From an uncultured Bacteroidota bacterium (lineage in GTDB: Bacteria; Bacteroidota; Bacteroidia; Flavobacteriales_F; PHOS-HE28), in assembly GCA_902826215.1 (NCBI GenBank), contig CADEDY010000005.1:62001-126000 (forward strand): a stretch of DNA of 64,000 nucleotides. The letters are read 5' to 3'. The translations under genes were made by a program, and so were the position numbers. Positions 1 through 64,000 of this stretch are shown piece after piece (within the stretch, counting starts at the first letter, position 1; each line of letters opens with the position of its first letter). The notes under the pieces were generated by a model. It ran no database searches. It saw nothing but the letters and a program-made list of their open reading frames with translations, and was not told where the DNA came from.

Positions 1-1080
1 ATTGAGGCCGGAGCGGAAGCCGGCGAACACGCTGTTCACGATGGTTCCTTGCGTACGCTCTTTCGCTTCGATGGCTTCATCGACCGGAGTGATAGAACCC
101 GTGCGTGAAATGACCGTTGCATTGTAGATGACACCGGTGGAACGCAGGCCGTTGTTCGTAGCCGCGTCATCGCTGTCCAATTCGAAGCCGTTGTCGCCTT
201 GGTTCAAGGAACCACCGCTGTTATCAGGACCTTGGAGGCCGTAGATGAACTGGAGTTTCCCGCTGAAGCCTTGGTCCCAATCGATGTAGTCATCGTCGCA
301 ATGCATCGCAACGAGGTGGCTGGCATTCACGGTTCCGCCGAAGAATTCGAAAGCATCATCCAAGTTGGATGTCACCTCGACGTACTCGATGGTGGTGCCG
401 TGACCCACGGAGCCCATGGTCAGGCCGTTGATCTCGTTGTTGGTGCCGAGCAGCTCGCCACCGTGGCGCAAGCTCACGTACCGCAGGATACCCGAGTTAT
501 CGTCGTTCATTTCTTGACCGATCGGCATGCCATAGAAATGCCGGGAATCACCACCGGCCAGACCTTCGATGAGACCAACACCGTCGGTTCCGGTAACAGA
601 TACCGACGCATCCGCATTCCGTACGTTGTTGTAGGCGCGTCCAAGGAGGATCAAGCCACCCCACTTACCACGGTTGGTAACTGAGTAGGAGCCGTCCAAT
701 GGATCTGCGCTCGAGGTGAAGATGATGGGACAGCTCTCCGAGCCGTTCGCCCAGATCTGGCCACCGCGAGTAACGATCAATGCATTCGCGTTCACACCGG
801 CGTTATCGTTGCACTTCACAACGGTTCCGGGTTCAACGTACAGGTCGCCTCCGTCCGGTACGTAGATCTTGCTGTTCAGCACGTACAGGTTGTTGCAGGT
901 CAGTGTGGTAGCGCCGACAGGCAGGTTCCCGTTCGCATCAGCGAGGGTGGATAAGTTGACCGTCGTGCGCACTGACACGTTCGGACAACCACAAGCAGAC
1001 CCGATGGATTGGGCCGTGCCACTTACCGCAGCTAGGGAGGCCAAGGCCGCCGTTAGCGTCAGTTTCGTCAAGTTCTTCAT
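1..1080 (-). CDS. Secreted right-handed beta-helix protein (3' end cut by window edge)
   Basis: 360 codons are visible, running off the left edge without a stop. The protein opens with a signal peptide (MKNLTKLTLTAALASLAAVSG, then TAQ). The body contains motifs such as GTVVKCND, ALIVTRGGQIWANG, RGKWGGLILLGRA, RYVSLRHGGELLG, NEINGLTMGSVG and EYVEVTSNLDDAFEFFGG. These are typical of a Bacteroidota family of exported parallel beta-helix proteins, often misnamed multidrug transporters, that commonly sit beside TonB-dependent receptors; such a receptor lies upstream on the same strand. The missing C-terminus may carry a type IX sorting domain, but this cannot be seen. Extracellular or surface location is inferred. 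Substrate unknown. Confidence 0.85.
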   Translation of the reverse strand, partial: MKNLTKLTLTAALASLAAVSGTAQSIGSACGCPNVSVRTTVNLSTLADANGNLPVGATTLTCNNLYVLNSKIYVPDGGDLYVEPGTVVKCNDNAGVNANALIVTRGGQIWANGSESCPIIFTSSADPLDGSYSVTNRGKWGGLILLGRAYNNVRNADASVSVTGTDGVGLIEGLAGGDSRHFYGMPIGQEMNDDNSGILRYVSLRHGGELLGTNNEINGLTMGSVGHGTTIEYVEVTSNLDDAFEFFGGTVNASHLVAMHCDDDYIDWDQGFSGKLQFIYGLQGPDNSGGSLNQGDNGFELDSDDAATNNGLRSTGVIYNATVISRTGSITPVDEAIEAKERTQGTIVNSVFAGFRSGLN

Positions 1081-1109
1081 GGTACTTAACAGTTAGGGGT
1101 TTGGGATCT

Positions 1110-1127
1110 CCACACATGATCGTGTGG
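1110..1127 (-). terminator. Short hairpin between secreted-protein genes
   Basis: Perfect 6-bp inverted repeat CCACAC / GTGTGG with a 6-base loop, in the 249-bp gap between the 242-residue secreted protein and the beta-helix gene. It has no clear T-run, so it may be a weak terminator or a leader structure. Nothing else recognisable lies in this gap. Confidence 0.25.
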
Positions 1128-1329
1128 TGCCGCAAAACTCCTTGCTCCTTGTACCCCAGTGATTACGGGTAGCCTATGATTGCATGAACCAATTCCGCTC
1201 CGTGCGTTATGGATACGGGACTATGGCGATGTTCGGTTAACGGAAGCGAAACAACCGACCACCGAGGATCTAATACGGCATTGCGCGACGTGCACCGTGG
1301 ACGTTTTCGGGCGCAATGGGGTCGGACGA

Positions 1330-2058
1330 TCAATGCAGCGGGGTACAGGTGCCTCCTTGGCAAAGGGGCGCGAAGATGATCTCACCTTCACGCGCGTTCC
1401 GGGCAACATACTTCTCTATGCTGCCATCCGGGGCGGCCAACTGAACGTTGATCTCGAACGAGAGTTCGCCAGCGGTGGTGAGTTGGGCAATGAGTATGGT
1501 ATTCTCTTCCGTAGCGCCTTTCATGCCACCGAGCACCGCCCAGCCTCCATTGTTCGTTTCGATGATGTTGCCTCGTATGTCTCCAAGATAGCCAGGAAGG
1601 AAATTGAAATTGACCACTTCACGTGAAGAGCTTGCCGGCATCAGGCCATCCGTTCGAACGGGATCCTTCCGTTTCTTCTGGTTCAAGCTACCGTCCGTGT
1701 CCAGTTCGCGAAGGACTCCCCAGTGATCGCTTCCTACCATTCCCAACGTGAACCACGAATCCCGTTCCGCAACTTCGGATGGCACCTCAGTGATACGGTC
1801 GCCGTATCTCACACTGTTCGTGGTATTCAGGAATTCGCTCGTGCTGGCAAACCGCAGGTTGTGGGCGTCATCGCCATAGACGAGTTGCAATTGGTAACCC
1901 GCTGCCAGATCCAAGTGGACCCGATAGGTGACCAAAACTGATCCATCCGTTGCATTCGGTTCGGCATGGAAACGTTCCAGGATCACGCCCTCGATACCCT
2001 GCGCAAGCACAGGTGTGCACAAGGCGAACAGTCCGAATGCAACTGTCCAATGGCGCAT
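1330..2058 (-). CDS. Small secreted protein, paralogue of the next two, without sorting domain
   Basis: 242 residues from the ATG that begins MRHWTVAFGLFALCTPVLAQ, a clear signal peptide; only 11 bases separate this ATG from the upstream stop, so it is co-transcribed with the 464-residue protein. The body (GVILERFHAEPN, TYRVHLDLAAGYQL, DSWFTLGMVGSDHWGVLRELDTDGS, GWAVLGGMKGATEENTILIAQLTTAGEL) matches the N-terminal module of the two larger neighbours. It ends at this module, close to a CQGGTC motif, with no type IX sorting domain. It may therefore be periplasmic, or be carried out by a partner. I do not recognise a function. Confidence 0.85.
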   Translation of the reverse strand: MRHWTVAFGLFALCTPVLAQGIEGVILERFHAEPNATDGSVLVTYRVHLDLAAGYQLQLVYGDDAHNLRFASTSEFLNTTNSVRYGDRITEVPSEVAERDSWFTLGMVGSDHWGVLRELDTDGSLNQKKRKDPVRTDGLMPASSSREVVNFNFLPGYLGDIRGNIIETNNGGWAVLGGMKGATEENTILIAQLTTAGELSFEINVQLAAPDGSIEKYVARNAREGEIIFAPLCQGGTCTPLH

Positions 2059-2069
2059 TGTTACGCGGG

Positions 2070-3464
2070 TCAATATTTGGTGATACGCTCGGTGTGCGCC
2101 ACGCCGTCCACCTCGATACGGACCAGATAGACGCCAGCGGCCTGTCCAGAGAGGTCGAAAGAGCAGGTCCAGCCATTCGATGCATGACCAGCGACTTTGC
2201 TCTCCAGAACTTGACCGAGCACGTCTTGGAGGGCGATATTCACTGGGCCTTGGCCTGTGGTTGCGACCACTACTTGAACATGGTCCTTGGTCGGATTCGG
2301 GAACACGTTGACCAAGGCCGCTAGGCCGGTCCGCTCTGTTATTCCAACGGTTCCATCGCACTCGCAACCGGTCAACCAAACGTCGTTCTCGGTCAAAGGA
2401 TCGCCATCGTCACATGGATTTCCGGGGAGTGCATCACCGCCAAGAACACCGTTGCAATCCTCGCCAATGCAAGCACAGCCTTCGCTGTACACGTCATTAC
2501 TTGTATCTGCATTCCCATCGTCGCACGCCGTTCCCGGCAAAGCGGGTCCGTTCAGCACACCTTCGCAATCCGGAACTCCTGAAGCAGACGAGAAGCATAA
2601 GGTGGGATGCGTGAATTTGTTGTCTCCACTGATCGCTTTGCCTGCTGTGTCCGCGGGCAACAACTGTGCATAGTATTCCAAGTTGGTGTGGCAGTTCGGG
2701 TCGTCGCAGACCACCTCGGCCGGTATACGCAGCCAGATGTTCAGGCAGAATTCGAAAGTGCCATCGGTCGTGAATTGACCGATCAACACCTTGTTCTCCG
2801 GTGTGGGCCCCGCGAGGCCACCGAGGACCGCATAGGCGAAGTCGTCAGAGGTGTACGAACTTGTGCCGGACGTGAGGATGGTGGGGAGTTCGCCGACCGA
2901 AACCACTTGCGGTGGCATGCCTTCCAACAGACCATCGGCCTCGATCAACGGAATGCCGGTACCCCCGCCCGTGTTCACCAATAGACCACCTTGTACCGCG
3001 TTGCTTCCACCATCGTTGTTCGAACCTCCGATGATCGAGCCATCGGTATCCTCGGTCTTCAGAACGCCCCAATGCGCATCCGAAGCAGCGCCGATCGTGA
3101 TCCACGAATCGAGTGCCACCGTGTTGTTGTCCAAATAGGTGTCGTTGATGTTCCGTCCGAAGTCTTCACCACGATCGTCGTTGTTGAAGAAAGTGGTCGT
3201 CGTGGAGAACGTCAACGGATGGTCCACGTAGCCACCTACGGTCAGTAGCTCGTAGCCCGGAAGCATATCCACGAAGATCCGGTAGGTGATCGCCCCTTCC
3301 ATCAATTCGAGGCTGCCGTCCTCGTCGGCTGCATCGTTCGCGTCCGCTTGATAGTAGCGCTCTACGATGATGCCTTCCAAGCCGGATCCATCCGGTGGAG
3401 TGTACTGAGCAACAACGCAAGGAATGGACAAGAGGAGCGTGGCGAGGAACGTCGTGTAGCGCAT
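2070..3464 (-). CDS. Type IX-secreted protein with shared module and two Cys-rich repeats
   Basis: 464 residues. Signal peptide MRYTTFLATLLLSIPCVVAQ, then the shared module (about 28-270: GIIVERYYQADANDA, TYRIFVDMLPGYEL, DSWITIGAASDAHWGVLKTEDTDGS, NKVLIGQFTTDG). Two Cys-rich repeats follow at about 300-375, each of the form ALPGxxCDDGxxxTxNDVxxxxCxC. A type A sorting domain closes the protein (VNVFPNPTKDHVQV to the Thr-Glu-Arg-Ile-Thr-Lys-Tyr end). That domain predicts export through the type IX machine encoded at 32-43 kb. It is the middle member of three paralogues downstream of a TonB-dependent receptor. Function unknown; a surface binding protein is an inference. Confidence 0.88.
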   Translation of the reverse strand: MRYTTFLATLLLSIPCVVAQYTPPDGSGLEGIIVERYYQADANDAADEDGSLELMEGAITYRIFVDMLPGYELLTVGGYVDHPLTFSTTTTFFNNDDRGEDFGRNINDTYLDNNTVALDSWITIGAASDAHWGVLKTEDTDGSIIGGSNNDGGSNAVQGGLLVNTGGGTGIPLIEADGLLEGMPPQVVSVGELPTILTSGTSSYTSDDFAYAVLGGLAGPTPENKVLIGQFTTDGTFEFCLNIWLRIPAEVVCDDPNCHTNLEYYAQLLPADTAGKAISGDNKFTHPTLCFSSASGVPDCEGVLNGPALPGTACDDGNADTSNDVYSEGCACIGEDCNGVLGGDALPGNPCDDGDPLTENDVWLTGCECDGTVGITERTGLAALVNVFPNPTKDHVQVVVATTGQGPVNIALQDVLGQVLESKVAGHASNGWTCSFDLSGQAAGVYLVRIEVDGVAHTERITKY

Positions 3465-3557
3465 AGCGAAGGATTTGAGCGGGCGAAGCTATCGGCGCGT
3501 TCCAGCGGCTATGGAACCCGCACATTAAATGATCGTGATGGATCCGTTACAGGCCGA

Positions 3558-4901
3558 TCAATGAGCCGGTTCGCTCTGATCAAGCTTGATGAAGGTTTTC
3601 ACGAAGGCTCCTTCTGCGGTCCTGATGACGACATGGTAAGCCCCGGTGGACAGGTCGGCGACTGGAAGTGCCATTGTGCTGGTCGTTCCGGAAGACACCG
3701 CATGTTCCTTGGCCACCCGACCCAAGGCGTCAAGTATGGTCACGGCGAGCAAGCGCGCATTCGACGGTGCGGAGATATGGAGCAGATCGATCGCTGGATT
3801 GGGAAAGAGAACGAACGACGATCCCTCTGCGACCTCTGCAACACTGACATCCGGACAAACAATGGAAACATCGAGACCGTTGCAATCGCTGGGGCCATAG
3901 CAGCAAAGCTCCTGGACATTGAAGTTCGCGGATGTTGAATAGTTGCAGGCCAGTGTATCGAGGCAGCCGAAGACGATCGCGTTCTGGCAGCTTCCATCGT
4001 CACAACCCGCGCTCGGGTCGTACTCAACGAAGGACGGATCAGTGCATCCGCATGCAGGAGGGTAGCACAGCCGTCCGTTCGGCGTTTCACCTTCGAGCAG
4101 CAAGGAGTCACCGCTCACGAAGCGAAGCACCGTGCCATCTCCGCGTTGCACGTCCACGTTGATGCAGAAGGTCAGGTCGCCAGTTGTTGTGAGCTGAGCG
4201 ATCAGGATGCGATTGGTCGCATCCGGACCACGCGTGCCCGGAACGCTACATGTCAGGCGTGTATCGCTAGAGTTGAAAGTTGCTGCTACCGTTTCGGCAT
4301 TGAGAACATCACCCGGGGAAGTGCCGACCACTTGAAAGTTCGGCGGCAGTGCAGCACTTCCGTTCAAAGGGATCAGGCCATCTTCTTGGGTCAATGGAAT
4401 GCCAGCTTCAGGATCGGCGTTGACCAGTAGGCCGCCAGCGATGTTCGCGCTCCCACCGTCGTTGTTCGCCCCGCCGACGATGGAGCCGTCTGTATCATCG
4501 GTCTTCAGTACTCCGAATTTCTGGTTGGATGCTGCGCCGAAGGAGAGCCACGAATCCAGTGCCACTGTATTCTCATCCAACGCACTGTTGTTGATCTCGT
4601 GCCCGAAGGTGCGCCCTCGATCCAGGTTGTTGAAGAAGGGTGCCGAGCTCGATATCGTCAGTGGATGTTCAGGACTTCCGAAGATCGCCCGTAGCGAGCA
4701 ATCCTCGCAGAGGTCGAGATATACGCGGTAGGTCTTGGAGCCAGGTGCCAACGTTCCCCCGATTTCATCGGTCGCGTCATTCGCGTCGGAGATGTAATAG
4801 GTCTCCACGATCACATCCTCGATCTCGTTCTGTGACAACGCAGGAAGTGAAGAACAGATGAAGAGGATCACGGTCAGGGAGTAAAGAGCTCGGTCGATCA
4901 T
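3558..4901 (-). CDS. Type IX-secreted protein with shared module and DDGSC repeats
   Basis: 447 residues from the ATG giving MIDRALYSLTVILFICSSLP, a good signal peptide. An in-frame ATG ten codons upstream (4928) overlaps the receptor stop as TGATG and is the alternative start. The shared module spans about 25-280 (DVIVETYYISDANDATDEIG, TYRVYLDLCEDC, DSWLSFGAASNQKFGVLKTD, NRILIAQLTTTGDL). It is followed by GCTDPSFVEYDPSAGCDDGSC-type Cys-rich units common in secreted Bacteroidota proteins, then a type A sorting domain (VLFPNPAIDLLHI, GAYHVVIRTAEGAFVKTF). It is probably co-transcribed with the receptor and exported by the type IX system. Role unknown. Confidence 0.86.
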   Translation of the reverse strand: MIDRALYSLTVILFICSSLPALSQNEIEDVIVETYYISDANDATDEIGGTLAPGSKTYRVYLDLCEDCSLRAIFGSPEHPLTISSSAPFFNNLDRGRTFGHEINNSALDENTVALDSWLSFGAASNQKFGVLKTDDTDGSIVGGANNDGGSANIAGGLLVNADPEAGIPLTQEDGLIPLNGSAALPPNFQVVGTSPGDVLNAETVAATFNSSDTRLTCSVPGTRGPDATNRILIAQLTTTGDLTFCINVDVQRGDGTVLRFVSGDSLLLEGETPNGRLCYPPACGCTDPSFVEYDPSAGCDDGSCQNAIVFGCLDTLACNYSTSANFNVQELCCYGPSDCNGLDVSIVCPDVSVAEVAEGSSFVLFPNPAIDLLHISAPSNARLLAVTILDALGRVAKEHAVSSGTTSTMALPVADLSTGAYHVVIRTAEGAFVKTFIKLDQSEPAH

Positions 4902-4927
4902 GACGAGAAGGTGCGAATGCGGTGCCA

Positions 4928-7900
4928 TCAACGAATGGTGTAGGAAACGGTCAATGCGAATTCGGATCCGTATCGGTACTTGTCGAAATCGAAGGAGTAT
5001 CCTTCATCGAACTTGTACGCCCTGCGTATCGGAGCATTCAGCAGGTTCCGAACACGGATGCGCGCCCCCCAGTGTTTACCGAAATTCTTGGTCGCTGTGA
5101 TATCGATCTGGTTCCGGGGCATTTCATAGGCTTGGATCCCATCGGGGTCGAGTTCGGAATTGGCTACGACGAGCTTCGGACCTTGCACATTGTAGGAGAC
5201 GCTGAAAACCAACCCGAGGCTATCCAAGGAGTAGTTCAACATGCTGTTGATGATGTACGGTGCTTGGCCGTACATCGGTGTGCTCAGTTTCAATTCCGTC
5301 CCGGTAACAGTAGAGGTCAGGTCAGAGCGCGAATGCATCATCGTGAGGTTACCCCGCCACTCGAGGCCTCGAAGGATCCCGATACGACCCTCAAGTTCAA
5401 GGCCATCCACAACGGATCGATCCGCGTTCCGCCATGTGAAGCCGCCGGATAGGGTGGAAAGCAGTTCAATGTGGTTGGTGAACTCTTTGTGGAATCCGCT
5501 TATGGTAACGTTGTTGCCGCTGGGGAAGAAGCGTTCGACGCGGATGTCGAAGTTGTCGATGCGCGGCATTTTCAAAGTGGGGTTGCCGTATACCGGTGCA
5601 TTGAGGATGTAGTCGAACAATTGCACCACTGAGAATTCGCGGAAACTGGGCCGGGCCAAAGAGCGGAAATAGCTCAAACGAAGGTTCATCGGAGCATTCG
5701 GGTCGGTGCGCAATTTGTGCACGAGGTTGATGCTTGGAAGGAAGTCCCACTGCTCGATGGTTCCAGGTATGGCCGGCTTGGGTTCTGCGGATGCACCGCC
5801 TCCGGCCGATACATCACCCACCGTTCCTCGTGACGGATCATCGGCCGCGATACCATCCTGGTAGAATCGGAGGATATCGGTCATGAGATCGGTATGCTCC
5901 GCGCGCAAACCACCGATCAAACGCGTCCGTTCGGTTACCGCATAGTCGCCCATCACAAAGGCTGCGAACACTTCGCTGATACCAATGTCGTTGTCCTTGA
6001 AGGTTCCGAATGGACTATAGCGCGAAGTGAATCGACCGTCCGGCCGCAGTTCAAAACGCCCGGGCTCTTCCCACTGCGTTGGTCCAGGCGCGCCCAGTAC
6101 ATTGAAGTAGCTCTGCTGGTTCGTGCGTTCGTTCCGGCGATAGGCACTGCCGAATTTCAAGGTGCGTGGTAGCGATTCCTTATCGCTCAACGGCAGTTCG
6201 AAGGAGAGACGTGCATCGAGGAGTGTTTCATTCAGGAAACGATAGATACGCCCGGGAGGCGTGAGGGCACCATCCACGTTGTCTATTGATCCGCCATCGG
6301 CAGGTTTGATGTACTGGACCGTTTTGAGATCAAGAACATTCCTTTCGCCATCGGAGTAGGAAACGTCGGCATCCACCTTAAGGTTCAAAGCAGGGATCAA
6401 GTGGCGCGATGCGTATTGGTACACCCATAGCTTCCGTTCCTCGTAGTACTGATCCTCACTGACGAAGGTCTCTCCGCTGATCGGAGGTGCAAGGAATGTG
6501 AGGGCACGCGCATTGTTCTGCCCAAGGACATTGGGCATCACCATCAAGGAGAAGCTGTTGTTGCGGTTCAGTTTGAAGGCCAAGTTTCCGAGAGCGTTCC
6601 AACCTGCGGACTCGGTGCTGATGCGCTGTGTGCCCTTGCGGATGAAGTCGCTGCCGGGATCTGTGTCGTCGGTCCTTTCCAGACTTCGACCCAAAGTCGC
6701 TTCTCCGTCATATTCCGTGTCCGTTGAATACCGGAAGCCCAAGAGGAATCCGAGGGTCTTTGGATTCTTCGCCTTCTTGAAAAGTTGTATCTGGTTACCG
6801 ATGCTGAACGATTGATTGAAGTTCGGTCGGCCCTTAGCCTCTGTTACACGCCAGTTCGCGTTGTTGAAGCGGGTGTTCAGTTGTGCCAGTTCACCATTCA
6901 CAGTGGGCGAGAAGTAGGCCAGGTCGTAAGCGTTGTTGTAGATCGTGACCGCATTCGAGACCGCGTTCGCATCGTACAGTTGACCGGGAGCCAACAATCC
7001 GAGTTGCGTGAGGGGCAGGTGTTGAAGCGTCCCCGTCGTGCTCATCGTGTTCGCTTGGAATCCCGGTGTACTCGCCACGATGCCGTAGTTGTTCAGGTAG
7101 GCTCCTAAGCCGAGGAGTTGGAGTTGCTCGTACAGATTCGGGTCCTTGAAACTTGGGAATTGCTCGATGTCCACTGGCACGCCGTCCGGTATCGCGCGCA
7201 AGCCATCGTCATGGCCAAGCCAATCCGTGGAACTGCGCGCACCTACGACCACGTTCTGGAAACTCGAATTGGGGTTGTAGCCGAAGGTGGTGCTCACGCT
7301 CACGCGCAGGCGATCGGGATAGTCACTCGTATTCAGCGATACGTATGCCCCTGACCAATCACCGGGTTGGTCCGGTGTCGCTGTCTTGGTGATCACGATA
7401 TTGTCCAACAGGCCGGTCGGAAAGAGGTCGAGGCGCAAGTTGTTCGTCAAAGGGTCCATCGTCGGGATCCGGCTTCCGTTGATGGTGGTAACGATGTATC
7501 GATCAGCTAGACCGCGCACAGTTATGAAGGCTCCTACTGTGGAAACGCCTGTAACCCGCCGTACCGCCTGCGATGCTTCACTGTCCCCGGTGCGAAGCAT
7601 GCGGTCCGAAGAGATGTAGTCCATCGACGCACCCGCATTGATCTTCAGCTTGTCCAAATAGGTGTCTCCGGAACGTCGCGCCTTTCCTTCAACCTCCACC
7701 ATGCCCAGCTGAACATTGTTGTCCTTCATCTCCACGTTCAGCACAACAACACCGCCGTTGGTCCAATTGACAACTCGCTCTTCGCTCACCAGGCCGATGA
7801 AGGAAAAGACCAGCGTTACCGTACCCGTGCGCTCGATCTTCAAGGAATAGGCGCCATCCAGATCCGTGACCGTGCCGATCCCTGGTTCATCCTTCAGAAC

Positions 7901-8020
7901 GATGTTGGCTCCGATCACCGTCTGTCCGCTGGGGTCAGTGACCGTGCCGCGCACTGTACCCTGGGCGCACAGATCCGGCAACGAGAGAAGGACAAGAAGA
8001 ATGAGAAGTGCCTTTTGCAT
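4928..8020 (-). CDS. TonB-dependent outer-membrane receptor with carboxypeptidase-like N-domain
   Basis: 1030 residues. Signal peptide MQKALLILLVLLSLPDLCAQ; a carboxypeptidase regulatory-like beta-sandwich at about 20-110 (GTVRGTVTDPSGQTVIGANI, TVTDLDGAYSLKI); plug domain at about 125-265 (SQAVRRVTGVSTVGAFITVR, GLADRYIVTTINGSRIPTMD, DNIVITKTATPDQPGDWSGA); then a long beta-barrel ending FALTVSYTIR. TonB-linked receptors of this kind import large or scarce substrates across the outer membrane. No SusD-like lipoprotein is adjacent, so a polysaccharide-utilisation role is not supported. It is the first gene of a minus-strand run with three paralogous secreted proteins and a beta-helix protein. 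Substrate unknown. Confidence 0.93.
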   Translation of the reverse strand: MQKALLILLVLLSLPDLCAQGTVRGTVTDPSGQTVIGANIVLKDEPGIGTVTDLDGAYSLKIERTGTVTLVFSFIGLVSEERVVNWTNGGVVVLNVEMKDNNVQLGMVEVEGKARRSGDTYLDKLKINAGASMDYISSDRMLRTGDSEASQAVRRVTGVSTVGAFITVRGLADRYIVTTINGSRIPTMDPLTNNLRLDLFPTGLLDNIVITKTATPDQPGDWSGAYVSLNTSDYPDRLRVSVSTTFGYNPNSSFQNVVVGARSSTDWLGHDDGLRAIPDGVPVDIEQFPSFKDPNLYEQLQLLGLGAYLNNYGIVASTPGFQANTMSTTGTLQHLPLTQLGLLAPGQLYDANAVSNAVTIYNNAYDLAYFSPTVNGELAQLNTRFNNANWRVTEAKGRPNFNQSFSIGNQIQLFKKAKNPKTLGFLLGFRYSTDTEYDGEATLGRSLERTDDTDPGSDFIRKGTQRISTESAGWNALGNLAFKLNRNNSFSLMVMPNVLGQNNARALTFLAPPISGETFVSEDQYYEERKLWVYQYASRHLIPALNLKVDADVSYSDGERNVLDLKTVQYIKPADGGSIDNVDGALTPPGRIYRFLNETLLDARLSFELPLSDKESLPRTLKFGSAYRRNERTNQQSYFNVLGAPGPTQWEEPGRFELRPDGRFTSRYSPFGTFKDNDIGISEVFAAFVMGDYAVTERTRLIGGLRAEHTDLMTDILRFYQDGIAADDPSRGTVGDVSAGGGASAEPKPAIPGTIEQWDFLPSINLVHKLRTDPNAPMNLRLSYFRSLARPSFREFSVVQLFDYILNAPVYGNPTLKMPRIDNFDIRVERFFPSGNNVTISGFHKEFTNHIELLSTLSGGFTWRNADRSVVDGLELEGRIGILRGLEWRGNLTMMHSRSDLTSTVTGTELKLSTPMYGQAPYIINSMLNYSLDSLGLVFSVSYNVQGPKLVVANSELDPDGIQAYEMPRNQIDITATKNFGKHWGARIRVRNLLNAPIRRAYKFDEGYSFDFDKYRYGSEFALTVSYTIR

Positions 8021-8257
8021 GGAAGCGGTAAGTGCGGCAAAGCTGCGCCCATCCTGTTCCCGTCATGTTAGTGCATGGTTATGGATGATCTACCTCCATA
8101 GTAGAGAATAGCTGATCGTTCCCTGCACGTTCACGAATGACTACCATGCCCTTAACGGATCATCATCTTCTTGGTACACCAAGTTCGGGCCTGTTCCTCC
8201 AGCTACATTTCGGCCTGCTCTTCGCTGCTATTGCAATGTCGAGCACGTTCACGAACC

Positions 8258-8953
8258 ATGGTAGAGATATTCGACGGCGACGATCCGGGTTACTTGGCTT
8301 GGATGGTCAACAATCCGGATGGGTTCGTGATCAACACGCGACGTGGAGATACAGGTAGGTCCGGTATGCTCCACAGGTCTGGTTGTGCACACATTCGTGT
8401 ACTGCGCAAAGTGGAAGGGGTGAAGGGATTCACGCAAGGAGGCGGGATCAAATTCTGTTCGAACGACGTTCGTCTCGTTCTTCATGCTGTTGCCGATCAC
8501 AAGAGCCTACCGCTTTTCCGAGTGGTGAGTTGTCGCAGTTGCGAGCCGGTGTTGACGGATGTCCTCCTCGAAAGGATGCCGGAAGAGGTGGATGCTACAG
8601 CTTCTGGGATCGACACACGATCGATCCGTGTGGATGCGCTTGAGCAGGATCCGTATACCCGTGCGTTGGCCATAGAGGAACATGGTCCCGGATGCAGTGT
8701 CTGCGGATCCGATCTGGAACGTATTTATGGGATCCTTGGCCGTAATGCCTTGGTGTCGCACCGGGTCTCCAATGGGTTTGCCGACCAAAGCCGTTCACGG
8801 GTCGTCCCGGTTTGTCCCAATTGTCACAGCATGTTGCACCGCGGGAGGTCAACGCCCTTAGCGATCGAGGATCTTCGAAAGATCATGTTTCGGACGAAGG
8901 TTCGATACCACGGGTCCGGACCTATTGGGGCTGGTCTGTTGAAGGATGGATAG
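8258..8953 (+). CDS. HNH endonuclease-type protein
   Basis: 231 residues from the ATG that begins MVEIFDGDDPGYLAWMVNNP; further in-frame sequence upstream looks non-coding. The C-terminal third is an HNH/McrA-like nuclease: Cys146 and Cys149 (GCSVCG), His168 (VSHRVSNG), then VCPNCHSMLH with Cys186, Asn188, Cys189, His190 and His194. The N-terminal part (DDPGYLAWMVNNPDGFVIN, MLHRSGCAHI) resembles a module found ahead of HNH domains in other bacterial proteins. No methylase or specificity subunit is adjacent, so it is an orphan nuclease. A role in defence or DNA processing is possible but not shown. Confidence 0.75.
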   Translation: MVEIFDGDDPGYLAWMVNNPDGFVINTRRGDTGRSGMLHRSGCAHIRVLRKVEGVKGFTQGGGIKFCSNDVRLVLHAVADHKSLPLFRVVSCRSCEPVLTDVLLERMPEEVDATASGIDTRSIRVDALEQDPYTRALAIEEHGPGCSVCGSDLERIYGILGRNALVSHRVSNGFADQSRSRVVPVCPNCHSMLHRGRSTPLAIEDLRKIMFRTKVRYHGSGPIGAGLLKDG

Positions 8954-9063
8954 GAGGCGGATCCCACTTGATCCGATCCTGGATCATTCGACTGACCAAA
9001 TGTTCCTCGATCCAGGACGGTAGAGCTTGACCTGTTCTTGTGCAGGCGGATCGATAAGTTGCG

Positions 9064-9720
9064 TCAGTTCAGGAGTCCATCGCGTAAACTCTTCGCAACG
9101 GCTTCCGTGTTGCTCTTCACGGCGAGCTTTTCATACAGGTTCTTGATGTGGGACCGCACGGTCTCGAAACCCAACCCGAGCTGCGCCGCGATCATCTTGT
9201 AGCTCTTTCCTGCCACCAACGCACGCAGAACATCCTTCTCTCTACGGCTAAGCAGGACCTAGTCGAAATGCGAAAGTACTGGCTGAAGATGAACGGAAAC
9301 ACGACGGCCTATGCTGCCTGCCTTCGTTCGTTGTCCACTGCTGATCGCCGTGATCGCCAGGAGGAGTTCGGTCGGGTCGGAACACGTCAACAAGTATCCA
9401 TCGGTTCCGATCGGAAGACCCCCTTTTGGTAAATGGACATCGTCGGCAAGGGCGATCATCACGATGGCATGGGTGGGTCTATGATGCTCGGTCGGTCCTT
9501 GCAAGGGCAATGATCTGGCCATCATTCGGGTTGTTCGTTCGGGACTACATCGGACTCCATCTTCGATGTGAACGATCATCGGTAGGGATCCGCTCGATAC
9601 GCGCGGTCCCACGCTGTCGAACCGGTGCAGTTGGAGCTTGTTGTTCACATTTGCTTTCGATCCCGATGTGTACATGGGAACGCCTTCTTGACCACGATCC
9701 CGATGACCAGAATGGACATG
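9064..9720 (-). pseudogene. Decayed NarL/LuxR-family response regulator
   Basis: The 3' part (9064-9258) reads as a full LuxR-type HTH: LSRREKDVLRALVAGKSYKM, IAAQLGLGFETVRSHIKN, then LYEKLAVKSNTEAVAKS. In the same frame a TAG at 9259-9261 separates it from a receiver C-terminus (DGYLLTCSDPTELLLAITAI). Further upstream only fragments such as MSILVI and IVHIEDG can be matched, in different frames, so the receiver probably also carries frameshifts. The whole 8954-9778 stretch holds no other gene that I can support. The HTH alone has no evident start codon. It is a pseudogene unless the amber codon and frameshifts are sequence errors. Confidence 0.78.
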
Positions 9721-9778
9721 AACTTCCGATCGCCGTATACTCGTGGTTCATCTCCCACCCATTTTGCAACGGATCACA

Positions 9779-10351
9779 ATGGATGTCCTAAGCGCCACCG
9801 GATGGGTGGAGTCCCTGCGGCGCAACGATCCGGTGGTGATACGTTCGCTTTATGCCAAGCATTTCCGCACTATTCGGAACTATGTGGTCCAGAACAGCGG
9901 AACAGCGACCGAAGCAGAGGATGTTTTCCAAGAGGCCATCACCATTCTTTGGATGAAGGTGAAGGAAGGCACGGTCTGTCAGGAGAATACCCCGGATCCC
10001 GGAGGCTACCTCTTCCGTGTGGCCAAGAACAAATGGCTGGATGTGGTCCGGTCAGCATCGCATAAGCACATGAAGGTCGTACACGATGATCGGATCAATG
10101 TGCTGGACGCGGACTCCGATGACGATGTCGAGGAGCGCATCGCGCGGTTGCGCGGCGTATATGCCAAGCTCGATGACAAGTGCCGCACGGTGCTCGACCA
10201 GTTCTACTTCGAGCGGAAGGATCTCGCTACGATCGCTCATGCAATGGGAGTGGAAGAGGAGAGTATCCGTACGATCAAGTATCGCTGCATGATGAAGCTA
10301 CGAGCATTCCGCCGCGCCATCACCGGTGAGGAAAATAACGAGGTAGCATGA
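9779..10351 (+). CDS. ECF-type RNA polymerase sigma factor
   Basis: 190 residues from the ATG giving MDVLSATGWVESLRRNDPVV. The sigma-2 region lies at about 25-90 (SLYAKHFRTIRNYVVQNSG, AEDVFQEAITILWMKVKEG, YLFRVAKNKWLDVVRS). The sigma-4 helix-turn-helix lies at about 130-180 (LDDKCRTVLDQFYFERKDLA, TIAHAMGVEEESIRTIKYRC). It has no extension beyond these two regions, as usual for ECF factors. Its stop overlaps the next start as ATGA, so translation is probably coupled to the putative anti-sigma protein. It is likely to drive a small regulon, perhaps including its own operon. No matching promoter motif could be recognised. Confidence 0.92.
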   Translation: MDVLSATGWVESLRRNDPVVIRSLYAKHFRTIRNYVVQNSGTATEAEDVFQEAITILWMKVKEGTVCQENTPDPGGYLFRVAKNKWLDVVRSASHKHMKVVHDDRINVLDADSDDDVEERIARLRGVYAKLDDKCRTVLDQFYFERKDLATIAHAMGVEEESIRTIKYRCMMKLRAFRRAITGEENNEVA

Positions 10352-11070
10352 CCCAGGGAGCATTGGACAGGACCCGGTTCGAGACCATTGAAGCGTATGT
10401 GCTCGGTACCATGTCCGATGATGAACGAGCCCGTTTCGGATCGGCCTTGGAACTCGACCCGGCCCTACGAGCGGAGGTCGACCTGCAGCGCGAGAACATC
10501 CTGGCGATCGAACTGGGCGGCGTTTCCCGCACGTTGCGTGAAGTAGCATCCGAACAAGCGTCGACCAAAGGCGGAGGTCGGAACCATCTGCTCAAGTATG
10601 CCGCCGCAGTGGCGGTCGTGCTGGCCGGTGCTTTCGTGTGGTTGCTCACTCCGTCACCTTCGGAACGGCTTTTTGCCGCGTATTATGTGTCCGATCCGGG
10701 CTTGCCTGTGCCCATGAGCGCGTTAAGTGACGCGGCTTTTCAAGATGCGATGGTGGCCTATAAGCTTGGTGAGTATGCTGAGGCCAAAGTGAAATGGGAA
10801 GAGATCCTCCTGCAGGAACCCTCGAACGATACGCTGATCTATTACCTCGGGAGTGCTGCACTCGCGTCAGGTGATGTGATGGAAGCGATACGTAGGCTCG
10901 AACCGCTATCGAAGGATACCTCGAGCACCTTTCACGCCAAGGCGAAGTGGTATCTCTTCCTCGCCTATGTGCGTGTGAAGGATCTCGAGAAGCTGAGAAC
11001 ACTTCACCTGGAGAACGACCCGGTCTATGGCGATCGTGTGCGCACGATCACATCCGAACTCGGGTCGTGA
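10348..11070 (+). CDS. Membrane-anchored anti-sigma-like protein with periplasmic TPR region
   Basis: 240 residues. Residues 11-60 (IEAYVLGTMSDDERARFGSA, ELDPALRAEVDLQRENIL) look like the cytosolic N-terminus of Bacteroidota anti-sigma factors, without a zinc-binding HxxxCxxC. One transmembrane helix spans about 82-100. The rest should be periplasmic and is TPR-like (DAMVAYKLGEYAEAKVKWEE, YLGSAALASGDVMEAIRRLE). It overlaps the sigma gene by 4 bases and the CHAT gene by 1 base. Anti-sigma function is inferred from position and topology; the TPR part could instead dock the CHAT protein. Confidence 0.75.
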   Translation: MTQGALDRTRFETIEAYVLGTMSDDERARFGSALELDPALRAEVDLQRENILAIELGGVSRTLREVASEQASTKGGGRNHLLKYAAAVAVVLAGAFVWLLTPSPSERLFAAYYVSDPGLPVPMSALSDAAFQDAMVAYKLGEYAEAKVKWEEILLQEPSNDTLIYYLGSAALASGDVMEAIRRLEPLSKDTSSTFHAKAKWYLFLAYVRVKDLEKLRTLHLENDPVYGDRVRTITSELGS

Positions 11071-14000
11071 TGCGTTCCGTGGTCCTCTTATCGGCTCTTG
11101 TCTTGGGTGCATTCCATGCCTTCGCACAGGCGGATCAGCGGATCGCTGAACGACATGCGCGGATCAGCGAACTCTACGATGCCGAGAACTACACAGCCAC
11201 GATAGAGGCGATCGACCTGCAACTGAAGGAAGTGCCAGGGACCACGTGGCAAGATTCCATCCACCTGTATGTTTACAAGTACGGCCGCGCGAAATGGAAG
11301 GTGAAGGGAGCCGCAGCGGGTACGGCTGCCGCAGAAGCGCTGTATGCCACGCTCCTCGCCCAAGGGATCCAGCCGGCGCAGCACATGGATGTACTTTCCG
11401 ACCTCAGCTGGTTGTACTATGATCTCGGTGAGATGAAGGCGTGCTTGCGCGTGGACTCCATGGCCCTTGCTGAAGCCCAACGGAACTCCGACGTGGGATC
11501 GAGCAAACTGGCCCATGCACATCAGAACGTGGCTTTCGATCACGCGATCATGGCCCATCACACAGAGGCCTTGAAGAGTTACCTCGCTGCCAAGGTCATC
11601 TACGAACGTTCCCCAGTTCCTGCGTATTTGGATCTGAGCGAATGCTGCAACGGAGCGGGTGTTAGTTCTTGGCACTTGGGTCGAACCCACGATGCAGAAC
11701 ACTACTACCGGGAGGCGCTCACGAACCTGGAACGCTCGGATGCGCCCAATGTCGTTGTGCGCAAGGCCGGCATCCTGTCCAACATCGGCATCATGTGGCA
11801 GGATGCGGGGGATATCGCTCGCAGCAAATTGTCCTACCAGGAAGGGGTCCGGATGTGTACGGAGGCGATGTCGAGCACCAGCGATCCAACAGTGCGTGAT
11901 GCGGCCGTGCTTTCCCGGTCCAAGGCCTATGTGAACCTCGCCACCGTGTACTTCTCCATGGGCGACAATGCACATTCGCAAGAGCTGTTGGACCTAGCGT
12001 ATCGTGATCGTTCGAGCATTCTGGAACCCGGTGACGCACGTATTCTCGGGATCCGCGAACGCATGGCCGATATCGCCATGGAGACCGGTGATCTGGCCCG
12101 TGCAGAGACGGATATCGTCGACTACATGAAGGCATGTGCCACGCATTATGGGACCCATAACGAAGAGTACTTCCGTGCCAGCACCAAACTTGCCGAGGTC
12201 TATGCAGGGCAAGGTCGGGTGCAGGAAGCAGCGGCCATGTTCGAACGAACCATCGCCGAGCAGAAAGCCGCTCCCCAAGCGTCCATGGATCCGCAGTTGG
12301 CCGTCGCCTTTCGTCGCCGTTCACGTTTCTTCTTGGATCAAGGAAAGGTGCAGGAAGCCTTGGACGACCTGCAGGCGGCCCGGTCCATCATGAGCCAAGT
12401 GCATGGAGACGGACATTACAAAGTAGCCCAGTACGAGGTGCTGCTCGCCGAAGCCGCCTTGGCCGACGACGATGCAACCACTGCCCTGCGTTGGAGCACC
12501 TCCGCGTTGGAACGACTCGATGACCGTGCCGAAGCGTTGGGGGGCAACGCGCTTCCCAGAGCCTTTCCACAGCCGCAGCTTTTGACCGATGCGCTCCTTT
12601 GGAAAGTGAAGGCCGAGCGCGCTTTGTCGAATGGTACTGCCTTGGATCCGGATTGGAGCACGGATCTTGACCTGGCGATCCGCTCCTTGGACCGCAACCG
12701 GGCGGCGATCGACGATGAAGGGTCGCAACTGGGTCTGGTCGGTGAGCAGAAGGTGCTTTTCGACCTCGCCATCGACCTCGCCTATGAAACCTATGCACAG
12801 AGCGGGAAGTTGAGTGATATCGATCGATTCTTGGCACTGATGGAAGCCGACCGATCCATCTTGCTGAAGAGCCGCTTGAACGAATTCACGAGTTTGCGTT
12901 TTGCCGGTGTGCCCGATAGCATCCTGATCCGCGAGCGCGCTTTGATCCAGGCCATGGAGGTCGACCCGGATAATGAGCAAGCCCTCGATCTTACGTTGAA
13001 TGCGGAAAGGGAGTACGCCGTTTTCCTGGAACGATTGAGCGAACGATATCCACGCTACTTCGATCTGCGCTATGGGACCACGACGATCGATGTGGAAGAT
13101 GTGCGGAAGAAACTGCTCGGACCGGATCGTGATCTGCTGGCCTATGCCATCACTTCTGATCACCTGTACATGCTCGTCATCCGTATGGATACCGCAGCCA
13201 TCGTGCGCGTGAAGAACAGCGAAGTGGCCGATGCAACACGTGCCCTGAACGATGCCATCAACTCCAGGGATCGTGCCGCCTACAGCACTGCTGGTCACCG
13301 CGCGTACACCTTGTTCTTCGCCCCGGTCGCTCCGCTGTTGACCGGTCATGAACTGCTGGTCATTCCCGACGGTCCCCTGCACACCATCAACTTCGAAACA
13401 CTACTTGAGGATCCATCCTCAACGGACCTTGTTGCGAATTCCCTGATCCAGCGCTACGCCTTCGCCTACCTGTTGTCGGCCACCACCGCCGTGCAGTTCG
13501 CGAACATGGTGCGTGATCGATCGCGTGGTGTTCTTGCTCTTGCACCGGGCTTCACCAAGCCGATGAAACAGCGCTATCTCGCTGGCCTTGCTGATACAAG
13601 TGCTGCCGATCATGAATTCCTCAACTATGTGCGGCAGCCGTTCGCTGTGAATACGGCGCGTTCATTGGGAAGGACGCTCAACGCCACGATCCTGGTGGAT
13701 GGTGATGCAGATGAACGGAACTTCCGCGAGCGCGCCGAACGATCGGGGGTCATCCACCTCGGGACCCATGCCGAGATGAACACGATAGCGCCCATGTACT
13801 CGCGCTTGGTGCTGAGCAAAGGCGACACTTCGGATAACGAGTTCGACGGCTACCTGCATGCCTACGAGATCTACGAACTCGATCTTCGTGCGCAACTGGC
13901 CGTGCTCTCGGCCTGCAGAACGGGAACGGGAAAGAACGACGAAGGAGAAGGCGTGCGCTCCTTGGGATATGGTTTCGCCTACGCCGGCTGCCCCAGTTTA

Positions 14001-14294
14001 GTGATGTCCTTGTGGAGCATCGATGAGAAGGTGAGTGCCGAGATCATCGAGGGCTTCTATCATCACCTTGCTGCCGGTATGCCCAAGCATCTGGCCTTGC
14101 GCCAAGCCAAGCTGGATCATCTGGAACATGCGCGGGACGAACTGGATCTGCCGTACTACTGGGCCGGCTTGGTGCTCGTAGGTGATGTGTCACCCGTGCA
14201 ACTGGATAGCGGTTGGCAAGGCTACGCGTGGTGGGTCGGGATCGCACTTTTCCTGATCCTATCCGTTCTGATCTGGAGGTCACGGCGGCGGTGA
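11070..14294 (+). CDS. Exported TPR-CHAT (caspase-like) protease with C-terminal membrane anchor
   Basis: 1074 residues from the ATG overlapping the previous stop (TGATG). Signal peptide MRSVVLLSALVLGAFHAFAQ, long TPR array at about 60-480, a helical linker, then a CHAT domain at about 740-1045. The probable catalytic dyad is His900 (VIHLGTHAEM) and Cys949 (AVLSACRTGTGKN). Other CHAT hallmarks are LLVIPDGPLHTINFETLL and LVMSLWSIDEK. A single helix, WVGIALFLILSVLIW, and an RSRRR tail end the protein, so the protease should face the periplasm anchored in the inner membrane. CHAT proteins are caspase/separase-clan cysteine peptidases. The operon partner with a periplasmic TPR domain is the obvious candidate substrate or regulator (inference). 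Confidence 0.9.
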   Translation: MRSVVLLSALVLGAFHAFAQADQRIAERHARISELYDAENYTATIEAIDLQLKEVPGTTWQDSIHLYVYKYGRAKWKVKGAAAGTAAAEALYATLLAQGIQPAQHMDVLSDLSWLYYDLGEMKACLRVDSMALAEAQRNSDVGSSKLAHAHQNVAFDHAIMAHHTEALKSYLAAKVIYERSPVPAYLDLSECCNGAGVSSWHLGRTHDAEHYYREALTNLERSDAPNVVVRKAGILSNIGIMWQDAGDIARSKLSYQEGVRMCTEAMSSTSDPTVRDAAVLSRSKAYVNLATVYFSMGDNAHSQELLDLAYRDRSSILEPGDARILGIRERMADIAMETGDLARAETDIVDYMKACATHYGTHNEEYFRASTKLAEVYAGQGRVQEAAAMFERTIAEQKAAPQASMDPQLAVAFRRRSRFFLDQGKVQEALDDLQAARSIMSQVHGDGHYKVAQYEVLLAEAALADDDATTALRWSTSALERLDDRAEALGGNALPRAFPQPQLLTDALLWKVKAERALSNGTALDPDWSTDLDLAIRSLDRNRAAIDDEGSQLGLVGEQKVLFDLAIDLAYETYAQSGKLSDIDRFLALMEADRSILLKSRLNEFTSLRFAGVPDSILIRERALIQAMEVDPDNEQALDLTLNAEREYAVFLERLSERYPRYFDLRYGTTTIDVEDVRKKLLGPDRDLLAYAITSDHLYMLVIRMDTAAIVRVKNSEVADATRALNDAINSRDRAAYSTAGHRAYTLFFAPVAPLLTGHELLVIPDGPLHTINFETLLEDPSSTDLVANSLIQRYAFAYLLSATTAVQFANMVRDRSRGVLALAPGFTKPMKQRYLAGLADTSAADHEFLNYVRQPFAVNTARSLGRTLNATILVDGDADERNFRERAERSGVIHLGTHAEMNTIAPMYSRLVLSKGDTSDNEFDGYLHAYEIYELDLRAQLAVLSACRTGTGKNDEGEGVRSLGYGFAYAGCPSLVMSLWSIDEKVSAEIIEGFYHHLAAGMPKHLALRQAKLDHLEHARDELDLPYYWAGLVLVGDVSPVQLDSGWQGYAWWVGIALFLILSVLIWRSRRR

Positions 14295-14356
14295 TCGGGT
14301 CATCGGTCCGCAGCCGTTCGGCGGATCGGCTGGTCAACTACCATGGGTTCGAAATA

Positions 14357-14387
14357 CGAAAGCCCCTGATAGGATCAGAGGCTTTCG
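14357..14387. terminator. Bidirectional terminator hairpin between CHAT operon and SMC-like operon
   Basis: CGAAAGCC and CTGAT pair with ATCAG and GGCTTTCG around a 3-base loop, giving a nearly perfect 31-base hairpin. It lies between the convergent ends of the TPR-CHAT gene and the SMC-like ATPase gene, so it can serve both. Confidence 0.7.
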
Positions 14388-14403
14388 CAATGGAATTGAA
14401 AGA

Positions 14404-17133
14404 TCAAGCTTCGGCCATTGCCTCGTCGAACTTCACGCCGATGCGCAGCTCGTTCCGCAGCACCAAACGGCCGTTCTGTGGCCGCAGGAAGTACAGGGCA
14501 TCCACTTCGCTCACCGGTTCCGGGGCGGCGGTGATCGCCATGAAGCCGAGGTCACGCGCCATGCCCAACACGGCCTTGCGGTTCACGGCATCCAAGGAGT
14601 GCACCTCATCGAGGAAGAACGGCACCCGCGAAAGTGGCATGTGCTTCTTCGGATCCTCTTTCAGCATGCTGCGCAGAACGAGCAGGTTGAAGAGCACCTT
14701 GATGGTGATCGCGGTACCGTGGCTTTCCACCTGCAGGTTGTCGTAGCTGTGTGTGCGGCCTCCCTTGGTACTGATCGTGAAACGCAGGGTGAAGAGGTCA
14801 CCGTAGTTCAATGTCAGGCGCTCGCTCAACTTGTTGCGGAAGCTCTGATAGGCGGCGTCGAGTTTGCTGCTACTATCGAAGAGGCCGGTGTGATCGGTCT
14901 CGGCCAGTTCCTTCAACGCGGCGACCAGTTCGTTCTGGTCCATCACCTCCATGCGCAGGCTTTCCAAGTTGCTCACGCTCACATTGCCGAAGCGGCGGTT
15001 GAGTTTTTCGGCCGCGCTCTTGATGTCGTTCAGGCCGTTGAGCACGTTCGCGAAGTTGGCGCGCAACAGGTGCAGGTAGTTGTCCCAATCCTTCCGCAGC
15101 GTCTCCTCGAATGTTGGTAGACCTTCAAGCTGTTCCTTCATCAAGCGCACCGTTTCCATCTCGGTGGGGCCGATGATGTCGCTCTTCAGCACACCCTCGA
15201 TCTTGCTGCGCAACTGATCCATCTCGCGGCTCATCGCGTTGTGCTCCGTCATGTGCTTGCCATAGAGTGCGATGGCATCCTCCGGGTCGTTCGGCACGGA
15301 GATCAAGGCGGTCCCGGTGGCATCTGGATCGGGAGGTGGTACGCATTGCTCCATCAAGCGAAGCAGGCGATTAAAGCGCTCGTCCTCCTGGTTCAGTGCG
15401 GTGCGTTGCTCGAAGAGCTTCACGCTGATCTCGTCCAGCTTCTCACGTACTTCCTTGCGCTCCGAGTCCGCCGCAGCCTTTTCCTTGTTCACTTCAGCGA
15501 GGCGCTTTTGGAGGCGGGGTTCGTCCTCCTTCACCGCTTGGAAGTTCTCCCACTTGTGCAGCAGTTTATCATGTGCTTCACATTCCGCTTGCACCTTCGC
15601 GCGCTCCTTGGCAAGGGCTTCGCGATTCTCGATCGCATCCATCAACCTGCGCAAGCGGTCCTGTTCGGCCTTGAGGTCGGTCAGCGCTTTCTTCAAGGCC
15701 TTCACGTCAACCAGCTCTTTCCACGCGTGGCTGTTGTCGGGCAGTGGCAATTTCAACAGGGCATCGCTATATGTGTCATCGGTGATGTTCTCCGCGAGCG
15801 TCTTCAGCAAGGCATCGATCTGCTTGCGCTTCTTCAGTTCCACACCGCCTTTCTCCACGGGCAGTTTCAGTACCTCCATGTTGAAGAGCTTCGACAGGCC
15901 TTGCAGCGCATCGTCGCTCATCGTTTCGCGCAACTCGGTGATCAGCGCCTTGTCGAAGTTGGAGATAGCGCGTTCGGTGCTGGTCACTCGACCGGTCACT
16001 TCAGCGAGGCTGCGTGCTGTGCGCTGGCGGTCGGCTTCTTCGGCATTGCCGAGCTGACGGCTCAGGAGATGCAGGCGCTCTTTCGCGTTGTTCAGGGCTT
16101 CGCGCTCCAGATTCTCCACGAACTGCTCCAGGCCTTTGCCCAGATCCGAGATGCGTGAAAGGTCGCCTTCTACCCGACCCTTGGCACCCGCGATCTCCGC
16201 GATCTTCTCGTCGAAGTCCTTCAGGATCTCGGCCGTGCTGATCTTCTCCTTCTCCAGTGCGTCCTGCTTCGCGATGATGGCCTCCTTTACGTGCTTGTTG
16301 TGGTCGTGCGCTTTGCGGCGCTTCTCCATCAGGTCGCGGTATACGAAGGCGAGGCGGGCCTCCAGGTCGAAGCGCACATCGCTCATGCCGATGTACTTCT
16401 CGAGGCGCTCCTTCTCGCTCTTCAGCGTGTTCAATTTCAAGCGACGATCACGGATGCGTTCGAAGTCCTCGGTCATCAACCGGTTCGCTTCCAAAGCGGG
16501 CTTGTTCGGCGGAATGCTCGCCAACATCAGCAAGCTGCGCTTCATCTCGTTCTGATCGATCGAGCGCAGGCTTAAGAGGTTCTTCAGCACTTCCTTGAAG
16601 TGCGCGTAGCGTTCGGTTTCAGTGAGGTGAACGATACCCAGACCGTTGCTCTCCCCCTTGGTGGCGACGAGGATCGCTTCGCGGTGCGCTGCTGCGTCAC
16701 GTAGCTCGTGATAGTTCCGCTCGATGAGCTTCGCGTTCACCGCCTTCGGGTCCAATACCCGGCCGTCCTTGCCGAGGTAGTCATCCACATCGTAGGTGCC
16801 GTCATAGGTAAAGCGCACGGGGTCGCCGCCACCGGTCTTGCTCTGCCCGCGCCAGCCGAGCACGTAGGATCCTTTCGGTCCTTGGCACTCGAACAACAGG
16901 TAGCTGAAATGGTCGGGGAAGTAATATGCACGCGTTGCTTCCGGCTCGTGATCTCCGAAGGCCATCTGGTTGCGGTTGTCCAGATAGAGGAATTGCAACG
17001 TGTTGATCAGCGTCGTCTTTCCAGCGTTGTTCGGTCCGACCAGTTGGATCGAGTTCGCGAGTTCCACCTCCGCGTAATCATAGCTTCCGGATCGGATCGC
17101 GATGAGCTTGGTAGGTCCTGTTCCTGCTTGCAT
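14404..17133 (-). CDS. SMC-like ATPase, MksB/JetC type
   Basis: 909 residues. Walker A is GPNNAGKT at 33-40, followed by TLINTLQFLYLDNRNQMAFG. Long heptad-rich coiled coils run from about 200 to 760 around a central region. The C-terminal lobe holds Walker B with the Asp842-Glu843 pair (VPFFLDEVHSLD) and then MAITAAPEPV. The head / coil / hinge / coil / head layout and the two small genes upstream fit a MukBEF-like complex (MksB or Wadjet JetC). Such complexes extrude DNA loops using ATP. It is the last gene of a three-gene minus-strand unit and no JetD-type nuclease follows; the next gene is convergent. Whether it works in chromosome organisation or plasmid defence cannot be told from sequence alone. 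Confidence 0.85.
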   Translation of the reverse strand: MQAGTGPTKLIAIRSGSYDYAEVELANSIQLVGPNNAGKTTLINTLQFLYLDNRNQMAFGDHEPEATRAYYFPDHFSYLLFECQGPKGSYVLGWRGQSKTGGGDPVRFTYDGTYDVDDYLGKDGRVLDPKAVNAKLIERNYHELRDAAAHREAILVATKGESNGLGIVHLTETERYAHFKEVLKNLLSLRSIDQNEMKRSLLMLASIPPNKPALEANRLMTEDFERIRDRRLKLNTLKSEKERLEKYIGMSDVRFDLEARLAFVYRDLMEKRRKAHDHNKHVKEAIIAKQDALEKEKISTAEILKDFDEKIAEIAGAKGRVEGDLSRISDLGKGLEQFVENLEREALNNAKERLHLLSRQLGNAEEADRQRTARSLAEVTGRVTSTERAISNFDKALITELRETMSDDALQGLSKLFNMEVLKLPVEKGGVELKKRKQIDALLKTLAENITDDTYSDALLKLPLPDNSHAWKELVDVKALKKALTDLKAEQDRLRRLMDAIENREALAKERAKVQAECEAHDKLLHKWENFQAVKEDEPRLQKRLAEVNKEKAAADSERKEVREKLDEISVKLFEQRTALNQEDERFNRLLRLMEQCVPPPDPDATGTALISVPNDPEDAIALYGKHMTEHNAMSREMDQLRSKIEGVLKSDIIGPTEMETVRLMKEQLEGLPTFEETLRKDWDNYLHLLRANFANVLNGLNDIKSAAEKLNRRFGNVSVSNLESLRMEVMDQNELVAALKELAETDHTGLFDSSSKLDAAYQSFRNKLSERLTLNYGDLFTLRFTISTKGGRTHSYDNLQVESHGTAITIKVLFNLLVLRSMLKEDPKKHMPLSRVPFFLDEVHSLDAVNRKAVLGMARDLGFMAITAAPEPVSEVDALYFLRPQNGRLVLRNELRIGVKFDEAMAEA

Positions 17134-17233
17134 GTGTTCGTTGTTGATGTTCTGCCGATCACTTCCCCGAGGGATCCGTGTTGCGAACGTCTTGGATTTC
17201 TCTGTGTCCTTTGAGCCTCTGTGGTGAAGAACT

Positions 17234-17809
17234 TCAATTCATCTCCGGATCGATCATCGGCGTGCTCGGCAATACTTCGCGCTGCTCGCGTTCGGCTGCT
17301 TCGCTGATCTCCTGGCACTTGTCGAACAAGCGGTGGAAGGGGCGAAGGAAGCGGAAGGAATCATCGTTATTGTACTCGGCCCATCCCTTGGTGGCCATGC
17401 TCTTGAGCAATTTCCGCAAGCCCGCTTCGTCGTCGACATCTACGGCGCGCATGTGTGCTTTGTAGCGGTCGCTCTTCAGGTGCGGCAGATCCGTCAAGGT
17501 GAAACGCTCGGTGAGCAGGTACTCCTCCACCGGACGTCCTTCGTTGGAAGCGGCTTCTATAAGGATGAAGCAGAAAACCGCCATGGGCGCTAGGGATGCA
17601 GCAGGTGGAGTTCCTTCTGCGGTCTCCGTGTGGAAGTAGAAGAAGTCGCGCGGATGGCGCATCAGGTTCAAACCAAGTGGCTCGAAATAATCGCGGTAGC
17701 CTTCGTAGTTCTCGGCGATGGCCGCATGCATCGGTCCCTGTTCATGGGTGATGTACGCACCTTGACGGAGCTTGTCGAAGATGTCCTTGAGCTGTGGAAG
17801 CGTGTTCAT
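17234..17809 (-). CDS. SMC-complex accessory subunit, MksE/JetB-like
   Basis: 191 residues. It begins MNTLPQLKDIFDKLRQGAYI, has winged-helix-like segments (GLNLMRHPRDFFYFHTE; ERFTLTDLPHLKSD; GLRKLLKSMATKGWAEYNND) and ends in an acidic tail. Size, position between a 415-residue protein and the SMC-like ATPase, and the arrangement of small winged-helix motifs fit a KITE subunit such as MksE or JetB, which bridges the ATPase heads and the kleisin. Direct sequence recognition is weak, so the assignment rests mainly on gene order. It is 33 bases from the upstream gene and 100 bases from the downstream ATPase. Confidence 0.68.
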   Translation of the reverse strand: MNTLPQLKDIFDKLRQGAYITHEQGPMHAAIAENYEGYRDYFEPLGLNLMRHPRDFFYFHTETAEGTPPAASLAPMAVFCFILIEAASNEGRPVEEYLLTERFTLTDLPHLKSDRYKAHMRAVDVDDEAGLRKLLKSMATKGWAEYNNDDSFRFLRPFHRLFDKCQEISEAAEREQREVLPSTPMIDPEMN

Positions 17810-17842
17810 GCGTAGTGCGCTTAGGCCTTGTAAAGACGATCC

Positions 17843-19090
17843 TTATTTCGTTTTGGCGGAGGAAGGCGAGACTTTGGTGATGGAGATGGAGGATGCTTCA
17901 AGCACGCCGTCCCGGGTGCGGTATTCCTTGGTCTTGCCCCCTTTGAAGGAGACATCGAGTTTCGGGTCGAAGAGCAATTTGCTCAAGCCCAGCAACGCAT
18001 CGGCAGTGCCCTTCTCCGGGAAGTTGCCGGTGATCCAACTTGTCAGATCCTTCACGGGAAGGTCCTCGTTGAGCATGTTGGGTAGTTCATTCAACCAGAG
18101 CAGACGCACGTAGTCGGGTGGTGTGTCGCTGCTCTCTGTGGTGTTCAATACCGGCGGTGCGATCGGTGGATGTGAGATCACATCGTCGACGATCTGGCGA
18201 AGCACTTCGTCCGTTGGCGGCACTTCGATCCGCGCATTCGTGGTCTGTGTCACATAGTTCGCCACCCAATCCTCTATGCGCATCTGGCGCAGGCGACCGA
18301 GGGCGAGCGTGGCGCCGTGCGCGATGGCTGAGGAACGACGCAGTACATCATACAATGGCTGCAATTCCTTGCGGCTCTCGTTCAAGGTGTGGATCGCACG
18401 ACGACGCATCACGCGGATCTGCCGCTCATTGCGCTCGATCATCGCCAACTCCACATACACGCCTTGCTCTCTGGCCCCGCGCAACACCATGTCGGTTTCG
18501 TCCAACGTGCTTTCCAGCAGGCCATCAACGCGGATGATCTCCACCAGTGGATGCACGTACTGATCCATCAGGCTCAGGATGCGGAGGTAGCGCTCGCGCA
18601 CGCTCACACTGCTGCGGTCGGCCTTGTAACGGGCCACTTCGGCCAACACAGCACGGTGCGTGGCGTCCAGGTCATCCTGCATGCGGCGCAGGGTGTGATC
18701 GATCTCGTTGGTGGCCATGGCCACGCTCAGAGCATCGCCAGACTCCACGCCGATCGCGATCCGCTTGCGGGCACTTTCCAACGCTGCGATGTAGCCCTGG
18801 ATGATCTCCGGGCTCGTAGGCAGCGCGTCGTTGTAGAGGAAGTTGAGCAACTGCAAAAGTGCCTGGCTCATCACGTAGTGCGAACTGCCCTCCTCGATCG
18901 GTACGATCACTTGTAATTCCAAGAGGCGCTGCCAGGTGGTCTCGGGCAGCTCGCTCGCAGCATCGCTGAAGGTGCGGATCATCTGGCGCACCTGCGCTTC
19001 GCTCACATCGCCGGGCTTGATGGCAATGGCGTGCAAAAGCGGCACGTGCGAGGCGCAGAAGTCGAAGAAGCGTTTCGGGGTCAGTTGCAT
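17843..19090 (-). CDS. SMC-complex kleisin-like subunit, MksF/JetA-like
   Basis: 415 residues from the ATG giving MQLTPKRFFDFCASHVPLLH; an in-frame ATG 17 codons further upstream is less likely because it adds a basic, low-complexity stretch. An N-terminal winged-helix-like region (about 1-100) is followed by helical, coiled segments (RMQDDLDATHRAVLAEVARY; ESRKELQPLYDVLRR) and a C-terminal domain after about 300. It leads the three-gene unit. Kleisins of the MksF/JetA group have this size and N-terminal winged helix. The name is inferred from architecture and context, not from a family signature I can point to. Confidence 0.68.
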   Translation of the reverse strand: MQLTPKRFFDFCASHVPLLHAIAIKPGDVSEAQVRQMIRTFSDAASELPETTWQRLLELQVIVPIEEGSSHYVMSQALLQLLNFLYNDALPTSPEIIQGYIAALESARKRIAIGVESGDALSVAMATNEIDHTLRRMQDDLDATHRAVLAEVARYKADRSSVSVRERYLRILSLMDQYVHPLVEIIRVDGLLESTLDETDMVLRGAREQGVYVELAMIERNERQIRVMRRRAIHTLNESRKELQPLYDVLRRSSAIAHGATLALGRLRQMRIEDWVANYVTQTTNARIEVPPTDEVLRQIVDDVISHPPIAPPVLNTTESSDTPPDYVRLLWLNELPNMLNEDLPVKDLTSWITGNFPEKGTADALLGLSKLLFDPKLDVSFKGGKTKEYRTRDGVLEASSISITKVSPSSAKTK

Positions 19091-19205
19091 CCGCCGGGTC
19101 TTAGCGGCAACAAAGTACCCGCCCCTAGGGCAATGCGACAAAGCGAGTTTCCAACAGGTGTTAGTAACCTTCTACTTCTCATTCCACGGATCATCTGGAA
19201 TGGAA

Positions 19206-19235
19206 CAAGCCCCAGCCATCACTGACCGGGGCTTG
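19206..19235 (-). terminator. Terminator hairpin downstream of groEL
   Basis: CAAGCCCC pairs with GGGGCTTG around a 14-base loop, 24 bases past the groEL stop on the minus strand. A second inverted repeat (CATTCCA / TGGAATG) follows at about 19180-19202. It separates the chaperonin operon from the SMC-like operon. Confidence 0.6.
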
Positions 19236-19258
19236 CCCTTTTCATATTGGGGTTCGAA

Positions 19259-20911
<1,653 letters not shown>

Positions 20912-20954
20912 TTAGGGAAACGAAAAAGGGCGATGATGGATCGCCCGGTAGTGC

Positions 20955-21248
20955 TTAGTTCAGGATCGCGAAGATGTCGCTCTCACGCATGATCAAGTAG
21001 TCCTTGCCTTCGAGGCTGAGCTCGGTGCCGCTGTACTTGCCATACAGGATGGTGTCGCCGGCCTTCACGCTCAAAGGGGTCACTTTGCCGTCGTCAGCGA
21101 CGCGGCCAGTGCCAACAGCGATCACTTTACCACGCTGGGGCTTCTCCTTGGCGGTGTCTGGGATGATGATGCCACCCTTGGTGGTCTCTTCAGCGGCGGC
21201 TGCTTCAACGAGCACGCGGTCCGCCAACGGTTTCACTTTGTTTGCCAT
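20955..21248 (-). CDS. groES: Co-chaperonin GroES (Hsp10)
   Basis: 97 residues. Starts [15 protein letters not shown] and contains the mobile loop ([19 protein letters not shown]) and the core [20 protein letters not shown]. It caps the GroEL ring and is the first gene of the groES-groEL operon. Typical length and no oddities. Confidence 0.98.
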
Positions 21249-21338
21249 AGGTCAGGTCGTTACGATTTGGTTTGTTGGGTCTTACGACCGCCGCGCATCT
21301 GTCAATCGGTATGCCAGAGGGCGAGATGCCCTACCCTT

Positions 21339-21408
21339 TGTCAGGATCGACAGGCCGACGGTAAAAATGACCCGTTCACAGCCCTGTTCGGACTGACAAG
21401 CTGACAAG
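21339..21408 (-). promoter_or_regulatory. GACA/TGTC repeat cluster upstream of groES
   Basis: In the 174-bp groES upstream region an inverted repeat TGTC-N6-GACA (21339-21352) and a tandem direct repeat CTGACAAG-CTGACAAG (21393-21408) are present. No CIRCE element (TTAGCACTC-N9-GAGTGCTAA) is visible. A role in heat-shock control is a guess from position. Confidence 0.25.
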
Positions 21409-21422
21409 AAGAATGGGGTGAA

Positions 21423-21752
21423 CTACGAGCCGGACTCGTCAACTGGCAAATCGCCCGTAGGCGCTGTTTGGTCGTCAACCGGAGCCAATTGCTCTTCGGT
21501 CGGTGTGTCCAGCTCGTCCATGGTACCAGGGCCGCTGTTCTGCAACGAAGCGGATACCAAGCAGAGGACCATCAGCGCACCGGCCAAGGTCCACGTTCCT
21601 TTTTCCAAGAAGTCGGCTGTACGTTGTACGCCACCGATCTGTTGGGCTCCGGTGAAACCCGCTGCCAAGCCGCCACCTTTCGGGTTTTGCGCTAGAACAA
21701 CAAGGGCGAGAAGACCGCAGACGATGAGGATGATGATGGAAATGGCGACCAT
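21423..21752 (-). CDS. secG: Preprotein translocase subunit SecG
   Basis: 109 residues. First membrane helix MVAISIIILIVCGLLALVVL, then AQNPKGGGLAAGFTGAQQIG, the hallmark SecG loop, then a second helix (TLAGALMVLCLVSASL) and an acidic, proline-rich C-terminal tail. It belongs to the SecYEG channel of the inner membrane. It lies 2 bases downstream of the TPR-protein gene, and this order (lptE, TPR protein, secG, groES, groEL) is familiar in Bacteroidota. Confidence 0.95.
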   Translation of the reverse strand: MVAISIIILIVCGLLALVVLAQNPKGGGLAAGFTGAQQIGGVQRTADFLEKGTWTLAGALMVLCLVSASLQNSGPGTMDELDTPTEEQLAPVDDQTAPTGDLPVDESGS

Positions 21753-21754
21753 GA

Positions 21755-22852
21755 CTACTTGTGCTGTTGGACCTCAAGCTCTTTTGCGAGGGCCGCAAAG
21801 AAAGCGCTTTTCTCCGGGTATTTCAATGCCAGCTTGTGGTACGCCTCGATCGCCTTGGGCAGATTGCCCTGTTTCACGTAGACTTTGGCCAAGGTTTCCG
21901 TCACCATGCCGGTGGAATCGTCCAAGCTGCGTTTGCCCGCTTGCTGCGGGGTGTAGAACTCTACTTTCGGCAGTGGGGGCGGCTCCTGCTGGCGGATGAA
22001 CCGATCGATGAGGTCCATGGTCTCCGACGGTTCTTGCGGACGTTTCCGAGGGGAGGCTGCCAGGGTGGGAAGGTCTTCGATAGGCTCCACAGGACCGCGT
22101 TGCCAGTCGGAAACGGAGGTGGGCGGTGCGGATCCGGTTTTGGGCGGTGCCACCGCGATCGGTTCAGGTGCCTGGGACAGCCAATCCGTGAAGGATCGTT
22201 TGCTGCGCGTGTCGAGCGGTTGCACAAAAACAGGTGATGATGGCTGCTCCACCACGACCGGTTCAGGCTCCGGCTCAACAGAGGGTGTAGGTTCGGGTAC
22301 AAGCCGATCCGGTTCCTCCTCGGTAGCAGGGATCGGTTCGCCAAGTCGATCGATGTCGTAACTGCCCAATTTCGCTGCCTGCTGGATCAACACATCCAAT
22401 GGGTCTGGCGGCAAGATGGCCTCCTCGATCCCTTCGGGCTTGGACTGCTCCGGGGGATCGATGATGGAAACAGGCGTTGGGGCTTCAACGGCTTCCTTCG
22501 CTTTGATCGCTTCTTGCTGAACCGGCGCGGGGAGTATTGCTGAAGGAGGGACGGTCACATCAAGCAGCGGTTCTGGGGTTGTGATCTCCTTCGGAACGAC
22601 GGTCAACGTGGGGGCCGGAGGCGTCGTGTTCACTCGGTCGAACAGGATGGTTCGCGAAGGCACGTGCGCTGCGGCATTGCGAAGGACTTCTTCGGAAAGG
22701 ACTTCGCCAGCGCGGTGCTCAACAACACTTCGCAACACTTGCGCACTAGCGAACCAGGGGAAGCGTTCCGCGAGGTCGTTCAAGGCCGCAACATCGGCAC
22801 GACCCGCTATTTCGGGGTCTTCGACCAGTCGTGTGAGCCTTTCGCGTTCCAT
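21755..22852 (-). CDS. Hypothetical protein with proline-rich linker and C-terminal TPR-like motif
   Basis: 365 residues. The N-terminus (MERERLTRLVEDPEIAGRAD, ALNDLAERFPWFASAQVLRS) is helical. The central 100-310 region is rich in Pro, Glu and Ser and probably disordered. The C-terminus (STGMVTETLAKVYVKQGNLP, KAIEAYHKLALKYPEKSAFF) looks like one TPR. No signal peptide, so cytosolic. It sits 3 bases from lptE and 2 bases from secG. Comparable proteins of unknown function occupy this position in other Bacteroidota. Confidence 0.8.
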   Translation of the reverse strand: MERERLTRLVEDPEIAGRADVAALNDLAERFPWFASAQVLRSVVEHRAGEVLSEEVLRNAAAHVPSRTILFDRVNTTPPAPTLTVVPKEITTPEPLLDVTVPPSAILPAPVQQEAIKAKEAVEAPTPVSIIDPPEQSKPEGIEEAILPPDPLDVLIQQAAKLGSYDIDRLGEPIPATEEEPDRLVPEPTPSVEPEPEPVVVEQPSSPVFVQPLDTRSKRSFTDWLSQAPEPIAVAPPKTGSAPPTSVSDWQRGPVEPIEDLPTLAASPRKRPQEPSETMDLIDRFIRQQEPPPLPKVEFYTPQQAGKRSLDDSTGMVTETLAKVYVKQGNLPKAIEAYHKLALKYPEKSAFFAALAKELEVQQHK

Positions 22853-22855
22853 TGA

Positions 22856-23398
22856 TCACCAATTCCCCAACGTGCGGTCGAAGATATCCTGTGCCAACTG
22901 CTTACCGATGTCCCGGGCCAATTGCTCTTCCACTGTTACGAGGTCCTGTGTGCTGTTATAGTCCGAGAACCGCGCCACCGTGAACTCGGCGTTCTTCTTG
23001 GGATCCAAGGTGTTGCGGTAGGTCACGCTTACGGTCATGGTCAAACGGTTGAGCGCAGCGCTTTCGTTCGCTTGGATGTTCACCGGCTGCACGTCGTACC
23101 CTACCAAGGCACCACTGTATTGCACATCGCCCTCTTCGCTGCGAAGTTTCAAGGGGGTTTGTGCCAAGAGCAGGTCGCGGAGCGTTTCGGTCAGCACCTG
23201 TGCGCTTAGCGGGGTGGCCAACGGGGCGCGCGCCTCGATCAGTTCCACACTCACGGTTCTCGCTTCACCCACATCACCACCCGTCAATCCATAATTCACC
23301 CGGCAGGAATTCAGGAGGGCAAGGGGCATTATGCAGCATGCAACGACCCACTGCCATTTGCTTACTGCCGACTGCCAACAGGGAACTGTCCAGTTCAT
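22856..23398 (-). CDS. lptE: LptE-like outer-membrane lipoprotein
   Basis: 180 residues. A hydrophobic leader ends in the lipobox LLNS-Cys32. The mature part has CRVNYGLTGGD, LIEARAPLATPLSAQVLTE, a divergent strand repeat and RDIGKQLAQDIFDRTLGNW. LptE plugs the LptD barrel for LPS delivery to the cell surface; the Bacteroidota version is short and divergent. Its start overlaps the sigma-54 activator stop as ATGA. The assignment relies on this conserved neighbourhood and the lipoprotein fold pattern. Confidence 0.82.
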   Translation of the reverse strand: MNWTVPCWQSAVSKWQWVVACCIMPLALLNSCRVNYGLTGGDVGEARTVSVELIEARAPLATPLSAQVLTETLRDLLLAQTPLKLRSEEGDVQYSGALVGYDVQPVNIQANESAALNRLTMTVSVTYRNTLDPKKNAEFTVARFSDYNSTQDLVTVEEQLARDIGKQLAQDIFDRTLGNW

Positions 23399-24603
23399 GG
23401 AATATCGTACTCCTTGATCTTGCGGTAGAGCGTGCGCTCACTGATCCCCAATTCCTGCGCGGCATTCTTCCGCTTGTTGCGGTGCTTCACCAACGCTTTG
23501 CGGATCATCTCCTTCTCTTTTTCCTCCAAGCTCAGGCTCTCTTCCACCTCGGTATGCTCCACGTCCTCGTCCTCGCTGTGTTTGGGAACGATGCTCACCG
23601 TTCCGTGTGGCGCTGAGGCTTGGGAAACGAAGTACTCCTCACGATACACTGGTGGAATACTGGCCTGCTGCGGCTGCCCGCCCACCATGGAACGCACTTG
23701 CTCCTTCAATGCGTTCAGGTCGTTCTTCATGTCGAAGAGGAACTTGAAGATGAGCTCCCTTTCGTTGATGCTGTCCATGCCCGCAGCTTTCCCGTCTCCG
23801 GTCATGGGGATCAGTGCGGTGCTCTGGTCGGGGAGGTATTGCCGTAAGGTCTTCGCATCCACTTCGCGCGACTGTTCGATCACGCTCATCTGCTCCACGA
23901 TGTTGCGCAACTGCCGCACATTGCCCGGCCAGCGGTAGGCCGTCAACAACTGTACGGCATCTTCCTTCAACACCAGTGGCGGTGCCTTGTACTTCGATGC
24001 CGCATCTTGCGCGAAGTAGCGGAACAGGAGTTGGATGTCCGCTTGGCGTTCCCGCAATGGAGGAACGGGGATCGGGACGGTGTTCAATCGGTAATAGAGG
24101 TCCTCGCGGAACGAGCCGCGCTGGATGGCCTGTAGCATGTTTACGTTGGTGGCGGCCACCACGCGCACGTTGGTCTTCTGTGCTTTGCTACTGCCCACAC
24201 GAATGAATTCGCCGGTCTCCAGAACGCGCAACAAACGCACCTGTGTTGTAAGGGGAAGTTCACCCACTTCGTCCAAGAAAATGGTTCCCCCGTTGGCCAC
24301 TTCGAAGTAGCCTTTGCGCGCTTCGTGCGCCCCGGTGAAGGAACCTTTCTCGTGCCCGAAGAGCTCGCTGTCGATGGTGCCTTCTGGTATCGCACCGCAG
24401 TTCACGGCGATGTAAGGGCCATGCTTGCGGGCGCTATAGGCGTGCACGATCTGCGGCATCACTTCCTTGCCCGTTCCGCTTTCTCCGGTGATCAATACAC
24501 TGAGGTCCGTGGGTGCCACTTGTGCGGCGATCTCGATGGCGCGATCGATCCCCGGCGCATTGCCGATGATCCCGAACCGTTGTTTGATGGGTTGTACGTT
24601 CAT
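23395..24603 (-). CDS. Sigma-54-dependent transcriptional activator without receiver domain
   Basis: 402 residues. The AAA+ domain starts almost at the N-terminus: Walker A GESGTGKE at 40-47, sigma-54-contacting loop GSFTGA at 87-92 (Ser where most have Ala), Walker B GTIFLDE at 106-112, then RVVAATN and the arginine-finger region. A linker rich in acidic residues leads to a Fis-type HTH (KNAAQELGISERTLYRKIKE). With no receiver, GAF or PAS domain, it is probably controlled by its amount or by protein contacts. It overlaps miaB and lptE by 4 bases each, suggesting one operon. Confidence 0.95.
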   Translation of the reverse strand: MNVQPIKQRFGIIGNAPGIDRAIEIAAQVAPTDLSVLITGESGTGKEVMPQIVHAYSARKHGPYIAVNCGAIPEGTIDSELFGHEKGSFTGAHEARKGYFEVANGGTIFLDEVGELPLTTQVRLLRVLETGEFIRVGSSKAQKTNVRVVAATNVNMLQAIQRGSFREDLYYRLNTVPIPVPPLRERQADIQLLFRYFAQDAASKYKAPPLVLKEDAVQLLTAYRWPGNVRQLRNIVEQMSVIEQSREVDAKTLRQYLPDQSTALIPMTGDGKAAGMDSINERELIFKFLFDMKNDLNALKEQVRSMVGGQPQQASIPPVYREEYFVSQASAPHGTVSIVPKHSEDEDVEHTEVEESLSLEEKEKEMIRKALVKHRNKRKNAAQELGISERTLYRKIKEYDIP

Positions 24604-26036
24604 GCCGTTAGGGCGACTTCGTTGACGACGCTGACCACGCGTCCCTTAAGACTTCCGATGGTCGCGCTGATGATCTCCGCGCGGACCAACTGCCCGGGCT
24701 TCAGCTCAACGCCGTCCGCGACCCGCGGAACGATAACGACGGAGTTCTGTGAGTTGCGCCCGTAGAGATGCTCCGTGCTGCGCTTGCTCACCCCCTCCAA
24801 GAGCACCTCATGGAATTGCCCGAGATAGCTCTGCAATCGCTTGCCACTGGCGACCTTCTGCGCTTCAATGATCTCCGCTAACCGACGGCCTTTTACTTCT
24901 TCGGGCACATCGTCCGGGTATTTGCGGGCTGCCAAGGTCTTCGGTCGTTCACTGTATTTGAACATGAAAGCCATGTCGTAGCCCACCTCGCCGATCAACT
25001 CCAGGGTCTGCCGGTGATCCGCTTCGGTCTCACCGCAAAAGCCCGCGATGATGTCCGTGCTGATGGCACAGTCGGGCATGTGCTTGCGGATGCTCGCCAT
25101 GCGTTCCATGTACCAGGCTCGGTCGTAACCGCGGTTCATGCGCTTCAGCACTTCGCTGCTTCCGCTCTGCACAGGCAGATGGATGTACTTGCAGATGTTG
25201 TCGTAGTGTGCCATCACCTGCAGGACCTTATCGGTCATGTCCTTCGGATGGCTGGTGCTGTAGCGGATGCGTAGGGTAGGGCAGGCGATGGCGACCATTT
25301 CCAAGAGGTCGGCGAAATCCACAGTGGCTCGGCCATCGTTGGCAGGTCGATCCAATGGGTCGACGCTACCGGTGCTGTCCGCACCCGCATCAGGAACCGA
25401 CGGGGTCGGTCGCCACTTGTACGAATCCACATTCTGCCCCAACAACGTTACCTCCTTGTAGTCTTTGGCCACCAGATCCAGGCACTCTTCCACGATGCTA
25501 TGTGCATCCCGGCTGCGTTCCCGCCCACGGGTGAAGGGTACTACGCAGAAGGCGCACATGTTGTCGCAGCCCCGCATGATGGTGACGAAGGCCGTTACTC
25601 CGCTGGTGTCCAAACGCACGGGTATGATCTCGCCGTAGGTCTCTTCGCGGCTCAGCAACACGTTCACCGCCTTTTGCCCTGTGCCCACTTTCTCCAACAA
25701 CTCGGGCAGGGTGCGGTAGGCATCAGGACCCACCACCAGATCGACCACTTTCTTCTTCTCCAACAGGTCTTCCCGCATGCGTTCGGCCATGCAGCCCAAC
25801 ACGCCCACCTTCAAACCCTTCTTGCGGGCCTTCAGGTTGTTCATTTCGTTGATCCGCTGAAGCACGGTGTACTCCGCCTTTTCCCGGATGCTGCAGGTGT
25901 TCAACAGAACGAGGTCGGCCTCTTCGGCGCTCTTCACCGGGGTGTAGCCTTCCTTCGCCAGAATGCTCGCAACGACTTCGCTGTCGCTCACGTTCATTTG
26001 GCAGCCGTAGCTTTCGATGTAGACCTTCTTCTGCAC
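24600..26036 (-). CDS. miaB: tRNA-2-methylthio-N6-dimethylallyladenosine synthase MiaB
   Basis: 478 residues. UPF0004 domain with cluster cysteines Cys12, Cys48 and Cys82; radical-SAM motif with Cys157, Cys161 and Cys164 (RGCDNMCAFCVVP); C-terminal TRAM domain (GVSKRSTEHLYGRNSQNSVV). It adds the methylthio group to i6A37 of tRNAs reading UNN codons. A 30-residue Pro/Asp-rich insertion at about 209-240, after QNVDSYKW, lengthens the protein compared with the E. coli enzyme. First of a chain of overlapping genes with the sigma-54 activator and lptE. Confidence 0.97.
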   Translation of the reverse strand: MQKKVYIESYGCQMNVSDSEVVASILAKEGYTPVKSAEEADLVLLNTCSIREKAEYTVLQRINEMNNLKARKKGLKVGVLGCMAERMREDLLEKKKVVDLVVGPDAYRTLPELLEKVGTGQKAVNVLLSREETYGEIIPVRLDTSGVTAFVTIMRGCDNMCAFCVVPFTRGRERSRDAHSIVEECLDLVAKDYKEVTLLGQNVDSYKWRPTPSVPDAGADSTGSVDPLDRPANDGRATVDFADLLEMVAIACPTLRIRYSTSHPKDMTDKVLQVMAHYDNICKYIHLPVQSGSSEVLKRMNRGYDRAWYMERMASIRKHMPDCAISTDIIAGFCGETEADHRQTLELIGEVGYDMAFMFKYSERPKTLAARKYPDDVPEEVKGRRLAEIIEAQKVASGKRLQSYLGQFHEVLLEGVSKRSTEHLYGRNSQNSVVIVPRVADGVELKPGQLVRAEIISATIGSLKGRVVSVVNEVALTA

Positions 26037-26153
26037 GGGTATTAGGAAAGGAACGCAAAGCTACCCGTTCCGCTGTGAACATGACATCGTGGCAGAGTGT
26101 AGGTGGTTCGTACGCGGGAGGAGCGGTTCCCACGAAGTTCATTCGAAGAATGC

Positions 26154-26717
26154 TCACTTCGTCCCCAAGAACTCCAAGCTCACCGAGTTGATGCAATACC
26201 GCTGCCCGGTCGGCGGAGGCCCGTCATCGAAGATGTGACCCAGATGCGCACCGCAGCGCCCGCAAGTGACCTCGGTGCGGACCATGCCGAATGAGTTGTC
26301 GTCGTGGTAGGCTACGCTGTTCTTCCGTTCGGGTTGGTAGAAGCTTGGCCAACCGCAACTGCTCGCGAACTTGGCATCCGCTTGGAAAAGCACGTTGCCA
26401 CAAGCCGCGCAAGCATAGGTGCCGACGCCATCGAAATCCCAGAACTTCCCCGTAAAGGCGCGCTCCGTTCCTTTCTCGAATGCCACGTAATAGAGCTCCT
26501 CTGGAAGGAGTTTCTTCCATTCGCTCAAAGGCAGATCCAGCTTCGAGGTGTCGGTGTGAGAGTAGTGCGGGTTCTTGCTGTGGTCGTACTGGTTCATCGT
26601 GTCGCTGCCTGCGTTCATGTCCAAGGCGATGGTCTTGTTCGGTGCTTGTCCGGTACTGTTCTGGCAACCGACCAAGAGGGCCGCTATTGCCAAAATGATG
26701 ATATTCGTGCTTCGCAT
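26154..26717 (-). CDS. msrB: Lipoprotein peptide-methionine (R)-S-oxide reductase MsrB
   Basis: 187 residues from the ATG giving MRSTNIIILAIAALLVGC, a lipoprotein signal with lipidated Cys18; longer upstream in-frame sequence is rejected because the lipobox fits so well. MsrB domain: zinc cysteines Cys103 and Cys106 (CAAC) and Cys152 and Cys155 (CGRC); FASSCGWPSFYQPE; catalytic Cys175 in GQRYCINSVSLEF. It repairs methionine-R-sulfoxide, here on envelope proteins facing the periplasm or surface. Monocistronic or last after miaB; 91 bp from a divergent beta-barrel gene. Confidence 0.96.
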   Translation of the reverse strand: MRSTNIIILAIAALLVGCQNSTGQAPNKTIALDMNAGSDTMNQYDHSKNPHYSHTDTSKLDLPLSEWKKLLPEELYYVAFEKGTERAFTGKFWDFDGVGTYACAACGNVLFQADAKFASSCGWPSFYQPERKNSVAYHDDNSFGMVRTEVTCGRCGAHLGHIFDDGPPPTGQRYCINSVSLEFLGTK

Positions 26718-26808
26718 GGCACGCTGGTCGATCGGATGGTCAATTCCTGACGAGCAGAGCGAAGGAACGAAGAATCCGGACCACAGGACCAGGTTGTGAA
26801 CGAAACAC

Positions 26809-27525
26809 ATGAAGGAGTTCACGTTCCGGTTGATCTTGCTTGTTCTCGTTCTTCGATCCGCAACCACTTCGGCGCAGAGCGAATGGGGGGTGGTCGTTGG
26901 CGGTAACGTCTCCTACTTCGATCTGGTCGTGGCCAAGAACGACCAATGGACCACGGGTACCGCCGATGGCCATGGCGGGCTGTGCTTGGCTGCACAGTAT
27001 TCACGGGTGGACACCATAGGTCCGAACTGGTTGGCCTTTGAGCTTGAATACACCCAGCGTATGGCAGATGTTCAAGCGGTGTATGCCTACAAAGTGGGTA
27101 TGGCAACAACCAAGTACAAGGTCGAGTATGGCACGCTTACACTGGGCTACCTCCCTCGGTTTCAGCTTTTCCAAAGTCAGCGTTGGTATATCGTATCCGG
27201 ATTAAGAGCAGGTTGGCCGGTGCGGGTCAAAGGTTCAGGTTATGAGGAAGTGACCGGCGGGCTAGCTGGGCCACCCGATTATTACGCGTACTCCACGTTC
27301 ACCGACCGTTCCTCCTTCAAGCAGGTCTTCGACCTTCAATTGCGATCAGCCTTCATGCTGGAGCATGCCATCTTGGTCGGAGATGGGCGACTGCTCGCGA
27401 TCGGTCTGGGTTTCGACCAGAGCTTGACCGCGCAAAAGGTTCGTGGAGGTGCGAAAGTGAGCAACACGGATCTTTGCCTCCGGTTGAGCTACAGGATGCA
27501 CCGTAAAGTGCGAGCGGCACCTTGA
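26809..27525 (+). CDS. Outer-membrane beta-barrel protein, PorT-like, function unknown
   Basis: 238 residues. Signal peptide MKEFTFRLILLVLVLRSATT ending SAQ. The mature protein is a series of alternating-residue strands (WGVVVGGNVSYFDLVV; WLAFELEYTQRMADV; YGTLTLGYLPRFQLF; RWYIVSGLRAGWPVRV; DLCLRLSYRMHRKV) as in small 8-10-stranded outer-membrane barrels of Bacteroidota. Divergent from msrB, with topA 258 bp downstream. Substrate or partner cannot be told. Confidence 0.75.
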   Translation: MKEFTFRLILLVLVLRSATTSAQSEWGVVVGGNVSYFDLVVAKNDQWTTGTADGHGGLCLAAQYSRVDTIGPNWLAFELEYTQRMADVQAVYAYKVGMATTKYKVEYGTLTLGYLPRFQLFQSQRWYIVSGLRAGWPVRVKGSGYEEVTGGLAGPPDYYAYSTFTDRSSFKQVFDLQLRSAFMLEHAILVGDGRLLAIGLGFDQSLTAQKVRGGAKVSNTDLCLRLSYRMHRKVRAAP

Positions 27526-27654
27526 ACGATATGAGTCGCAACTTCAAGCATGCGCGGTGATCCATGTTGGTGGATCCATTTTGAATGCTCTCGAATAGGA
27601 GGAATGTTGGTTGGTCATTGCGCTCACCGCAGATCATTTCCTGTTGAAAATTTC

Positions 27655-27762
27655 CTTCCCCTTTAGGGGAAGTATGATAGGGTATCGGATCGGGATTCGG
27701 GATCTTGATCAGGAGGCCTTTCTTTGCCGCCTCATTTTTCACCTCGGTGTTCTTGCCGAGGT
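27655..27762 (+). promoter_or_regulatory. Two perfect hairpins in the topA leader
   Basis: CTTCCCC-TTTA-GGGGAAG (27655-27672) and ACCTCGG-TGTTCTTG-CCGAGGT (27741-27762, ending 20 bases before the topA start). The first may terminate the upstream barrel gene; the second is close enough to affect translation initiation. The rest of the 257-bp gap shows nothing I can name. Confidence 0.4.
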
Positions 27763-27782
27763 ACGTCAAAACGGATCGATAT

Positions 27783-30383
27783 ATGGCCAAGAAGAGCGGC
27801 GATCTGGTGATCGTGGAGTCACCAGCGAAGGCGAAGACGATCGAGAAATACCTGGGCGAGGGCTTCACTGTGCTCAGCAGTTACGGGCACGTTCGTGATC
27901 TGCCCGAGCGCGACCTCAGCGTGGATGTGGAGCACGGTTTCGAGCCGACCTACGTCATCCCCGACGATAAGAAGGACCGGCTCCGACAACTTCAGAAAGA
28001 GGCGGACAAAGCCACTACGGTATGGCTCGCGACGGATGAAGACCGCGAAGGAGAAGCCATCAGTTGGCATTTGAAGGAAGCGCTTGGATTGTCCGACGAC
28101 AGGGTGAAGCGCATCACCTTCAACGAGATCACGAAAACGGCCGTGATGAAGGCCATCGAGAACCCGCGCGAGATCGATATCCACTTGGTGGATGCCCAGC
28201 AAGCACGCCGTGTACTAGACCGGTTAGTGGGGTATGAATTGAGCCCGGTGCTCTGGCGCAAGGTGAAGCCGAGCTTGAGCGCGGGCCGCGTGCAAAGCGT
28301 CGCCGTGCGCATCATTGTGGAGCGCGAACGAGAGATCCTCGATTTCAACAGCAAGAGTGCCTTCCGCATCACGGCCATCTTCACAACCGGGACCGGTGCG
28401 CAAGTGAAGGCCGAACTACCCGGACGATTCGCCACCGAACCCGAAGCCATGGATTTTCTCCAGGGCTGTCTTGGTGCTGCATTCACCGTGGAAGCCGTGG
28501 AAAAGAAACCCGGAAAGCGCACGCCTGCTGCACCCTTCACCACATCGACCTTGCAACAGGAAGCCAGCCGCAAGCTGGGATATGGTGTTGATCGCACGAT
28601 GCGGATCGCTCAAGGTCTGTACGAGCAAGGGCACATCACCTATATGCGTACCGATTCGGTGAACCTGAGCGAACAGGCCATTGCGGCGGCTGCTTCGCAG
28701 ATCACCGACCAGTATGGTGCGCGATACAGCAAGAGCCGTCGTTATACGAGCAAGAGCAAGGGCGCACAGGAAGCGCACGAGGCCATTCGCCCTGCCGACA
28801 TGATGGTGCGCAATGCGGGTGCCGACCGCGACGCAGAACGTCTCTACGACCTGATCTGGAAACGCACCCTGGCCAGCCAGATGGCGGATGCCGAGTTGGA
28901 GAAGACGGTCGTGGACATCGCGATCAGCACACGGCCCGGTCAAGCGCTGAAGGCTTCCGGCGAAGTGATCCTCTTCGATGGCTTCCTGAAGGTGTACATG
29001 GAAGGCAAGGACGACGAGGATAGCGAAGAGCAGGAAGGTCTGCTTCCGGACATGAAGCAAGGTGAACAACTCGGCCTTCGCGAGATGCTCGCCACCCAAC
29101 GTTTCGATCGCCCTGCGCCTCGATACACCGAAGCCAGCTTGGTGAAGAAGCTCGAGGAACTTGGCATCGGACGACCGAGCACGTATGCGGCCACGATCAG
29201 TACCGTGCAGAAGAAAGGCTATGTCGTGAAGGAGGATCGGGAAGGAACGAAACGACAGTACCGGATCCTGTCCTTGGTGGATAACGCGGTCACGGATACG
29301 ACGGCCACGGAGAACGTGGGAGCCGAGAAGCAGAAGCTCTTCCCCACGGACATCGGCATGGTGGTGAACGACTTCCTCGTGGAACATTTCCCCACGGTGG
29401 TCGATCTCAACTTCACCGCGAAAGTGGAGGAGGAGTTCGACGTGATCGCGGAAGGCAAGGAGAACTGGCGCGAGATGATCGCGCGCTTCTACAAGCCGTT
29501 CCATGCGACGATCGGCACGGTGAGCGAAACAGCTGAAAGAGCGACGGGTTCGCGCGAATTGGGCGTGGATCCGGTGAGTGGCAAGAAGATCTATTCCCGG
29601 ATCGGTCGTTTCGGCCCCATGATCCAGATCGGGGAGGTGGAAGATGAAGAGAAGCCACGCTTCGCCAGCCTCCGCAAGGATCAGAGCATCCAGACCATCA
29701 CGTTCCAGGAAGCGCTGGATCTATTCAAGCTGCCGCGCACCTTGGGCGAGCGCGATGGCGAGGTCTGCACCGTGGGCATCGGTCGTTTCGGTCCGTACGT
29801 GCGACTGGGCGCTACCTACGCCAGCCTGACGCCGGAGGATGATCCATTGGAGATCGGGTTGGCACGCGCGGTTGAACTCATCGATCTGAAGAAGATCGCG
29901 AACGCGACCCGCGACCTCGGGGAACACCTGGGTGAAATGATCGTCCAAGGCCGTGGTCGTTTCGGGCCTTTCGTGAAACACGGGAAACTCTACGCCAACA
30001 TTCCGAAAGCAGAGGACCCGGCCACCGTCACCTTCGAGCGCGCCGTTGAGTTGATCGAGGCGAAGAAGGCCGGCGCTCGGCAGAACATCCTGAAAGAGTT
30101 CGCCGGGTCGGAGATCCAGATCCTCGATGGTCGTTACGGACCGTACATCACCGATGGCAACAAGAACGCGAACCTGCCCAAGGAGAAGAAGCCCGAGGAC
30201 ATTTCGCTGGAAGAAGCGACAGCCTTGATCGCTGCAGTTCCTGAACGGAAGGGTGGCAAGGGTCGGCGCGGTGCCCGCAAGACAGCCACCGCTAAGTCAG
30301 CCGCCCCGAAGAAAGCGGCGAAGAAGGCGACCAAGAAGAAGGCTGCTCCGAAGAAGGCCGCCAAGAAGGCACCGAAAGCCTGA
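27783..30383 (+). CDS. topA: DNA topoisomerase I
   Basis: 866 residues from ATG (MAKKSGDLVIVESPAKAKTI). TOPRIM domain with Asp85, Asp87 and Glu89 (TDEDREGEAISWH) and the catalytic Tyr287 in GHITYMRTDSVNLS. The C-terminus has no zinc ribbon; instead it has repeats of the RIGRFGPMIQIG / IGRFGPYVRLG / RGRFGPFVKHGK / DGRYGPYITDG type, four in all, and a Lys/Ala-rich tail (about 30 residues). It relaxes negative supercoils. Upstream in-frame codons are not homologous to the family and are excluded. In Flavobacteria this gene also sits next to the gld core. Confidence 0.97.
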   Translation: MAKKSGDLVIVESPAKAKTIEKYLGEGFTVLSSYGHVRDLPERDLSVDVEHGFEPTYVIPDDKKDRLRQLQKEADKATTVWLATDEDREGEAISWHLKEALGLSDDRVKRITFNEITKTAVMKAIENPREIDIHLVDAQQARRVLDRLVGYELSPVLWRKVKPSLSAGRVQSVAVRIIVEREREILDFNSKSAFRITAIFTTGTGAQVKAELPGRFATEPEAMDFLQGCLGAAFTVEAVEKKPGKRTPAAPFTTSTLQQEASRKLGYGVDRTMRIAQGLYEQGHITYMRTDSVNLSEQAIAAAASQITDQYGARYSKSRRYTSKSKGAQEAHEAIRPADMMVRNAGADRDAERLYDLIWKRTLASQMADAELEKTVVDIAISTRPGQALKASGEVILFDGFLKVYMEGKDDEDSEEQEGLLPDMKQGEQLGLREMLATQRFDRPAPRYTEASLVKKLEELGIGRPSTYAATISTVQKKGYVVKEDREGTKRQYRILSLVDNAVTDTTATENVGAEKQKLFPTDIGMVVNDFLVEHFPTVVDLNFTAKVEEEFDVIAEGKENWREMIARFYKPFHATIGTVSETAERATGSRELGVDPVSGKKIYSRIGRFGPMIQIGEVEDEEKPRFASLRKDQSIQTITFQEALDLFKLPRTLGERDGEVCTVGIGRFGPYVRLGATYASLTPEDDPLEIGLARAVELIDLKKIANATRDLGEHLGEMIVQGRGRFGPFVKHGKLYANIPKAEDPATVTFERAVELIEAKKAGARQNILKEFAGSEIQILDGRYGPYITDGNKNANLPKEKKPEDISLEEATALIAAVPERKGGKGRRGARKTATAKSAAPKKAAKKATKKKAAPKKAAKKAPKA

Positions 30384-30581
30384 TCGTAGCGCGTTGATCA
30401 ATTGCCCGCTCTAGCTGAAAGGTCGGAGAGACCCCTTTCCAACATGTCCCTGTGGGCAGAAGCTGACCTTGTTATTGAGGGCGGCCTCCCTTGGACCCGA
30501 ACTTCGCCAGCACGTGCGATCGTGGAAGCGAAGGGGTAAACGACTCTTCCGATCGTCTCATTTTCCGATCCGTCGATCCGA

Positions 30582-31748
30582 ATGGACATCAGCATCTATT
30601 TCAAGCCATCCGAGCGTTTCGGGAACAGTCGTCCGGAGTGGCCTGCCAACTCCATCGGCGATGGCCTTCGCTCGCACACGAAGTCCTTTCCATCGTTGGA
30701 AGGCGCCCAGATCGCCATTTTCGGAGTGCTCGACGATCCAGGCCATGCGCGGCCTCGCGCCTGTGTGCACGCCCCCGATGCGGTGCGCGATGAACTCTTC
30801 CGGCTGTTCATGCCGAATGTGAACCTGTCCATCGTAGACCTGGGCGACATCCACCCCGGTGCAAGTGCGGCCGATACCCAACACGCCATAGCGGAAACGT
30901 TGGCCGAATTGATCCGCATGAACATCGTGCCGGTGATCATCGGTGGTGGTCAAGGGCATACGTTCTCACAGTACTTGGCCTACGAAAAGCTGGAACGAAC
31001 GGCCAACCTTGTGTGCATCGATGCCCGCTTCGATCTCGGCGACCCCGGGCAAGGACTCGCTGATAGCAGCTACCTCAGCCACATCGTGCTGCGCCAACCG
31101 AACTACCTCTTCAACTACAGCAACCTCGGCTTCCAGACCTACTTGGTCGACCAGCCTGGCATCGAGCTGATGGACAAGCTCTTCTTCGATGCCCATCGGT
31201 TGGGTGAACTACGGGCCAACATGGCCGATGCCGAACCGGTCATGCGCAATGGGGACAGCTTGAGCGTGGACATGAGTGCTGTGCGCCGCAGTGATGCGCC
31301 CGGCACCAGCCGTCCTGGTCCCAACGGCTTCCATGGTGAAGAGATCTGCCAATTGATGCGCTATGCCGGCATCAGCGAGAAGATCACCTCGGTCGGCATC
31401 TACGAGTTGGATCCGACCACCGATCAGGATGCGGTCACTGCGCAGCTGGCTGCCCAAATGGTCTGGTGCTTCCTTGATGGCTTCCGCAGCCGTACCAATG
31501 ACCTGCCATGGCTCGATCGCAAACGGTTCACCCGGTTCCGCATTCCGATCCGCGGGCACGAGCAGGAATTGGTGTTCTACAAGAGCACGGTGAGCGACCG
31601 CTGGTGGATGGATATCCCCTACAAAGCCGAACAGGAGGCCCGTTTCGAACGCCACCACCTGGTTCCTTGCTCCTATTCCGATTACCGCATGGCTTGTCGG
31701 GAAGAGGTCCCGGACCGCTGGTGGCGCACCTTCCAGAAGCTTTCCTGA
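30582..31748 (+). CDS. Arginase/formimidoylglutamase-fold protein with lost metal ligands
   Basis: 388 residues. The ureohydrolase fold is recognisable (PVIIGGGQGHTFSQYLAYEK; ANLVCIDARFDLGD; SLSVDMSAVRRSDAPGTS) but canonical ligands are changed: the GGxH motif reads GGGQGH (121-126), DAHxD reads DARFD (147-151, His to Arg) and SxDxD reads SVDMS (228-232, Asp to Ser). It therefore probably lacks the binuclear manganese centre and arginase activity. Such a protein is commonly found between topA and gldK in Bacteroidota, as it is here. A role linked to gliding or type IX secretion is inferred from position only. Confidence 0.85.
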   Translation: MDISIYFKPSERFGNSRPEWPANSIGDGLRSHTKSFPSLEGAQIAIFGVLDDPGHARPRACVHAPDAVRDELFRLFMPNVNLSIVDLGDIHPGASAADTQHAIAETLAELIRMNIVPVIIGGGQGHTFSQYLAYEKLERTANLVCIDARFDLGDPGQGLADSSYLSHIVLRQPNYLFNYSNLGFQTYLVDQPGIELMDKLFFDAHRLGELRANMADAEPVMRNGDSLSVDMSAVRRSDAPGTSRPGPNGFHGEEICQLMRYAGISEKITSVGIYELDPTTDQDAVTAQLAAQMVWCFLDGFRSRTNDLPWLDRKRFTRFRIPIRGHEQELVFYKSTVSDRWWMDIPYKAEQEARFERHHLVPCSYSDYRMACREEVPDRWWRTFQKLS

Positions 31749-31819
31749 CCGTGGGTTCGTGGGGCGAATGGTGGGATTGATCCGCGCAGGATCCCAATTC
31801 CTCGAATTCGATCCAAACG

Positions 31820-31848
31820 TTGCACGGTTCGGATTGTTGTTATATTGG
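31820..31848 (+). promoter_or_regulatory. Candidate promoter of porP-gldKLMN
   Basis: TTGC (31820-31823), 17 bases, then TATATTGG (31841-31848), close to the Bacteroidota consensus TTTG / TAnnTTTG. It lies 66 bases before the PorP/SprF start. One base differs from TAnnTTTG. Confidence 0.4.
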
Positions 31849-31914
31849 CGCCGGTTCTGAACAGGACCTGGGGGCATGTTGTCCCCAAAACAGGCGGATA
31901 AGAACGAAACACGA

Positions 31915-32850
31915 ATGAGGGGGATACTCACCGCAGTTGTTAGCGTGGTCGTGGCTAGCGCGTCGTTCGCGCAGCAAGATCCGCAGTTGACCCAGTACAT
32001 GTTCGACCGCTTGTCGGTCAACCCAGCCGTTGCCGGTACCTCCGGCCAATTGTGTGCCACAGGGTTCTTCCGCCAGCAATGGTCCGGTTTCGATGGTGCT
32101 CCGAAGACCGGCTTGTTCAACGCCCAAATGCCGATCACCAAGATCAGCAGCGGAGTAGGTCTCAGCGTCTACTTCGATAAGCTCGGACAACAGACCAGTA
32201 ATTTCGCTCGCCTCAGCTATTCCTTCCATCGGCAGATCGGCCCTGGTACGTTCGGTATAGGTCTTTCGGCCGGCCTGGTCGCCCATACCTTGGGCAACAA
32301 CTGGATCGCCCGGGACAGCCCAACGGACGACACGGCCATTCCGACCAATGGACAATCCGATTCCAAGTTCGATCTCGGTGGCGGCCTGTACTATACGAGC
32401 CCTACCTTCTATATCGGGATCAGCAGTACCAACCTCAACGAACCAGACTTGGCGGACGTGAGCATCAAGGCTGTTCGTCACTACTGGGTGACCGCTGGTT
32501 ACGATTGGGCGATAAATGGGGACAAGAAGTACGTGCTGAAGCCATCCACGTTGATCAAGAGCGACGGGACCTCCACGCAGGTGGACCTCACCGCCACCTT
32601 CCTGTATAATAACCAAGTGTGGCTGGGCGTTTCCTATCGGACGGAGGATGCGATCGCGCCGCTCATCGGTTATCAGATCGTCACGAACAAGGACAAGTCG
32701 GCGATGCTGAGGATCGGATATAGCTACGATGTGACCACCTCCCAGTTGAAGAATTATAGCAGTGGTAGCCACGAGATCATGCTCAATTACTGCATGTCTC
32801 TGATACCCAAGCCTGATCTCCAGATCTACAAGAACGTCAGGTTCCTCTAA
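31915..32850 (+). CDS. PorP/SprF family type IX secretion outer-membrane protein
   Basis: 311 residues from ATG (MRGILTAVVSVVVASASFAQ signal peptide). The mature start QDPQLTQYMFDRLSVNPAVAGTSG is the family signature, and later motifs (RQQWSGFDGAPKTG; GGGLYYTSPTFYIGISS; FLYNNQVWLGVSYRTEDA) form the 14-stranded barrel. PorP-like proteins work with GldK/PorK and secreted partners such as SprB or adhesins at the outer membrane. It is directly upstream of gldK, as in oral and flavobacterial relatives. Confidence 0.93.
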   Translation: MRGILTAVVSVVVASASFAQQDPQLTQYMFDRLSVNPAVAGTSGQLCATGFFRQQWSGFDGAPKTGLFNAQMPITKISSGVGLSVYFDKLGQQTSNFARLSYSFHRQIGPGTFGIGLSAGLVAHTLGNNWIARDSPTDDTAIPTNGQSDSKFDLGGGLYYTSPTFYIGISSTNLNEPDLADVSIKAVRHYWVTAGYDWAINGDKKYVLKPSTLIKSDGTSTQVDLTATFLYNNQVWLGVSYRTEDAIAPLIGYQIVTNKDKSAMLRIGYSYDVTTSQLKNYSSGSHEIMLNYCMSLIPKPDLQIYKNVRFL

Positions 32851-32973
32851 GTGACCGAAACCAAGTATCCCAATCTGCCGTATTCAGCCTTGTCTACAGC
32901 GTGTTCGCTATCTCGAATGACTGTTGATAGGGGTCCCTGCAAGGAAATTTCGGAACGGCAAAACAGGAAGAAC

Positions 32974-34326
32974 ATGGAACGTCCCATAGTGTATCTCTGC
33001 GCCATCGGCTTGCTCGCGAGCTGCGGCGGTGGCGGCCAGGGGCAATTGATCGGTGTTCAAGGCCGACCTGGCTGGTATGATGTGGATCCGTACGGGATGA
33101 ATTACATCCCTATGGGTTCGTTCGTCATGGGTCCGAGCGACCAGGATGTCCCTTACGCGGCGGTCGCCAAGAGCAAGACCGTTTCCGTACAGGCGTTCTA
33201 CATCGATCAGACCGAGATCACCAACAATGAGTACCGTCAATTCGTGTACTACGTGCGTGACTCGATCGCCAAGCGCATCTTGGGCGATGAGGACATCGGA
33301 GAGCACGTGATCACCGAGGATGAGTTCGGCGAGGAGATCGATCCACCGAAGATCAACTGGCGTGAACGCATCGATTGGTACGGTGACGAAGAGCGCGAGG
33401 CTTTGGCCGATATGTTCCTGAGCGAAAGCGAGCAGTTCTACCGCCGGAAGGAAGTGGATACCCGTAAGCTCATGTTCGAGTACTACTGGATCGACCTGAA
33501 GGAAGCGGCGCGCAAAGCGAACAATGCCCGTGATCTCGACCTGAGCTACACGAACGTGAAAGGGCAGAACAACGCCATTCGTGGACACAGTGATCGTTCC
33601 AAGTTCATCATCAAGGAGATCATCAACGTCTATCCGGATACCTTGGTGTGGGTGCACGACTTCACCTACTCGTTCAACGAGCCGATGACGGAGAACTATT
33701 TCTGGCATCCGGCCTATGATGAGTATCCGGTCGTGGGTGTTACCTGGCAGCAGGCCAATGCCTTCAATGTGTGGCGTACCCAGTTGATGAACTCGTGGTT
33801 GGAGAGCAACGGTGATGCCTTCATCAACCGTTTCCGCCTGCCGACTGAGGCTGAATGGGAGTATGCATCACGTGGCGGACTCGATCAAGCACCGTTCCCA
33901 TGGGGCGGCCCTTATGTGCGGAATCGCCAAGGTTGCTTCTTGGGCAACTTCAAACCATTGCACGGTAACTACGTGGATGACGGCGGATTCCACACCGTGC
34001 CCGTGGATAGCTACACCCCGAACGATTATGGCTTGTACCAGATGTCCGGCAACGTGGCCGAGTGGACCAGCACCGCCTTCGACGAGAGCGTGTACGATTT
34101 CGATCACGACCTGAACCCGGAGTACAGCTACGACGCCCTCATGAACGATCCGCCTTCGCTCAAGCGCAAGGTGATCCGTGGCGGCTCATGGAAGGATATC
34201 GGCTACTATATGCAGACCGGTACCCGCAGCTACGAATACCAGGATACCACCAAGGCATACATCGGCTTCCGCTCGGTGATGACCTTCTTGGGTCGCGGTA
34301 AGGCGGTGAACGCTGAAGACCTGTAG
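32974..34326 (+). CDS. gldK: Gliding motility/type IX secretion lipoprotein GldK (PorK)
   Basis: 450 residues from the ATG giving MERPIVYLCAIGLLASC, a lipoprotein signal. The formylglycine-generating-enzyme-like fold is plain: NYIPMGSFVMGPSDQD, AFYIDQTEITNNEYRQFVYY, PVVGVTWQQANAFNVWRTQ, RFRLPTEAEWEYASRGGLDQ, LYQMSGNVAEWTSTAF, VIRGGSWKD. GldK forms the periplasmic ring with GldN, attached to the outer membrane. Followed by gldL in the normal order. 123 bases separate it from PorP; no start in that gap is as good. Confidence 0.97.
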   Translation: MERPIVYLCAIGLLASCGGGGQGQLIGVQGRPGWYDVDPYGMNYIPMGSFVMGPSDQDVPYAAVAKSKTVSVQAFYIDQTEITNNEYRQFVYYVRDSIAKRILGDEDIGEHVITEDEFGEEIDPPKINWRERIDWYGDEEREALADMFLSESEQFYRRKEVDTRKLMFEYYWIDLKEAARKANNARDLDLSYTNVKGQNNAIRGHSDRSKFIIKEIINVYPDTLVWVHDFTYSFNEPMTENYFWHPAYDEYPVVGVTWQQANAFNVWRTQLMNSWLESNGDAFINRFRLPTEAEWEYASRGGLDQAPFPWGGPYVRNRQGCFLGNFKPLHGNYVDDGGFHTVPVDSYTPNDYGLYQMSGNVAEWTSTAFDESVYDFDHDLNPEYSYDALMNDPPSLKRKVIRGGSWKDIGYYMQTGTRSYEYQDTTKAYIGFRSVMTFLGRGKAVNAEDL

Positions 34327-34423
34327 TCGATAGAAAAGGAATCAACGGTCGTTACGGAACCAGGGCGACCGCATTCATAGAATAGCCTCGAACTCTCAGA
34401 ACCATAAAACGCAAGGACGAACG

Positions 34424-35215
34424 ATGAAACCAGGCAGCAAGAAGTGGAAGAACTTCATGGCCAAGTTGTACGGGATCGGTGCAGCGGTCGTGATCATTGG
34501 TGCTCTATTCAAGATCCAACACTGGCCATTCGCCAGCTTTTTCCTGATCATCGGACTGAGTACAGAGGCCATCATTTTCTTCTTCTCCGCTTTCGAACCA
34601 CCACACGAGGATCCGGATTGGAGCTTGGTGTACCCCGAACTCGCGACAGGCGAGCGTCACGAAGGGGAGGATTTCAAGAAGGAAGACCAGCGTTCGATCA
34701 CTGAGCAGTTGGATGATATGCTCGAAGGAGCCAAGATCGAGCCGGAACTCATCGCCAGTTTGGGTGATGGTATGCGTTCGTTGAGCGATCAAGCCAAGCA
34801 GATGGGTGAGATCACCGGAGCTGCTTCGGCAACCAACGAATACGCGAACAGCTTGAAGGACGCTTCCCAGAAAGTGAGCGGCCTCAGCGAGAGCTACGCG
34901 AAGGCCAGTGAAAGCCTTGTCGGCCTTACCAACAACGTGGACGCCGGTCGTAATGCAGGTGAGAGCCTGCAGAAGATGAGCGCGAACCTGACCGCCCTCA
35001 ACGAGATGTACGAAATGCAGCTGCGCGGCAGCCGCGAGAAGCTCGAGGCCGCGAACCAGATGTTCGAGGGCATGGGCGAGATGATGACCAACTTGAAGAA
35101 CTCGGTGGACGATACCCGCCGCTACAAGGAGAACATCGCCGAGCTCAGCGACAACCTCGCCAAGCTCAACACGGTGTACGGCAACATGCTCAACGCCATG
35201 ACCGTTCGTGGGTGA
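34424..35215 (+). CDS. gldL: Type IX secretion/gliding motor protein GldL (PorL)
   Basis: 263 residues. Two N-terminal membrane helices (KLYGIGAAVVIIGALFKI and SFFLIIGLSTEAIIFFFSAF) then a long cytosolic, helical tail with coiled coil. Glu48 within the second helix matches the glutamate known in the Flavobacterium johnsoniae motor (Glu49) to be essential for proton-driven rotation. It forms the inner-membrane proton motor with GldM, encoded 53 bases downstream. Confidence 0.96.
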   Translation: MKPGSKKWKNFMAKLYGIGAAVVIIGALFKIQHWPFASFFLIIGLSTEAIIFFFSAFEPPHEDPDWSLVYPELATGERHEGEDFKKEDQRSITEQLDDMLEGAKIEPELIASLGDGMRSLSDQAKQMGEITGAASATNEYANSLKDASQKVSGLSESYAKASESLVGLTNNVDAGRNAGESLQKMSANLTALNEMYEMQLRGSREKLEAANQMFEGMGEMMTNLKNSVDDTRRYKENIAELSDNLAKLNTVYGNMLNAMTVRG

Positions 35216-35268
35216 TCCCACGAATGCACGGGTAGCTACAAGGAACCAGAAATACCTGTTGGAACGAT

Positions 35269-36909
35269 ATGGCAAGTGGTAAACAGTCGCCCAGACAGGC
35301 GATGATCAACATGATGTACTTGGTGCTCACGGCCCTCTTGGCCATGAACGTATCCAAGGAGATCCTGGACAGCTTCGTGACAGTGAACAACGGCTTGGAG
35401 AACACCAAGGCTTCGCTGAACGACAAGATGACCCAGCAGTATTCCAGTTTCCAGTCTTTGGCCGGTGAGAATGCGGCGAAGTACGGTGCAGCTTGGAATG
35501 AAGCCCAGAAGATCAAGGCGGCAGGTGCCGAACTCGTGTCCTACATCGATACGATCAAAGTGCGATCTATCATGAAGGCAGAAGGTTGGGTGCGCGATAG
35601 CGTTGTGATGCCGGATGGCCGGTTGGTGGACCTGATGAAGGTGACCAAGAAGGATAGCCATGACGAACTCACGAACATGCTCGTTGGTGGCGAACCTGCC
35701 AAACCGATAGAAGGCGAGTATACCGCCAACGACCTGAAGAACAAGCTCATGGCCTTCCGTGATCTGGTGAAGAAAAGCCGCCCGCAGGACACGGATCTTT
35801 CTGCTTCCATGGACCGGGTCTTCAACTTTGACAATCGTTTGGATGCATCGGGTACCGATAACAACTGGGAGAGCATCAACTTCTACCACGTTCCTATGGC
35901 TGCGGGTATCACCATCCTGAGCAAGTTGCAGGCTGATGTGCGCAACGCCGAAGGCGAAGTGGTGAAGCGCATGATGGACGCGGTGGAGAGCAAGAGCTTC
36001 AAGTTCAACAAGCTTACTACCATCGTGAAGCCGTTGAGCAGCTACGTGACGGTTGGAAGTAAGTACACTGCGGAGATCTTCCTCGGTGCTTACGATGATC
36101 AGAATGCACCCGAGGTGTACATCGCTGGCCCAGGGGCTACGGTGGATACGGTGAGCAAGACCATCAAGGGAGAGGCCATCAAGTTGAACATGAACGGTGC
36201 TAAAGCGATCTTGGAGCAAACGGCTTCCGCTGCTGGCCTGAAGACCGTCAAGGGCATCATCAAGTTCAAACCTGTTGGTGGCGAAGAGACCACTGAAGTG
36301 TTCGAGACCACCTACGAAGTTGCTGCACCGAGTTTGGTGGTAAGCCCCACGAAGATGAACGTGTTCTATCGCGGCGTTGACAACCCGGTAAGCGTGAGCG
36401 TTTCGGGCTATAGCAACAAGGACATTTCCGCTACCGCTACGAACGGAACACTCTCCAAATCTGCGGATGGCTATATCATGCGTCCTGGAAAGGAGGCTGA
36501 AGCGACGATCGGGGCTACCGTGACGAATCCGGACGGTTCAAAGAAACCCATGCCGGGGTTGAAATTCCGTGTCAAGAACGTCCCTAGCCCTCGCCCGTAT
36601 TTTGGTGGCAAGAGCGTGGATGACGAGACCATCAAGAAGACCGAATTGACCGCTGCGGCAGGTGTGATCGCCAAAATGATCGACTTCGAATTCGACCTCA
36701 AGTTCGATGTGGTCGAGTACAAGGTGACCATGGTGATCGGTGGAACGCCGATCGAGAAAGTGACAAAAGGCGCTGCTGTCAGTGGCGATATGAAGGAGAT
36801 GTTCCAGAAGGCCAAGCCTGGCCAGAAGGTGTACATCGAACAGATCAAGGCACGTGGACCGGACGGAACCACACGGAACCTGGGTTCGCTTGCGTTCAAA
36901 GTGGTGTAA
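35269..36909 (+). CDS. gldM: Type IX secretion/gliding motor protein GldM (PorM)
   Basis: 546 residues. One N-terminal transmembrane helix (RQAMINMMYLVLTALLAMNV) with VSKEILDSF, followed by the four-domain periplasmic shaft (FDNRLDASGTDNNWESINFY; SPTKMNVFYRGVDNPVSVSV; FRVKNVPSPRPYFGGKS). GldM couples the GldL motor to the GldK/GldN ring across the periplasm. Operon with gldL and gldN. A second copy is present at 40976-42595. Confidence 0.97.
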   Translation: MASGKQSPRQAMINMMYLVLTALLAMNVSKEILDSFVTVNNGLENTKASLNDKMTQQYSSFQSLAGENAAKYGAAWNEAQKIKAAGAELVSYIDTIKVRSIMKAEGWVRDSVVMPDGRLVDLMKVTKKDSHDELTNMLVGGEPAKPIEGEYTANDLKNKLMAFRDLVKKSRPQDTDLSASMDRVFNFDNRLDASGTDNNWESINFYHVPMAAGITILSKLQADVRNAEGEVVKRMMDAVESKSFKFNKLTTIVKPLSSYVTVGSKYTAEIFLGAYDDQNAPEVYIAGPGATVDTVSKTIKGEAIKLNMNGAKAILEQTASAAGLKTVKGIIKFKPVGGEETTEVFETTYEVAAPSLVVSPTKMNVFYRGVDNPVSVSVSGYSNKDISATATNGTLSKSADGYIMRPGKEAEATIGATVTNPDGSKKPMPGLKFRVKNVPSPRPYFGGKSVDDETIKKTELTAAAGVIAKMIDFEFDLKFDVVEYKVTMVIGGTPIEKVTKGAAVSGDMKEMFQKAKPGQKVYIEQIKARGPDGTTRNLGSLAFKVV

Positions 36910-36924
36910 CGTAAACCAACGACG

Positions 36925-37788
36925 ATGATGAGGACCTTCAAACACCTGTTGACCATCGCTGCGATCGCACTGGTGGGCATTTGCTCGACTTCTGAAGTCG
37001 GAGCACAGACCGTGCTCGATGGTGCCTACATCAAGGAGCACACCAAGACCAAGCGCGTGGTTCCATACACGCACATTCGCGAAGCGGATGTGATGTGGGC
37101 ACGTCGTGTTTGGAGGACGGTCGATCTGCGGGAGAAGATGAACCATCCGTTGTATTTCCCCACGGAGGCCATCAACGACCGCAAGAGCTTGTTCGATGTG
37201 ATCCGCCAAGGTTTGTTGGTTGATGGGTCCATAACTGCTTACGATGTAGGACCGGTTGCGGATGACGATGAGTTCAAAAAGCCGCTTTTGGCTACTGATC
37301 TGAAGGAAATGTTCACTCGTGTGGACAGTCAATGGACGGAATCTTTGACGTCTGGTGACCTTGAACTCGTGGTGCAGGAGATCGAACTGACCAGTGCCGA
37401 GATCAAGCAGTATCGGTTGAAGGAAGATTGGATCTTCGACAAGCAGCGCAGTACCTTGGATATCCGCATCATTGGAATTGCACCGATGAAAGAATTGAAG
37501 GGTGAGGACGGAGAGGTTCGTGGTTACACGCCCCTCTTTTGGCTCTACTACCCGGAGTGTCGTTACGTATTCGCCAACTGGGATGCTTTCAACCGGGAGA
37601 ACGATGCGGAGCGTCGCAGCTTCGAGGACATCTTCTGGAAGCGCCAGTTCAGCAGCTACATCACCAAGTGGAGCAACGTCTACGACCGGGGCATCAACGA
37701 GTACAAGACCGGTTTGGATGCGCTCTTGGAAGGCGAAGAGATCAAGCAGGCTCTGTTCGAGTTCGAGCACGACCTCTGGAATTTCTGA
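36925..37788 (+). CDS. gldN: Type IX secretion/gliding protein GldN (PorN)
   Basis: 287 residues. Signal peptide MMRTFKHLLTIAAIALVGIC to VGAQ; then YTHIREADVMWARRVWRTVD, EDWIFDKQRSTLDIRIIGI, FWLYYPECRYVFANWDAFNR and FEDIFWKRQFSSYITKWSNV, all family hallmarks. It partners GldK in the periplasmic ring. 16 bases follow gldM, and a strong terminator follows the stop, so this closes the porP-gldKLMN transcription unit. Confidence 0.97.
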   Translation: MMRTFKHLLTIAAIALVGICSTSEVGAQTVLDGAYIKEHTKTKRVVPYTHIREADVMWARRVWRTVDLREKMNHPLYFPTEAINDRKSLFDVIRQGLLVDGSITAYDVGPVADDDEFKKPLLATDLKEMFTRVDSQWTESLTSGDLELVVQEIELTSAEIKQYRLKEDWIFDKQRSTLDIRIIGIAPMKELKGEDGEVRGYTPLFWLYYPECRYVFANWDAFNRENDAERRSFEDIFWKRQFSSYITKWSNVYDRGINEYKTGLDALLEGEEIKQALFEFEHDLWNF

Positions 37789-37809
37789 TCCGCGGTCCCA
37801 TTTGAATTG

Positions 37810-37843
37810 GAAGCCCCGATCTGGTCGGGGCTTCTTCTTTTTT
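37810..37843 (+). terminator. Rho-independent terminator after gldN
   Basis: Ten-base stem GAAGCCCCGA / TCGGGGCTTC with a 5-base loop, followed by a T-rich run. It lies 22 bases past the gldN stop and separates gldN from its paralogue. Confidence 0.9.
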
Positions 37844-37886
37844 GATGGTATCGTACGTTGCCTTGATGTGCCCGCGTTGTTCTTCC

Positions 37887-38693
37887 ATGTTCGAGCAAGC
37901 ACTAGGTCCCTATGTGATCCTTCCGTGGTGCATGGTCGCTCCAGCAGTATGCGGTGCACAGGATGTGCTGGATCCGGAACCGGCGAATGTGCACGCTCCA
38001 TGCATGCTCCAGGCAGAACTTGTTCCCTATGCACCGATCCGGGAGGCCGATGTGCTGTGGGAGCGAAGGGTCTGGCGCGTGATCGATGCAACGGATCCGA
38101 TCAATGAACTGCTGATCGCCCCGTCAGGTTCCTCGGAAGGCTGTTATGGCTTGTTGGATATCATCAAGGCTGGATCGCTGAACGAGGTGTCCATTGTTGC
38201 GTACGACCCCGGGCCGAAAGGCGAAGACGATCATTTCGAGAAGCCTTTCGATCGGGATGAGCTTCGAAGGCTTTGGGCCACATTGGAAGCTGCGGACGGT
38301 CCGAAGGTGACGCGGTACATGATCAAGGAGGATTGGATCTTCGATAAGCAGCGCGGCGAAATGCAGGTGCGTATCATCGGGCTCGCCCCCATGATCGAAG
38401 TCCTTGGTGAGGATGGTGAGCTTCGGGGTCATCGGCCCTTGCTCTGGCTCTACTATCCCGAGTGCCGTTTGCTCTTTGCCCGCTGGCTCGCGTTCGTGGA
38501 TAGGGAGAATGAAGTTTCCAAAAGCTACGAAGCCGTCTTTGGGCAACGTCGCTTCACCAGCACGATCCTCAAGGTGAGCAATGGTATGGATCGAGGGATC
38601 AATGCATACAGCACTGGCTTGGACGCACTGTTGGAAGGTGTTGGCGTGCGCCAACAGCTCTTACAGATCGGATTCGACCTTTGGAATCATTGA
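37887..38693 (+). CDS. Second GldN-family protein (GldO-like paralogue)
   Basis: 268 residues from the ATG giving MFEQALGPYVILPWCMVAPA; in-frame ATGs at 37845 and 37866 are alternatives, so the signal peptide start is uncertain. It is clearly related to gldN along its whole length (APIREADVLWERRVWRVIDA; KEDWIFDKQRGEMQVRIIGL; LWLYYPECRLLFARWLAFVD; FGQRRFTSTILKVSNGMDRG) but diverged, with extra acidic and glycine residues. It follows a terminator, so it has its own expression. Flavobacterium johnsoniae has a comparable tandem gldN-gldO pair with overlapping function. Confidence 0.88.
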   Translation: MFEQALGPYVILPWCMVAPAVCGAQDVLDPEPANVHAPCMLQAELVPYAPIREADVLWERRVWRVIDATDPINELLIAPSGSSEGCYGLLDIIKAGSLNEVSIVAYDPGPKGEDDHFEKPFDRDELRRLWATLEAADGPKVTRYMIKEDWIFDKQRGEMQVRIIGLAPMIEVLGEDGELRGHRPLLWLYYPECRLLFARWLAFVDRENEVSKSYEAVFGQRRFTSTILKVSNGMDRGINAYSTGLDALLEGVGVRQQLLQIGFDLWNH

Positions 38694-38835
38694 ATCCCTT
38701 CGTTGCGGATCATCCGCTCCATGATCAGGCGTGTTCAAGGTGGTGCGCCTTCAGATCCGGGTAGTGCACAGGGCAGGATCACATCCGCATCTTTTCAGAA
38801 TGATCCGCACGTCTTCATCTTCAACCGGATACCCG

Positions 38836-38843
38836 TACTTTTG
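38836..38843 (+). promoter_or_regulatory. -7 element of the ABC-F gene
   Basis: TACTTTTG, a perfect match to the Bacteroidota TAnnTTTG element, 33 bases before the ATG. No clear -33 TTTG was found at the expected spacing. Confidence 0.5.
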
Positions 38844-38875
38844 CGGTCTTTTTCAGGAGTAGCAGCGCATTCGAC

Positions 38876-40816
38876 ATGATCACGGTACAAGGTCTCACAC
38901 TTCATTTCGGTCAACGGCCGATGTTCGACGACATTTCCTTCTTCATCGGAAGCGATGATCGTATCGGACTCGTGGGCCGCAACGGTGCTGGCAAGAGTAC
39001 TCTGCTGAAGATCATGGCCGGTCAGCAGCCCTACGACAAAGGCACCATCGGCAAGCCCAAGGAACTGACCATGGGCTACCTCCCACAGGAGATGGCGCAC
39101 AACCTCACCCTCACGCCATGGCAGGTGGCGGAGAAGGCATTCGAGGAAGCCATGGAACTCAATGCTTCATTGGAGCGCATCGAGAAGGATCTGGAGAAGG
39201 CCACCACGGACGACGAGGCCATGGAATTGGCAACCATGCTGGCTCATGCACATGAAAGGCTGAATGCCATCGGTGCTGCGGACCACGACATGCAGATCGA
39301 GAAGATGCTCAAGGGCATCGGCTTCGTGGAAGCGGACATGCATCGGCTGATGAGCGAACTGAGCGGTGGTTGGCGCATGCGGGCCGAACTGGCGCGACTC
39401 CTTCTAATGCAACCGGATCTGTTGTTGCTCGATGAGCCCACGAACCACCTCGATCTTCCTGCCATCCAGTGGTTGGAGGATCTGTTGCGCAATTACCCCG
39501 CGGCCTTGGTCCTGATCTCACACGATAAGACCTTCCTGGACCGCCTGACGAAACGGACCTTGGAAGTGCTGGGTGGCAAGTTGATCGATCGCAAAGTGCC
39601 GTGGAGCCAATATGTGGAGTTGCGGAAGGTTGAGCGCGAGCAACAGGCCTCTGCTGCCAAGGATCAGCAGCGCTACATCAAGGAGACCACCGACCTGATC
39701 AATAAGTTCCGCGCCAAAGCAAGTAAAGCGGCCTTTGCGCAAAGCTTGATCACCAAGTTGGACAAGCTCGAGCGGATCGAGGTGGACGACGAGGACCTTC
39801 GGAAGATGCTCGTGAAGTTCCCACCGGCACCCACCAGCGGCAAGATCGTTGCCGAGGTGAAGGGTGTGAGCAAGGCTTATCCTGATCCGAATCGTCCAGG
39901 TGAGGAGAAACGCATCTTCCAGAACGCGGAATTGACCATCGCGAAAGGGGAGCACTTGGCACTGGTCGGTGCGAACGGAACAGGAAAGAGCACCCTCGTA
40001 CGCATGATCATGAACGAGGAGCAGTACGAAGGCGAGATACGACTCGGGCACAACGTCATCATCGGGTATTATGCGCAGGACATGCCGGAACGGATGCCGC
40101 CGCAGAACACGGTGATGGAGACCGCCGAATACGCTGCTAGTGAAGAGAACCGACTGCGCGTACGGGCCATGCTCGGCGCCTTCATGTTCAGCGGTGATGA
40201 CGTGGACAAGAAGGTGAAAGTGCTGAGTGGTGGTGAACGCGCGCGTTTGGCCTTGTGCTGTATGTTGCTGAAGCCGCTCAACTTCCTCATTCTCGACGAG
40301 CCCACACACCACTTGGACATCCAGAGCAAGGACGTGTTGAAGGAAGCCTTGAAGAATTACGACGGTGCTTTCCTGCTGGTAAGTCACGATCGTGATTTCC
40401 TCACCGGATTGACCACGCGGTTGCTCGAATTGGACGACTATCGGATCCGCGACCAGCACATGGATATCCTTGAGCTCATCGAGAAGCGCAAGGCCTTGCA
40501 GGGTGCTGACATCGGCAAGTCCAGCGCCGCGAAAGTGAAAGCTCCCAAAGGAGAAAAGCAATCCGATCAGCGCGACAAACGCGATCGCGAGAAGGAGCGA
40601 CGCAAAGCGCAGAATGCCGTTGATCGCTTGGAGAAGCAGCTCGCTGACCTGGAAAAGGAGGAGAAGGATCTTCAAGCCACGGTGATGAAGGGAGGTATTC
40701 CCGCAGACCAATTGCAGAAAGGGTACGAGCGCTTGGGCGAATTGGCGAAACGCATTGCCGATGTGATGGCCGAGTGGGAAGCCGCTTCTGCGCTATTGGA
40801 GAGCGAAGAGGGTTGA
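38876..40816 (+). CDS. ABC-F family ATPase (ribosome-associated)
   Basis: 646 residues. Two ABC domains and no membrane segment: Walker A GRNGAGKST and GANGTGKST; signatures LSGGWRMRAELARLLL and LSGGERARLALCCMLL; Walker B with DEPTNHLDL and DEPTHHLDI. An inter-domain linker and a Lys/Glu-rich C-terminal coiled coil (about 560-640) complete it. ABC-F proteins bind the ribosomal E site and adjust translation or give antibiotic protection; this one looks like the housekeeping Uup/YdiF-type group. Inserted between the gldN and gldM paralogues. Confidence 0.95.
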   Translation: MITVQGLTLHFGQRPMFDDISFFIGSDDRIGLVGRNGAGKSTLLKIMAGQQPYDKGTIGKPKELTMGYLPQEMAHNLTLTPWQVAEKAFEEAMELNASLERIEKDLEKATTDDEAMELATMLAHAHERLNAIGAADHDMQIEKMLKGIGFVEADMHRLMSELSGGWRMRAELARLLLMQPDLLLLDEPTNHLDLPAIQWLEDLLRNYPAALVLISHDKTFLDRLTKRTLEVLGGKLIDRKVPWSQYVELRKVEREQQASAAKDQQRYIKETTDLINKFRAKASKAAFAQSLITKLDKLERIEVDDEDLRKMLVKFPPAPTSGKIVAEVKGVSKAYPDPNRPGEEKRIFQNAELTIAKGEHLALVGANGTGKSTLVRMIMNEEQYEGEIRLGHNVIIGYYAQDMPERMPPQNTVMETAEYAASEENRLRVRAMLGAFMFSGDDVDKKVKVLSGGERARLALCCMLLKPLNFLILDEPTHHLDIQSKDVLKEALKNYDGAFLLVSHDRDFLTGLTTRLLELDDYRIRDQHMDILELIEKRKALQGADIGKSSAAKVKAPKGEKQSDQRDKRDREKERRKAQNAVDRLEKQLADLEKEEKDLQATVMKGGIPADQLQKGYERLGELAKRIADVMAEWEAASALLESEEG

Positions 40817-40817
40817 T

Positions 40818-40838
40818 ACGAGCGAGCTTTTGGCTCGT
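40818..40838 (+). terminator. Possible hairpin after the ABC-F gene
   Basis: ACGAGC / GCTCGT with a 9-base loop, just past the stop codon and without a T-run. Confidence 0.3.
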
Positions 40839-40975
40839 CCGATCGTTGTGCTGGTGGTGCTCGTCCCGTCCACTGGAAGACCGACACACTTCCCTCTCTT
40901 CGTTACGCTACAGGTCTTGTTGCATTCCATTCAACGAGCGTTGCCCGATGCGCGCTCCATGAACACCGAACGCAC

Positions 40976-42595
40976 ATGGCCGCAGCGAACATGCCCCCGA
41001 GGCAGAAGATGATCAACATGATGTACCTCGTGCTCACCGCGATCCTTGCGCTGAACGTGAGCAAGGAAGTGCTGGATGCTTTCGCCATCATGGATACCGA
41101 ACTGGTGCGAAGCGAACATGCCCATGAGCAGCGCTCGCAAGTGGAATACACTGTCTTCGCCGATGCCGCCAAGCGCTTTCCGGAGAAGTTCGGCGTTGCC
41201 CATGCCCATGCTTTGCGGGTGAAGGCCCAGGCGGATTCACTCGTATCGCATATCGAGCGGATCAAAGTGCAAGCGATCGCGGAAGCGGATGGCCTGAACG
41301 CTTCCGATCTTGTCGGCAAGGATGCCGATGGACGGGATACCCTTCGCGCTTTGTTGGCCTTGGAAGCGAAGGATGACCGCGAGACACTGACGCGGATGAT
41401 GGTGGGCAGTGAACCCTCGGTTCCCAAGCAGACTCCTGGTTCCGCGTATGACCTGAAGGAACGGATCGGTGCTTTTCGCGATAGCCTGAAGACGCTGACC
41501 GGCAACAAAGGCCCTGAACTATCAGCAGCATTGGACATGCTCTTCGACTTTCGCGATCGTCGGGATGCATCCGGCACGATGAACAACTGGGAAAGCACCA
41601 ACTTCTACGATGTACCACTCGCTGCCGGCGTGGCCACGTTGAGCAAGCTGCAAGCCGATGTCCGCAGTTCGGAGAATGATCTGGTGAAGTGGTTGTACAG
41701 GTCTGTACGCATCGATGACTACGGCTTCGGTACGATCACGACCGCGGTGATCCCCCAGAGCAGCGTCATCATGACCGGTGATTCATTCAGGGCGGATGTG
41801 TTCCTAGCTGCATATGATCCGAAGAACCGCCCGAACGTCACGGTGAATGGTGGTTCTCCTTTGCCGATCGGCGCTGACGGCAAGGCCAAACTGCGCTTAC
41901 GCGGCGATCGCATCGGTGAGCAGTTGGTGGAAGGAGTGATCCGTTTCGAGGGGCCGAAAGGGCCAGAAGAGATACCGTATTCAACCTCCTTCCAAGTGAT
42001 GGCCCCGTTGTTGGTCGCGTCGCCAACGAAGATGAACGTGCTCTACCGTGGCGTTGAGAATCCGATCGACCTATCGGTGCCCGGTGTGTCGGCTGATCGC
42101 GTGCAAGCATCCATTTCAACAGGAAGGATCGTTCGTTCCGGCAACGGATGGGTGGCAACCGGCATGACGGCCAACAGCGCCGAAGTGATGGCCACCGTCA
42201 CCCAGCCCGATGGTACCACGCGCCGTATCGGACCGGTCGCTTTCAGGGTGAAGGAACTACCGCCTCCGTCCGCTGTCATTTCCGGGATCGATCCGAGTTC
42301 AACGAAGGTTCCGAAGAATAAGCTGTGCGCAACTCCCGGTTTGTTGGCGAAGGCCCTCGGTTCGGAGTTCGGGGACAATTGGCAGGTCGTTTCCTACGAG
42401 TTCACCTTGGTGCGGAATGGTCAGAGCCCTATCGTTAAGACAGGCGTTGGAAATGAGTTCACTGCGGACCTCAGAACGATCCTCTGTAAACTCAAGACCG
42501 GCGACCAGATCTATATCGAGAACATCAAGGCCAAACTGACGAATGGCCAAGGGACAACGAGGAATTTGGCCCCGATCGCTATCAAGGTACAATGA
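40976..42595 (+). CDS. Second GldM-family protein (motor-shaft paralogue)
   Basis: 539 residues. It repeats the GldM layout: PPRQKMINMMYLVLTAILAL with NVSKEVLDAF as the membrane helix, FDFRDRRDASGTMNNWESTN, SPTKMNVLYRGVENPIDLSV, and a C-terminal domain ending GTTRNLAPIAIKVQ. The gene lies 4.1 kb after gldM itself and without its own gldL, so it would have to use the one GldL here or another in the genome. In length and domain count it is complete, so it does not look decayed. Its start follows the 159-bp gap after the ABC-F gene. Confidence 0.9.
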   Translation: MAAANMPPRQKMINMMYLVLTAILALNVSKEVLDAFAIMDTELVRSEHAHEQRSQVEYTVFADAAKRFPEKFGVAHAHALRVKAQADSLVSHIERIKVQAIAEADGLNASDLVGKDADGRDTLRALLALEAKDDRETLTRMMVGSEPSVPKQTPGSAYDLKERIGAFRDSLKTLTGNKGPELSAALDMLFDFRDRRDASGTMNNWESTNFYDVPLAAGVATLSKLQADVRSSENDLVKWLYRSVRIDDYGFGTITTAVIPQSSVIMTGDSFRADVFLAAYDPKNRPNVTVNGGSPLPIGADGKAKLRLRGDRIGEQLVEGVIRFEGPKGPEEIPYSTSFQVMAPLLVASPTKMNVLYRGVENPIDLSVPGVSADRVQASISTGRIVRSGNGWVATGMTANSAEVMATVTQPDGTTRRIGPVAFRVKELPPPSAVISGIDPSSTKVPKNKLCATPGLLAKALGSEFGDNWQVVSYEFTLVRNGQSPIVKTGVGNEFTADLRTILCKLKTGDQIYIENIKAKLTNGQGTTRNLAPIAIKVQ

Positions 42596-42605
42596 AGGGG
42601 TCGGG

Positions 42606-42630
42606 TTTCACGAAAAAATGCCTATCTTCG
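42606..42630 (+). promoter_or_regulatory. Promoter of the initiator tRNA
   Basis: TATCTTCG (42623-42630), one base from TAnnTTTG, ends 8 bases before the tRNA, with TTTC at 42606-42609. Position is as expected for a Bacteroidota tRNA promoter. Confidence 0.5.
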
Positions 42631-42638
42631 CCGCCCAT

Positions 42639-42711
42639 TGCGGGGTGGAGCAGATGGTAGCTCGTCGGGCTCATAACCCGAAGGCCGTAGGTTCGAGTCC
42701 TACCCCCGCTA
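42639..42711 (+). tRNA. Initiator tRNA-Met (anticodon CAT)
   Basis: 73 bases without encoded CCA. Acceptor TGCGGGG pairs with CCCCGC, leaving position 1 unpaired against position 72 (T opposite T), the initiator hallmark of no Watson-Crick pair there. The anticodon stem has three consecutive G-C pairs (GGG-CTCATAA-CCC), again as in initiators. T-arm GTAGG-TTCGAGT-CCTAC. Discriminator A. Confidence 0.95.
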
Positions 42712-42715
42712 CAAG

Positions 42716-42741
42716 CGAACCCCCGACATGTCGGGGGTTCG
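42716..42741 (+). terminator. Hairpin terminator after the initiator tRNA
   Basis: Perfect 11-base stem CGAACCCCCGA / TCGGGGGTTCG with a 4-base loop, 5 bases past the tRNA and 18 bases before era. It is followed by only a short T stretch. Confidence 0.7.
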
Positions 42742-42759
42742 TCATTTCAAGCAAGAGCC

Positions 42760-43635
42760 ATGGCCCATAAGGCAGGATACGTCAACATCATCGGCGAACC
42801 GAATACGGGGAAGAGCACCTTGCTCAATGCCCTGCTCGGCGAGGAACTGGTGATCGTGAATCCAAAGGCACAGACCACCCGTCACCGGATCCTCGGCCTG
42901 CTGAACGGGGACGACTACCAAGTGGTGCTGAGCGATACACCGGGGATCCTCGATCCGCAGTACCCCATGCAAGAGCGCATGATGGAAGCGGTGAACGAAT
43001 CCTTGAGCGATGCCGACATCCTTGTGGTGATGGTGGAACTGGGGCAACGCCCGGAGCGCTCCGAAGAATTGCTGAAGCGCGCGCAGTGGTTCAAAGGACC
43101 GATGGTGGTGCTGTTGAACAAGGTGGATACGGGGAATGAGGATGCTATCCTGAACGGCTTGGAGACCTGGCAGTCGCAATTCCCAGAGGCCAAGGTGGTG
43201 CCGATCTCCGCCCTACATGGGCTGAATGTGACCGAACTGCGGTCCTATTTGATCGAACACCTGCCCGAACATCCCGCCTACTTTCCGAAGGATGAATTGA
43301 GCGACCGCAACATGCGGTTCTTCGTCAGTGAGTTGATCCGTGAGAAGATCCTCACCATCTACAAGCAGGAGATCCCCTACAGTACGCAAGTGGTGGTGAA
43401 CAGCTATGAGGAAGCTCCGGATATCGTCCGCATCCAAGCGGATGTGATCGTGATGCGCGACAGTCAGAAGGGCATCATCATCGGCAAGGGCGGTGACGCT
43501 TTGCGCCGATTGGGAACCTACTCGCGTATCGCTATCTCAAAATACATCGACCGCAAGGTCTTCCTCGACCTCAAGGTGAAGGTGGATCCGGATTGGCGCG
43601 CCGATGCCGACAAACTGAAGAAATACGGGTATTGA
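42760..43635 (+). CDS. era: GTPase Era
   Basis: 291 residues. G1 GEPNTGKST (12-20), G3 DTPG, G4 NKVD, then a C-terminal KH domain with GIIIGKGGDALRRLG that binds the 3' end of 16S rRNA. Era is needed for 30S maturation. G1 has Thr where most Era proteins have Val or Asn. Immediately upstream of der, 2 bases between stop and start. Confidence 0.97.
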   Translation: MAHKAGYVNIIGEPNTGKSTLLNALLGEELVIVNPKAQTTRHRILGLLNGDDYQVVLSDTPGILDPQYPMQERMMEAVNESLSDADILVVMVELGQRPERSEELLKRAQWFKGPMVVLLNKVDTGNEDAILNGLETWQSQFPEAKVVPISALHGLNVTELRSYLIEHLPEHPAYFPKDELSDRNMRFFVSELIREKILTIYKQEIPYSTQVVVNSYEEAPDIVRIQADVIVMRDSQKGIIIGKGGDALRRLGTYSRIAISKYIDRKVFLDLKVKVDPDWRADADKLKKYGY

Positions 43636-43637
43636 TC

Positions 43638-44942
43638 ATGGGTAATATCGTCGCCATCGTTGGTCGCCCGAACGTGGGCAAGAGCACGCTCTTCAATCGC
43701 CTCATCGAGAGCAAAGCGGCCATCACGGACAACGTGGCCGGTACCACACGCGATCGCCACTACGGCAAGGCCGAATGGAATGGTGTTCTCTTCAGTGTGA
43801 TCGACACCGGTGGGTACATCAGTGGTAGTGATGATGCCTTCGAGGCGGAGATCCGCAAGCAAGTGAGCTTGGCCATCGAAGAAGCGGATTCGATCCTGTT
43901 CCTGGTGGACGTGCATCACGGGCTTACGGGAATGGATGAGACCATCGCGAAGTTGTTGCGTAAAGCCAAGAAACCGGTGGTCTTGGCTGCGAACAAAGTG
44001 GACGAGCACAAACATCAATACGCATCGGCCGAATTCTATGGTCTTGGATTGGGCGAAGTGTTCAATATCGCTGCACAGAGCGGAGCCGGTACAGGCGAAC
44101 TGTTGGATGAACTCGTCAAGGGCTTCACGAAACCGACAGAAGAAGAAGAACCCGATGTGCCCAAGTTCGCCATCGTCGGAAAGCCCAACGTGGGCAAGTC
44201 GTCCTTGGTGAATGCCTTGCTCGGGCGCGAACAGAACATCGTGACCTCGGTGGCGGGAACGACGCGTGATCCCATCAACACGCGGTGGAACGTGTTCGGC
44301 TTCGATGTGATGCTGCTCGATACCGCGGGTATCCGCAGGCGTTCCAAGGTGGACGAGGACATCGAGTTCTACAGCGTGATCCGCTCCATCCGAGCCATCG
44401 AGGACAGCGATGTGTGCTTCCTCATGATCGATGCGCAGGACGGCGTGCAGCAGCAGGATCTGCACATCCTCTCGATCATCCAGAAGAACGGGAAAGGGCT
44501 GGTCGTGCTGGTGAACAAGTGGGACCTGATCGAGAAGGACACCAATACCATGAAGGCTTTCGAAGCCGAGGTGAAACACCGCATGGAACCCTTCACGGAT
44601 ATCCCGGTGCTGTTCATTTCCGTGGTGGAGAAGCAGCGGATCCTCAAGACCATGGAACTGGGCATGAAGGTGTTCGAGGACCGGAAACGCCGCATTCCGA
44701 CCCGGAAATTGAACGATCTGCTCCTGCCCATCATCGAACGGCAACCGCCTCCGATGTACAAAGCCAAGCAGGTGAGTATTAAATTCATCAACCAAGTACC
44801 GACCGCCGTCCCAACGTTCGCCTTCTATTGCAACCTGCCGCAATACATAAAGCCGTCGTACGAGCGCTTCCTCGAGAACCGCTTGCGGGAGCTTTTCAGC
44901 TTCACCGGCGTGCCCATCCGCTTGTTCTTCCGCAAGAAATAG
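43638..44942 (+). CDS. der: Ribosome-assembly GTPase Der (EngA)
   Basis: 434 residues from the ATG giving MGNIVAIVGRPNVGKSTLFN. Two tandem G domains (GRPNVGKS at 9-16; GKPNVGKS at about 180) and a C-terminal KH-like domain (QVPTAVPTFAFYCNLPQYIK) that binds the 50S precursor. An upstream extension of 15 residues lies inside era and is excluded. Its TAG stop overlaps the probable ATA start of the next gene. Confidence 0.97.
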   Translation: MGNIVAIVGRPNVGKSTLFNRLIESKAAITDNVAGTTRDRHYGKAEWNGVLFSVIDTGGYISGSDDAFEAEIRKQVSLAIEEADSILFLVDVHHGLTGMDETIAKLLRKAKKPVVLAANKVDEHKHQYASAEFYGLGLGEVFNIAAQSGAGTGELLDELVKGFTKPTEEEEPDVPKFAIVGKPNVGKSSLVNALLGREQNIVTSVAGTTRDPINTRWNVFGFDVMLLDTAGIRRRSKVDEDIEFYSVIRSIRAIEDSDVCFLMIDAQDGVQQQDLHILSIIQKNGKGLVVLVNKWDLIEKDTNTMKAFEAEVKHRMEPFTDIPVLFISVVEKQRILKTMELGMKVFEDRKRRIPTRKLNDLLLPIIERQPPPMYKAKQVSIKFINQVPTAVPTFAFYCNLPQYIKPSYERFLENRLRELFSFTGVPIRLFFRKK

Positions 44943-47119
44943 CAAAGGCATTCCTTCTTCTTTTCCTGCTGCTTTCCGGCATCCGGGGCTTCGGTCAGGA
45001 CGCCCGTGTCATCCATAAGGACTACGACTGGGGCGGAACGGCAGCGTGGCAGCCGGATTGGTGCACGGTTTCTGATGGGACGGAGATCCTGGAAGATGAT
45101 CTGTCCATTCGACTGAAGAACACCAAGCCCCAGTATCTCGCATTCTTCTTCGAGCGCCGGCAAGTGATCCGATTCGTGACGGAAGAGGATATCCTGAAGT
45201 TCGGTCGGTTCACACTTCCCGAGAGTCTGGATCCGACATACGATCAACGCGATACGCCGTGGGCCAAGCGCGATGAAGCGCCGCGTCCTTTGTGGTTCAA
45301 TGTGCGGTTGGATCATTTCGTTGCGCGCATCATCCGGCCCGATGGCACATGGGGTGAAGTGGGCGCATTCGCCAAGGTGGATCGCCAGCAGGTGCAGACC
45401 TTCCGGACCATGGAGTCGGCGTGGACCAATGTGCTCGATCTGCAATCCATCGTGCCCGGCGATGTGGTCGAGATCCGCTGGAAGTACATGGTGCCGTATG
45501 ATGTGAACGGAAATCGAACGACCGGCTGGCGCGGCTTCCAATGGATGGACAATTGGGCGCGCTTGACCAACTGGCGGATCTTCTTCCACGGTGAATTACC
45601 CATCCGTCATCAGCAGGTCTCACTGCGCTATCATTTGAAACACGGTCTTTCCATTCGCACTTCCAGTTTCTACCACATTGAAGAAGACGGCGATGTGACC
45701 ACCTTGACCTGGGAGAACCGGAACCTACCGGGTTGCATGGATGAAGTGAATGCACGCCCGGGCGCGGATCTGCCCCAGGTGGATGTGACGCTCGCTGCCG
45801 AGGATTTCCGTTACTGGCGTCGCGATCGTCTCAGCGGTCTTCCTTTCCAACAGCCATACTGGATCTATGTGTTGCGCAAGCGCGAGGAACGTGCCATCTG
45901 GTGGCAACGGGTGGCCATGAAGAACGTGCCCGACCAACAGAACAAGCTATTCAACGATTTCGTGGATCGAACGACGCTCGGTTTTCCGGAAGAAGCCACC
46001 GCGCGGAAGATGGAGGCCTTGCACAATTACATCGCCGAACACTTCGCCTACAAGAACGACAGCCTCTGGTATCAAGAAGTGGATCGGAGATTGGCGAGGA
46101 TCGGCGATCAGGTGAGTGATGAACGCATTCGCGAGATCAGTCGATACGACCTGTATTCCAAATTGGCGTATGGCGTAAAGGCCGGTTACAGCACCGCATA
46201 CCTTATGGACAAGCGCGTCGGTAGCTTGGACGATGGCTGGATGACACCGATGTGGGACAACGACTTCCTCTTCGGGGTGCGGGACGACGATCAGGTCCTC
46301 TGGATGCACCCTAAGCGTGGGGCCATGGGTCTGTGGGCGAACGAGTTGCCGTTCTATTGGCAAGGAACGAATGCGCTCTTGATGACGTCCGACCTGCTCG
46401 TTGCTGATATTCCACCACCTCCGCTCTTCCATGAATTGCCGGAATCGTCTTCCGAGGCGAACATGCGCGTGCTGGAGACCGATCTGCAGGTGGCGTTAGG
46501 GAACGGTTCTGTACGTGCCCGGTCACGCGTGTTGTTGAGTGGGCAGTTCAGTACACTTGGTCGTTCCGCATATCTGCTAGGATCCATGGATGCGCATGTA
46601 GATCCACAGTACGGTGATGTGCTGAAGCAAGCCTTCGTAAAAGGCGATGGCGCATGGCAGGTGCGGTCGAATTCTTCCGTGGCACCGTATCGATTCCAAG
46701 CCACGCGCGATGCGGCTTTTGATGGTTTTGTCCTGCTCGAAGGAGATGAGGTGCGCTCCTTGGATCTGTCATCCTGCATCGGACATGCGGCGCCAGATCG
46801 CTTCTCGGGTGCGGATCGTGATCTACCGTTCTATTGGGACTTCGCGCAGTCCGACCGCTCCATCATCGATCTGCATTTCGATCACCCAGTGGAGTTCTTG
46901 AACCTCTCAGAATTGAGTGCCACGTTCAGCACGCCGAATGCCGACCTCGTGCGCACGGTGACGAGCGATGCGCCTGATCAAGTGCGCATAGAGAGTCTAC
47001 TGCGCGTGCATGGACTTCGCGAAGAAGTGCAGGATGCAGCGGCGCTCCAGTGCTTGATTGAAGCGGCTTTGGCAAAGGACCTTGTGCTGAAGTTCCGCTT
47101 GAGAACAGGTCAACCTTGA
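44939..47119 (+). CDS. Exported DUF3857-type protein with probable AUA start
   Basis: 726 residues if translation begins at ATA 44939-44941, which overlaps the der stop as ATAG and gives the ideal signal peptide (M)AKAFLLLFLLLSGIRGFGQ. No in-frame ATG, GTG or CTG exists nearby; the only usual alternative is TTG at 44828, deep inside der, which would add 37 residues ahead of the signal. The N-terminal part (DARVIHKDYDWGGTAAWQPD, SIVPGDVVEIRWKYMVPYD) matches DUF3857-like proteins; the middle has a transglutaminase-like layout (MEALHNYIAEHFAYKNDSLW; YGVKAGYSTAYLMDKRVG) with no evident Cys. Envelope protein of unknown role. Confidence 0.72.
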   Translation: MAKAFLLLFLLLSGIRGFGQDARVIHKDYDWGGTAAWQPDWCTVSDGTEILEDDLSIRLKNTKPQYLAFFFERRQVIRFVTEEDILKFGRFTLPESLDPTYDQRDTPWAKRDEAPRPLWFNVRLDHFVARIIRPDGTWGEVGAFAKVDRQQVQTFRTMESAWTNVLDLQSIVPGDVVEIRWKYMVPYDVNGNRTTGWRGFQWMDNWARLTNWRIFFHGELPIRHQQVSLRYHLKHGLSIRTSSFYHIEEDGDVTTLTWENRNLPGCMDEVNARPGADLPQVDVTLAAEDFRYWRRDRLSGLPFQQPYWIYVLRKREERAIWWQRVAMKNVPDQQNKLFNDFVDRTTLGFPEEATARKMEALHNYIAEHFAYKNDSLWYQEVDRRLARIGDQVSDERIREISRYDLYSKLAYGVKAGYSTAYLMDKRVGSLDDGWMTPMWDNDFLFGVRDDDQVLWMHPKRGAMGLWANELPFYWQGTNALLMTSDLLVADIPPPPLFHELPESSSEANMRVLETDLQVALGNGSVRARSRVLLSGQFSTLGRSAYLLGSMDAHVDPQYGDVLKQAFVKGDGAWQVRSNSSVAPYRFQATRDAAFDGFVLLEGDEVRSLDLSSCIGHAAPDRFSGADRDLPFYWDFAQSDRSIIDLHFDHPVEFLNLSELSATFSTPNADLVRTVTSDAPDQVRIESLLRVHGLREEVQDAAALQCLIEAALAKDLVLKFRLRTGQP

Positions 47120-47124
47120 GCGTA

Positions 47125-48282
47125 TCACATCCGCGCCAAGGCCTGCTCGAGATCAGCGATCAGCAGGTCTGGATCCTCCAAGCCGATGTACAACCGCACC
47201 ATCGTGAAAGGCAGATCGGTATAGTAACCGCTGGGTCCTTTCAGCGCGCACACGGGCCATTGCAGGCTCTCGTAACCGCCCCAGCTCACCGCGATCAAGA
47301 AGGTCTTGAGGTTGTCGCAGAAGCGTTCAACCGCTGCTTCGTCAGGCGCGTCCAGTTCGATGCTCATCAAGCCGCCACAGCGTTTCATCTGCTGTTTCGC
47401 CAAGGCCTGTTGCGGGTGGCTGTCCAGGAAAGGCCAATGCGTTCGCTTCACCTTCGGATGCGCCTCAAGGAAGTGGGCCACCTTCTCGGCATTGTCCGCG
47501 CTCCGGTTCACGCGCAGCTCCAGTGTTCGAAGTCCACGCATCAGCAACCAGGCATCGTGTGGCGACGGACACGCACCGAGCGTCATGAATTCCTTCTGCA
47601 TCACTTGGCGCATGTGTGCATGTGTTCCTGCCAACGCGCCCGCTACCACATCGCTGTGTCCGTTGAGGTACTTCGTCGCACTGTGCGCGACCATGTCGAT
47701 GCCGAGATCGATCGGGTTCTGGAACAGTGGACTGTTGAAGCTGTTGTCACACAAGGTGAGGATGCCGTGCTCCCTTGCGATGGTCACCACGGCCGCGAGA
47801 TCCTGCAATTCGAAGGTGAGCGAGTTCGGACTTTCGAGGATGAAGAAGGTGGTGTTCGGTCGGATCGCGCTGCGGTAGTTCTCCGCATCGGTGCCATCCA
47901 CGAAGGTGTGCTCCACCCCGAACCGAGGAAGCAGTTCCGTGAGGAGCTTCTTGGTCCAACTGTATGGTTTGTGCACGCACACGATATGGTCGCCCGCTTT
48001 CACGAAACTCAACACCGCCGATGCGATCGCTGCGCTGCCACTGCTGAAGACCAAGGCGTCCTCGGCATGTTCCAATGCGGCGATCTTCTTCCGCAGGATG
48101 CCTACCGTTGGGTTGAAGCCGCGAGAGTAAAGCGGCTTGTCCATCTCTTGCTGCACCAAGGCCCGCATGGCAGCCACCGTGGGATAGGTGAAGTTGCCGC
48201 TCTGCACGATGGGGGGAACCACAGCATTGTAGCCCGCTTCCCGGTCTTCGCCGAGGTGGGTGAGGATGTGGGAAAGATCCAT
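47125..48282 (-). CDS. PLP-dependent transsulfuration-family enzyme (cystathionine synthase/lyase type)
   Basis: 385 residues. Cys/Met metabolism fold: PLYSRGFNPTVGILRKKIAA, the phosphate cup FSSGSAAIASAV, Asp179 (LTLCDNSFNSP) and the Schiff-base Lys204 in AHSATKYLNGHSDVVAGAL. C-terminal PFTMVRLYIGLEDPDLLI closes the active site. Family members make or cleave cystathionine or related thioethers; which reaction applies here cannot be read from sequence. Convergent with the DUF3857 gene, with 5 bases between the stops. Confidence 0.92.
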   Translation of the reverse strand: MDLSHILTHLGEDREAGYNAVVPPIVQSGNFTYPTVAAMRALVQQEMDKPLYSRGFNPTVGILRKKIAALEHAEDALVFSSGSAAIASAVLSFVKAGDHIVCVHKPYSWTKKLLTELLPRFGVEHTFVDGTDAENYRSAIRPNTTFFILESPNSLTFELQDLAAVVTIAREHGILTLCDNSFNSPLFQNPIDLGIDMVAHSATKYLNGHSDVVAGALAGTHAHMRQVMQKEFMTLGACPSPHDAWLLMRGLRTLELRVNRSADNAEKVAHFLEAHPKVKRTHWPFLDSHPQQALAKQQMKRCGGLMSIELDAPDEAAVERFCDNLKTFLIAVSWGGYESLQWPVCALKGPSGYYTDLPFTMVRLYIGLEDPDLLIADLEQALARM

Positions 48283-48304
48283 GGGACGAAATTGAGCATA
48301 AAAG

Positions 48305-48330
48305 GAACGGGCGCCCTAAGGCGCCCGTTC
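48305..48330 (-). terminator. Terminator hairpin after the 601-residue secreted protein
   Basis: Perfect 11-base stem GAACGGGCGCC / GGCGCCCGTTC with a 4-base loop, in the 65-bp gap between two minus-strand genes. Confidence 0.75.
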
Positions 48331-48347
48331 AAGACCTGTCCTTCAGA

Positions 48348-50153
48348 TCAGTGCTGTATGATGAATCTGGTCCACACCTCGCTCTGCGTTCCAGCGAGCC
48401 GGGCCACATAGCTGCCTTCGGGAAGGAAGGAAAGATCCATCTGTCGGTTGTTGTTCGCGTTGGACATTCGCGACGTGTACACCGTGCGGCCGAGTGCATC
48501 CAGTACCGTGAACCGACCGTTGTTCATCTGCCCATCGGCCCAGCGCACGGACACTTGTCCATTGCCCGGTGACGGTGCGACGAACAAGCCACTGCCCAGC
48601 GCATTTTCTGTCAACCCTGTGTTCAAGGCCACGGTGGTCAAAGTGGTGTTGGTCAGCACAGGCTCGTTGTAGTCGAAGTAGATGTCCGCGCGGTTGGTGA
48701 GTTGTCCACCCAAGTTCAGGCTTGTCTTCGGGGCCATCCGGTATTGGAAGCTGCCTTGGCTGCCGAGCGCATCGCTGTCCTCGGTGGGGAGCATGATGTT
48801 GGCGAAGGTCCAGATGGCCACTGCATCGTTCACCGTAAGCGTGAACGGATGTGTGGCCCCGACCATCTCGAAGGTGTTCAGATCCCAATCGGAATCGAGG
48901 CTGTCCTTGATCACCACGTTCACGGCAGGAGCTGAACCGGTGTTCTGGAAACGAACGGTGTACTCCAATGATCTCTGGTCCGCGACCTCTTGAGGCGAGA
49001 TGATCTCTTCGCTCACGGCCTTGTCATTCGGGTCGAAGGAGGTCGTTGCATGGCCATGCAGGTCGTCGGAGTTGTTCGCCAAGTTGATGTCCGTTTCCGC
49101 TATGGTCAACTGTACATAGTTCAATATGGGCTCGTTCGGGGCTGCGTTGGTGCTGCAAAGGATGGTAACGGTGATGCTGCCGCTGTTGCCCGGCGCCAGA
49201 ATCGGAAGGGTCCAGGAAATCACCTGACCACTCGTGCTTGTGGGTGTCGTCGTGGCGGACACGAAGGACAGCAAGGGGTCCAAGGTGAGGGCCACCGTTG
49301 GGGTGATGTCCTCGGTCCCGATGTTCGCGTAGTTGATGTGCATGGTGGTGTTGTTCCCGATCCATGGGTTCCATCCCCACAGATCCACGGCACCATCATA
49401 GATGCCCGGTACAGCTTGGAAACCGAAGTCCATTCCTGTGATCTGGTCGCCTTGTGCGGCGATCGTGTACGACTGCGACCCCGGCACCACGGTGTGATAC
49501 AGTGGCGGCGACGGAACGGTGATGGTGTGTGCACCCAAGTCTGTGCAGAAGGAGTGCGGATCATTACCGGAGTAGACATGATGGTCGCCTGGCTGCACCA
49601 GCAGCATCGCCGGTGCATGGACCTCCCCGGGATCACGCACACCGTTGTCATTGTTGTCCATGTACGTCGCACCCGTCACCGTACCAGCGCATTCGTTCAG
49701 TTCCCAGTGGAAGGGAATGCTGGCGAAGGTTTTGGTCCAAACGATGAAGTAGCTCTGACCGGCCGTCACATTCACTTCCATGTAGGACGCGAAGATGTTC
49801 GATGGACAGGTCTGGCCGGATTGCGCCATATCATCATTGTAACCGACACAAGTGAGTGCATCGCATGTTCCAGTGAAGACCTTGAGGTACGTATCGTACG
49901 AGAGGTTATCATTCAGTGGGTGACAGCTGGTGATCGTGATCGTTCCTGTGAACGTTGCGGTGTACAAGTACCAGTCGCCATTCGTACCACCGCCGCACGA
50001 TGGTCCCGGGTCGCCGGAGTTGGGTCCATCCGCAAGGTGAACTCCTGTGACGACCTGCAGGGCGGTGGTGCAGGTATCTCCCTGTGCCGATAGGATGGAC
50101 GTGGCGGAGAAGGAGGCGATCAGCAACGCCAGGAAAGCGTATCGGTATGCCAT
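48348..50153 (-). CDS. Type IX-secreted protein with DUF7619-like domain
   Basis: 601 residues. Signal peptide MAYRYAFLALLIASFSATSI to LSAQ; an N-terminal beta-sandwich with paired Cys (TCTTALQVVTG; SYDTYLKVFTGTCDALTCVG; SYFIVWTKTF), an SdrD-like loop (YMDNNDNGVRDPGEVHAP), then a repeat-type domain (TSFDPNDKAVSEEIISPQEV, LEYTVRFQNTGSAPAVNVVI) shared with the right-edge protein, and a type A sorting domain (APSPGNGQVSVRW to WTRFIIQH). Exported by the type IX machine. Adhesin-like, but ligand unknown. Confidence 0.88.
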   Translation of the reverse strand: MAYRYAFLALLIASFSATSILSAQGDTCTTALQVVTGVHLADGPNSGDPGPSCGGGTNGDWYLYTATFTGTITITSCHPLNDNLSYDTYLKVFTGTCDALTCVGYNDDMAQSGQTCPSNIFASYMEVNVTAGQSYFIVWTKTFASIPFHWELNECAGTVTGATYMDNNDNGVRDPGEVHAPAMLLVQPGDHHVYSGNDPHSFCTDLGAHTITVPSPPLYHTVVPGSQSYTIAAQGDQITGMDFGFQAVPGIYDGAVDLWGWNPWIGNNTTMHINYANIGTEDITPTVALTLDPLLSFVSATTTPTSTSGQVISWTLPILAPGNSGSITVTILCSTNAAPNEPILNYVQLTIAETDINLANNSDDLHGHATTSFDPNDKAVSEEIISPQEVADQRSLEYTVRFQNTGSAPAVNVVIKDSLDSDWDLNTFEMVGATHPFTLTVNDAVAIWTFANIMLPTEDSDALGSQGSFQYRMAPKTSLNLGGQLTNRADIYFDYNEPVLTNTTLTTVALNTGLTENALGSGLFVAPSPGNGQVSVRWADGQMNNGRFTVLDALGRTVYTSRMSNANNNRQMDLSFLPEGSYVARLAGTQSEVWTRFIIQH

Positions 50154-50199
50154 GTGGGGGGGTATTTGTCCGAAAGCTAACCGCCTGGTCCCGAATATC

Positions 50200-51906
50200 C
50201 TAGGGGCGTCGAACGTAGAAGACGAAACCGTTCTTGCGCTCGATCTCCGTCAAGGTCCGGATCGATCCGATCTCCTCCGCGGACGTGATCTTGCACACCA
50301 CATGAACCGGTCGATCGATGGCGCCGTAGAGCAACCACTTTTCATCGTGGGCCCGCGGATCGTTGACCGGTTGCTTGCGGGTGTAGAAGAGTTGCGCGTA
50401 GCTCTTGTAGTTCTTCGTGATCACGTAACAGGTCTCATCTTGGCGTGCTTCGAAGAAGTCGATCGCAGCGCGTTGCGAATACCCTTCGATGCGGTTGATG
50501 AAGAAGAACAGCGTCGTTGTGATGAAGAGTGCCGTGCCTCCGAACATAACGAGCAGGCTTTGACGGTAGCGCGAATGGACGTGCAGCCAATGCCCGATCA
50601 GCAAGGTCGAAAGCAATACCATCCCAGCGATGGCTTCCAGACCCGACCAATGCACAGCGGCATCCAAGTTGCCCAGAGCGAACGGGTCCTTCGCGAACAA
50701 AGGCTTGATGGTGTCGATGTTCATGCCCACGAATGGAACGACGATGAAGATCAGCGCGATCAACGTTCCAAGGCCGCCGAGCAAGAAGCGTGACCAACCG
50801 AAGCCGGCCCGTTGTTTCCAGATCCGTTCGAGTTGAAGAGCTGCGAGATAGGTGAGCGGGAAGTAGCACAGGCTGCTGTAGTGAACGATCTTGGTCTTCA
50901 CCAAGCTGAACAGGATCAGCACGACCCAGAACAGTATCAGCATCCACTTTCGGTAGTTGCTTGCTGCTGCGCTGGATCCCCGCCTTTGATGTTGCTCTTC
51001 GTTCGATGTTTCTAAGTCTGCTTTTCGGCGACCTGCCGGGCGGATCATGTCTTGGATCGCGAACACCGATGCTGGGAAACAGCCGATCAGCAGCACCACG
51101 AAATGATAGCCCATGAAACCGCCATGACCCGCATCCTCCGAGGAGAGCAAGGCCACTTGACGCCAGAAGAAACCAACGATGAAATCCGGGCCATGGCGAA
51201 GGAGATCCACCAAAGCCCATGCGCCTGCCGTGATCGCCGTGGAGCCCACGATGATGCCGATGCGTCGCCAACGGAGCACGGGTCTGAAGCGACCCATCAC
51301 CCAATGAACGATGAGCACGAGCAACGGGATTAACACGCCCACGGGGCCTTTCGTCAATATGGCCAGGCCGAAGAACAGACCGACGAGTGCCGCCTTGCCA
51401 TCGCTGCGCGCATTCAAAGTGCCAGGCCTTCGGTCCGGGTCGCATAGGACCAGTGTGATCAGCGCGTGGATGCCGAGGAAGATGAACAGGTTGAACCACG
51501 GGTCGATGATGCCGCTACGGAAATAGAGGTGCGGTAGGATGGACCCGAAGTAGGCCAAGGACCACAGCATCCCGAATACTTTGCCCCGTAGTTGATCACC
51601 GATCCGATACAGGACCAACAGGGTCAACACGCCGCAGAGCGCATTGGGAAAGCGTGCCGCGAATTCGCCGATGCCGAACACCTTCATGCTCAGTGCCTGC
51701 ATCCAGATGAAGAGCGGCGGCTTTTCGTGGAAGGGGAGGAAGTCGATCTGCGGCTGGCCCCAATTGCCGGTGATGACCATCTCCCGCGCGATCTCCGCGA
51801 AATTGATCTCGTCCCAATCGAACAGATGCACGGCGCCCAAGCCGGGTACGAAGAACAGCAGCGCAAGTGCAACGATGATCAACTGGGTGCGACCGCGCGA
51901 TGGCAT
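50200..51906 (-). CDS. GT39-type membrane glycosyltransferase
   Basis: 568 residues from the ATG giving MPSRGRTQLIIVALALLFFV; the longer in-frame sequence upstream overlaps the GT2 gene and is excluded. The N-terminal half has the dolichyl-phosphate-mannosyltransferase pattern: VHLFDWDEINFAEIAREMVI with the Asp-Glu pair, HEKPPLFIWMQALSM, and about ten to twelve membrane helices. Such enzymes transfer a sugar from a polyprenyl phosphate carrier on the periplasmic face, for instance to lipid A or protein. With the GT2 and DMT genes just upstream it forms a plausible carrier-synthesis, flipping and transfer set. Confidence 0.88.
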   Translation of the reverse strand: MPSRGRTQLIIVALALLFFVPGLGAVHLFDWDEINFAEIAREMVITGNWGQPQIDFLPFHEKPPLFIWMQALSMKVFGIGEFAARFPNALCGVLTLLVLYRIGDQLRGKVFGMLWSLAYFGSILPHLYFRSGIIDPWFNLFIFLGIHALITLVLCDPDRRPGTLNARSDGKAALVGLFFGLAILTKGPVGVLIPLLVLIVHWVMGRFRPVLRWRRIGIIVGSTAITAGAWALVDLLRHGPDFIVGFFWRQVALLSSEDAGHGGFMGYHFVVLLIGCFPASVFAIQDMIRPAGRRKADLETSNEEQHQRRGSSAAASNYRKWMLILFWVVLILFSLVKTKIVHYSSLCYFPLTYLAALQLERIWKQRAGFGWSRFLLGGLGTLIALIFIVVPFVGMNIDTIKPLFAKDPFALGNLDAAVHWSGLEAIAGMVLLSTLLIGHWLHVHSRYRQSLLVMFGGTALFITTTLFFFINRIEGYSQRAAIDFFEARQDETCYVITKNYKSYAQLFYTRKQPVNDPRAHDEKWLLYGAIDRPVHVVCKITSAEEIGSIRTLTEIERKNGFVFYVRRP

Positions 51907-51929
51907 GGCCCGAAGGTAGCGGCCCGCGA

Positions 51930-52676
51930 TCAGCGCTTGCCGAGCAGATCCCAACGAAGGATACCCGTGCGCGCCAGGAAGTAGCGCCAGCTCACACGCA
52001 ACACCCCCAGACCATAGGTCATGCTGCGGCTGAAATTGATGCTGCTTGCATCGTCGAAGTACTTCGTCGGGCAGGTGATCTCGGCGATCTCGAACCGATG
52101 CCAGAAGATCTGCCCGATCATCTGGTTGTCGAACACGAAGTCGTCCGAGCACTGGTGATAGTCACAGGCGTCAAGGACGTCTCTTCCGAAGGCGCGGTAA
52201 CCCGTGTGGTACTCGCTCAGCTTCTCGCCCATCAGCAGGTTCTGCGTGAGGGTGAGCATGCGGTTGGCGATGTACTTGTATATGGGCATGCCACCCTTGA
52301 GCGCACCGCCGCCGAGAATGCGCGACCCGAACACAACGGGGTAGAGTCCGTTGCCGATCAAAGCGACCATGCTCACGAGCAACTTGGGTGTATACTGGTA
52401 ATCGGGGTGCAACATCACCACGATGTCGGCGCTCAGCTCCTTCGCCTTGTCGTAGCAGCTCTTCTGGTTGCCGCCGTATCCTTTGTTCACCTCGTGGATC
52501 ACGATGTGCCGGATGCCCAGTTCGCGCGCCACGTCCACGGTATTGTCCGGGCTCTTGTCGTCCACGAGTACCACCTCATCCACCATCGGGAAGGGGATCT
52601 CGTCGTAGGTCTGTTTCAACGTGCGTGCGGCGCGATAGGCTGGCAGCACCACAACGACTTTCTTGCCCTCGTACAT
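51930..52676 (-). CDS. GT2 glycosyltransferase, polyprenyl-phosphate sugar synthase type
   Basis: 248 residues. GT-A fold with VVVVLPAYRAARTLKQTYDE, the nucleotide-binding VDEVVLVDDKSPDNT and VMLHPDYQYTPKLL as the DxD-like motif. No membrane anchor is visible. Comparable enzymes load a sugar onto dolichyl- or undecaprenyl-phosphate; the GT39 enzyme 23 bases downstream would use that product. Likely an operon with the permease-like gene upstream. Confidence 0.9.
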   Translation of the reverse strand: MYEGKKVVVVLPAYRAARTLKQTYDEIPFPMVDEVVLVDDKSPDNTVDVARELGIRHIVIHEVNKGYGGNQKSCYDKAKELSADIVVMLHPDYQYTPKLLVSMVALIGNGLYPVVFGSRILGGGALKGGMPIYKYIANRMLTLTQNLLMGEKLSEYHTGYRAFGRDVLDACDYHQCSDDFVFDNQMIGQIFWHRFEIAEITCPTKYFDDASSINFSRSMTYGLGVLRVSWRYFLARTGILRWDLLGKR

Positions 52677-52712
52677 GCCGCAAAGATGGCGACCGCGCCG
52701 GATACAGGTGCC

Positions 52713-53615
52713 CTAGGTCTGATACCTCGAGCTGTTCACCAAGTACACGCCGCTCAGGACCGCCCCGATCATGGCCAGTTGAGGAAGTCCGATGTGCTCA
52801 CCGTCGAGTACACCCCAGGCAATGGCGACCACAGGCATCAGGTAGGTGACGGACGATGCATGCAAGGCCGTGGTCCGCTGCAAGAGCACGTTCCACAACA
52901 CCAGCGCGAATGCGGAGCTCAAGCTGGCCAGCAAGGCCACATAGCCCAAGGCCGACCAGGCGTGCGGTGTCGTTCGTAGTGTTTCCGGAAGACCGCTTCC
53001 CAGAGCCAGGCCGATGCAGATCGGCCCAACGAAGGTGAGCGCTAGTGCCGATGTGGCGACCGGTGGAAGTGAATAGAGGTAGCGCTTCACGATGTTGCCG
53101 CTGATGCCATAGCACACCGCACCCATCATGGGCATGATGGCATAGGCCGACCAAGCCGGTAGTCCATCGCCTTTCTTCACGAGAATGAGACCGATCGCAC
53201 CCGTCAAGCCAACGAGGATACCAACGACCTGGATCACCCGGACCCGCGTGCCGAACAGGAGCACGCCGACGATGAGCGTCATCAGTGGAGTAAGGCTGTT
53301 GAGCATGCCCGAAAGCGAACTATCGATCCGGGATTGCGCCGTTGCGAACAGGAAGGCAGGTATGCCGTTGCCGAGCAGTCCGGTGCCGAGGAGGGGCAGC
53401 CAATGCTTCGGCATAAACTTCAAATGCCGGAACAGCACCGGAGAAAGTACGAGCCACGCGATCGCCAACCGGCTGGTCGCTACTTGGTAGGCGGAAAGGA
53501 CCTGGACGCCATCGTGGAACAGCCCGCGCTTCATCAGGATGAACGAACTGCCCCAGATGAAGGCGAGGATGAGCAGAAGGGACCAGACGGTCCGGCGGTC
53601 AGTCCCTTTGAACAT
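52713..53615 (-). CDS. EamA/DMT-family membrane transporter
   Basis: 300 residues with ten predicted membrane helices in two EamA repeats (LLLILAFIWGSSFILMKRGL at the start; GYVALLASLSSAFALVLW in the second). Drug/metabolite transporters of this family move small metabolites; some relatives flip lipid-linked sugars, which would fit the two glycosyltransferase genes 36 bases downstream, but the substrate cannot be told. Divergent from the HMA-domain lipoprotein. Confidence 0.88.
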   Translation of the reverse strand: MFKGTDRRTVWSLLLILAFIWGSSFILMKRGLFHDGVQVLSAYQVATSRLAIAWLVLSPVLFRHLKFMPKHWLPLLGTGLLGNGIPAFLFATAQSRIDSSLSGMLNSLTPLMTLIVGVLLFGTRVRVIQVVGILVGLTGAIGLILVKKGDGLPAWSAYAIMPMMGAVCYGISGNIVKRYLYSLPPVATSALALTFVGPICIGLALGSGLPETLRTTPHAWSALGYVALLASLSSAFALVLWNVLLQRTTALHASSVTYLMPVVAIAWGVLDGEHIGLPQLAMIGAVLSGVYLVNSSRYQT

Positions 53616-53649
53616 GTGGGGCGCGAAGATATCGGGCGGGCACCGATGC

Positions 53650-53657
53650 TATCTTTG
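53650..53657 (+). promoter_or_regulatory. -7 element of the HMA lipoprotein gene
   Basis: TATCTTTG matches TAnnTTTG exactly, 49 bases before the ATG at 53707, in the 91-bp divergent gap. Confidence 0.5.
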
Positions 53658-53706
53658 TAACCTCTTCGGTACGTTGACCGTCCTATTCGAGCAACCACCT
53701 TCAACC

Positions 53707-54225
53707 ATGGACTTCCGTCTTCTTCTTCCATTTGCTGCTACACTTCTCTTCTCCTGCAGCCGGAGCACCCCGATGGCCGATGCGCCGCTTCCGGTTGGTA
53801 TTGAACGTACTGTGGAGGAGGTTGCTGTTGCCAGCGGTACCCCGGTCACCACAGCCGACATCAGCATCGATGGTATGAGCTGTGAAATGATGTGCGGCGG
53901 CGCGATCAAGAAGGCCTTGGCCAAGTTGCCCGGTGTCGCTTCCACCGAGATCGCATTCGTGGAAGGGGAGGAGCAGGACCACGCCATCGTGACCTACGAC
54001 GAAAGTAAGGTGACCGATGCCCAGATGATCGAAGCGATCCAGCAGTTGCACGACGGACAATACAAGGTGCTCGCCGTGAAGGTGACCAAGCAGGTCCAAG
54101 GTGCCGGCACGGTCGGTGAGGGAACGAAGCAAGTTTCCGAAGAGAACCGTGTGAGTGTGCTGGCTCCAGCGGCCGTCCTCCTGCCTGGTTTCCTCGCGTT
54201 CCTATCGCACATGCTGCGTCTTTGA
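53707..54225 (+). CDS. HMA-domain lipoprotein (metal-binding)
   Basis: 172 residues from ATG (MDFRLLLPFAATLLFSC, lipidated Cys17). Heavy-metal-associated domain at about 50-120 with GMSCEMMCGGAIKKALAKLP: Cys59 and Cys63 are spaced CxxxC rather than the usual CxxC, as in some Bacteroidota homologues. A hydrophobic C-terminal stretch (VLAPAAVLLPGFLAFL) may form a helix. Copper or another soft metal binding in the periplasm or envelope is inferred. Followed by a terminator, and ctaA, a heme/copper-oxidase assembly gene, lies next. Confidence 0.85.
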   Translation: MDFRLLLPFAATLLFSCSRSTPMADAPLPVGIERTVEEVAVASGTPVTTADISIDGMSCEMMCGGAIKKALAKLPGVASTEIAFVEGEEQDHAIVTYDESKVTDAQMIEAIQQLHDGQYKVLAVKVTKQVQGAGTVGEGTKQVSEENRVSVLAPAAVLLPGFLAFLSHMLRL

Positions 54226-54251
54226 ACCTACGAAGCGTTCGAACGTTAGTT

Positions 54252-54280
54252 GGGAGGGCGTTGTCCCTCCCTTTTCTTTT
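54252..54280 (+). terminator. Rho-independent terminator after the HMA lipoprotein
   Basis: GGGAGGG / CCCTCCC stem with a 6-base loop followed by TTTTCTTTT. Confidence 0.88.
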
Positions 54281-54330
54281 ACACGTTCGGGACAAGCGCA
54301 AGCCACGGCATTGATAGTTTCGCGGCACGA

Positions 54331-55371
54331 ATGGAGAGAGCGGAGCGGGGACGGTACACACCGGTGGTGATCTGGTTGATCACGGGCTGCATCATGATCG
54401 CCTGCATGGTGGTGATCGGTGGCATCACCCGGCTCACGGGTAGCGGGCTCAGCATCACGGTGTGGGATCCGATCATGGGTGCGATACCGCCGCTGAACGA
54501 TGCGGATTGGAATGTAGCCTTCGAACAGTACAAGGCGATCCCGGAATACACGCTGAAGAACTTCGACATGGATCTGGCCGGCTTCAAGCAGATCTTCTTC
54601 TGGGAGTTCCTGCACCGCAATTGGGGCCGCCTCATGGGTTTGGTCTTCGCGTTCCCCTTCATCATGTTCTGGCGTAAAGGACTTTTGAAGGGCTGGCTCT
54701 TGAAGCGCTCGTGGGCCATCCTCATCGGCGGCGGGCTGGTGGGTGCCTTGGGCTGGTTCATGGTGTCGAGTGGCTTGGAGCAGAACCCCGATGTGAGCCA
54801 CTACCGACTCGCAGTCCACCTCATGGCCGCCTTCTCCGTGTTCGCGCTGGTGCTGTGGACGGTCTTCGATATCCGCTCGGGCAGGGCATCCTTAAAGGGC
54901 AATGGCAACTCGCCGGCTCCATGGGCTCGTGTGCTGCTCGTCCTTCTCGTTCTGCAGATCGTCTGGGGCGCCTTCACCGCAGGGCTCGATGCCGGACACA
55001 TGTACAACACGTGGCCGAGCATGAACGGCGAGTTCATGCCGGAGAATGTGCACGCTTTCGGTGATCTCGTCACCGACCTCTCCGACCACCGCGACGGGGT
55101 GCAGTTCATTCACCGCAATTTGGCCTACCTCGTGGCCTTGGGTTTCATCGTCTTCGGTCTTGTCTTCCGCAGGGAGTCGACCATGGAGACCGTGTGGTGG
55201 GCGATGCTCGTTGGTGTGCTCGTCCAATTCGCACTCGGCGTATCCACGCTGCTATCGCACGTGAACGTGACCTTGGGTGTGCTGCATCAACTCGGTGCGC
55301 TCGTGTTGCTCACCATCCTGCTGAAGGCGATCCACCGCACGGGCAACCGGGTCAGTGCCAAGCCAGCGTAG
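54331..55371 (+). CDS. ctaA: Heme A synthase CtaA (COX15-type)
   Basis: 346 residues from the ATG giving MERAERGRYTPVVIWLITGC. Eight membrane helices with ITRLTGSGLSITVWDPIMGA, EFLHRNWGRLMGLVFAFPF (His), SHYRLAVHLMAAFSVF, FTAGLDAGHMYNTWPSMNG, FIHRNLAYLVALGF and VTLGVLHQLGALVLL. It oxidises heme O to heme A for cytochrome aa3 oxidase. The 20 bases at its 3' end overlap the 3' end of the convergent gldD. Confidence 0.94.
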   Translation: MERAERGRYTPVVIWLITGCIMIACMVVIGGITRLTGSGLSITVWDPIMGAIPPLNDADWNVAFEQYKAIPEYTLKNFDMDLAGFKQIFFWEFLHRNWGRLMGLVFAFPFIMFWRKGLLKGWLLKRSWAILIGGGLVGALGWFMVSSGLEQNPDVSHYRLAVHLMAAFSVFALVLWTVFDIRSGRASLKGNGNSPAPWARVLLVLLVLQIVWGAFTAGLDAGHMYNTWPSMNGEFMPENVHAFGDLVTDLSDHRDGVQFIHRNLAYLVALGFIVFGLVFRRESTMETVWWAMLVGVLVQFALGVSTLLSHVNVTLGVLHQLGALVLLTILLKAIHRTGNRVSAKPA

Positions 55372-55915
55372 CGATCAGGTGCCGCATGTCGCTGCGGATG
55401 CGATCGCTCACCGGGGCCAACGAATCGGCATTGGGGCGCGCATCGAAGTACAAGGCGCCGTAGAGGAAGTTGTCCGTGCTGTCGGTGAGGTAGAAGACGA
55501 GCGGGCTGGCGACATCACCGTCCACATCATACACGTTGCCGAAGACCCTCGCGCTATCGCGCAGAACGCGTTCGCTGCCGATGCGGGCGGCCTTCACTTG
55601 GTGCGTGTTCTTGAAGAGGTGTGCATCCTCGATCAGTTCCTGCAATTGATCACCGACAGGCGACCAGGTCAAGTGCACCGTGGCACGCTGTCCGGGAAAG
55701 CGCACATCGAACCAACGTGCATCGTTCTTCGTGTCGCGCACGCCCACTTTGGCATAGCTCGGTAGCTCGGCCGAGAAGGTCGCGCTATCGGTCCATGTGC
55801 GATACGTCTGTTCCGGTAGGTCGATGCGGAAGTAGGCACGTGGCTTGGGAACAGGGTCCTCGGTACAACCGCACAGGAGCACCGCGAAGAGCAGCACACT
55901 ACCCTTTGCCCTCAT
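55352..55915 (-). CDS. gldD: Gliding motility lipoprotein GldD
   Basis: 187 residues, MRAKGSVLLFAVLLCGC with lipidated Cys17, then KPRAYFRIDLPEQTYRTW, characteristic of GldD. Required for gliding and type IX function in Flavobacterium johnsoniae, though its molecular role is not settled. It overlaps gldE by 17 bases and ends the mutY-ssb-gldE-gldD run, an order also found in F. johnsoniae. Confidence 0.92.
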   Translation of the reverse strand: MRAKGSVLLFAVLLCGCTEDPVPKPRAYFRIDLPEQTYRTWTDSATFSAELPSYAKVGVRDTKNDARWFDVRFPGQRATVHLTWSPVGDQLQELIEDAHLFKNTHQVKAARIGSERVLRDSARVFGNVYDVDGDVASPLVFYLTDSTDNFLYGALYFDARPNADSLAPVSDRIRSDMRHLIATLAWH

Positions 55916-57230
55916 CGCGCATGATCACTTTTACCCGACGCACCCGCTTATTGTCCGAGCCCTCCACCACGAAAGTGAAGTTACGGAACTCCACGCGTTC
56001 GCCCTTCTTCGGTATGCGTCCGGTGAGCTCCAGCACGAAGCCTCCGAGGGTGCCACTGTCGCCCTTGTTGTCCTCGATCGCTTCGCCGTCGATCCCCATC
56101 ACGCGGTACACATCGGTCAATGCGGTCTTGCCTTCGAATACCCACGTGTGGTCGTCGAGCTTGCTGTAGAAGAGGTTCTCGTCGTCGTACTCGTCGGTGA
56201 TGTCGCCGACGATCTCTTCGATCACATCTTCCAAGGTGATGATGCCGCTGGTGCCGCCGTACTCGTCGATCACGACGGCCAAGTGCACTTTCTCCGATTG
56301 GAATTCCTTCAGCAGGTCATCCAACTTCTTGCTCTCCGGCACGAAGTATGGATCGCGCAAGAGAGTATGCCAATCGAAAACGGTCTTGTCCAAGTGCGGC
56401 ACCACGTCCTTGATATAGAGGATGCCGATCACGCGGTCCGGGGTCTCTTCAAAGATCGGCACACGTGAGAACCCGCTCTCCACGATCGCCGCCAACAGCT
56501 GCTTGAAATCGATCTCCTTGTCAAAGGCGATCATCTCCGTGCGCGGGCGCATCACTTGGCGCACTTCGAAGTTGCCGAACTTGACGATGCCGCGCAGGAT
56601 CCGTTGCTCCTCGTCCGTGGTGCTCGAATCCTTCGTGAGGTCGAGCGCATGCCCCAAGGAATCCACCGAGATGTTCTGCCCCGAACGCTTGCGGTAGCGC
56701 TTCTCGATGAAGGTAGTGCTGCGGACCAAGGTCTCACTTATCGGCTTGAAGAGCCAGCGCAAGGTGAGCAGCGGGCCCGACATCAACTGGGCCACGCGCA
56801 CGGGTTGCGAGGTGGCGTAGACCTTCGGGATCACTTCGCCGATGAGCAGCAGAAGGAAGGTCACTGCGATCACTTGAATGCCGAAGACCATGTACGTCGG
56901 AAGTCGTTCCAGATACACCAGATCCGATACCGCGACAGTGCTCAGGATCACGATGCCCACGTTCACGAAGTTGTTCGCGATCAGGATCGTGGCCAACAAG
57001 CGCCGGGGTTTGGCGAGCAGGTCCATGACCCGTTGCCCGGCCGTGCCGCCGCGCTCCTGCACGTCGCGCAATTGGGTAGGGGAGAGGGAGAAAAGCGCCA
57101 CTTCACTGGCCGACATCGCGGCCGAGATCACCAGCAACAACGCGATCACCACCAGCACCAATGCGGTGCCGGGTTCCAGCGCTTTCATCTGAAGCGCGAT
57201 GTTCAAAAGCAAAGGAGAAGGGGGCTCCAC
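55899..57230 (-). CDS. gldE: Gliding motility protein GldE (CNNM/CorC-type)
   Basis: 443 residues with a GTG start adjoining the ssb stop; ATG at 57188 (14 codons later) is the alternative. Four membrane helices of the CNNM/DUF21 domain (about 20-200), two CBS domains (about 220-345, GFSRVPIFEETPDRVIGIL; LAVVIDEYGGTSGIITLEDV) and a CorC/HlyC C-terminal domain. Relatives move divalent cations, and GldE can suppress a weak gldD defect in F. johnsoniae. Between ssb and gldD. Confidence 0.92.
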   Translation of the reverse strand: MEPPSPLLLNIALQMKALEPGTALVLVVIALLLVISAAMSASEVALFSLSPTQLRDVQERGGTAGQRVMDLLAKPRRLLATILIANNFVNVGIVILSTVAVSDLVYLERLPTYMVFGIQVIAVTFLLLLIGEVIPKVYATSQPVRVAQLMSGPLLTLRWLFKPISETLVRSTTFIEKRYRKRSGQNISVDSLGHALDLTKDSSTTDEEQRILRGIVKFGNFEVRQVMRPRTEMIAFDKEIDFKQLLAAIVESGFSRVPIFEETPDRVIGILYIKDVVPHLDKTVFDWHTLLRDPYFVPESKKLDDLLKEFQSEKVHLAVVIDEYGGTSGIITLEDVIEEIVGDITDEYDDENLFYSKLDDHTWVFEGKTALTDVYRVMGIDGEAIEDNKGDSGTLGGFVLELTGRIPKKGERVEFRNFTFVVEGSDNKRVRRVKVIMRDEGKG

Positions 57231-57689
57231 TTAGAACGGTAGATCGTCCGTGTCATCGTTATCCATCGCACCACTGCTCGCGGCCATCGGCTGGTTGGCC
57301 GGTGCCGCCTGGCGCGCAGGAGCTTGTTGGGCCTGTTGTGCGCCGCCTTCGGTATTCGCGCGGTCCAACAACGTCATCTCGTCGGCCACGATCTCCGTGG
57401 TGTAGCGCGTGTTGTTGTCCTTGTCCTGCCATTGGCGGGTGCGCAGCTTGCCTTCCACATACACCTTGCTGCCTTTGCGCAGGTATTTCTCGGTGATCTC
57501 CGCCAAGCCGCGCCAAGCCACCACATTGTGCCACTCGGTCTGTTCGCGGCGCTCGCCCGTGGTCTTGTCCTTGTAGGTTTCGCTGGTCGCCAACCGGAAG
57601 TTGGCTACACTGGCACCGTTCTGTAGATGACGTACTTCGGGATCGGCACCGAGGTTCCCGATCAGGATCACTTTGTTCACTCCGGCCAT
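57231..57689 (-). CDS. ssb: Single-stranded DNA-binding protein
   Basis: 152 residues. OB fold [23 protein letters not shown] core [31 protein letters not shown], then a Gln/Ala/Pro-rich linker and the acidic tip DDLPF that docks partner proteins. Usual length, start clear. Confidence 0.97.
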
Positions 57690-57725
57690 TGTTCAGTAGA
57701 TAGGAGGACGAAGATAACGGTTCCC

Positions 57726-58787
57726 TCAGGCAGGGCGTCCGGTGAGCTGATCCCCCAGGTACCGCTCCATCAAACGGTGCAGCCCGTAGCGATCCACCGC
57801 TTCCCATTTCACCAGTACCCATTCCTTGGGGAGGGAGGTGCCCTTCGGTACAGTCACCTTCCAGAACACCGCCTGGATCACTTGGTGGCTGAGCACCTGT
57901 TTCACCGGCCCGTGGATTCCGGTCACCTTCCAGCCCGGTCCATAGCGTTGCTCCAGTTCAGCAGCCATGCGTTTCGGCTTCGTCGCCTTTTCCGTCTCGA
58001 TCAGCGGCAGCTCCCATAGCCCTTGCCAAATGTCCTTGCTGGTCCTTTGGGTGAGGACGATGCCGCCCTTTCCCTCGATGTGCAGGTAGTTGAAGTCCCG
58101 GGTGCGTGTTTTCGTCTTCTCCGCCTTGTAAGGCAGTTCGGCGATGCGGTCGGTCTTCCGCGCGATGCACTTCCCGGCCAACGGACATTTACCGCACAAC
58201 GGTTTCTTCGGGGTGCAGACGGTGGCCCCGAGCTCCATCACCGCTTGGTTGTGGTCTCCCGGCTGCTTTGGGTCCATCAAAGTGGCGGCCAAGGCCCGGA
58301 ATTCCTTCCGCCCGGCGGTGCTGTCGATCGGGGTGCCGATGCCGAACACCCGCGCCAGCACCCGGTACACGTTGCCATCTACCACGGGCTCCACCAGGCC
58401 GAATGAGATGGACCCAATGGCCGCTGCGGTGTATTCTCCCACGCCTTTCAGCCCCTTCAGTTGGTCATACCCCGCTGGGAATTCCCCGCCGTGGTCCTTC
58501 ACCACTTGCAGGGCGGCGGAGCGCAGGTTGCGGGCGCGGCTGTAGTAGCCCAGCCCTTGCCACAGCCGCAGCACGTCGTCCTCCGGTGCGGCTGCCAGCT
58601 GGGCCACGGTGGGGTAGCGCTCCACGAAACGGTGCCAGTAGGCCATGCCTTGGTCCACCCGGGTCTGCTGCAGGATCACCTCACTGAGCCAGATGCGGTA
58701 CGGATCGCGGGTTTGCCGCCACGGCAGGGGCCGCCGGTGCTCGGCGTACCAGGGGAGCAGGGCCTTTGTGAACCAAGCGGTTGACAT
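57726..58787 (-). CDS. mutY: A/G-specific adenine DNA glycosylase MutY
   Basis: 353 residues from the ATG giving MSTAWFTKALLPWYAEHRRP. EVILQQTRVDQGMAYWHRFV, the HhH motif LKGLKGVGEYTAAAIGS, catalytic Asp in VDGNVYRVLARVFG, iron-sulfur loop CTPKKPLCGKCPLAGKC, then the Nudix-like C-terminal domain recognising 8-oxoG. Removes A opposite 8-oxoG. A much longer in-frame upstream extension would overlap the HU gene and is not homologous, so it is rejected. Confidence 0.96.
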   Translation of the reverse strand: MSTAWFTKALLPWYAEHRRPLPWRQTRDPYRIWLSEVILQQTRVDQGMAYWHRFVERYPTVAQLAAAPEDDVLRLWQGLGYYSRARNLRSAALQVVKDHGGEFPAGYDQLKGLKGVGEYTAAAIGSISFGLVEPVVDGNVYRVLARVFGIGTPIDSTAGRKEFRALAATLMDPKQPGDHNQAVMELGATVCTPKKPLCGKCPLAGKCIARKTDRIAELPYKAEKTKTRTRDFNYLHIEGKGGIVLTQRTSKDIWQGLWELPLIETEKATKPKRMAAELEQRYGPGWKVTGIHGPVKQVLSHQVIQAVFWKVTVPKGTSLPKEWVLVKWEAVDRYGLHRLMERYLGDQLTGRPA

Positions 58788-58804
58788 ACAGGCGCAAAGA
58801 TCGG

Positions 58805-58834
58805 TTGCGCGATCCACCTGAAAGGCTATATTTG
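58805..58834 (+). promoter_or_regulatory. Promoter of the HU-like gene
   Basis: TTGC (58805-58808), 18 bases, then TATATTTG (58827-58834), an exact TAnnTTTG element, 23 bases before the start codon, in the mutY divergent gap. Confidence 0.6.
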
Positions 58835-58857
58835 CCGCCCCAAACCGAAGCAGGGTT

Positions 58858-59148
58858 ATGACTAAGGCAGAGTTGGTCGGCATCATCTCGAAGAAGACCG
58901 GGATCGAACGCAACGTGGTACTCACCACGGTGGAGGCGTTCATGGAAGAGGTGAAAGGCAGTCTTGAGAAAGGCGAGAACGTCCACCTGCGGGGGTTCGG
59001 GAGCTTCGTGGTGAAGCGCAGGGCACAGAAGACCGGAAGGATCCTGGCCCGCAACACCACCATCATCATTCCGGCGCACGATGTGCCGGCGTTCAAACCG
59101 GCCGACACGTTCGTCGATAAGGTGAAGAACCGCCCCGTGGCCCAGTAA
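58858..59148 (+). CDS. HU/IHF-family DNA-binding protein
   Basis: 96 residues. MTKAELVGIISKKTGIERNV, NVHLRGFGSFVVKRRAQKTG and ARNTTIIIPAHDVPAFKPAD are HU/IHF signatures; the DNA-bending arm carries IPAHDVPAF. It compacts and bends DNA. Divergent from mutY. Confidence 0.96.
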   Translation: MTKAELVGIISKKTGIERNVVLTTVEAFMEEVKGSLEKGENVHLRGFGSFVVKRRAQKTGRILARNTTIIIPAHDVPAFKPADTFVDKVKNRPVAQ

Positions 59149-59151
59149 GCA

Positions 59152-59640
59152 ATGGCAGGCTTCAAGAAGCCGCAATTGCTTGCCCTCCTCGGTGCGTTGG
59201 TGGTGATCGTTCTTTTGATGTTGGCGCCCCGCACACCAGCCGGGAAGCAACCAGTGGCAGCCCAAGCCATGGACCCCGCCAAGGCGAAGACCGCCGAAGC
59301 AGTGGCCTTGGTGAACGGACAGGACCCCATGCGTGGTATCATGATGCTGCGCGAGATCCTGGAAGAGGACCCGGACAATGTGGAAGCACATTGGAACCTC
59401 GGTCTCTTCTCCATCCAGAGCGGCCAATACCCGAAAGCCCTGGAACGCTTCCAGAAGGTGTTGGCACTGGACCCGGAGAACTACCCGGATGCCTGGTTCT
59501 ATTTGGGGCGCACCTACGCGACCTTGGACAGCAATGCCCAAGCGATCGCGAGCTTGAAGAAGTACAAGACACTGACGCAGGATACCGCTATGCTCAACGG
59601 AGTGGATCGGTTCCTGCTGGAATTGGAGAACGTTAAATAA
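59152..59640 (+). CDS. Membrane-anchored TPR protein
   Basis: 162 residues. N-terminal helix (QLLALLGALVVIVLLMLAP) and then two TPRs (NVEAHWNLGLFSIQSGQYPK, ALERFQKVLALDPENYPDAW), so it should face the periplasm. Starts 3 bases after the HU-like gene and precedes the COX24-type gene and rng. Proteins like this occur in this place in Flavobacteria; role unknown. Confidence 0.85.
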   Translation: MAGFKKPQLLALLGALVVIVLLMLAPRTPAGKQPVAAQAMDPAKAKTAEAVALVNGQDPMRGIMMLREILEEDPDNVEAHWNLGLFSIQSGQYPKALERFQKVLALDPENYPDAWFYLGRTYATLDSNAQAIASLKKYKTLTQDTAMLNGVDRFLLELENVK

Positions 59641-59649
59641 AGGAGCAAC

Positions 59650-59745
59650 ATGCCCTGCGGTAAGAAAAGGAAGCGTCACAAGATGGCCACGCACAAGCGC
59701 AAGAAGCGCTTGCGGAAGAATCGCCACAAGAAGAAGAACCGCTAG
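59650..59745 (+). CDS. 31-residue basic COX24/AURKAIP1-type protein
   Basis: A short gene between the TPR gene and rng. The product starts MPCGKKRKRHKMATHKRKK and is almost wholly Lys, Arg and His with one Cys. Bacteroidota carry such tiny proteins annotated with the AURKAIP1/COX24 C-terminal domain, related to mitochondrial ribosomal protein mS38, so ribosomal small-subunit association is the likely role. AAGGAG stands 5 bases before the ATG, a Shine-Dalgarno-like sequence unusual in this phylum. Too short to be found by size-limited gene callers. Confidence 0.82.
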   Translation: MPCGKKRKRHKMATHKRKKRLRKNRHKKKNR

Positions 59746-59769
59746 GTCCTTCGGATCGTGCATCGGCGT

Positions 59770-59830
59770 AGGCCTGGGGAGCATTTCCCCGGGCCTGTGG
59801 CCTGTGCACAGGGTGCCGGTTTCCGGTACC
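59770..59830 (+). promoter_or_regulatory. Two hairpins in the rng leader
   Basis: AGGCC and GGGGA pair with TCCCC and GGCCT around a 6-base loop (59770-59796), followed by GGTGCCGG-TTT-CCGGTACC (59812-59830). The first may be a terminator for the COX24-type gene; both lie in the likely 5' leader of rng, 26-86 bases before its start. Confidence 0.4.
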
Positions 59831-59855
59831 GACCTTCCATATCCCACATTCGAGC

Positions 59856-61406
59856 GTGAACATCGATCTCATCATCCGTTCCGGTAACGGTGAAGTAGCA
59901 CTTGCCCTCATGAAGGACAAGGTGCTTGCTGAACTGCATCGCGAACGGACCGAGCGCGGCTTTGCCGTGGGCGATGTCTACCTCGCCAAGGTGCGCAAAG
60001 TGGCCCCCGGCCTCAACGCCGCCTTCGTGGATGTGGGGCACGAGAAGGATGCTTTCCTGCACTACTTCGACCTCGGGCCGCAGTACCGCAACTCCTACAA
60101 GTTCGCCAAGGGCGCCGTCAGCGGCACCGTTACCAGCAGCCTGTTGGAGGACTGGAAGCTCGACACCGACATCCCCAAGGAAGGGAAGCTCGCCGACGTC
60201 CTCAGCGCCAGCCAGAGCATTCTGGTGCAGATCGCCAAGGAACCCATCAGCACCAAGGGGCCACGCCTCACGGCCGAGGTCACCTTGGCCGGGCGCTACA
60301 TGGTGTTGGTTCCCTTCATCAACAAGACCAGCATCTCCTCGCGCATCACCGACGAGGTGGAACGCAAGCGCCTCAAGGAGCTCATGGTGGCCATCAAGCC
60401 CAAGGGCTTCGGCGTCATCATCCGCACCAACGCCGAGGGCAAGCGCACCGAGGACCTCGAGGCCGACCTGAAGACCTTGATGGGCCGGTGGGACACCATG
60501 TTCCGCAACCTGCGCAATGCACAGGCGCCCAAGAAGGTGTTGGGCGAGATCGACCGCACCAGCGCCGTGCTGCGCGATGTGCTCAACAAGGATTTCACCA
60601 GCATCCATGTGGACGATGAGCTTCTCGCCGAGGAGATCTACCAGACCTTGGAGAAGACCGCGCCGGAGAAGAAGGACATCGTCAAGCACTACAAGAACAA
60701 GCTCGACATCTTCGATCATTTCGGGGTCAACAAGCAGATCAAGCAGGCCTTCGGTAAGCAAGTGATGCTCACCAGCGGGGCCTACCTCATCATCGAGAAA
60801 ACGGAGGCCATGCACGTGGTCGACGTGAACAGTGGCAGCCGCAAGGGTGGCAACCAGGCCCAGGAGAAGAACGCGTTGGACATCAACGTGGAAGCCGCCA
60901 TCGAGATCGCCCGCTTGCTGAAGCTGCGCGACATGGGCGGCATCATCTGCATCGACTTCATCGACCTCTACGAAGCCGAGAACCGCCGCACCCTGCACAA
61001 GGCCCTGAAGGATGCCATGGCCGACGACAAGGCCAAGCACAACGTATTGCCTCCAAGCCGCTTCGGCGTCATCGAGCTCACCCGCCAGCGCGTGCGGCCC
61101 GAAACGGAGATCGACACCAGCGAGAGTTGCCCCACGTGCAGCGGCACCGGCGAAGTGAGCGCCCCGGTCCTGATCGCCGACCAGATCGAGAACGCCCTCA
61201 ACTACCTGCACGGCGAAAAGCAGATGAGCGGCCTCACCCTCAGCGTGCACCCTTTCCTTGCGGCCTACTTCACCAAGGGCCTGCCCAGCATCCAGCATAA
61301 ATGGTGGTGGCGCTGGAAGAAATGGGTGAAGGTGGTGGGCGAAGGCTCTCACCAGTACCTCGACTACACGGTGCAGGACGGTGCCGGGAACGAGATTCCA
61401 TTGTAG
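59856..61406 (+). CDS. rng: Ribonuclease G/E family endoribonuclease
   Basis: 516 residues with a GTG start (MNIDLIIRSGNGEVALALMK). S1-like RNA-binding domain, 5' sensor, DNase-I-like core with the metal-binding aspartates (MHVVDVNSG; ICIDFIDLYEAENRR) and the zinc-link CPTCSGTG. No long C-terminal scaffold, so closer to RNase G than to full-length RNase E. It cuts single-stranded AU-rich RNA for rRNA processing and mRNA decay. Clustered with the COX24-type gene. Confidence 0.95.
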   Translation: MNIDLIIRSGNGEVALALMKDKVLAELHRERTERGFAVGDVYLAKVRKVAPGLNAAFVDVGHEKDAFLHYFDLGPQYRNSYKFAKGAVSGTVTSSLLEDWKLDTDIPKEGKLADVLSASQSILVQIAKEPISTKGPRLTAEVTLAGRYMVLVPFINKTSISSRITDEVERKRLKELMVAIKPKGFGVIIRTNAEGKRTEDLEADLKTLMGRWDTMFRNLRNAQAPKKVLGEIDRTSAVLRDVLNKDFTSIHVDDELLAEEIYQTLEKTAPEKKDIVKHYKNKLDIFDHFGVNKQIKQAFGKQVMLTSGAYLIIEKTEAMHVVDVNSGSRKGGNQAQEKNALDINVEAAIEIARLLKLRDMGGIICIDFIDLYEAENRRTLHKALKDAMADDKAKHNVLPPSRFGVIELTRQRVRPETEIDTSESCPTCSGTGEVSAPVLIADQIENALNYLHGEKQMSGLTLSVHPFLAAYFTKGLPSIQHKWWWRWKKWVKVVGEGSHQYLDYTVQDGAGNEIPL

Positions 61407-61495
61407 TTAAGTCTCGCGTTTCCGAATCCACCGATCGCGAGGTTTCGAATCCCTTTCAGGGTCATTGTTGCGAAGTCCTTGGGCCGGGGATCTGT

Positions 61496-61503
61496 ACATT
61501 AGC
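61496..61503 (+). promoter_or_regulatory. Possible -7 element of the propeller protein
   Basis: TACATTAG resembles TAnnTTTG with one mismatch, 27 bases before the ATG. No convincing -33 element at normal spacing. Confidence 0.25.
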
Positions 61504-61529
61504 GTTGACCTCATAAAGCGCCCAAGAAA

Positions 61530-64000
61530 ATGAAGCAAGTCTTCCTTGCCATTATTACTGCGGTTTTTGGTTTATCCCACCATTCAAGTGTAGCACAGGA
61601 TCCTGTCACGCTCCAATGGGCGAAGTGCTATGGAAGTAGTGGGGATGAGGTCGCCAAGGATGTGATCCAAACCCCGGACAATGGATATCTGGTCCTTGGT
61701 TCAACTCAGAATCTATCAGCACTGGGTCAGGTCGAGGATGGAGATGTGTCCGGGAATCATTTCAATCTCATTGCCGATCAGTACCTCATGGACTACTGGT
61801 TGTTGAAATTGGATGCAGCGGGTGAGCCCCAATGGCAGCGCTGTTTTGGTGGGACACAGGATGAAGAACCGTATGCTATGACCCAAGCCAGCGATGGAGG
61901 CTTTGTACTGGTTGGATCCGCCAGATCCGCCGATGGCGATGTGACTAGTTCTAGTGGCAGCTCGGACTTTTGGGTCGTCAAGGTTGATTATACCGGCAAC
62001 TTGGAATGGGAGCGTACCTATGGTGGCAGTGATGAAGATGAAGCTTGGGACGTGATTCCTGCCAGCAACGGTGGGTACATCGTCGTAGGTCATGCTAGGT
62101 CGACGGACGGTGACGTGATCGCGCAGCACACTTATGGGGAATTTTGGATCTTGAAACTAGATGAGCAGGGAGCCATGCAATGGCAACGCACCTATGGCGG
62201 TACACTTTGGGATGAAGCACATGCGGTAACTGCGACGACCGATGGCGGCTACGTTGTGGCTGGCTTGACCCAATCGGATGATGGGGATATATCAGGGTCG
62301 CACGGTAACTATGAAAGCTGGGTCATTAAGATCGATGTGAACGGTGACCTTTTGTGGCAAAAGGCCTTGGGCGGGTCCATACGCGATATAGCTCACGATG
62401 TGAAGGCGACTCCTGATGGTGGCTGTATCGTATTGGCGGAGTCTGACTCCAACGATGGGGATGTTTCAGAGCCTTCCGCAGGGGGAGTATGGGTGGTCAA
62501 GCTGAATGCAAGCGGTGGTTTGGAATGGGAGCGCTCATACGGCGCGGGCAGTGCATCCTCCTATGGCACCTCGATAGCCCCTGTGGAGGGCGGTGGATAC
62601 GTATTCGCTGCCAAAATTGAATTGGGCGCGAATACCCTTGGGGGTCATGATTATTGGGTGGTAGCGATCGATCAGGACGGCACAATGCAATGGAATCAGC
62701 ATTTTGGCGGAGGGGCTGAGGACATTCCCAATGCGATCAAAGTCACAGCAGATATGGGTTTTGTCGTTGTTGGGGGCACTTCCTCAAGCGACTTCATGGT
62801 TCCGGACAATCATGGAGATCATGATTACTATGTTGTCAAACTGGGAAGGAATTACAACAGTATTATTGGTCGTGTATTTGCTGATATGAATGGAAATTCG
62901 GGGCAAGACAATGGTGAACCAGCGCTGCACAATTTCCCAGTGATAGGGAATGGTGATGAGGCTATGACGCTGACGGGTCCAAGTGGCGCATACGATCTTT
63001 TCGTCTTTGGGCCCGGTACCTACCAGGTAGCGCCGTCCTATCTCGCGCACTACGAGCCTGTTCCGGTATCGCACACGGCGGTTTTAGCAGGTCCGGGTCA
63101 GACTAGTGTTGGTAATGATTTTGCACTTCAACCCATCGGCAGCGCAGAAGACCTTGCGGTGTTCATTTCACCAGCGACCTTCTTCCGACCCGGGTTCAAT
63201 GCAGAACTTGAAATTCATTTCAGGAACGTAGGTACCACCTCCATCGCGCCAACAGTTGTTTATTTCAAGGATCCACTGCTCATTTTCATTTCGGCATCGA
63301 TCACTCCGGACCAGATCAGTGCAGATTCTCTTGTTTGGCAATTGCCCCTTCTCCAGCCATTGGAGGAGGGAACTATTTCGGTCAACGTCGAGGTCAGTTT
63401 CTTCGTACCGGTAGGCACCATCATCCCGGCTGAGGCCAAGGTGTTCCCCGTGGTATATGATGCCGTTCCTGCAGACAATAGTGCGCATTGGCCGGTCCAT
63501 GTTACAGGGTCTTTCGATCCCAATGATATTACCGTTGATAGGACCGAGTTGGAGGCAGATGAATTGGTGGGCCCTGCTGCCTTGGAATACCTCATTCGTT
63601 TCCAGAATACCGGGAATGACACAGCCTTTACGGTCTCCATCGCGAGCCCGTTGCCAAGCTCGGTCGTTAGATCCAGCTTTCAATTGATATCGTCCTCACA
63701 TCCTGTCGAACTGGAATTCAGCAACGAGACCAGCACGATGTGGTTCAATTTCAACAACATCCTCCTTCCCGACTCGAATACGAATGAGGAGGAGAGCCAT
63801 GGTTCTGTCCGCTACAGGATCAATGCCTCAGATGCCTTGCTACTTGGTGATTTAATACTCAGTAGCGCCTCCATCTTCTTTGATTTCAACGCTCCGGTGG
63901 AGACAAATACTGCGCAGACCATAATTGTCGAGAACGTGGGGCTGGGCGAAGAGCCTTCGGCCGTGCCGTTTTCGGTCTTCCCCAATCCGACGGATGGGTT
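61530..64000 (+). CDS. Large type IX-secreted protein with seven propeller-type repeats (3' end cut)
   Basis: 823 codons visible. Signal peptide MKQVFLAIITAVFGLSHHSS ending VAQ. Seven repeats of about 55-65 residues (LEWERTYGGSDEDEAWDVIP-type openings, then GGYIVVGxxxSxDGDV and WVVKxDxxG) at about 28-435 suggest a seven-bladed beta-propeller. Then an SdrD-like loop (IGRVFADMNGNSGQDNGEPA), a CARDB-like domain, a DUF7619-like domain (SFDPNDITVDRTELE; LEYLIRFQNTGNDTAF) and the start of a sorting domain (FSVFPNPTDG) at the edge. Surface adhesion or binding is inferred. Codons look less GC-rich than in the neighbours. Confidence 0.88.
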   Translation, partial: MKQVFLAIITAVFGLSHHSSVAQDPVTLQWAKCYGSSGDEVAKDVIQTPDNGYLVLGSTQNLSALGQVEDGDVSGNHFNLIADQYLMDYWLLKLDAAGEPQWQRCFGGTQDEEPYAMTQASDGGFVLVGSARSADGDVTSSSGSSDFWVVKVDYTGNLEWERTYGGSDEDEAWDVIPASNGGYIVVGHARSTDGDVIAQHTYGEFWILKLDEQGAMQWQRTYGGTLWDEAHAVTATTDGGYVVAGLTQSDDGDISGSHGNYESWVIKIDVNGDLLWQKALGGSIRDIAHDVKATPDGGCIVLAESDSNDGDVSEPSAGGVWVVKLNASGGLEWERSYGAGSASSYGTSIAPVEGGGYVFAAKIELGANTLGGHDYWVVAIDQDGTMQWNQHFGGGAEDIPNAIKVTADMGFVVVGGTSSSDFMVPDNHGDHDYYVVKLGRNYNSIIGRVFADMNGNSGQDNGEPALHNFPVIGNGDEAMTLTGPSGAYDLFVFGPGTYQVAPSYLAHYEPVPVSHTAVLAGPGQTSVGNDFALQPIGSAEDLAVFISPATFFRPGFNAELEIHFRNVGTTSIAPTVVYFKDPLLIFISASITPDQISADSLVWQLPLLQPLEEGTISVNVEVSFFVPVGTIIPAEAKVFPVVYDAVPADNSAHWPVHVTGSFDPNDITVDRTELEADELVGPAALEYLIRFQNTGNDTAFTVSIASPLPSSVVRSSFQLISSSHPVELEFSNETSTMWFNFNNILLPDSNTNEEESHGSVRYRINASDALLLGDLILSSASIFFDFNAPVETNTAQTIIVENVGLGEEPSAVPFSVFPNPTDG

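Follow-up and report, generated by a model that had tools for sequence, protein, structure and literature searches.

Caspase-like proteases have mostly been discussed in the contexts of cell death and defence. RseA and RsiW are membrane anti-sigma factors whose periplasmic part is cut first, a site-2 cleavage following. The TPR-CHAT protease Csx29 of type III-E CRISPR systems cleaves the sigma inhibitor Csx30 in solution, with a H615/C658 pair (PMC10028731). In Myxococcus xanthus, the ECF sigma factor DdvS, which according to a review controls a CBASS and CRISPR-Cas island (PMC12288465), is paired with DdvA, a single protein uniting an anti-sigma part, a membrane segment and a C-terminal TPR-CHAT fold, and which may act without proteolysis. 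Two further groups place related genes side by side. In ECF54, an ECF sigma factor is encoded near a CHAT protein and proteolytic control has been proposed, the group being described without an anti-sigma factor (PMC8999054). In the EACC2-caspase-ECF-DUF1822 conflict systems, a caspase-like gene, an ECF sigma factor and a TPR protein adjoin (Kaur 2021, PMC8195603). Our literature search, outside which most subscription papers fell, returned no paper on an operon made of a sigma factor, a membrane anti-sigma factor and a tethered CHAT protein.

Such an operon is present in the window analysed here, a stretch of 64,000 nucleotides from an uncultured Bacteroidota bacterium (contig CADEDY010000005.1, positions 62,001 to 126,000). 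A sequence-only reading had described three genes overlapping by 4 and 1 bases, and these positions were verified in the reading frames. The three forward-strand ORFs (Table 1) are joined first by the stop codon of the sigma gene (10349-10351), which overlaps the anti-sigma ATG at 10348 by 4 bases, and then by the anti-sigma stop codon (11068-11070), which shares one base with the CHAT ATG at 11070. The start of the sigma gene is uncertain (GTG 9743, TTG 9767 or ATG 9779). Its product matches regions 2 and 4 only of the sigma-70 family (PF04542, 4.5e-7; PF04545, 1.3e-7) as well as TIGR02937, and is therefore of the ECF type. No RNA family was found in the operon region. The immediate neighbours are GroEL, a TonB-dependent receptor and a convergent operon on the reverse strand (14404-19141), which encodes an SMC-like ATPase (909 aa), an MksE homologue (PF21980, 6e-28) and a 432-aa protein, and is probably an MksBEF-type condensin operon.

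Table 1. Features of the sigma/anti-sigma/CHAT operon and of its upstream region, in window coordinates
Feature	Position	Strand	Basis
Divergent LuxR-type regulator	9064..9525	-	reading frames; relatives with GerE/LuxR HTH
Second, divergent copy of the predicted GTTCACAT/CCGAT promoter, toward the LuxR-type gene	9549..9573	-	conserved in genus
Predicted sigma-dependent operon promoter, GTTCACAT-N12-CCGAT	9643..9667	+	conserved upstream in genus; tracks sigma presence
Proximal housekeeping-like promoter, TGGACA-N17-TATACT	9713..9741	+	conserved CGTATTATCG element in genus; 10/12 matches
ECF-type sigma factor, 190 aa	9779..10351	+	Sigma70_r2, Sigma70_r4, TIGR02937 4.9e-18
Membrane anti-sigma factor, 240 aa	10348..11070	+	NCBIfam anti-sigma 4.2e-9, TPR, AlphaFold2
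Anti-sigma membrane helix, residues 79-100	10582..10647	+	sequence and AlphaFold2 helix
Juxtamembrane motif DPGLPVPMS, residues 116-124	10693..10719	+	conserved in type-1 genus anti-sigmas and in tandem loci of other families
Exported, membrane-tethered TPR-CHAT protease, 1074 aa	11070..14294	+	CHAT 1.6e-54; AlphaFold2; separase, Csx29 and DdvA folds
CHAT domain, residues 742-1039	13293..14186	+	Pfam PF12770
Catalytic His900 codon	13767..13769	+	invariant
Catalytic Cys949 codon	13914..13916	+	invariant
C-terminal membrane anchor, residues 1049-1073	14214..14288	+	AlphaFold2 helix; hydropathy; association with linkage

The second gene, placed directly 3' of the ECF sigma gene, encodes a protein with the organisation of a membrane anti-sigma factor, namely N-terminal helices and one membrane helix. 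The AlphaFold2 model (mean pLDDT 91.9) places cytosolic helices at residues 8-72, ahead of the membrane helix, and a periplasmic TPR domain at residues 129-240. The NCBIfam anti-sigma profile matches residues 14-118 below the model's cut-off, so that the anti-sigma-like N-terminus proposed earlier has weak support from it, and a Foldseek search with the model retrieved generic TPRs only. The cytosolic helices would be the part that binds the sigma factor.

The third protein is a CHAT peptidase on both counts examined, the profile match (185.7 bits for a cut-off of 24) and the catalytic pair. TPRs lie N-terminal to the CHAT domain, and the AlphaFold2 model (mean pLDDT 93.1, pTM 0.88) shows in addition a signal-like helix at the N-terminus and a helix at the C-terminal anchor. 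The numbering of the His900/Cys949 dyad was correct. A CHAT family mostly devoid of the dyad would have spoken against the sequence-only interpretation; on the contrary, neither residue varies in the two alignments examined, of 20 and of 64 CHATs, and the pair is kept in essentially all other full-length CHATs. The topology likewise holds on sequence and models, with all periplasmic parts facing one another. Cleavage by a cysteine enzyme would have to take place in the oxidising milieu of the periplasm, which is possible but tells somewhat against such a mechanism. In the window genome (4.16 Mb), the CHAT of the operon is the only one.

When the CHAT model was compared with solved structures, separases, Csx29 and DdvA came out as the closest folds. 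Matches to the Csx29/TPR-CHAT structures reached Z 31.9 (7y83_D) and 31.6 (8eey_B), and the match to DdvA (8rot_A) Z 21.9 over 586 residues, with a Foldseek value of 4e-13; the TPR-CHAT part thus has a DdvA-type fold. A sequence search with the CHAT profile likewise reaches DdvA (E=1.4e-8 for the CHAT part), in which both catalytic positions, His and Cys, are retained. Since a single protein combining an anti-sigma part, a membrane segment and a TPR-CHAT part exists in DdvA, this fusion independently links the two functions that are encoded side by side in the operon. A DdvA-type single chain was rejected for the operon itself, where anti-sigma and CHAT are separate genes, and no fused anti-sigma/TPR-CHAT protein was seen among the Bacteroidota CHAT ORFs examined.

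This relationship bears on the manner in which the CHAT protein might act. The operon could be a split DdvA that works by allostery, the CHAT protein binding the TPR domain or the linker of the anti-sigma factor as a sensor or co-inhibitor, without cutting, until a signal releases the sigma factor. DdvA lends itself to this explanation, being a one-chain combination of anti-sigma, TPR and CHAT whose structure was determined as that of a dimeric membrane anti-sigma factor, and a division into two chains would account equally well for the linkage and for the membrane tether. However, the His and Cys residues are invariant over very divergent CHATs and are retained by DdvA itself, and a purely structural role would not need them. 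Allostery without cleavage therefore seems to us doubtful, though it deserves to be taken seriously.

Conserved linkage between CHAT and anti-sigma genes, which the sequence-only reading had proposed as a check, holds far beyond the genus. About 26 loci of the window genus show the sigma/anti-sigma/CHAT order, and a second type of locus in the genus has the CHAT gene convergent with the anti-sigma and sigma genes. All told, the linkage extends across dozens of species and several orders of Bacteroidota, in tandem, convergent and divergent arrangements (30, 13 and 12, respectively, among the loci counted). A scan of named genomes, which used a genus alignment and gave a set biased toward relatives of the window CHAT, turned up convergent operons in Aquimarina and tandem ones, Chitinophagaceae included, in Niastella, Chitinophaga, Gynurincola, Flavihumibacter, Parapedobacter, Flexithrix, Saprospiraceae and Membranihabitans. 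Bacteroidota-type CHAT loci were also met in three MAGs labelled Thalassobius, Thalassovita and Rickettsiales (L287, L293, L317), probably on mis-binned contigs.

Another sample was built from 40 CHAT loci representing many families of the class and picked regardless of neighbourhood. An anti-sigma gene was present in the retrieved flank of 13 of them, compared to none of 19 control stretches, which came from the same genomes at a distance of 100-200 kb (p=0.005). Conversely, when anti-sigma genes were used as the anchor, a CHAT gene lay no more than 8 kb away in about 23 of 40 pairs. The pairing is thus not obligatory, as 27 of the 40 CHATs and about 17 of the 40 anti-sigmas have no partner nearby. 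The unpaired CHATs might be taken to indicate a chance or neutral neighbourhood devoid of any functional link. Yet the overlap of the genes, the recurrence in several orders and arrangements, the shared regulon and the association with the anchor described below already contradict such an explanation, which we find hardly credible.

The C-terminal anchor tracks the linkage. A hydrophobic anchor ends 59 of 63 CHATs encoded near an anti-sigma, against 26 of 56 CHATs without one (p=8e-9). With one CHAT-rich family set aside, the figures are 49/53 for linked and 7/36 for unlinked CHATs, the latter usually stopping straight after the CHAT domain, and in the family-spread sample they are 9/12 and 7/30 (p=0.004). 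As the sequences are related, these p-values are to be read as guides only. In one Bacteroidia genome (G035, loci L079-L098), CHAT was matched 29 times and about 11 relatives of the anti-sigma factor were counted; many of the CHATs there are tethered yet unlinked.

In the anti-sigma factor, the membrane helix is followed by a linker that leads to the TPR domain and bears, from D116 on, the motif DPGLPVxMS, whose residues D, P, G, L, P, V and M do not vary among the type-1 anti-sigmas of the genus. Mean conservation among these anti-sigmas is 3.40 bits for the linker and 2.75 bits for the TPR domain, and the motif is as conserved as the sigma-binding part. AlphaFold2 gives 93 at residues 111-120 and 70 at residues 121-130, a less certain stretch. 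DPGLPVxMS was found again in the tandem operons of other families, and in the anti-sigma-anchored set the motif or a close form occurs in 5 of 5 co-directional adjacent pairs, plus two others. Convergent and divergent pairs of other families mostly have YPNVxxPxxRG at the same juxtamembrane place (L122, L128, L317, L319, L321, L323, L327). We propose that DPGLPVxMS is the region recognised or cut by the CHAT protein. The cut of a first-step protease would be expected at a conserved juxtamembrane stretch, which judging from the alignments would be residues 116-124, before the TPR domain and not inside it, where the sequence-only reading had placed the cleavage. We make no claim that DPGLPV is specific to CHAT, because L353 and L356 carry the full motif, and L335 and L336 a partial form of it, without an adjacent CHAT. 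Given L353 and L356, and the other linker of convergent and divergent pairs, the motif may instead have to do with the TPR domain or with some other protease. Three of these loci (L335, L336, L353) are sigma/anti-sigma pairs with a DPGLP-like linker and no CHAT within 8 kb.

Upstream of the operon, two blocks, GTTCACAT and CCGAT, are conserved in the genus at a distance of 12-13 bases, often as two divergent copies; the window contains 2 such sites, for 0.08 expected. In pattern searches of 45 genus genomes, 32 of the 33 sigma-bearing ones contained the form with a 13-base spacing, as did 3 of the 12 sigma-less ones (p=2e-6). Among near-complete genomes, the counts are 23/23 and 1/7. Of the three sigma-less genomes with the motif, one is incomplete and another contaminated. 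The form with a 14-base spacing, used as an internal control, does not track the sigma factor. Two related blocks, GTTCACCTT and CGATATA, were noticed by eye upstream of the tandem operons of Chitinophagaceae and their relatives. We infer that the sigma factor reads the GTTCACAT/CCGAT motif. The LuxR-type protein encoded divergently from the operon, which co-occurs with it, is a rival reader; the sigma factor is favoured because the motif has a directional two-block form and is lost with the sigma gene. In the window, the LuxR-type gene is split by an in-frame TAG at 9259-9261, and is either a pseudogene or the result of an assembly error; its relatives are intact under the same promoter.

Promoter sites lie mostly 30-130 bases upstream of the starts of genes for secreted proteins, lipoproteins, the LuxR-type protein and the sigma factor itself, and several of the proteins behind them carry a type IX sorting domain. 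Secreted and surface proteins seem to be expressed under the control of this sigma factor. One target is a lipoprotein family ending in ..YWMNxxGQYFGTNDxxYDPN.., for which Pfam has no model. Its gene lies directly 5' of the sigma gene in Saprospiraceae-like and Flexithrix loci, and in the window genus away from the operon, where it was recovered independently by profile (G000:C9:67678 in the window genome). The promoter precedes all 20 lipoprotein genes that have uncut upstream DNA in sigma-bearing genomes, mostly at 62-65 bases from the start, and is absent before the clear lipoprotein gene of two near-complete sigma-less genomes (G011, G013). We regard the family as a candidate fourth component. 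Members of this lipoprotein or secreted family were recorded at L285:2958-4088, L287, L291, L300 and L330, and in the window genome at L171:1551-2705 and L373.

A regulon of secreted and surface proteins, together with the location of the CHAT gene inside an autoregulated operon and the control region that divergent CHATs share with the sigma gene in other families, would also suit a CHAT protein that is an output only, that is, a stress or secretion protease under sigma control which acts on envelope or secreted proteins and not on the anti-sigma factor. An output of this kind has no need to adjoin the anti-sigma gene in tandem, convergent and divergent order, when most other members of the regulon are scattered; moreover, the tether tracks the anti-sigma, and DdvA fuses anti-sigma and CHAT. 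We think a pure output role rather unlikely.

A functional coupling of the sigma factor, the anti-sigma factor and the CHAT protein is well supported. The interpretation given by the sequence-only reading is borne out in part, having gained from the conserved linkage, the dyad, the topology, the anchor, the juxtamembrane motif and the DdvA relative; the regulon and the relationship with DdvA are additions to it. That the operon is a two-chain, DdvA-like envelope switch, in which the CHAT protein cuts the anti-sigma factor and thereby frees the sigma factor, is a reading in which we place middling confidence. The switch would operate as follows. At rest, the anti-sigma factor would span the inner membrane with its short TPR domain in the periplasm and the sigma factor held by its cytosolic helices, and the exported TPR-CHAT protein would be retained on the same membrane by its C-terminal helix. 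A cue from the periplasm or the envelope, which may reflect how surface lipoproteins or type IX secretion are faring, would change the TPR solenoid of the CHAT protein and bring His900 and Cys949 into register. The protease would then cut the anti-sigma factor near DPGLPVxMS and remove its TPR domain, leaving a short stub as a substrate for a site-2 protease, which would free the sigma factor; the window genome has two M50 (site-2 type) protease genes whose products could finish the reaction. The freed sigma factor would drive its own operon, in a positive feedback that includes the CHAT gene, as well as the LuxR-type regulator, type IX cargo and lipoproteins. More tentatively, and falling somewhat short of such middling confidence, we suggest that the CHAT protein is a tethered site-1 protease that cuts DPGLPVxMS in the periplasm, thereby activating genes for type IX cargo and a conserved lipoprotein, this being a widespread mode of envelope sensing in Bacteroidota of which DdvA is the single-chain form in myxobacteria.

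If this is true, the tethered CHAT protein and membrane anti-sigma factor would carry the CHAT-sigma logic known from type III-E CRISPR over to ordinary envelope signalling, and many orphan ECF sigma factors of Bacteroidota would gain a proposed activating step. The protease probably opens the anti-sigma lock, and this would be a new bacterial way of sensing the envelope. The analysis yields a predicted promoter with a list of targets, a candidate region for the cut, and a lipoprotein family that is conserved although Pfam does not model it.

The operon was finally set against the known systems. PADLOC models gave no match of note with the three operon proteins, and a defence-system reading was dropped for this reason and for want of a CRISPR context. 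The operon differs from the EACC2-caspase-ECF-DUF1822 systems, which are characterised by EACC2 and TRADD-N domains and by a conflict context; a Pfam search found no domain of these types in the operon proteins. Membership in ECF54 was rejected, as a membrane anti-sigma factor is present here. In the RseA and RsiW pathways the site-1 enzyme is of the DegS or PrsW type, whereas here it would be a CHAT protein of the caspase fold. The type III-E module (Csx29, Csx30 and CASP-sigma) has the same three elements, a TPR-CHAT protease, a sigma inhibitor and an ECF-like sigma factor, but it is cytosolic, RNA-activated and associated with Cas7-11 and CRISPR, whereas the CHAT protein described here is exported and tethered. 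A type III-E CASP identity was rejected, as the TPR-CHAT fold is shared but the immediate neighbours, listed above, are not Cas7-11, Csx30 or a CRISPR array. The DdvA/DdvS pair (8rot, 8rw5) also has an ECF sigma factor and a membrane anti-sigma factor with a C-terminal TPR-CHAT fold. It belongs to another phylum and consists of one chain on the anti-sigma side, where the operon has two, each with a membrane helix, the anti-sigma factor having its own short TPR domain; in place of a defence island, type IX cargo and lipoproteins are predicted as targets here. Through the operon, Csx29 and DdvA, both known as outliers, can be seen as instances of one design.
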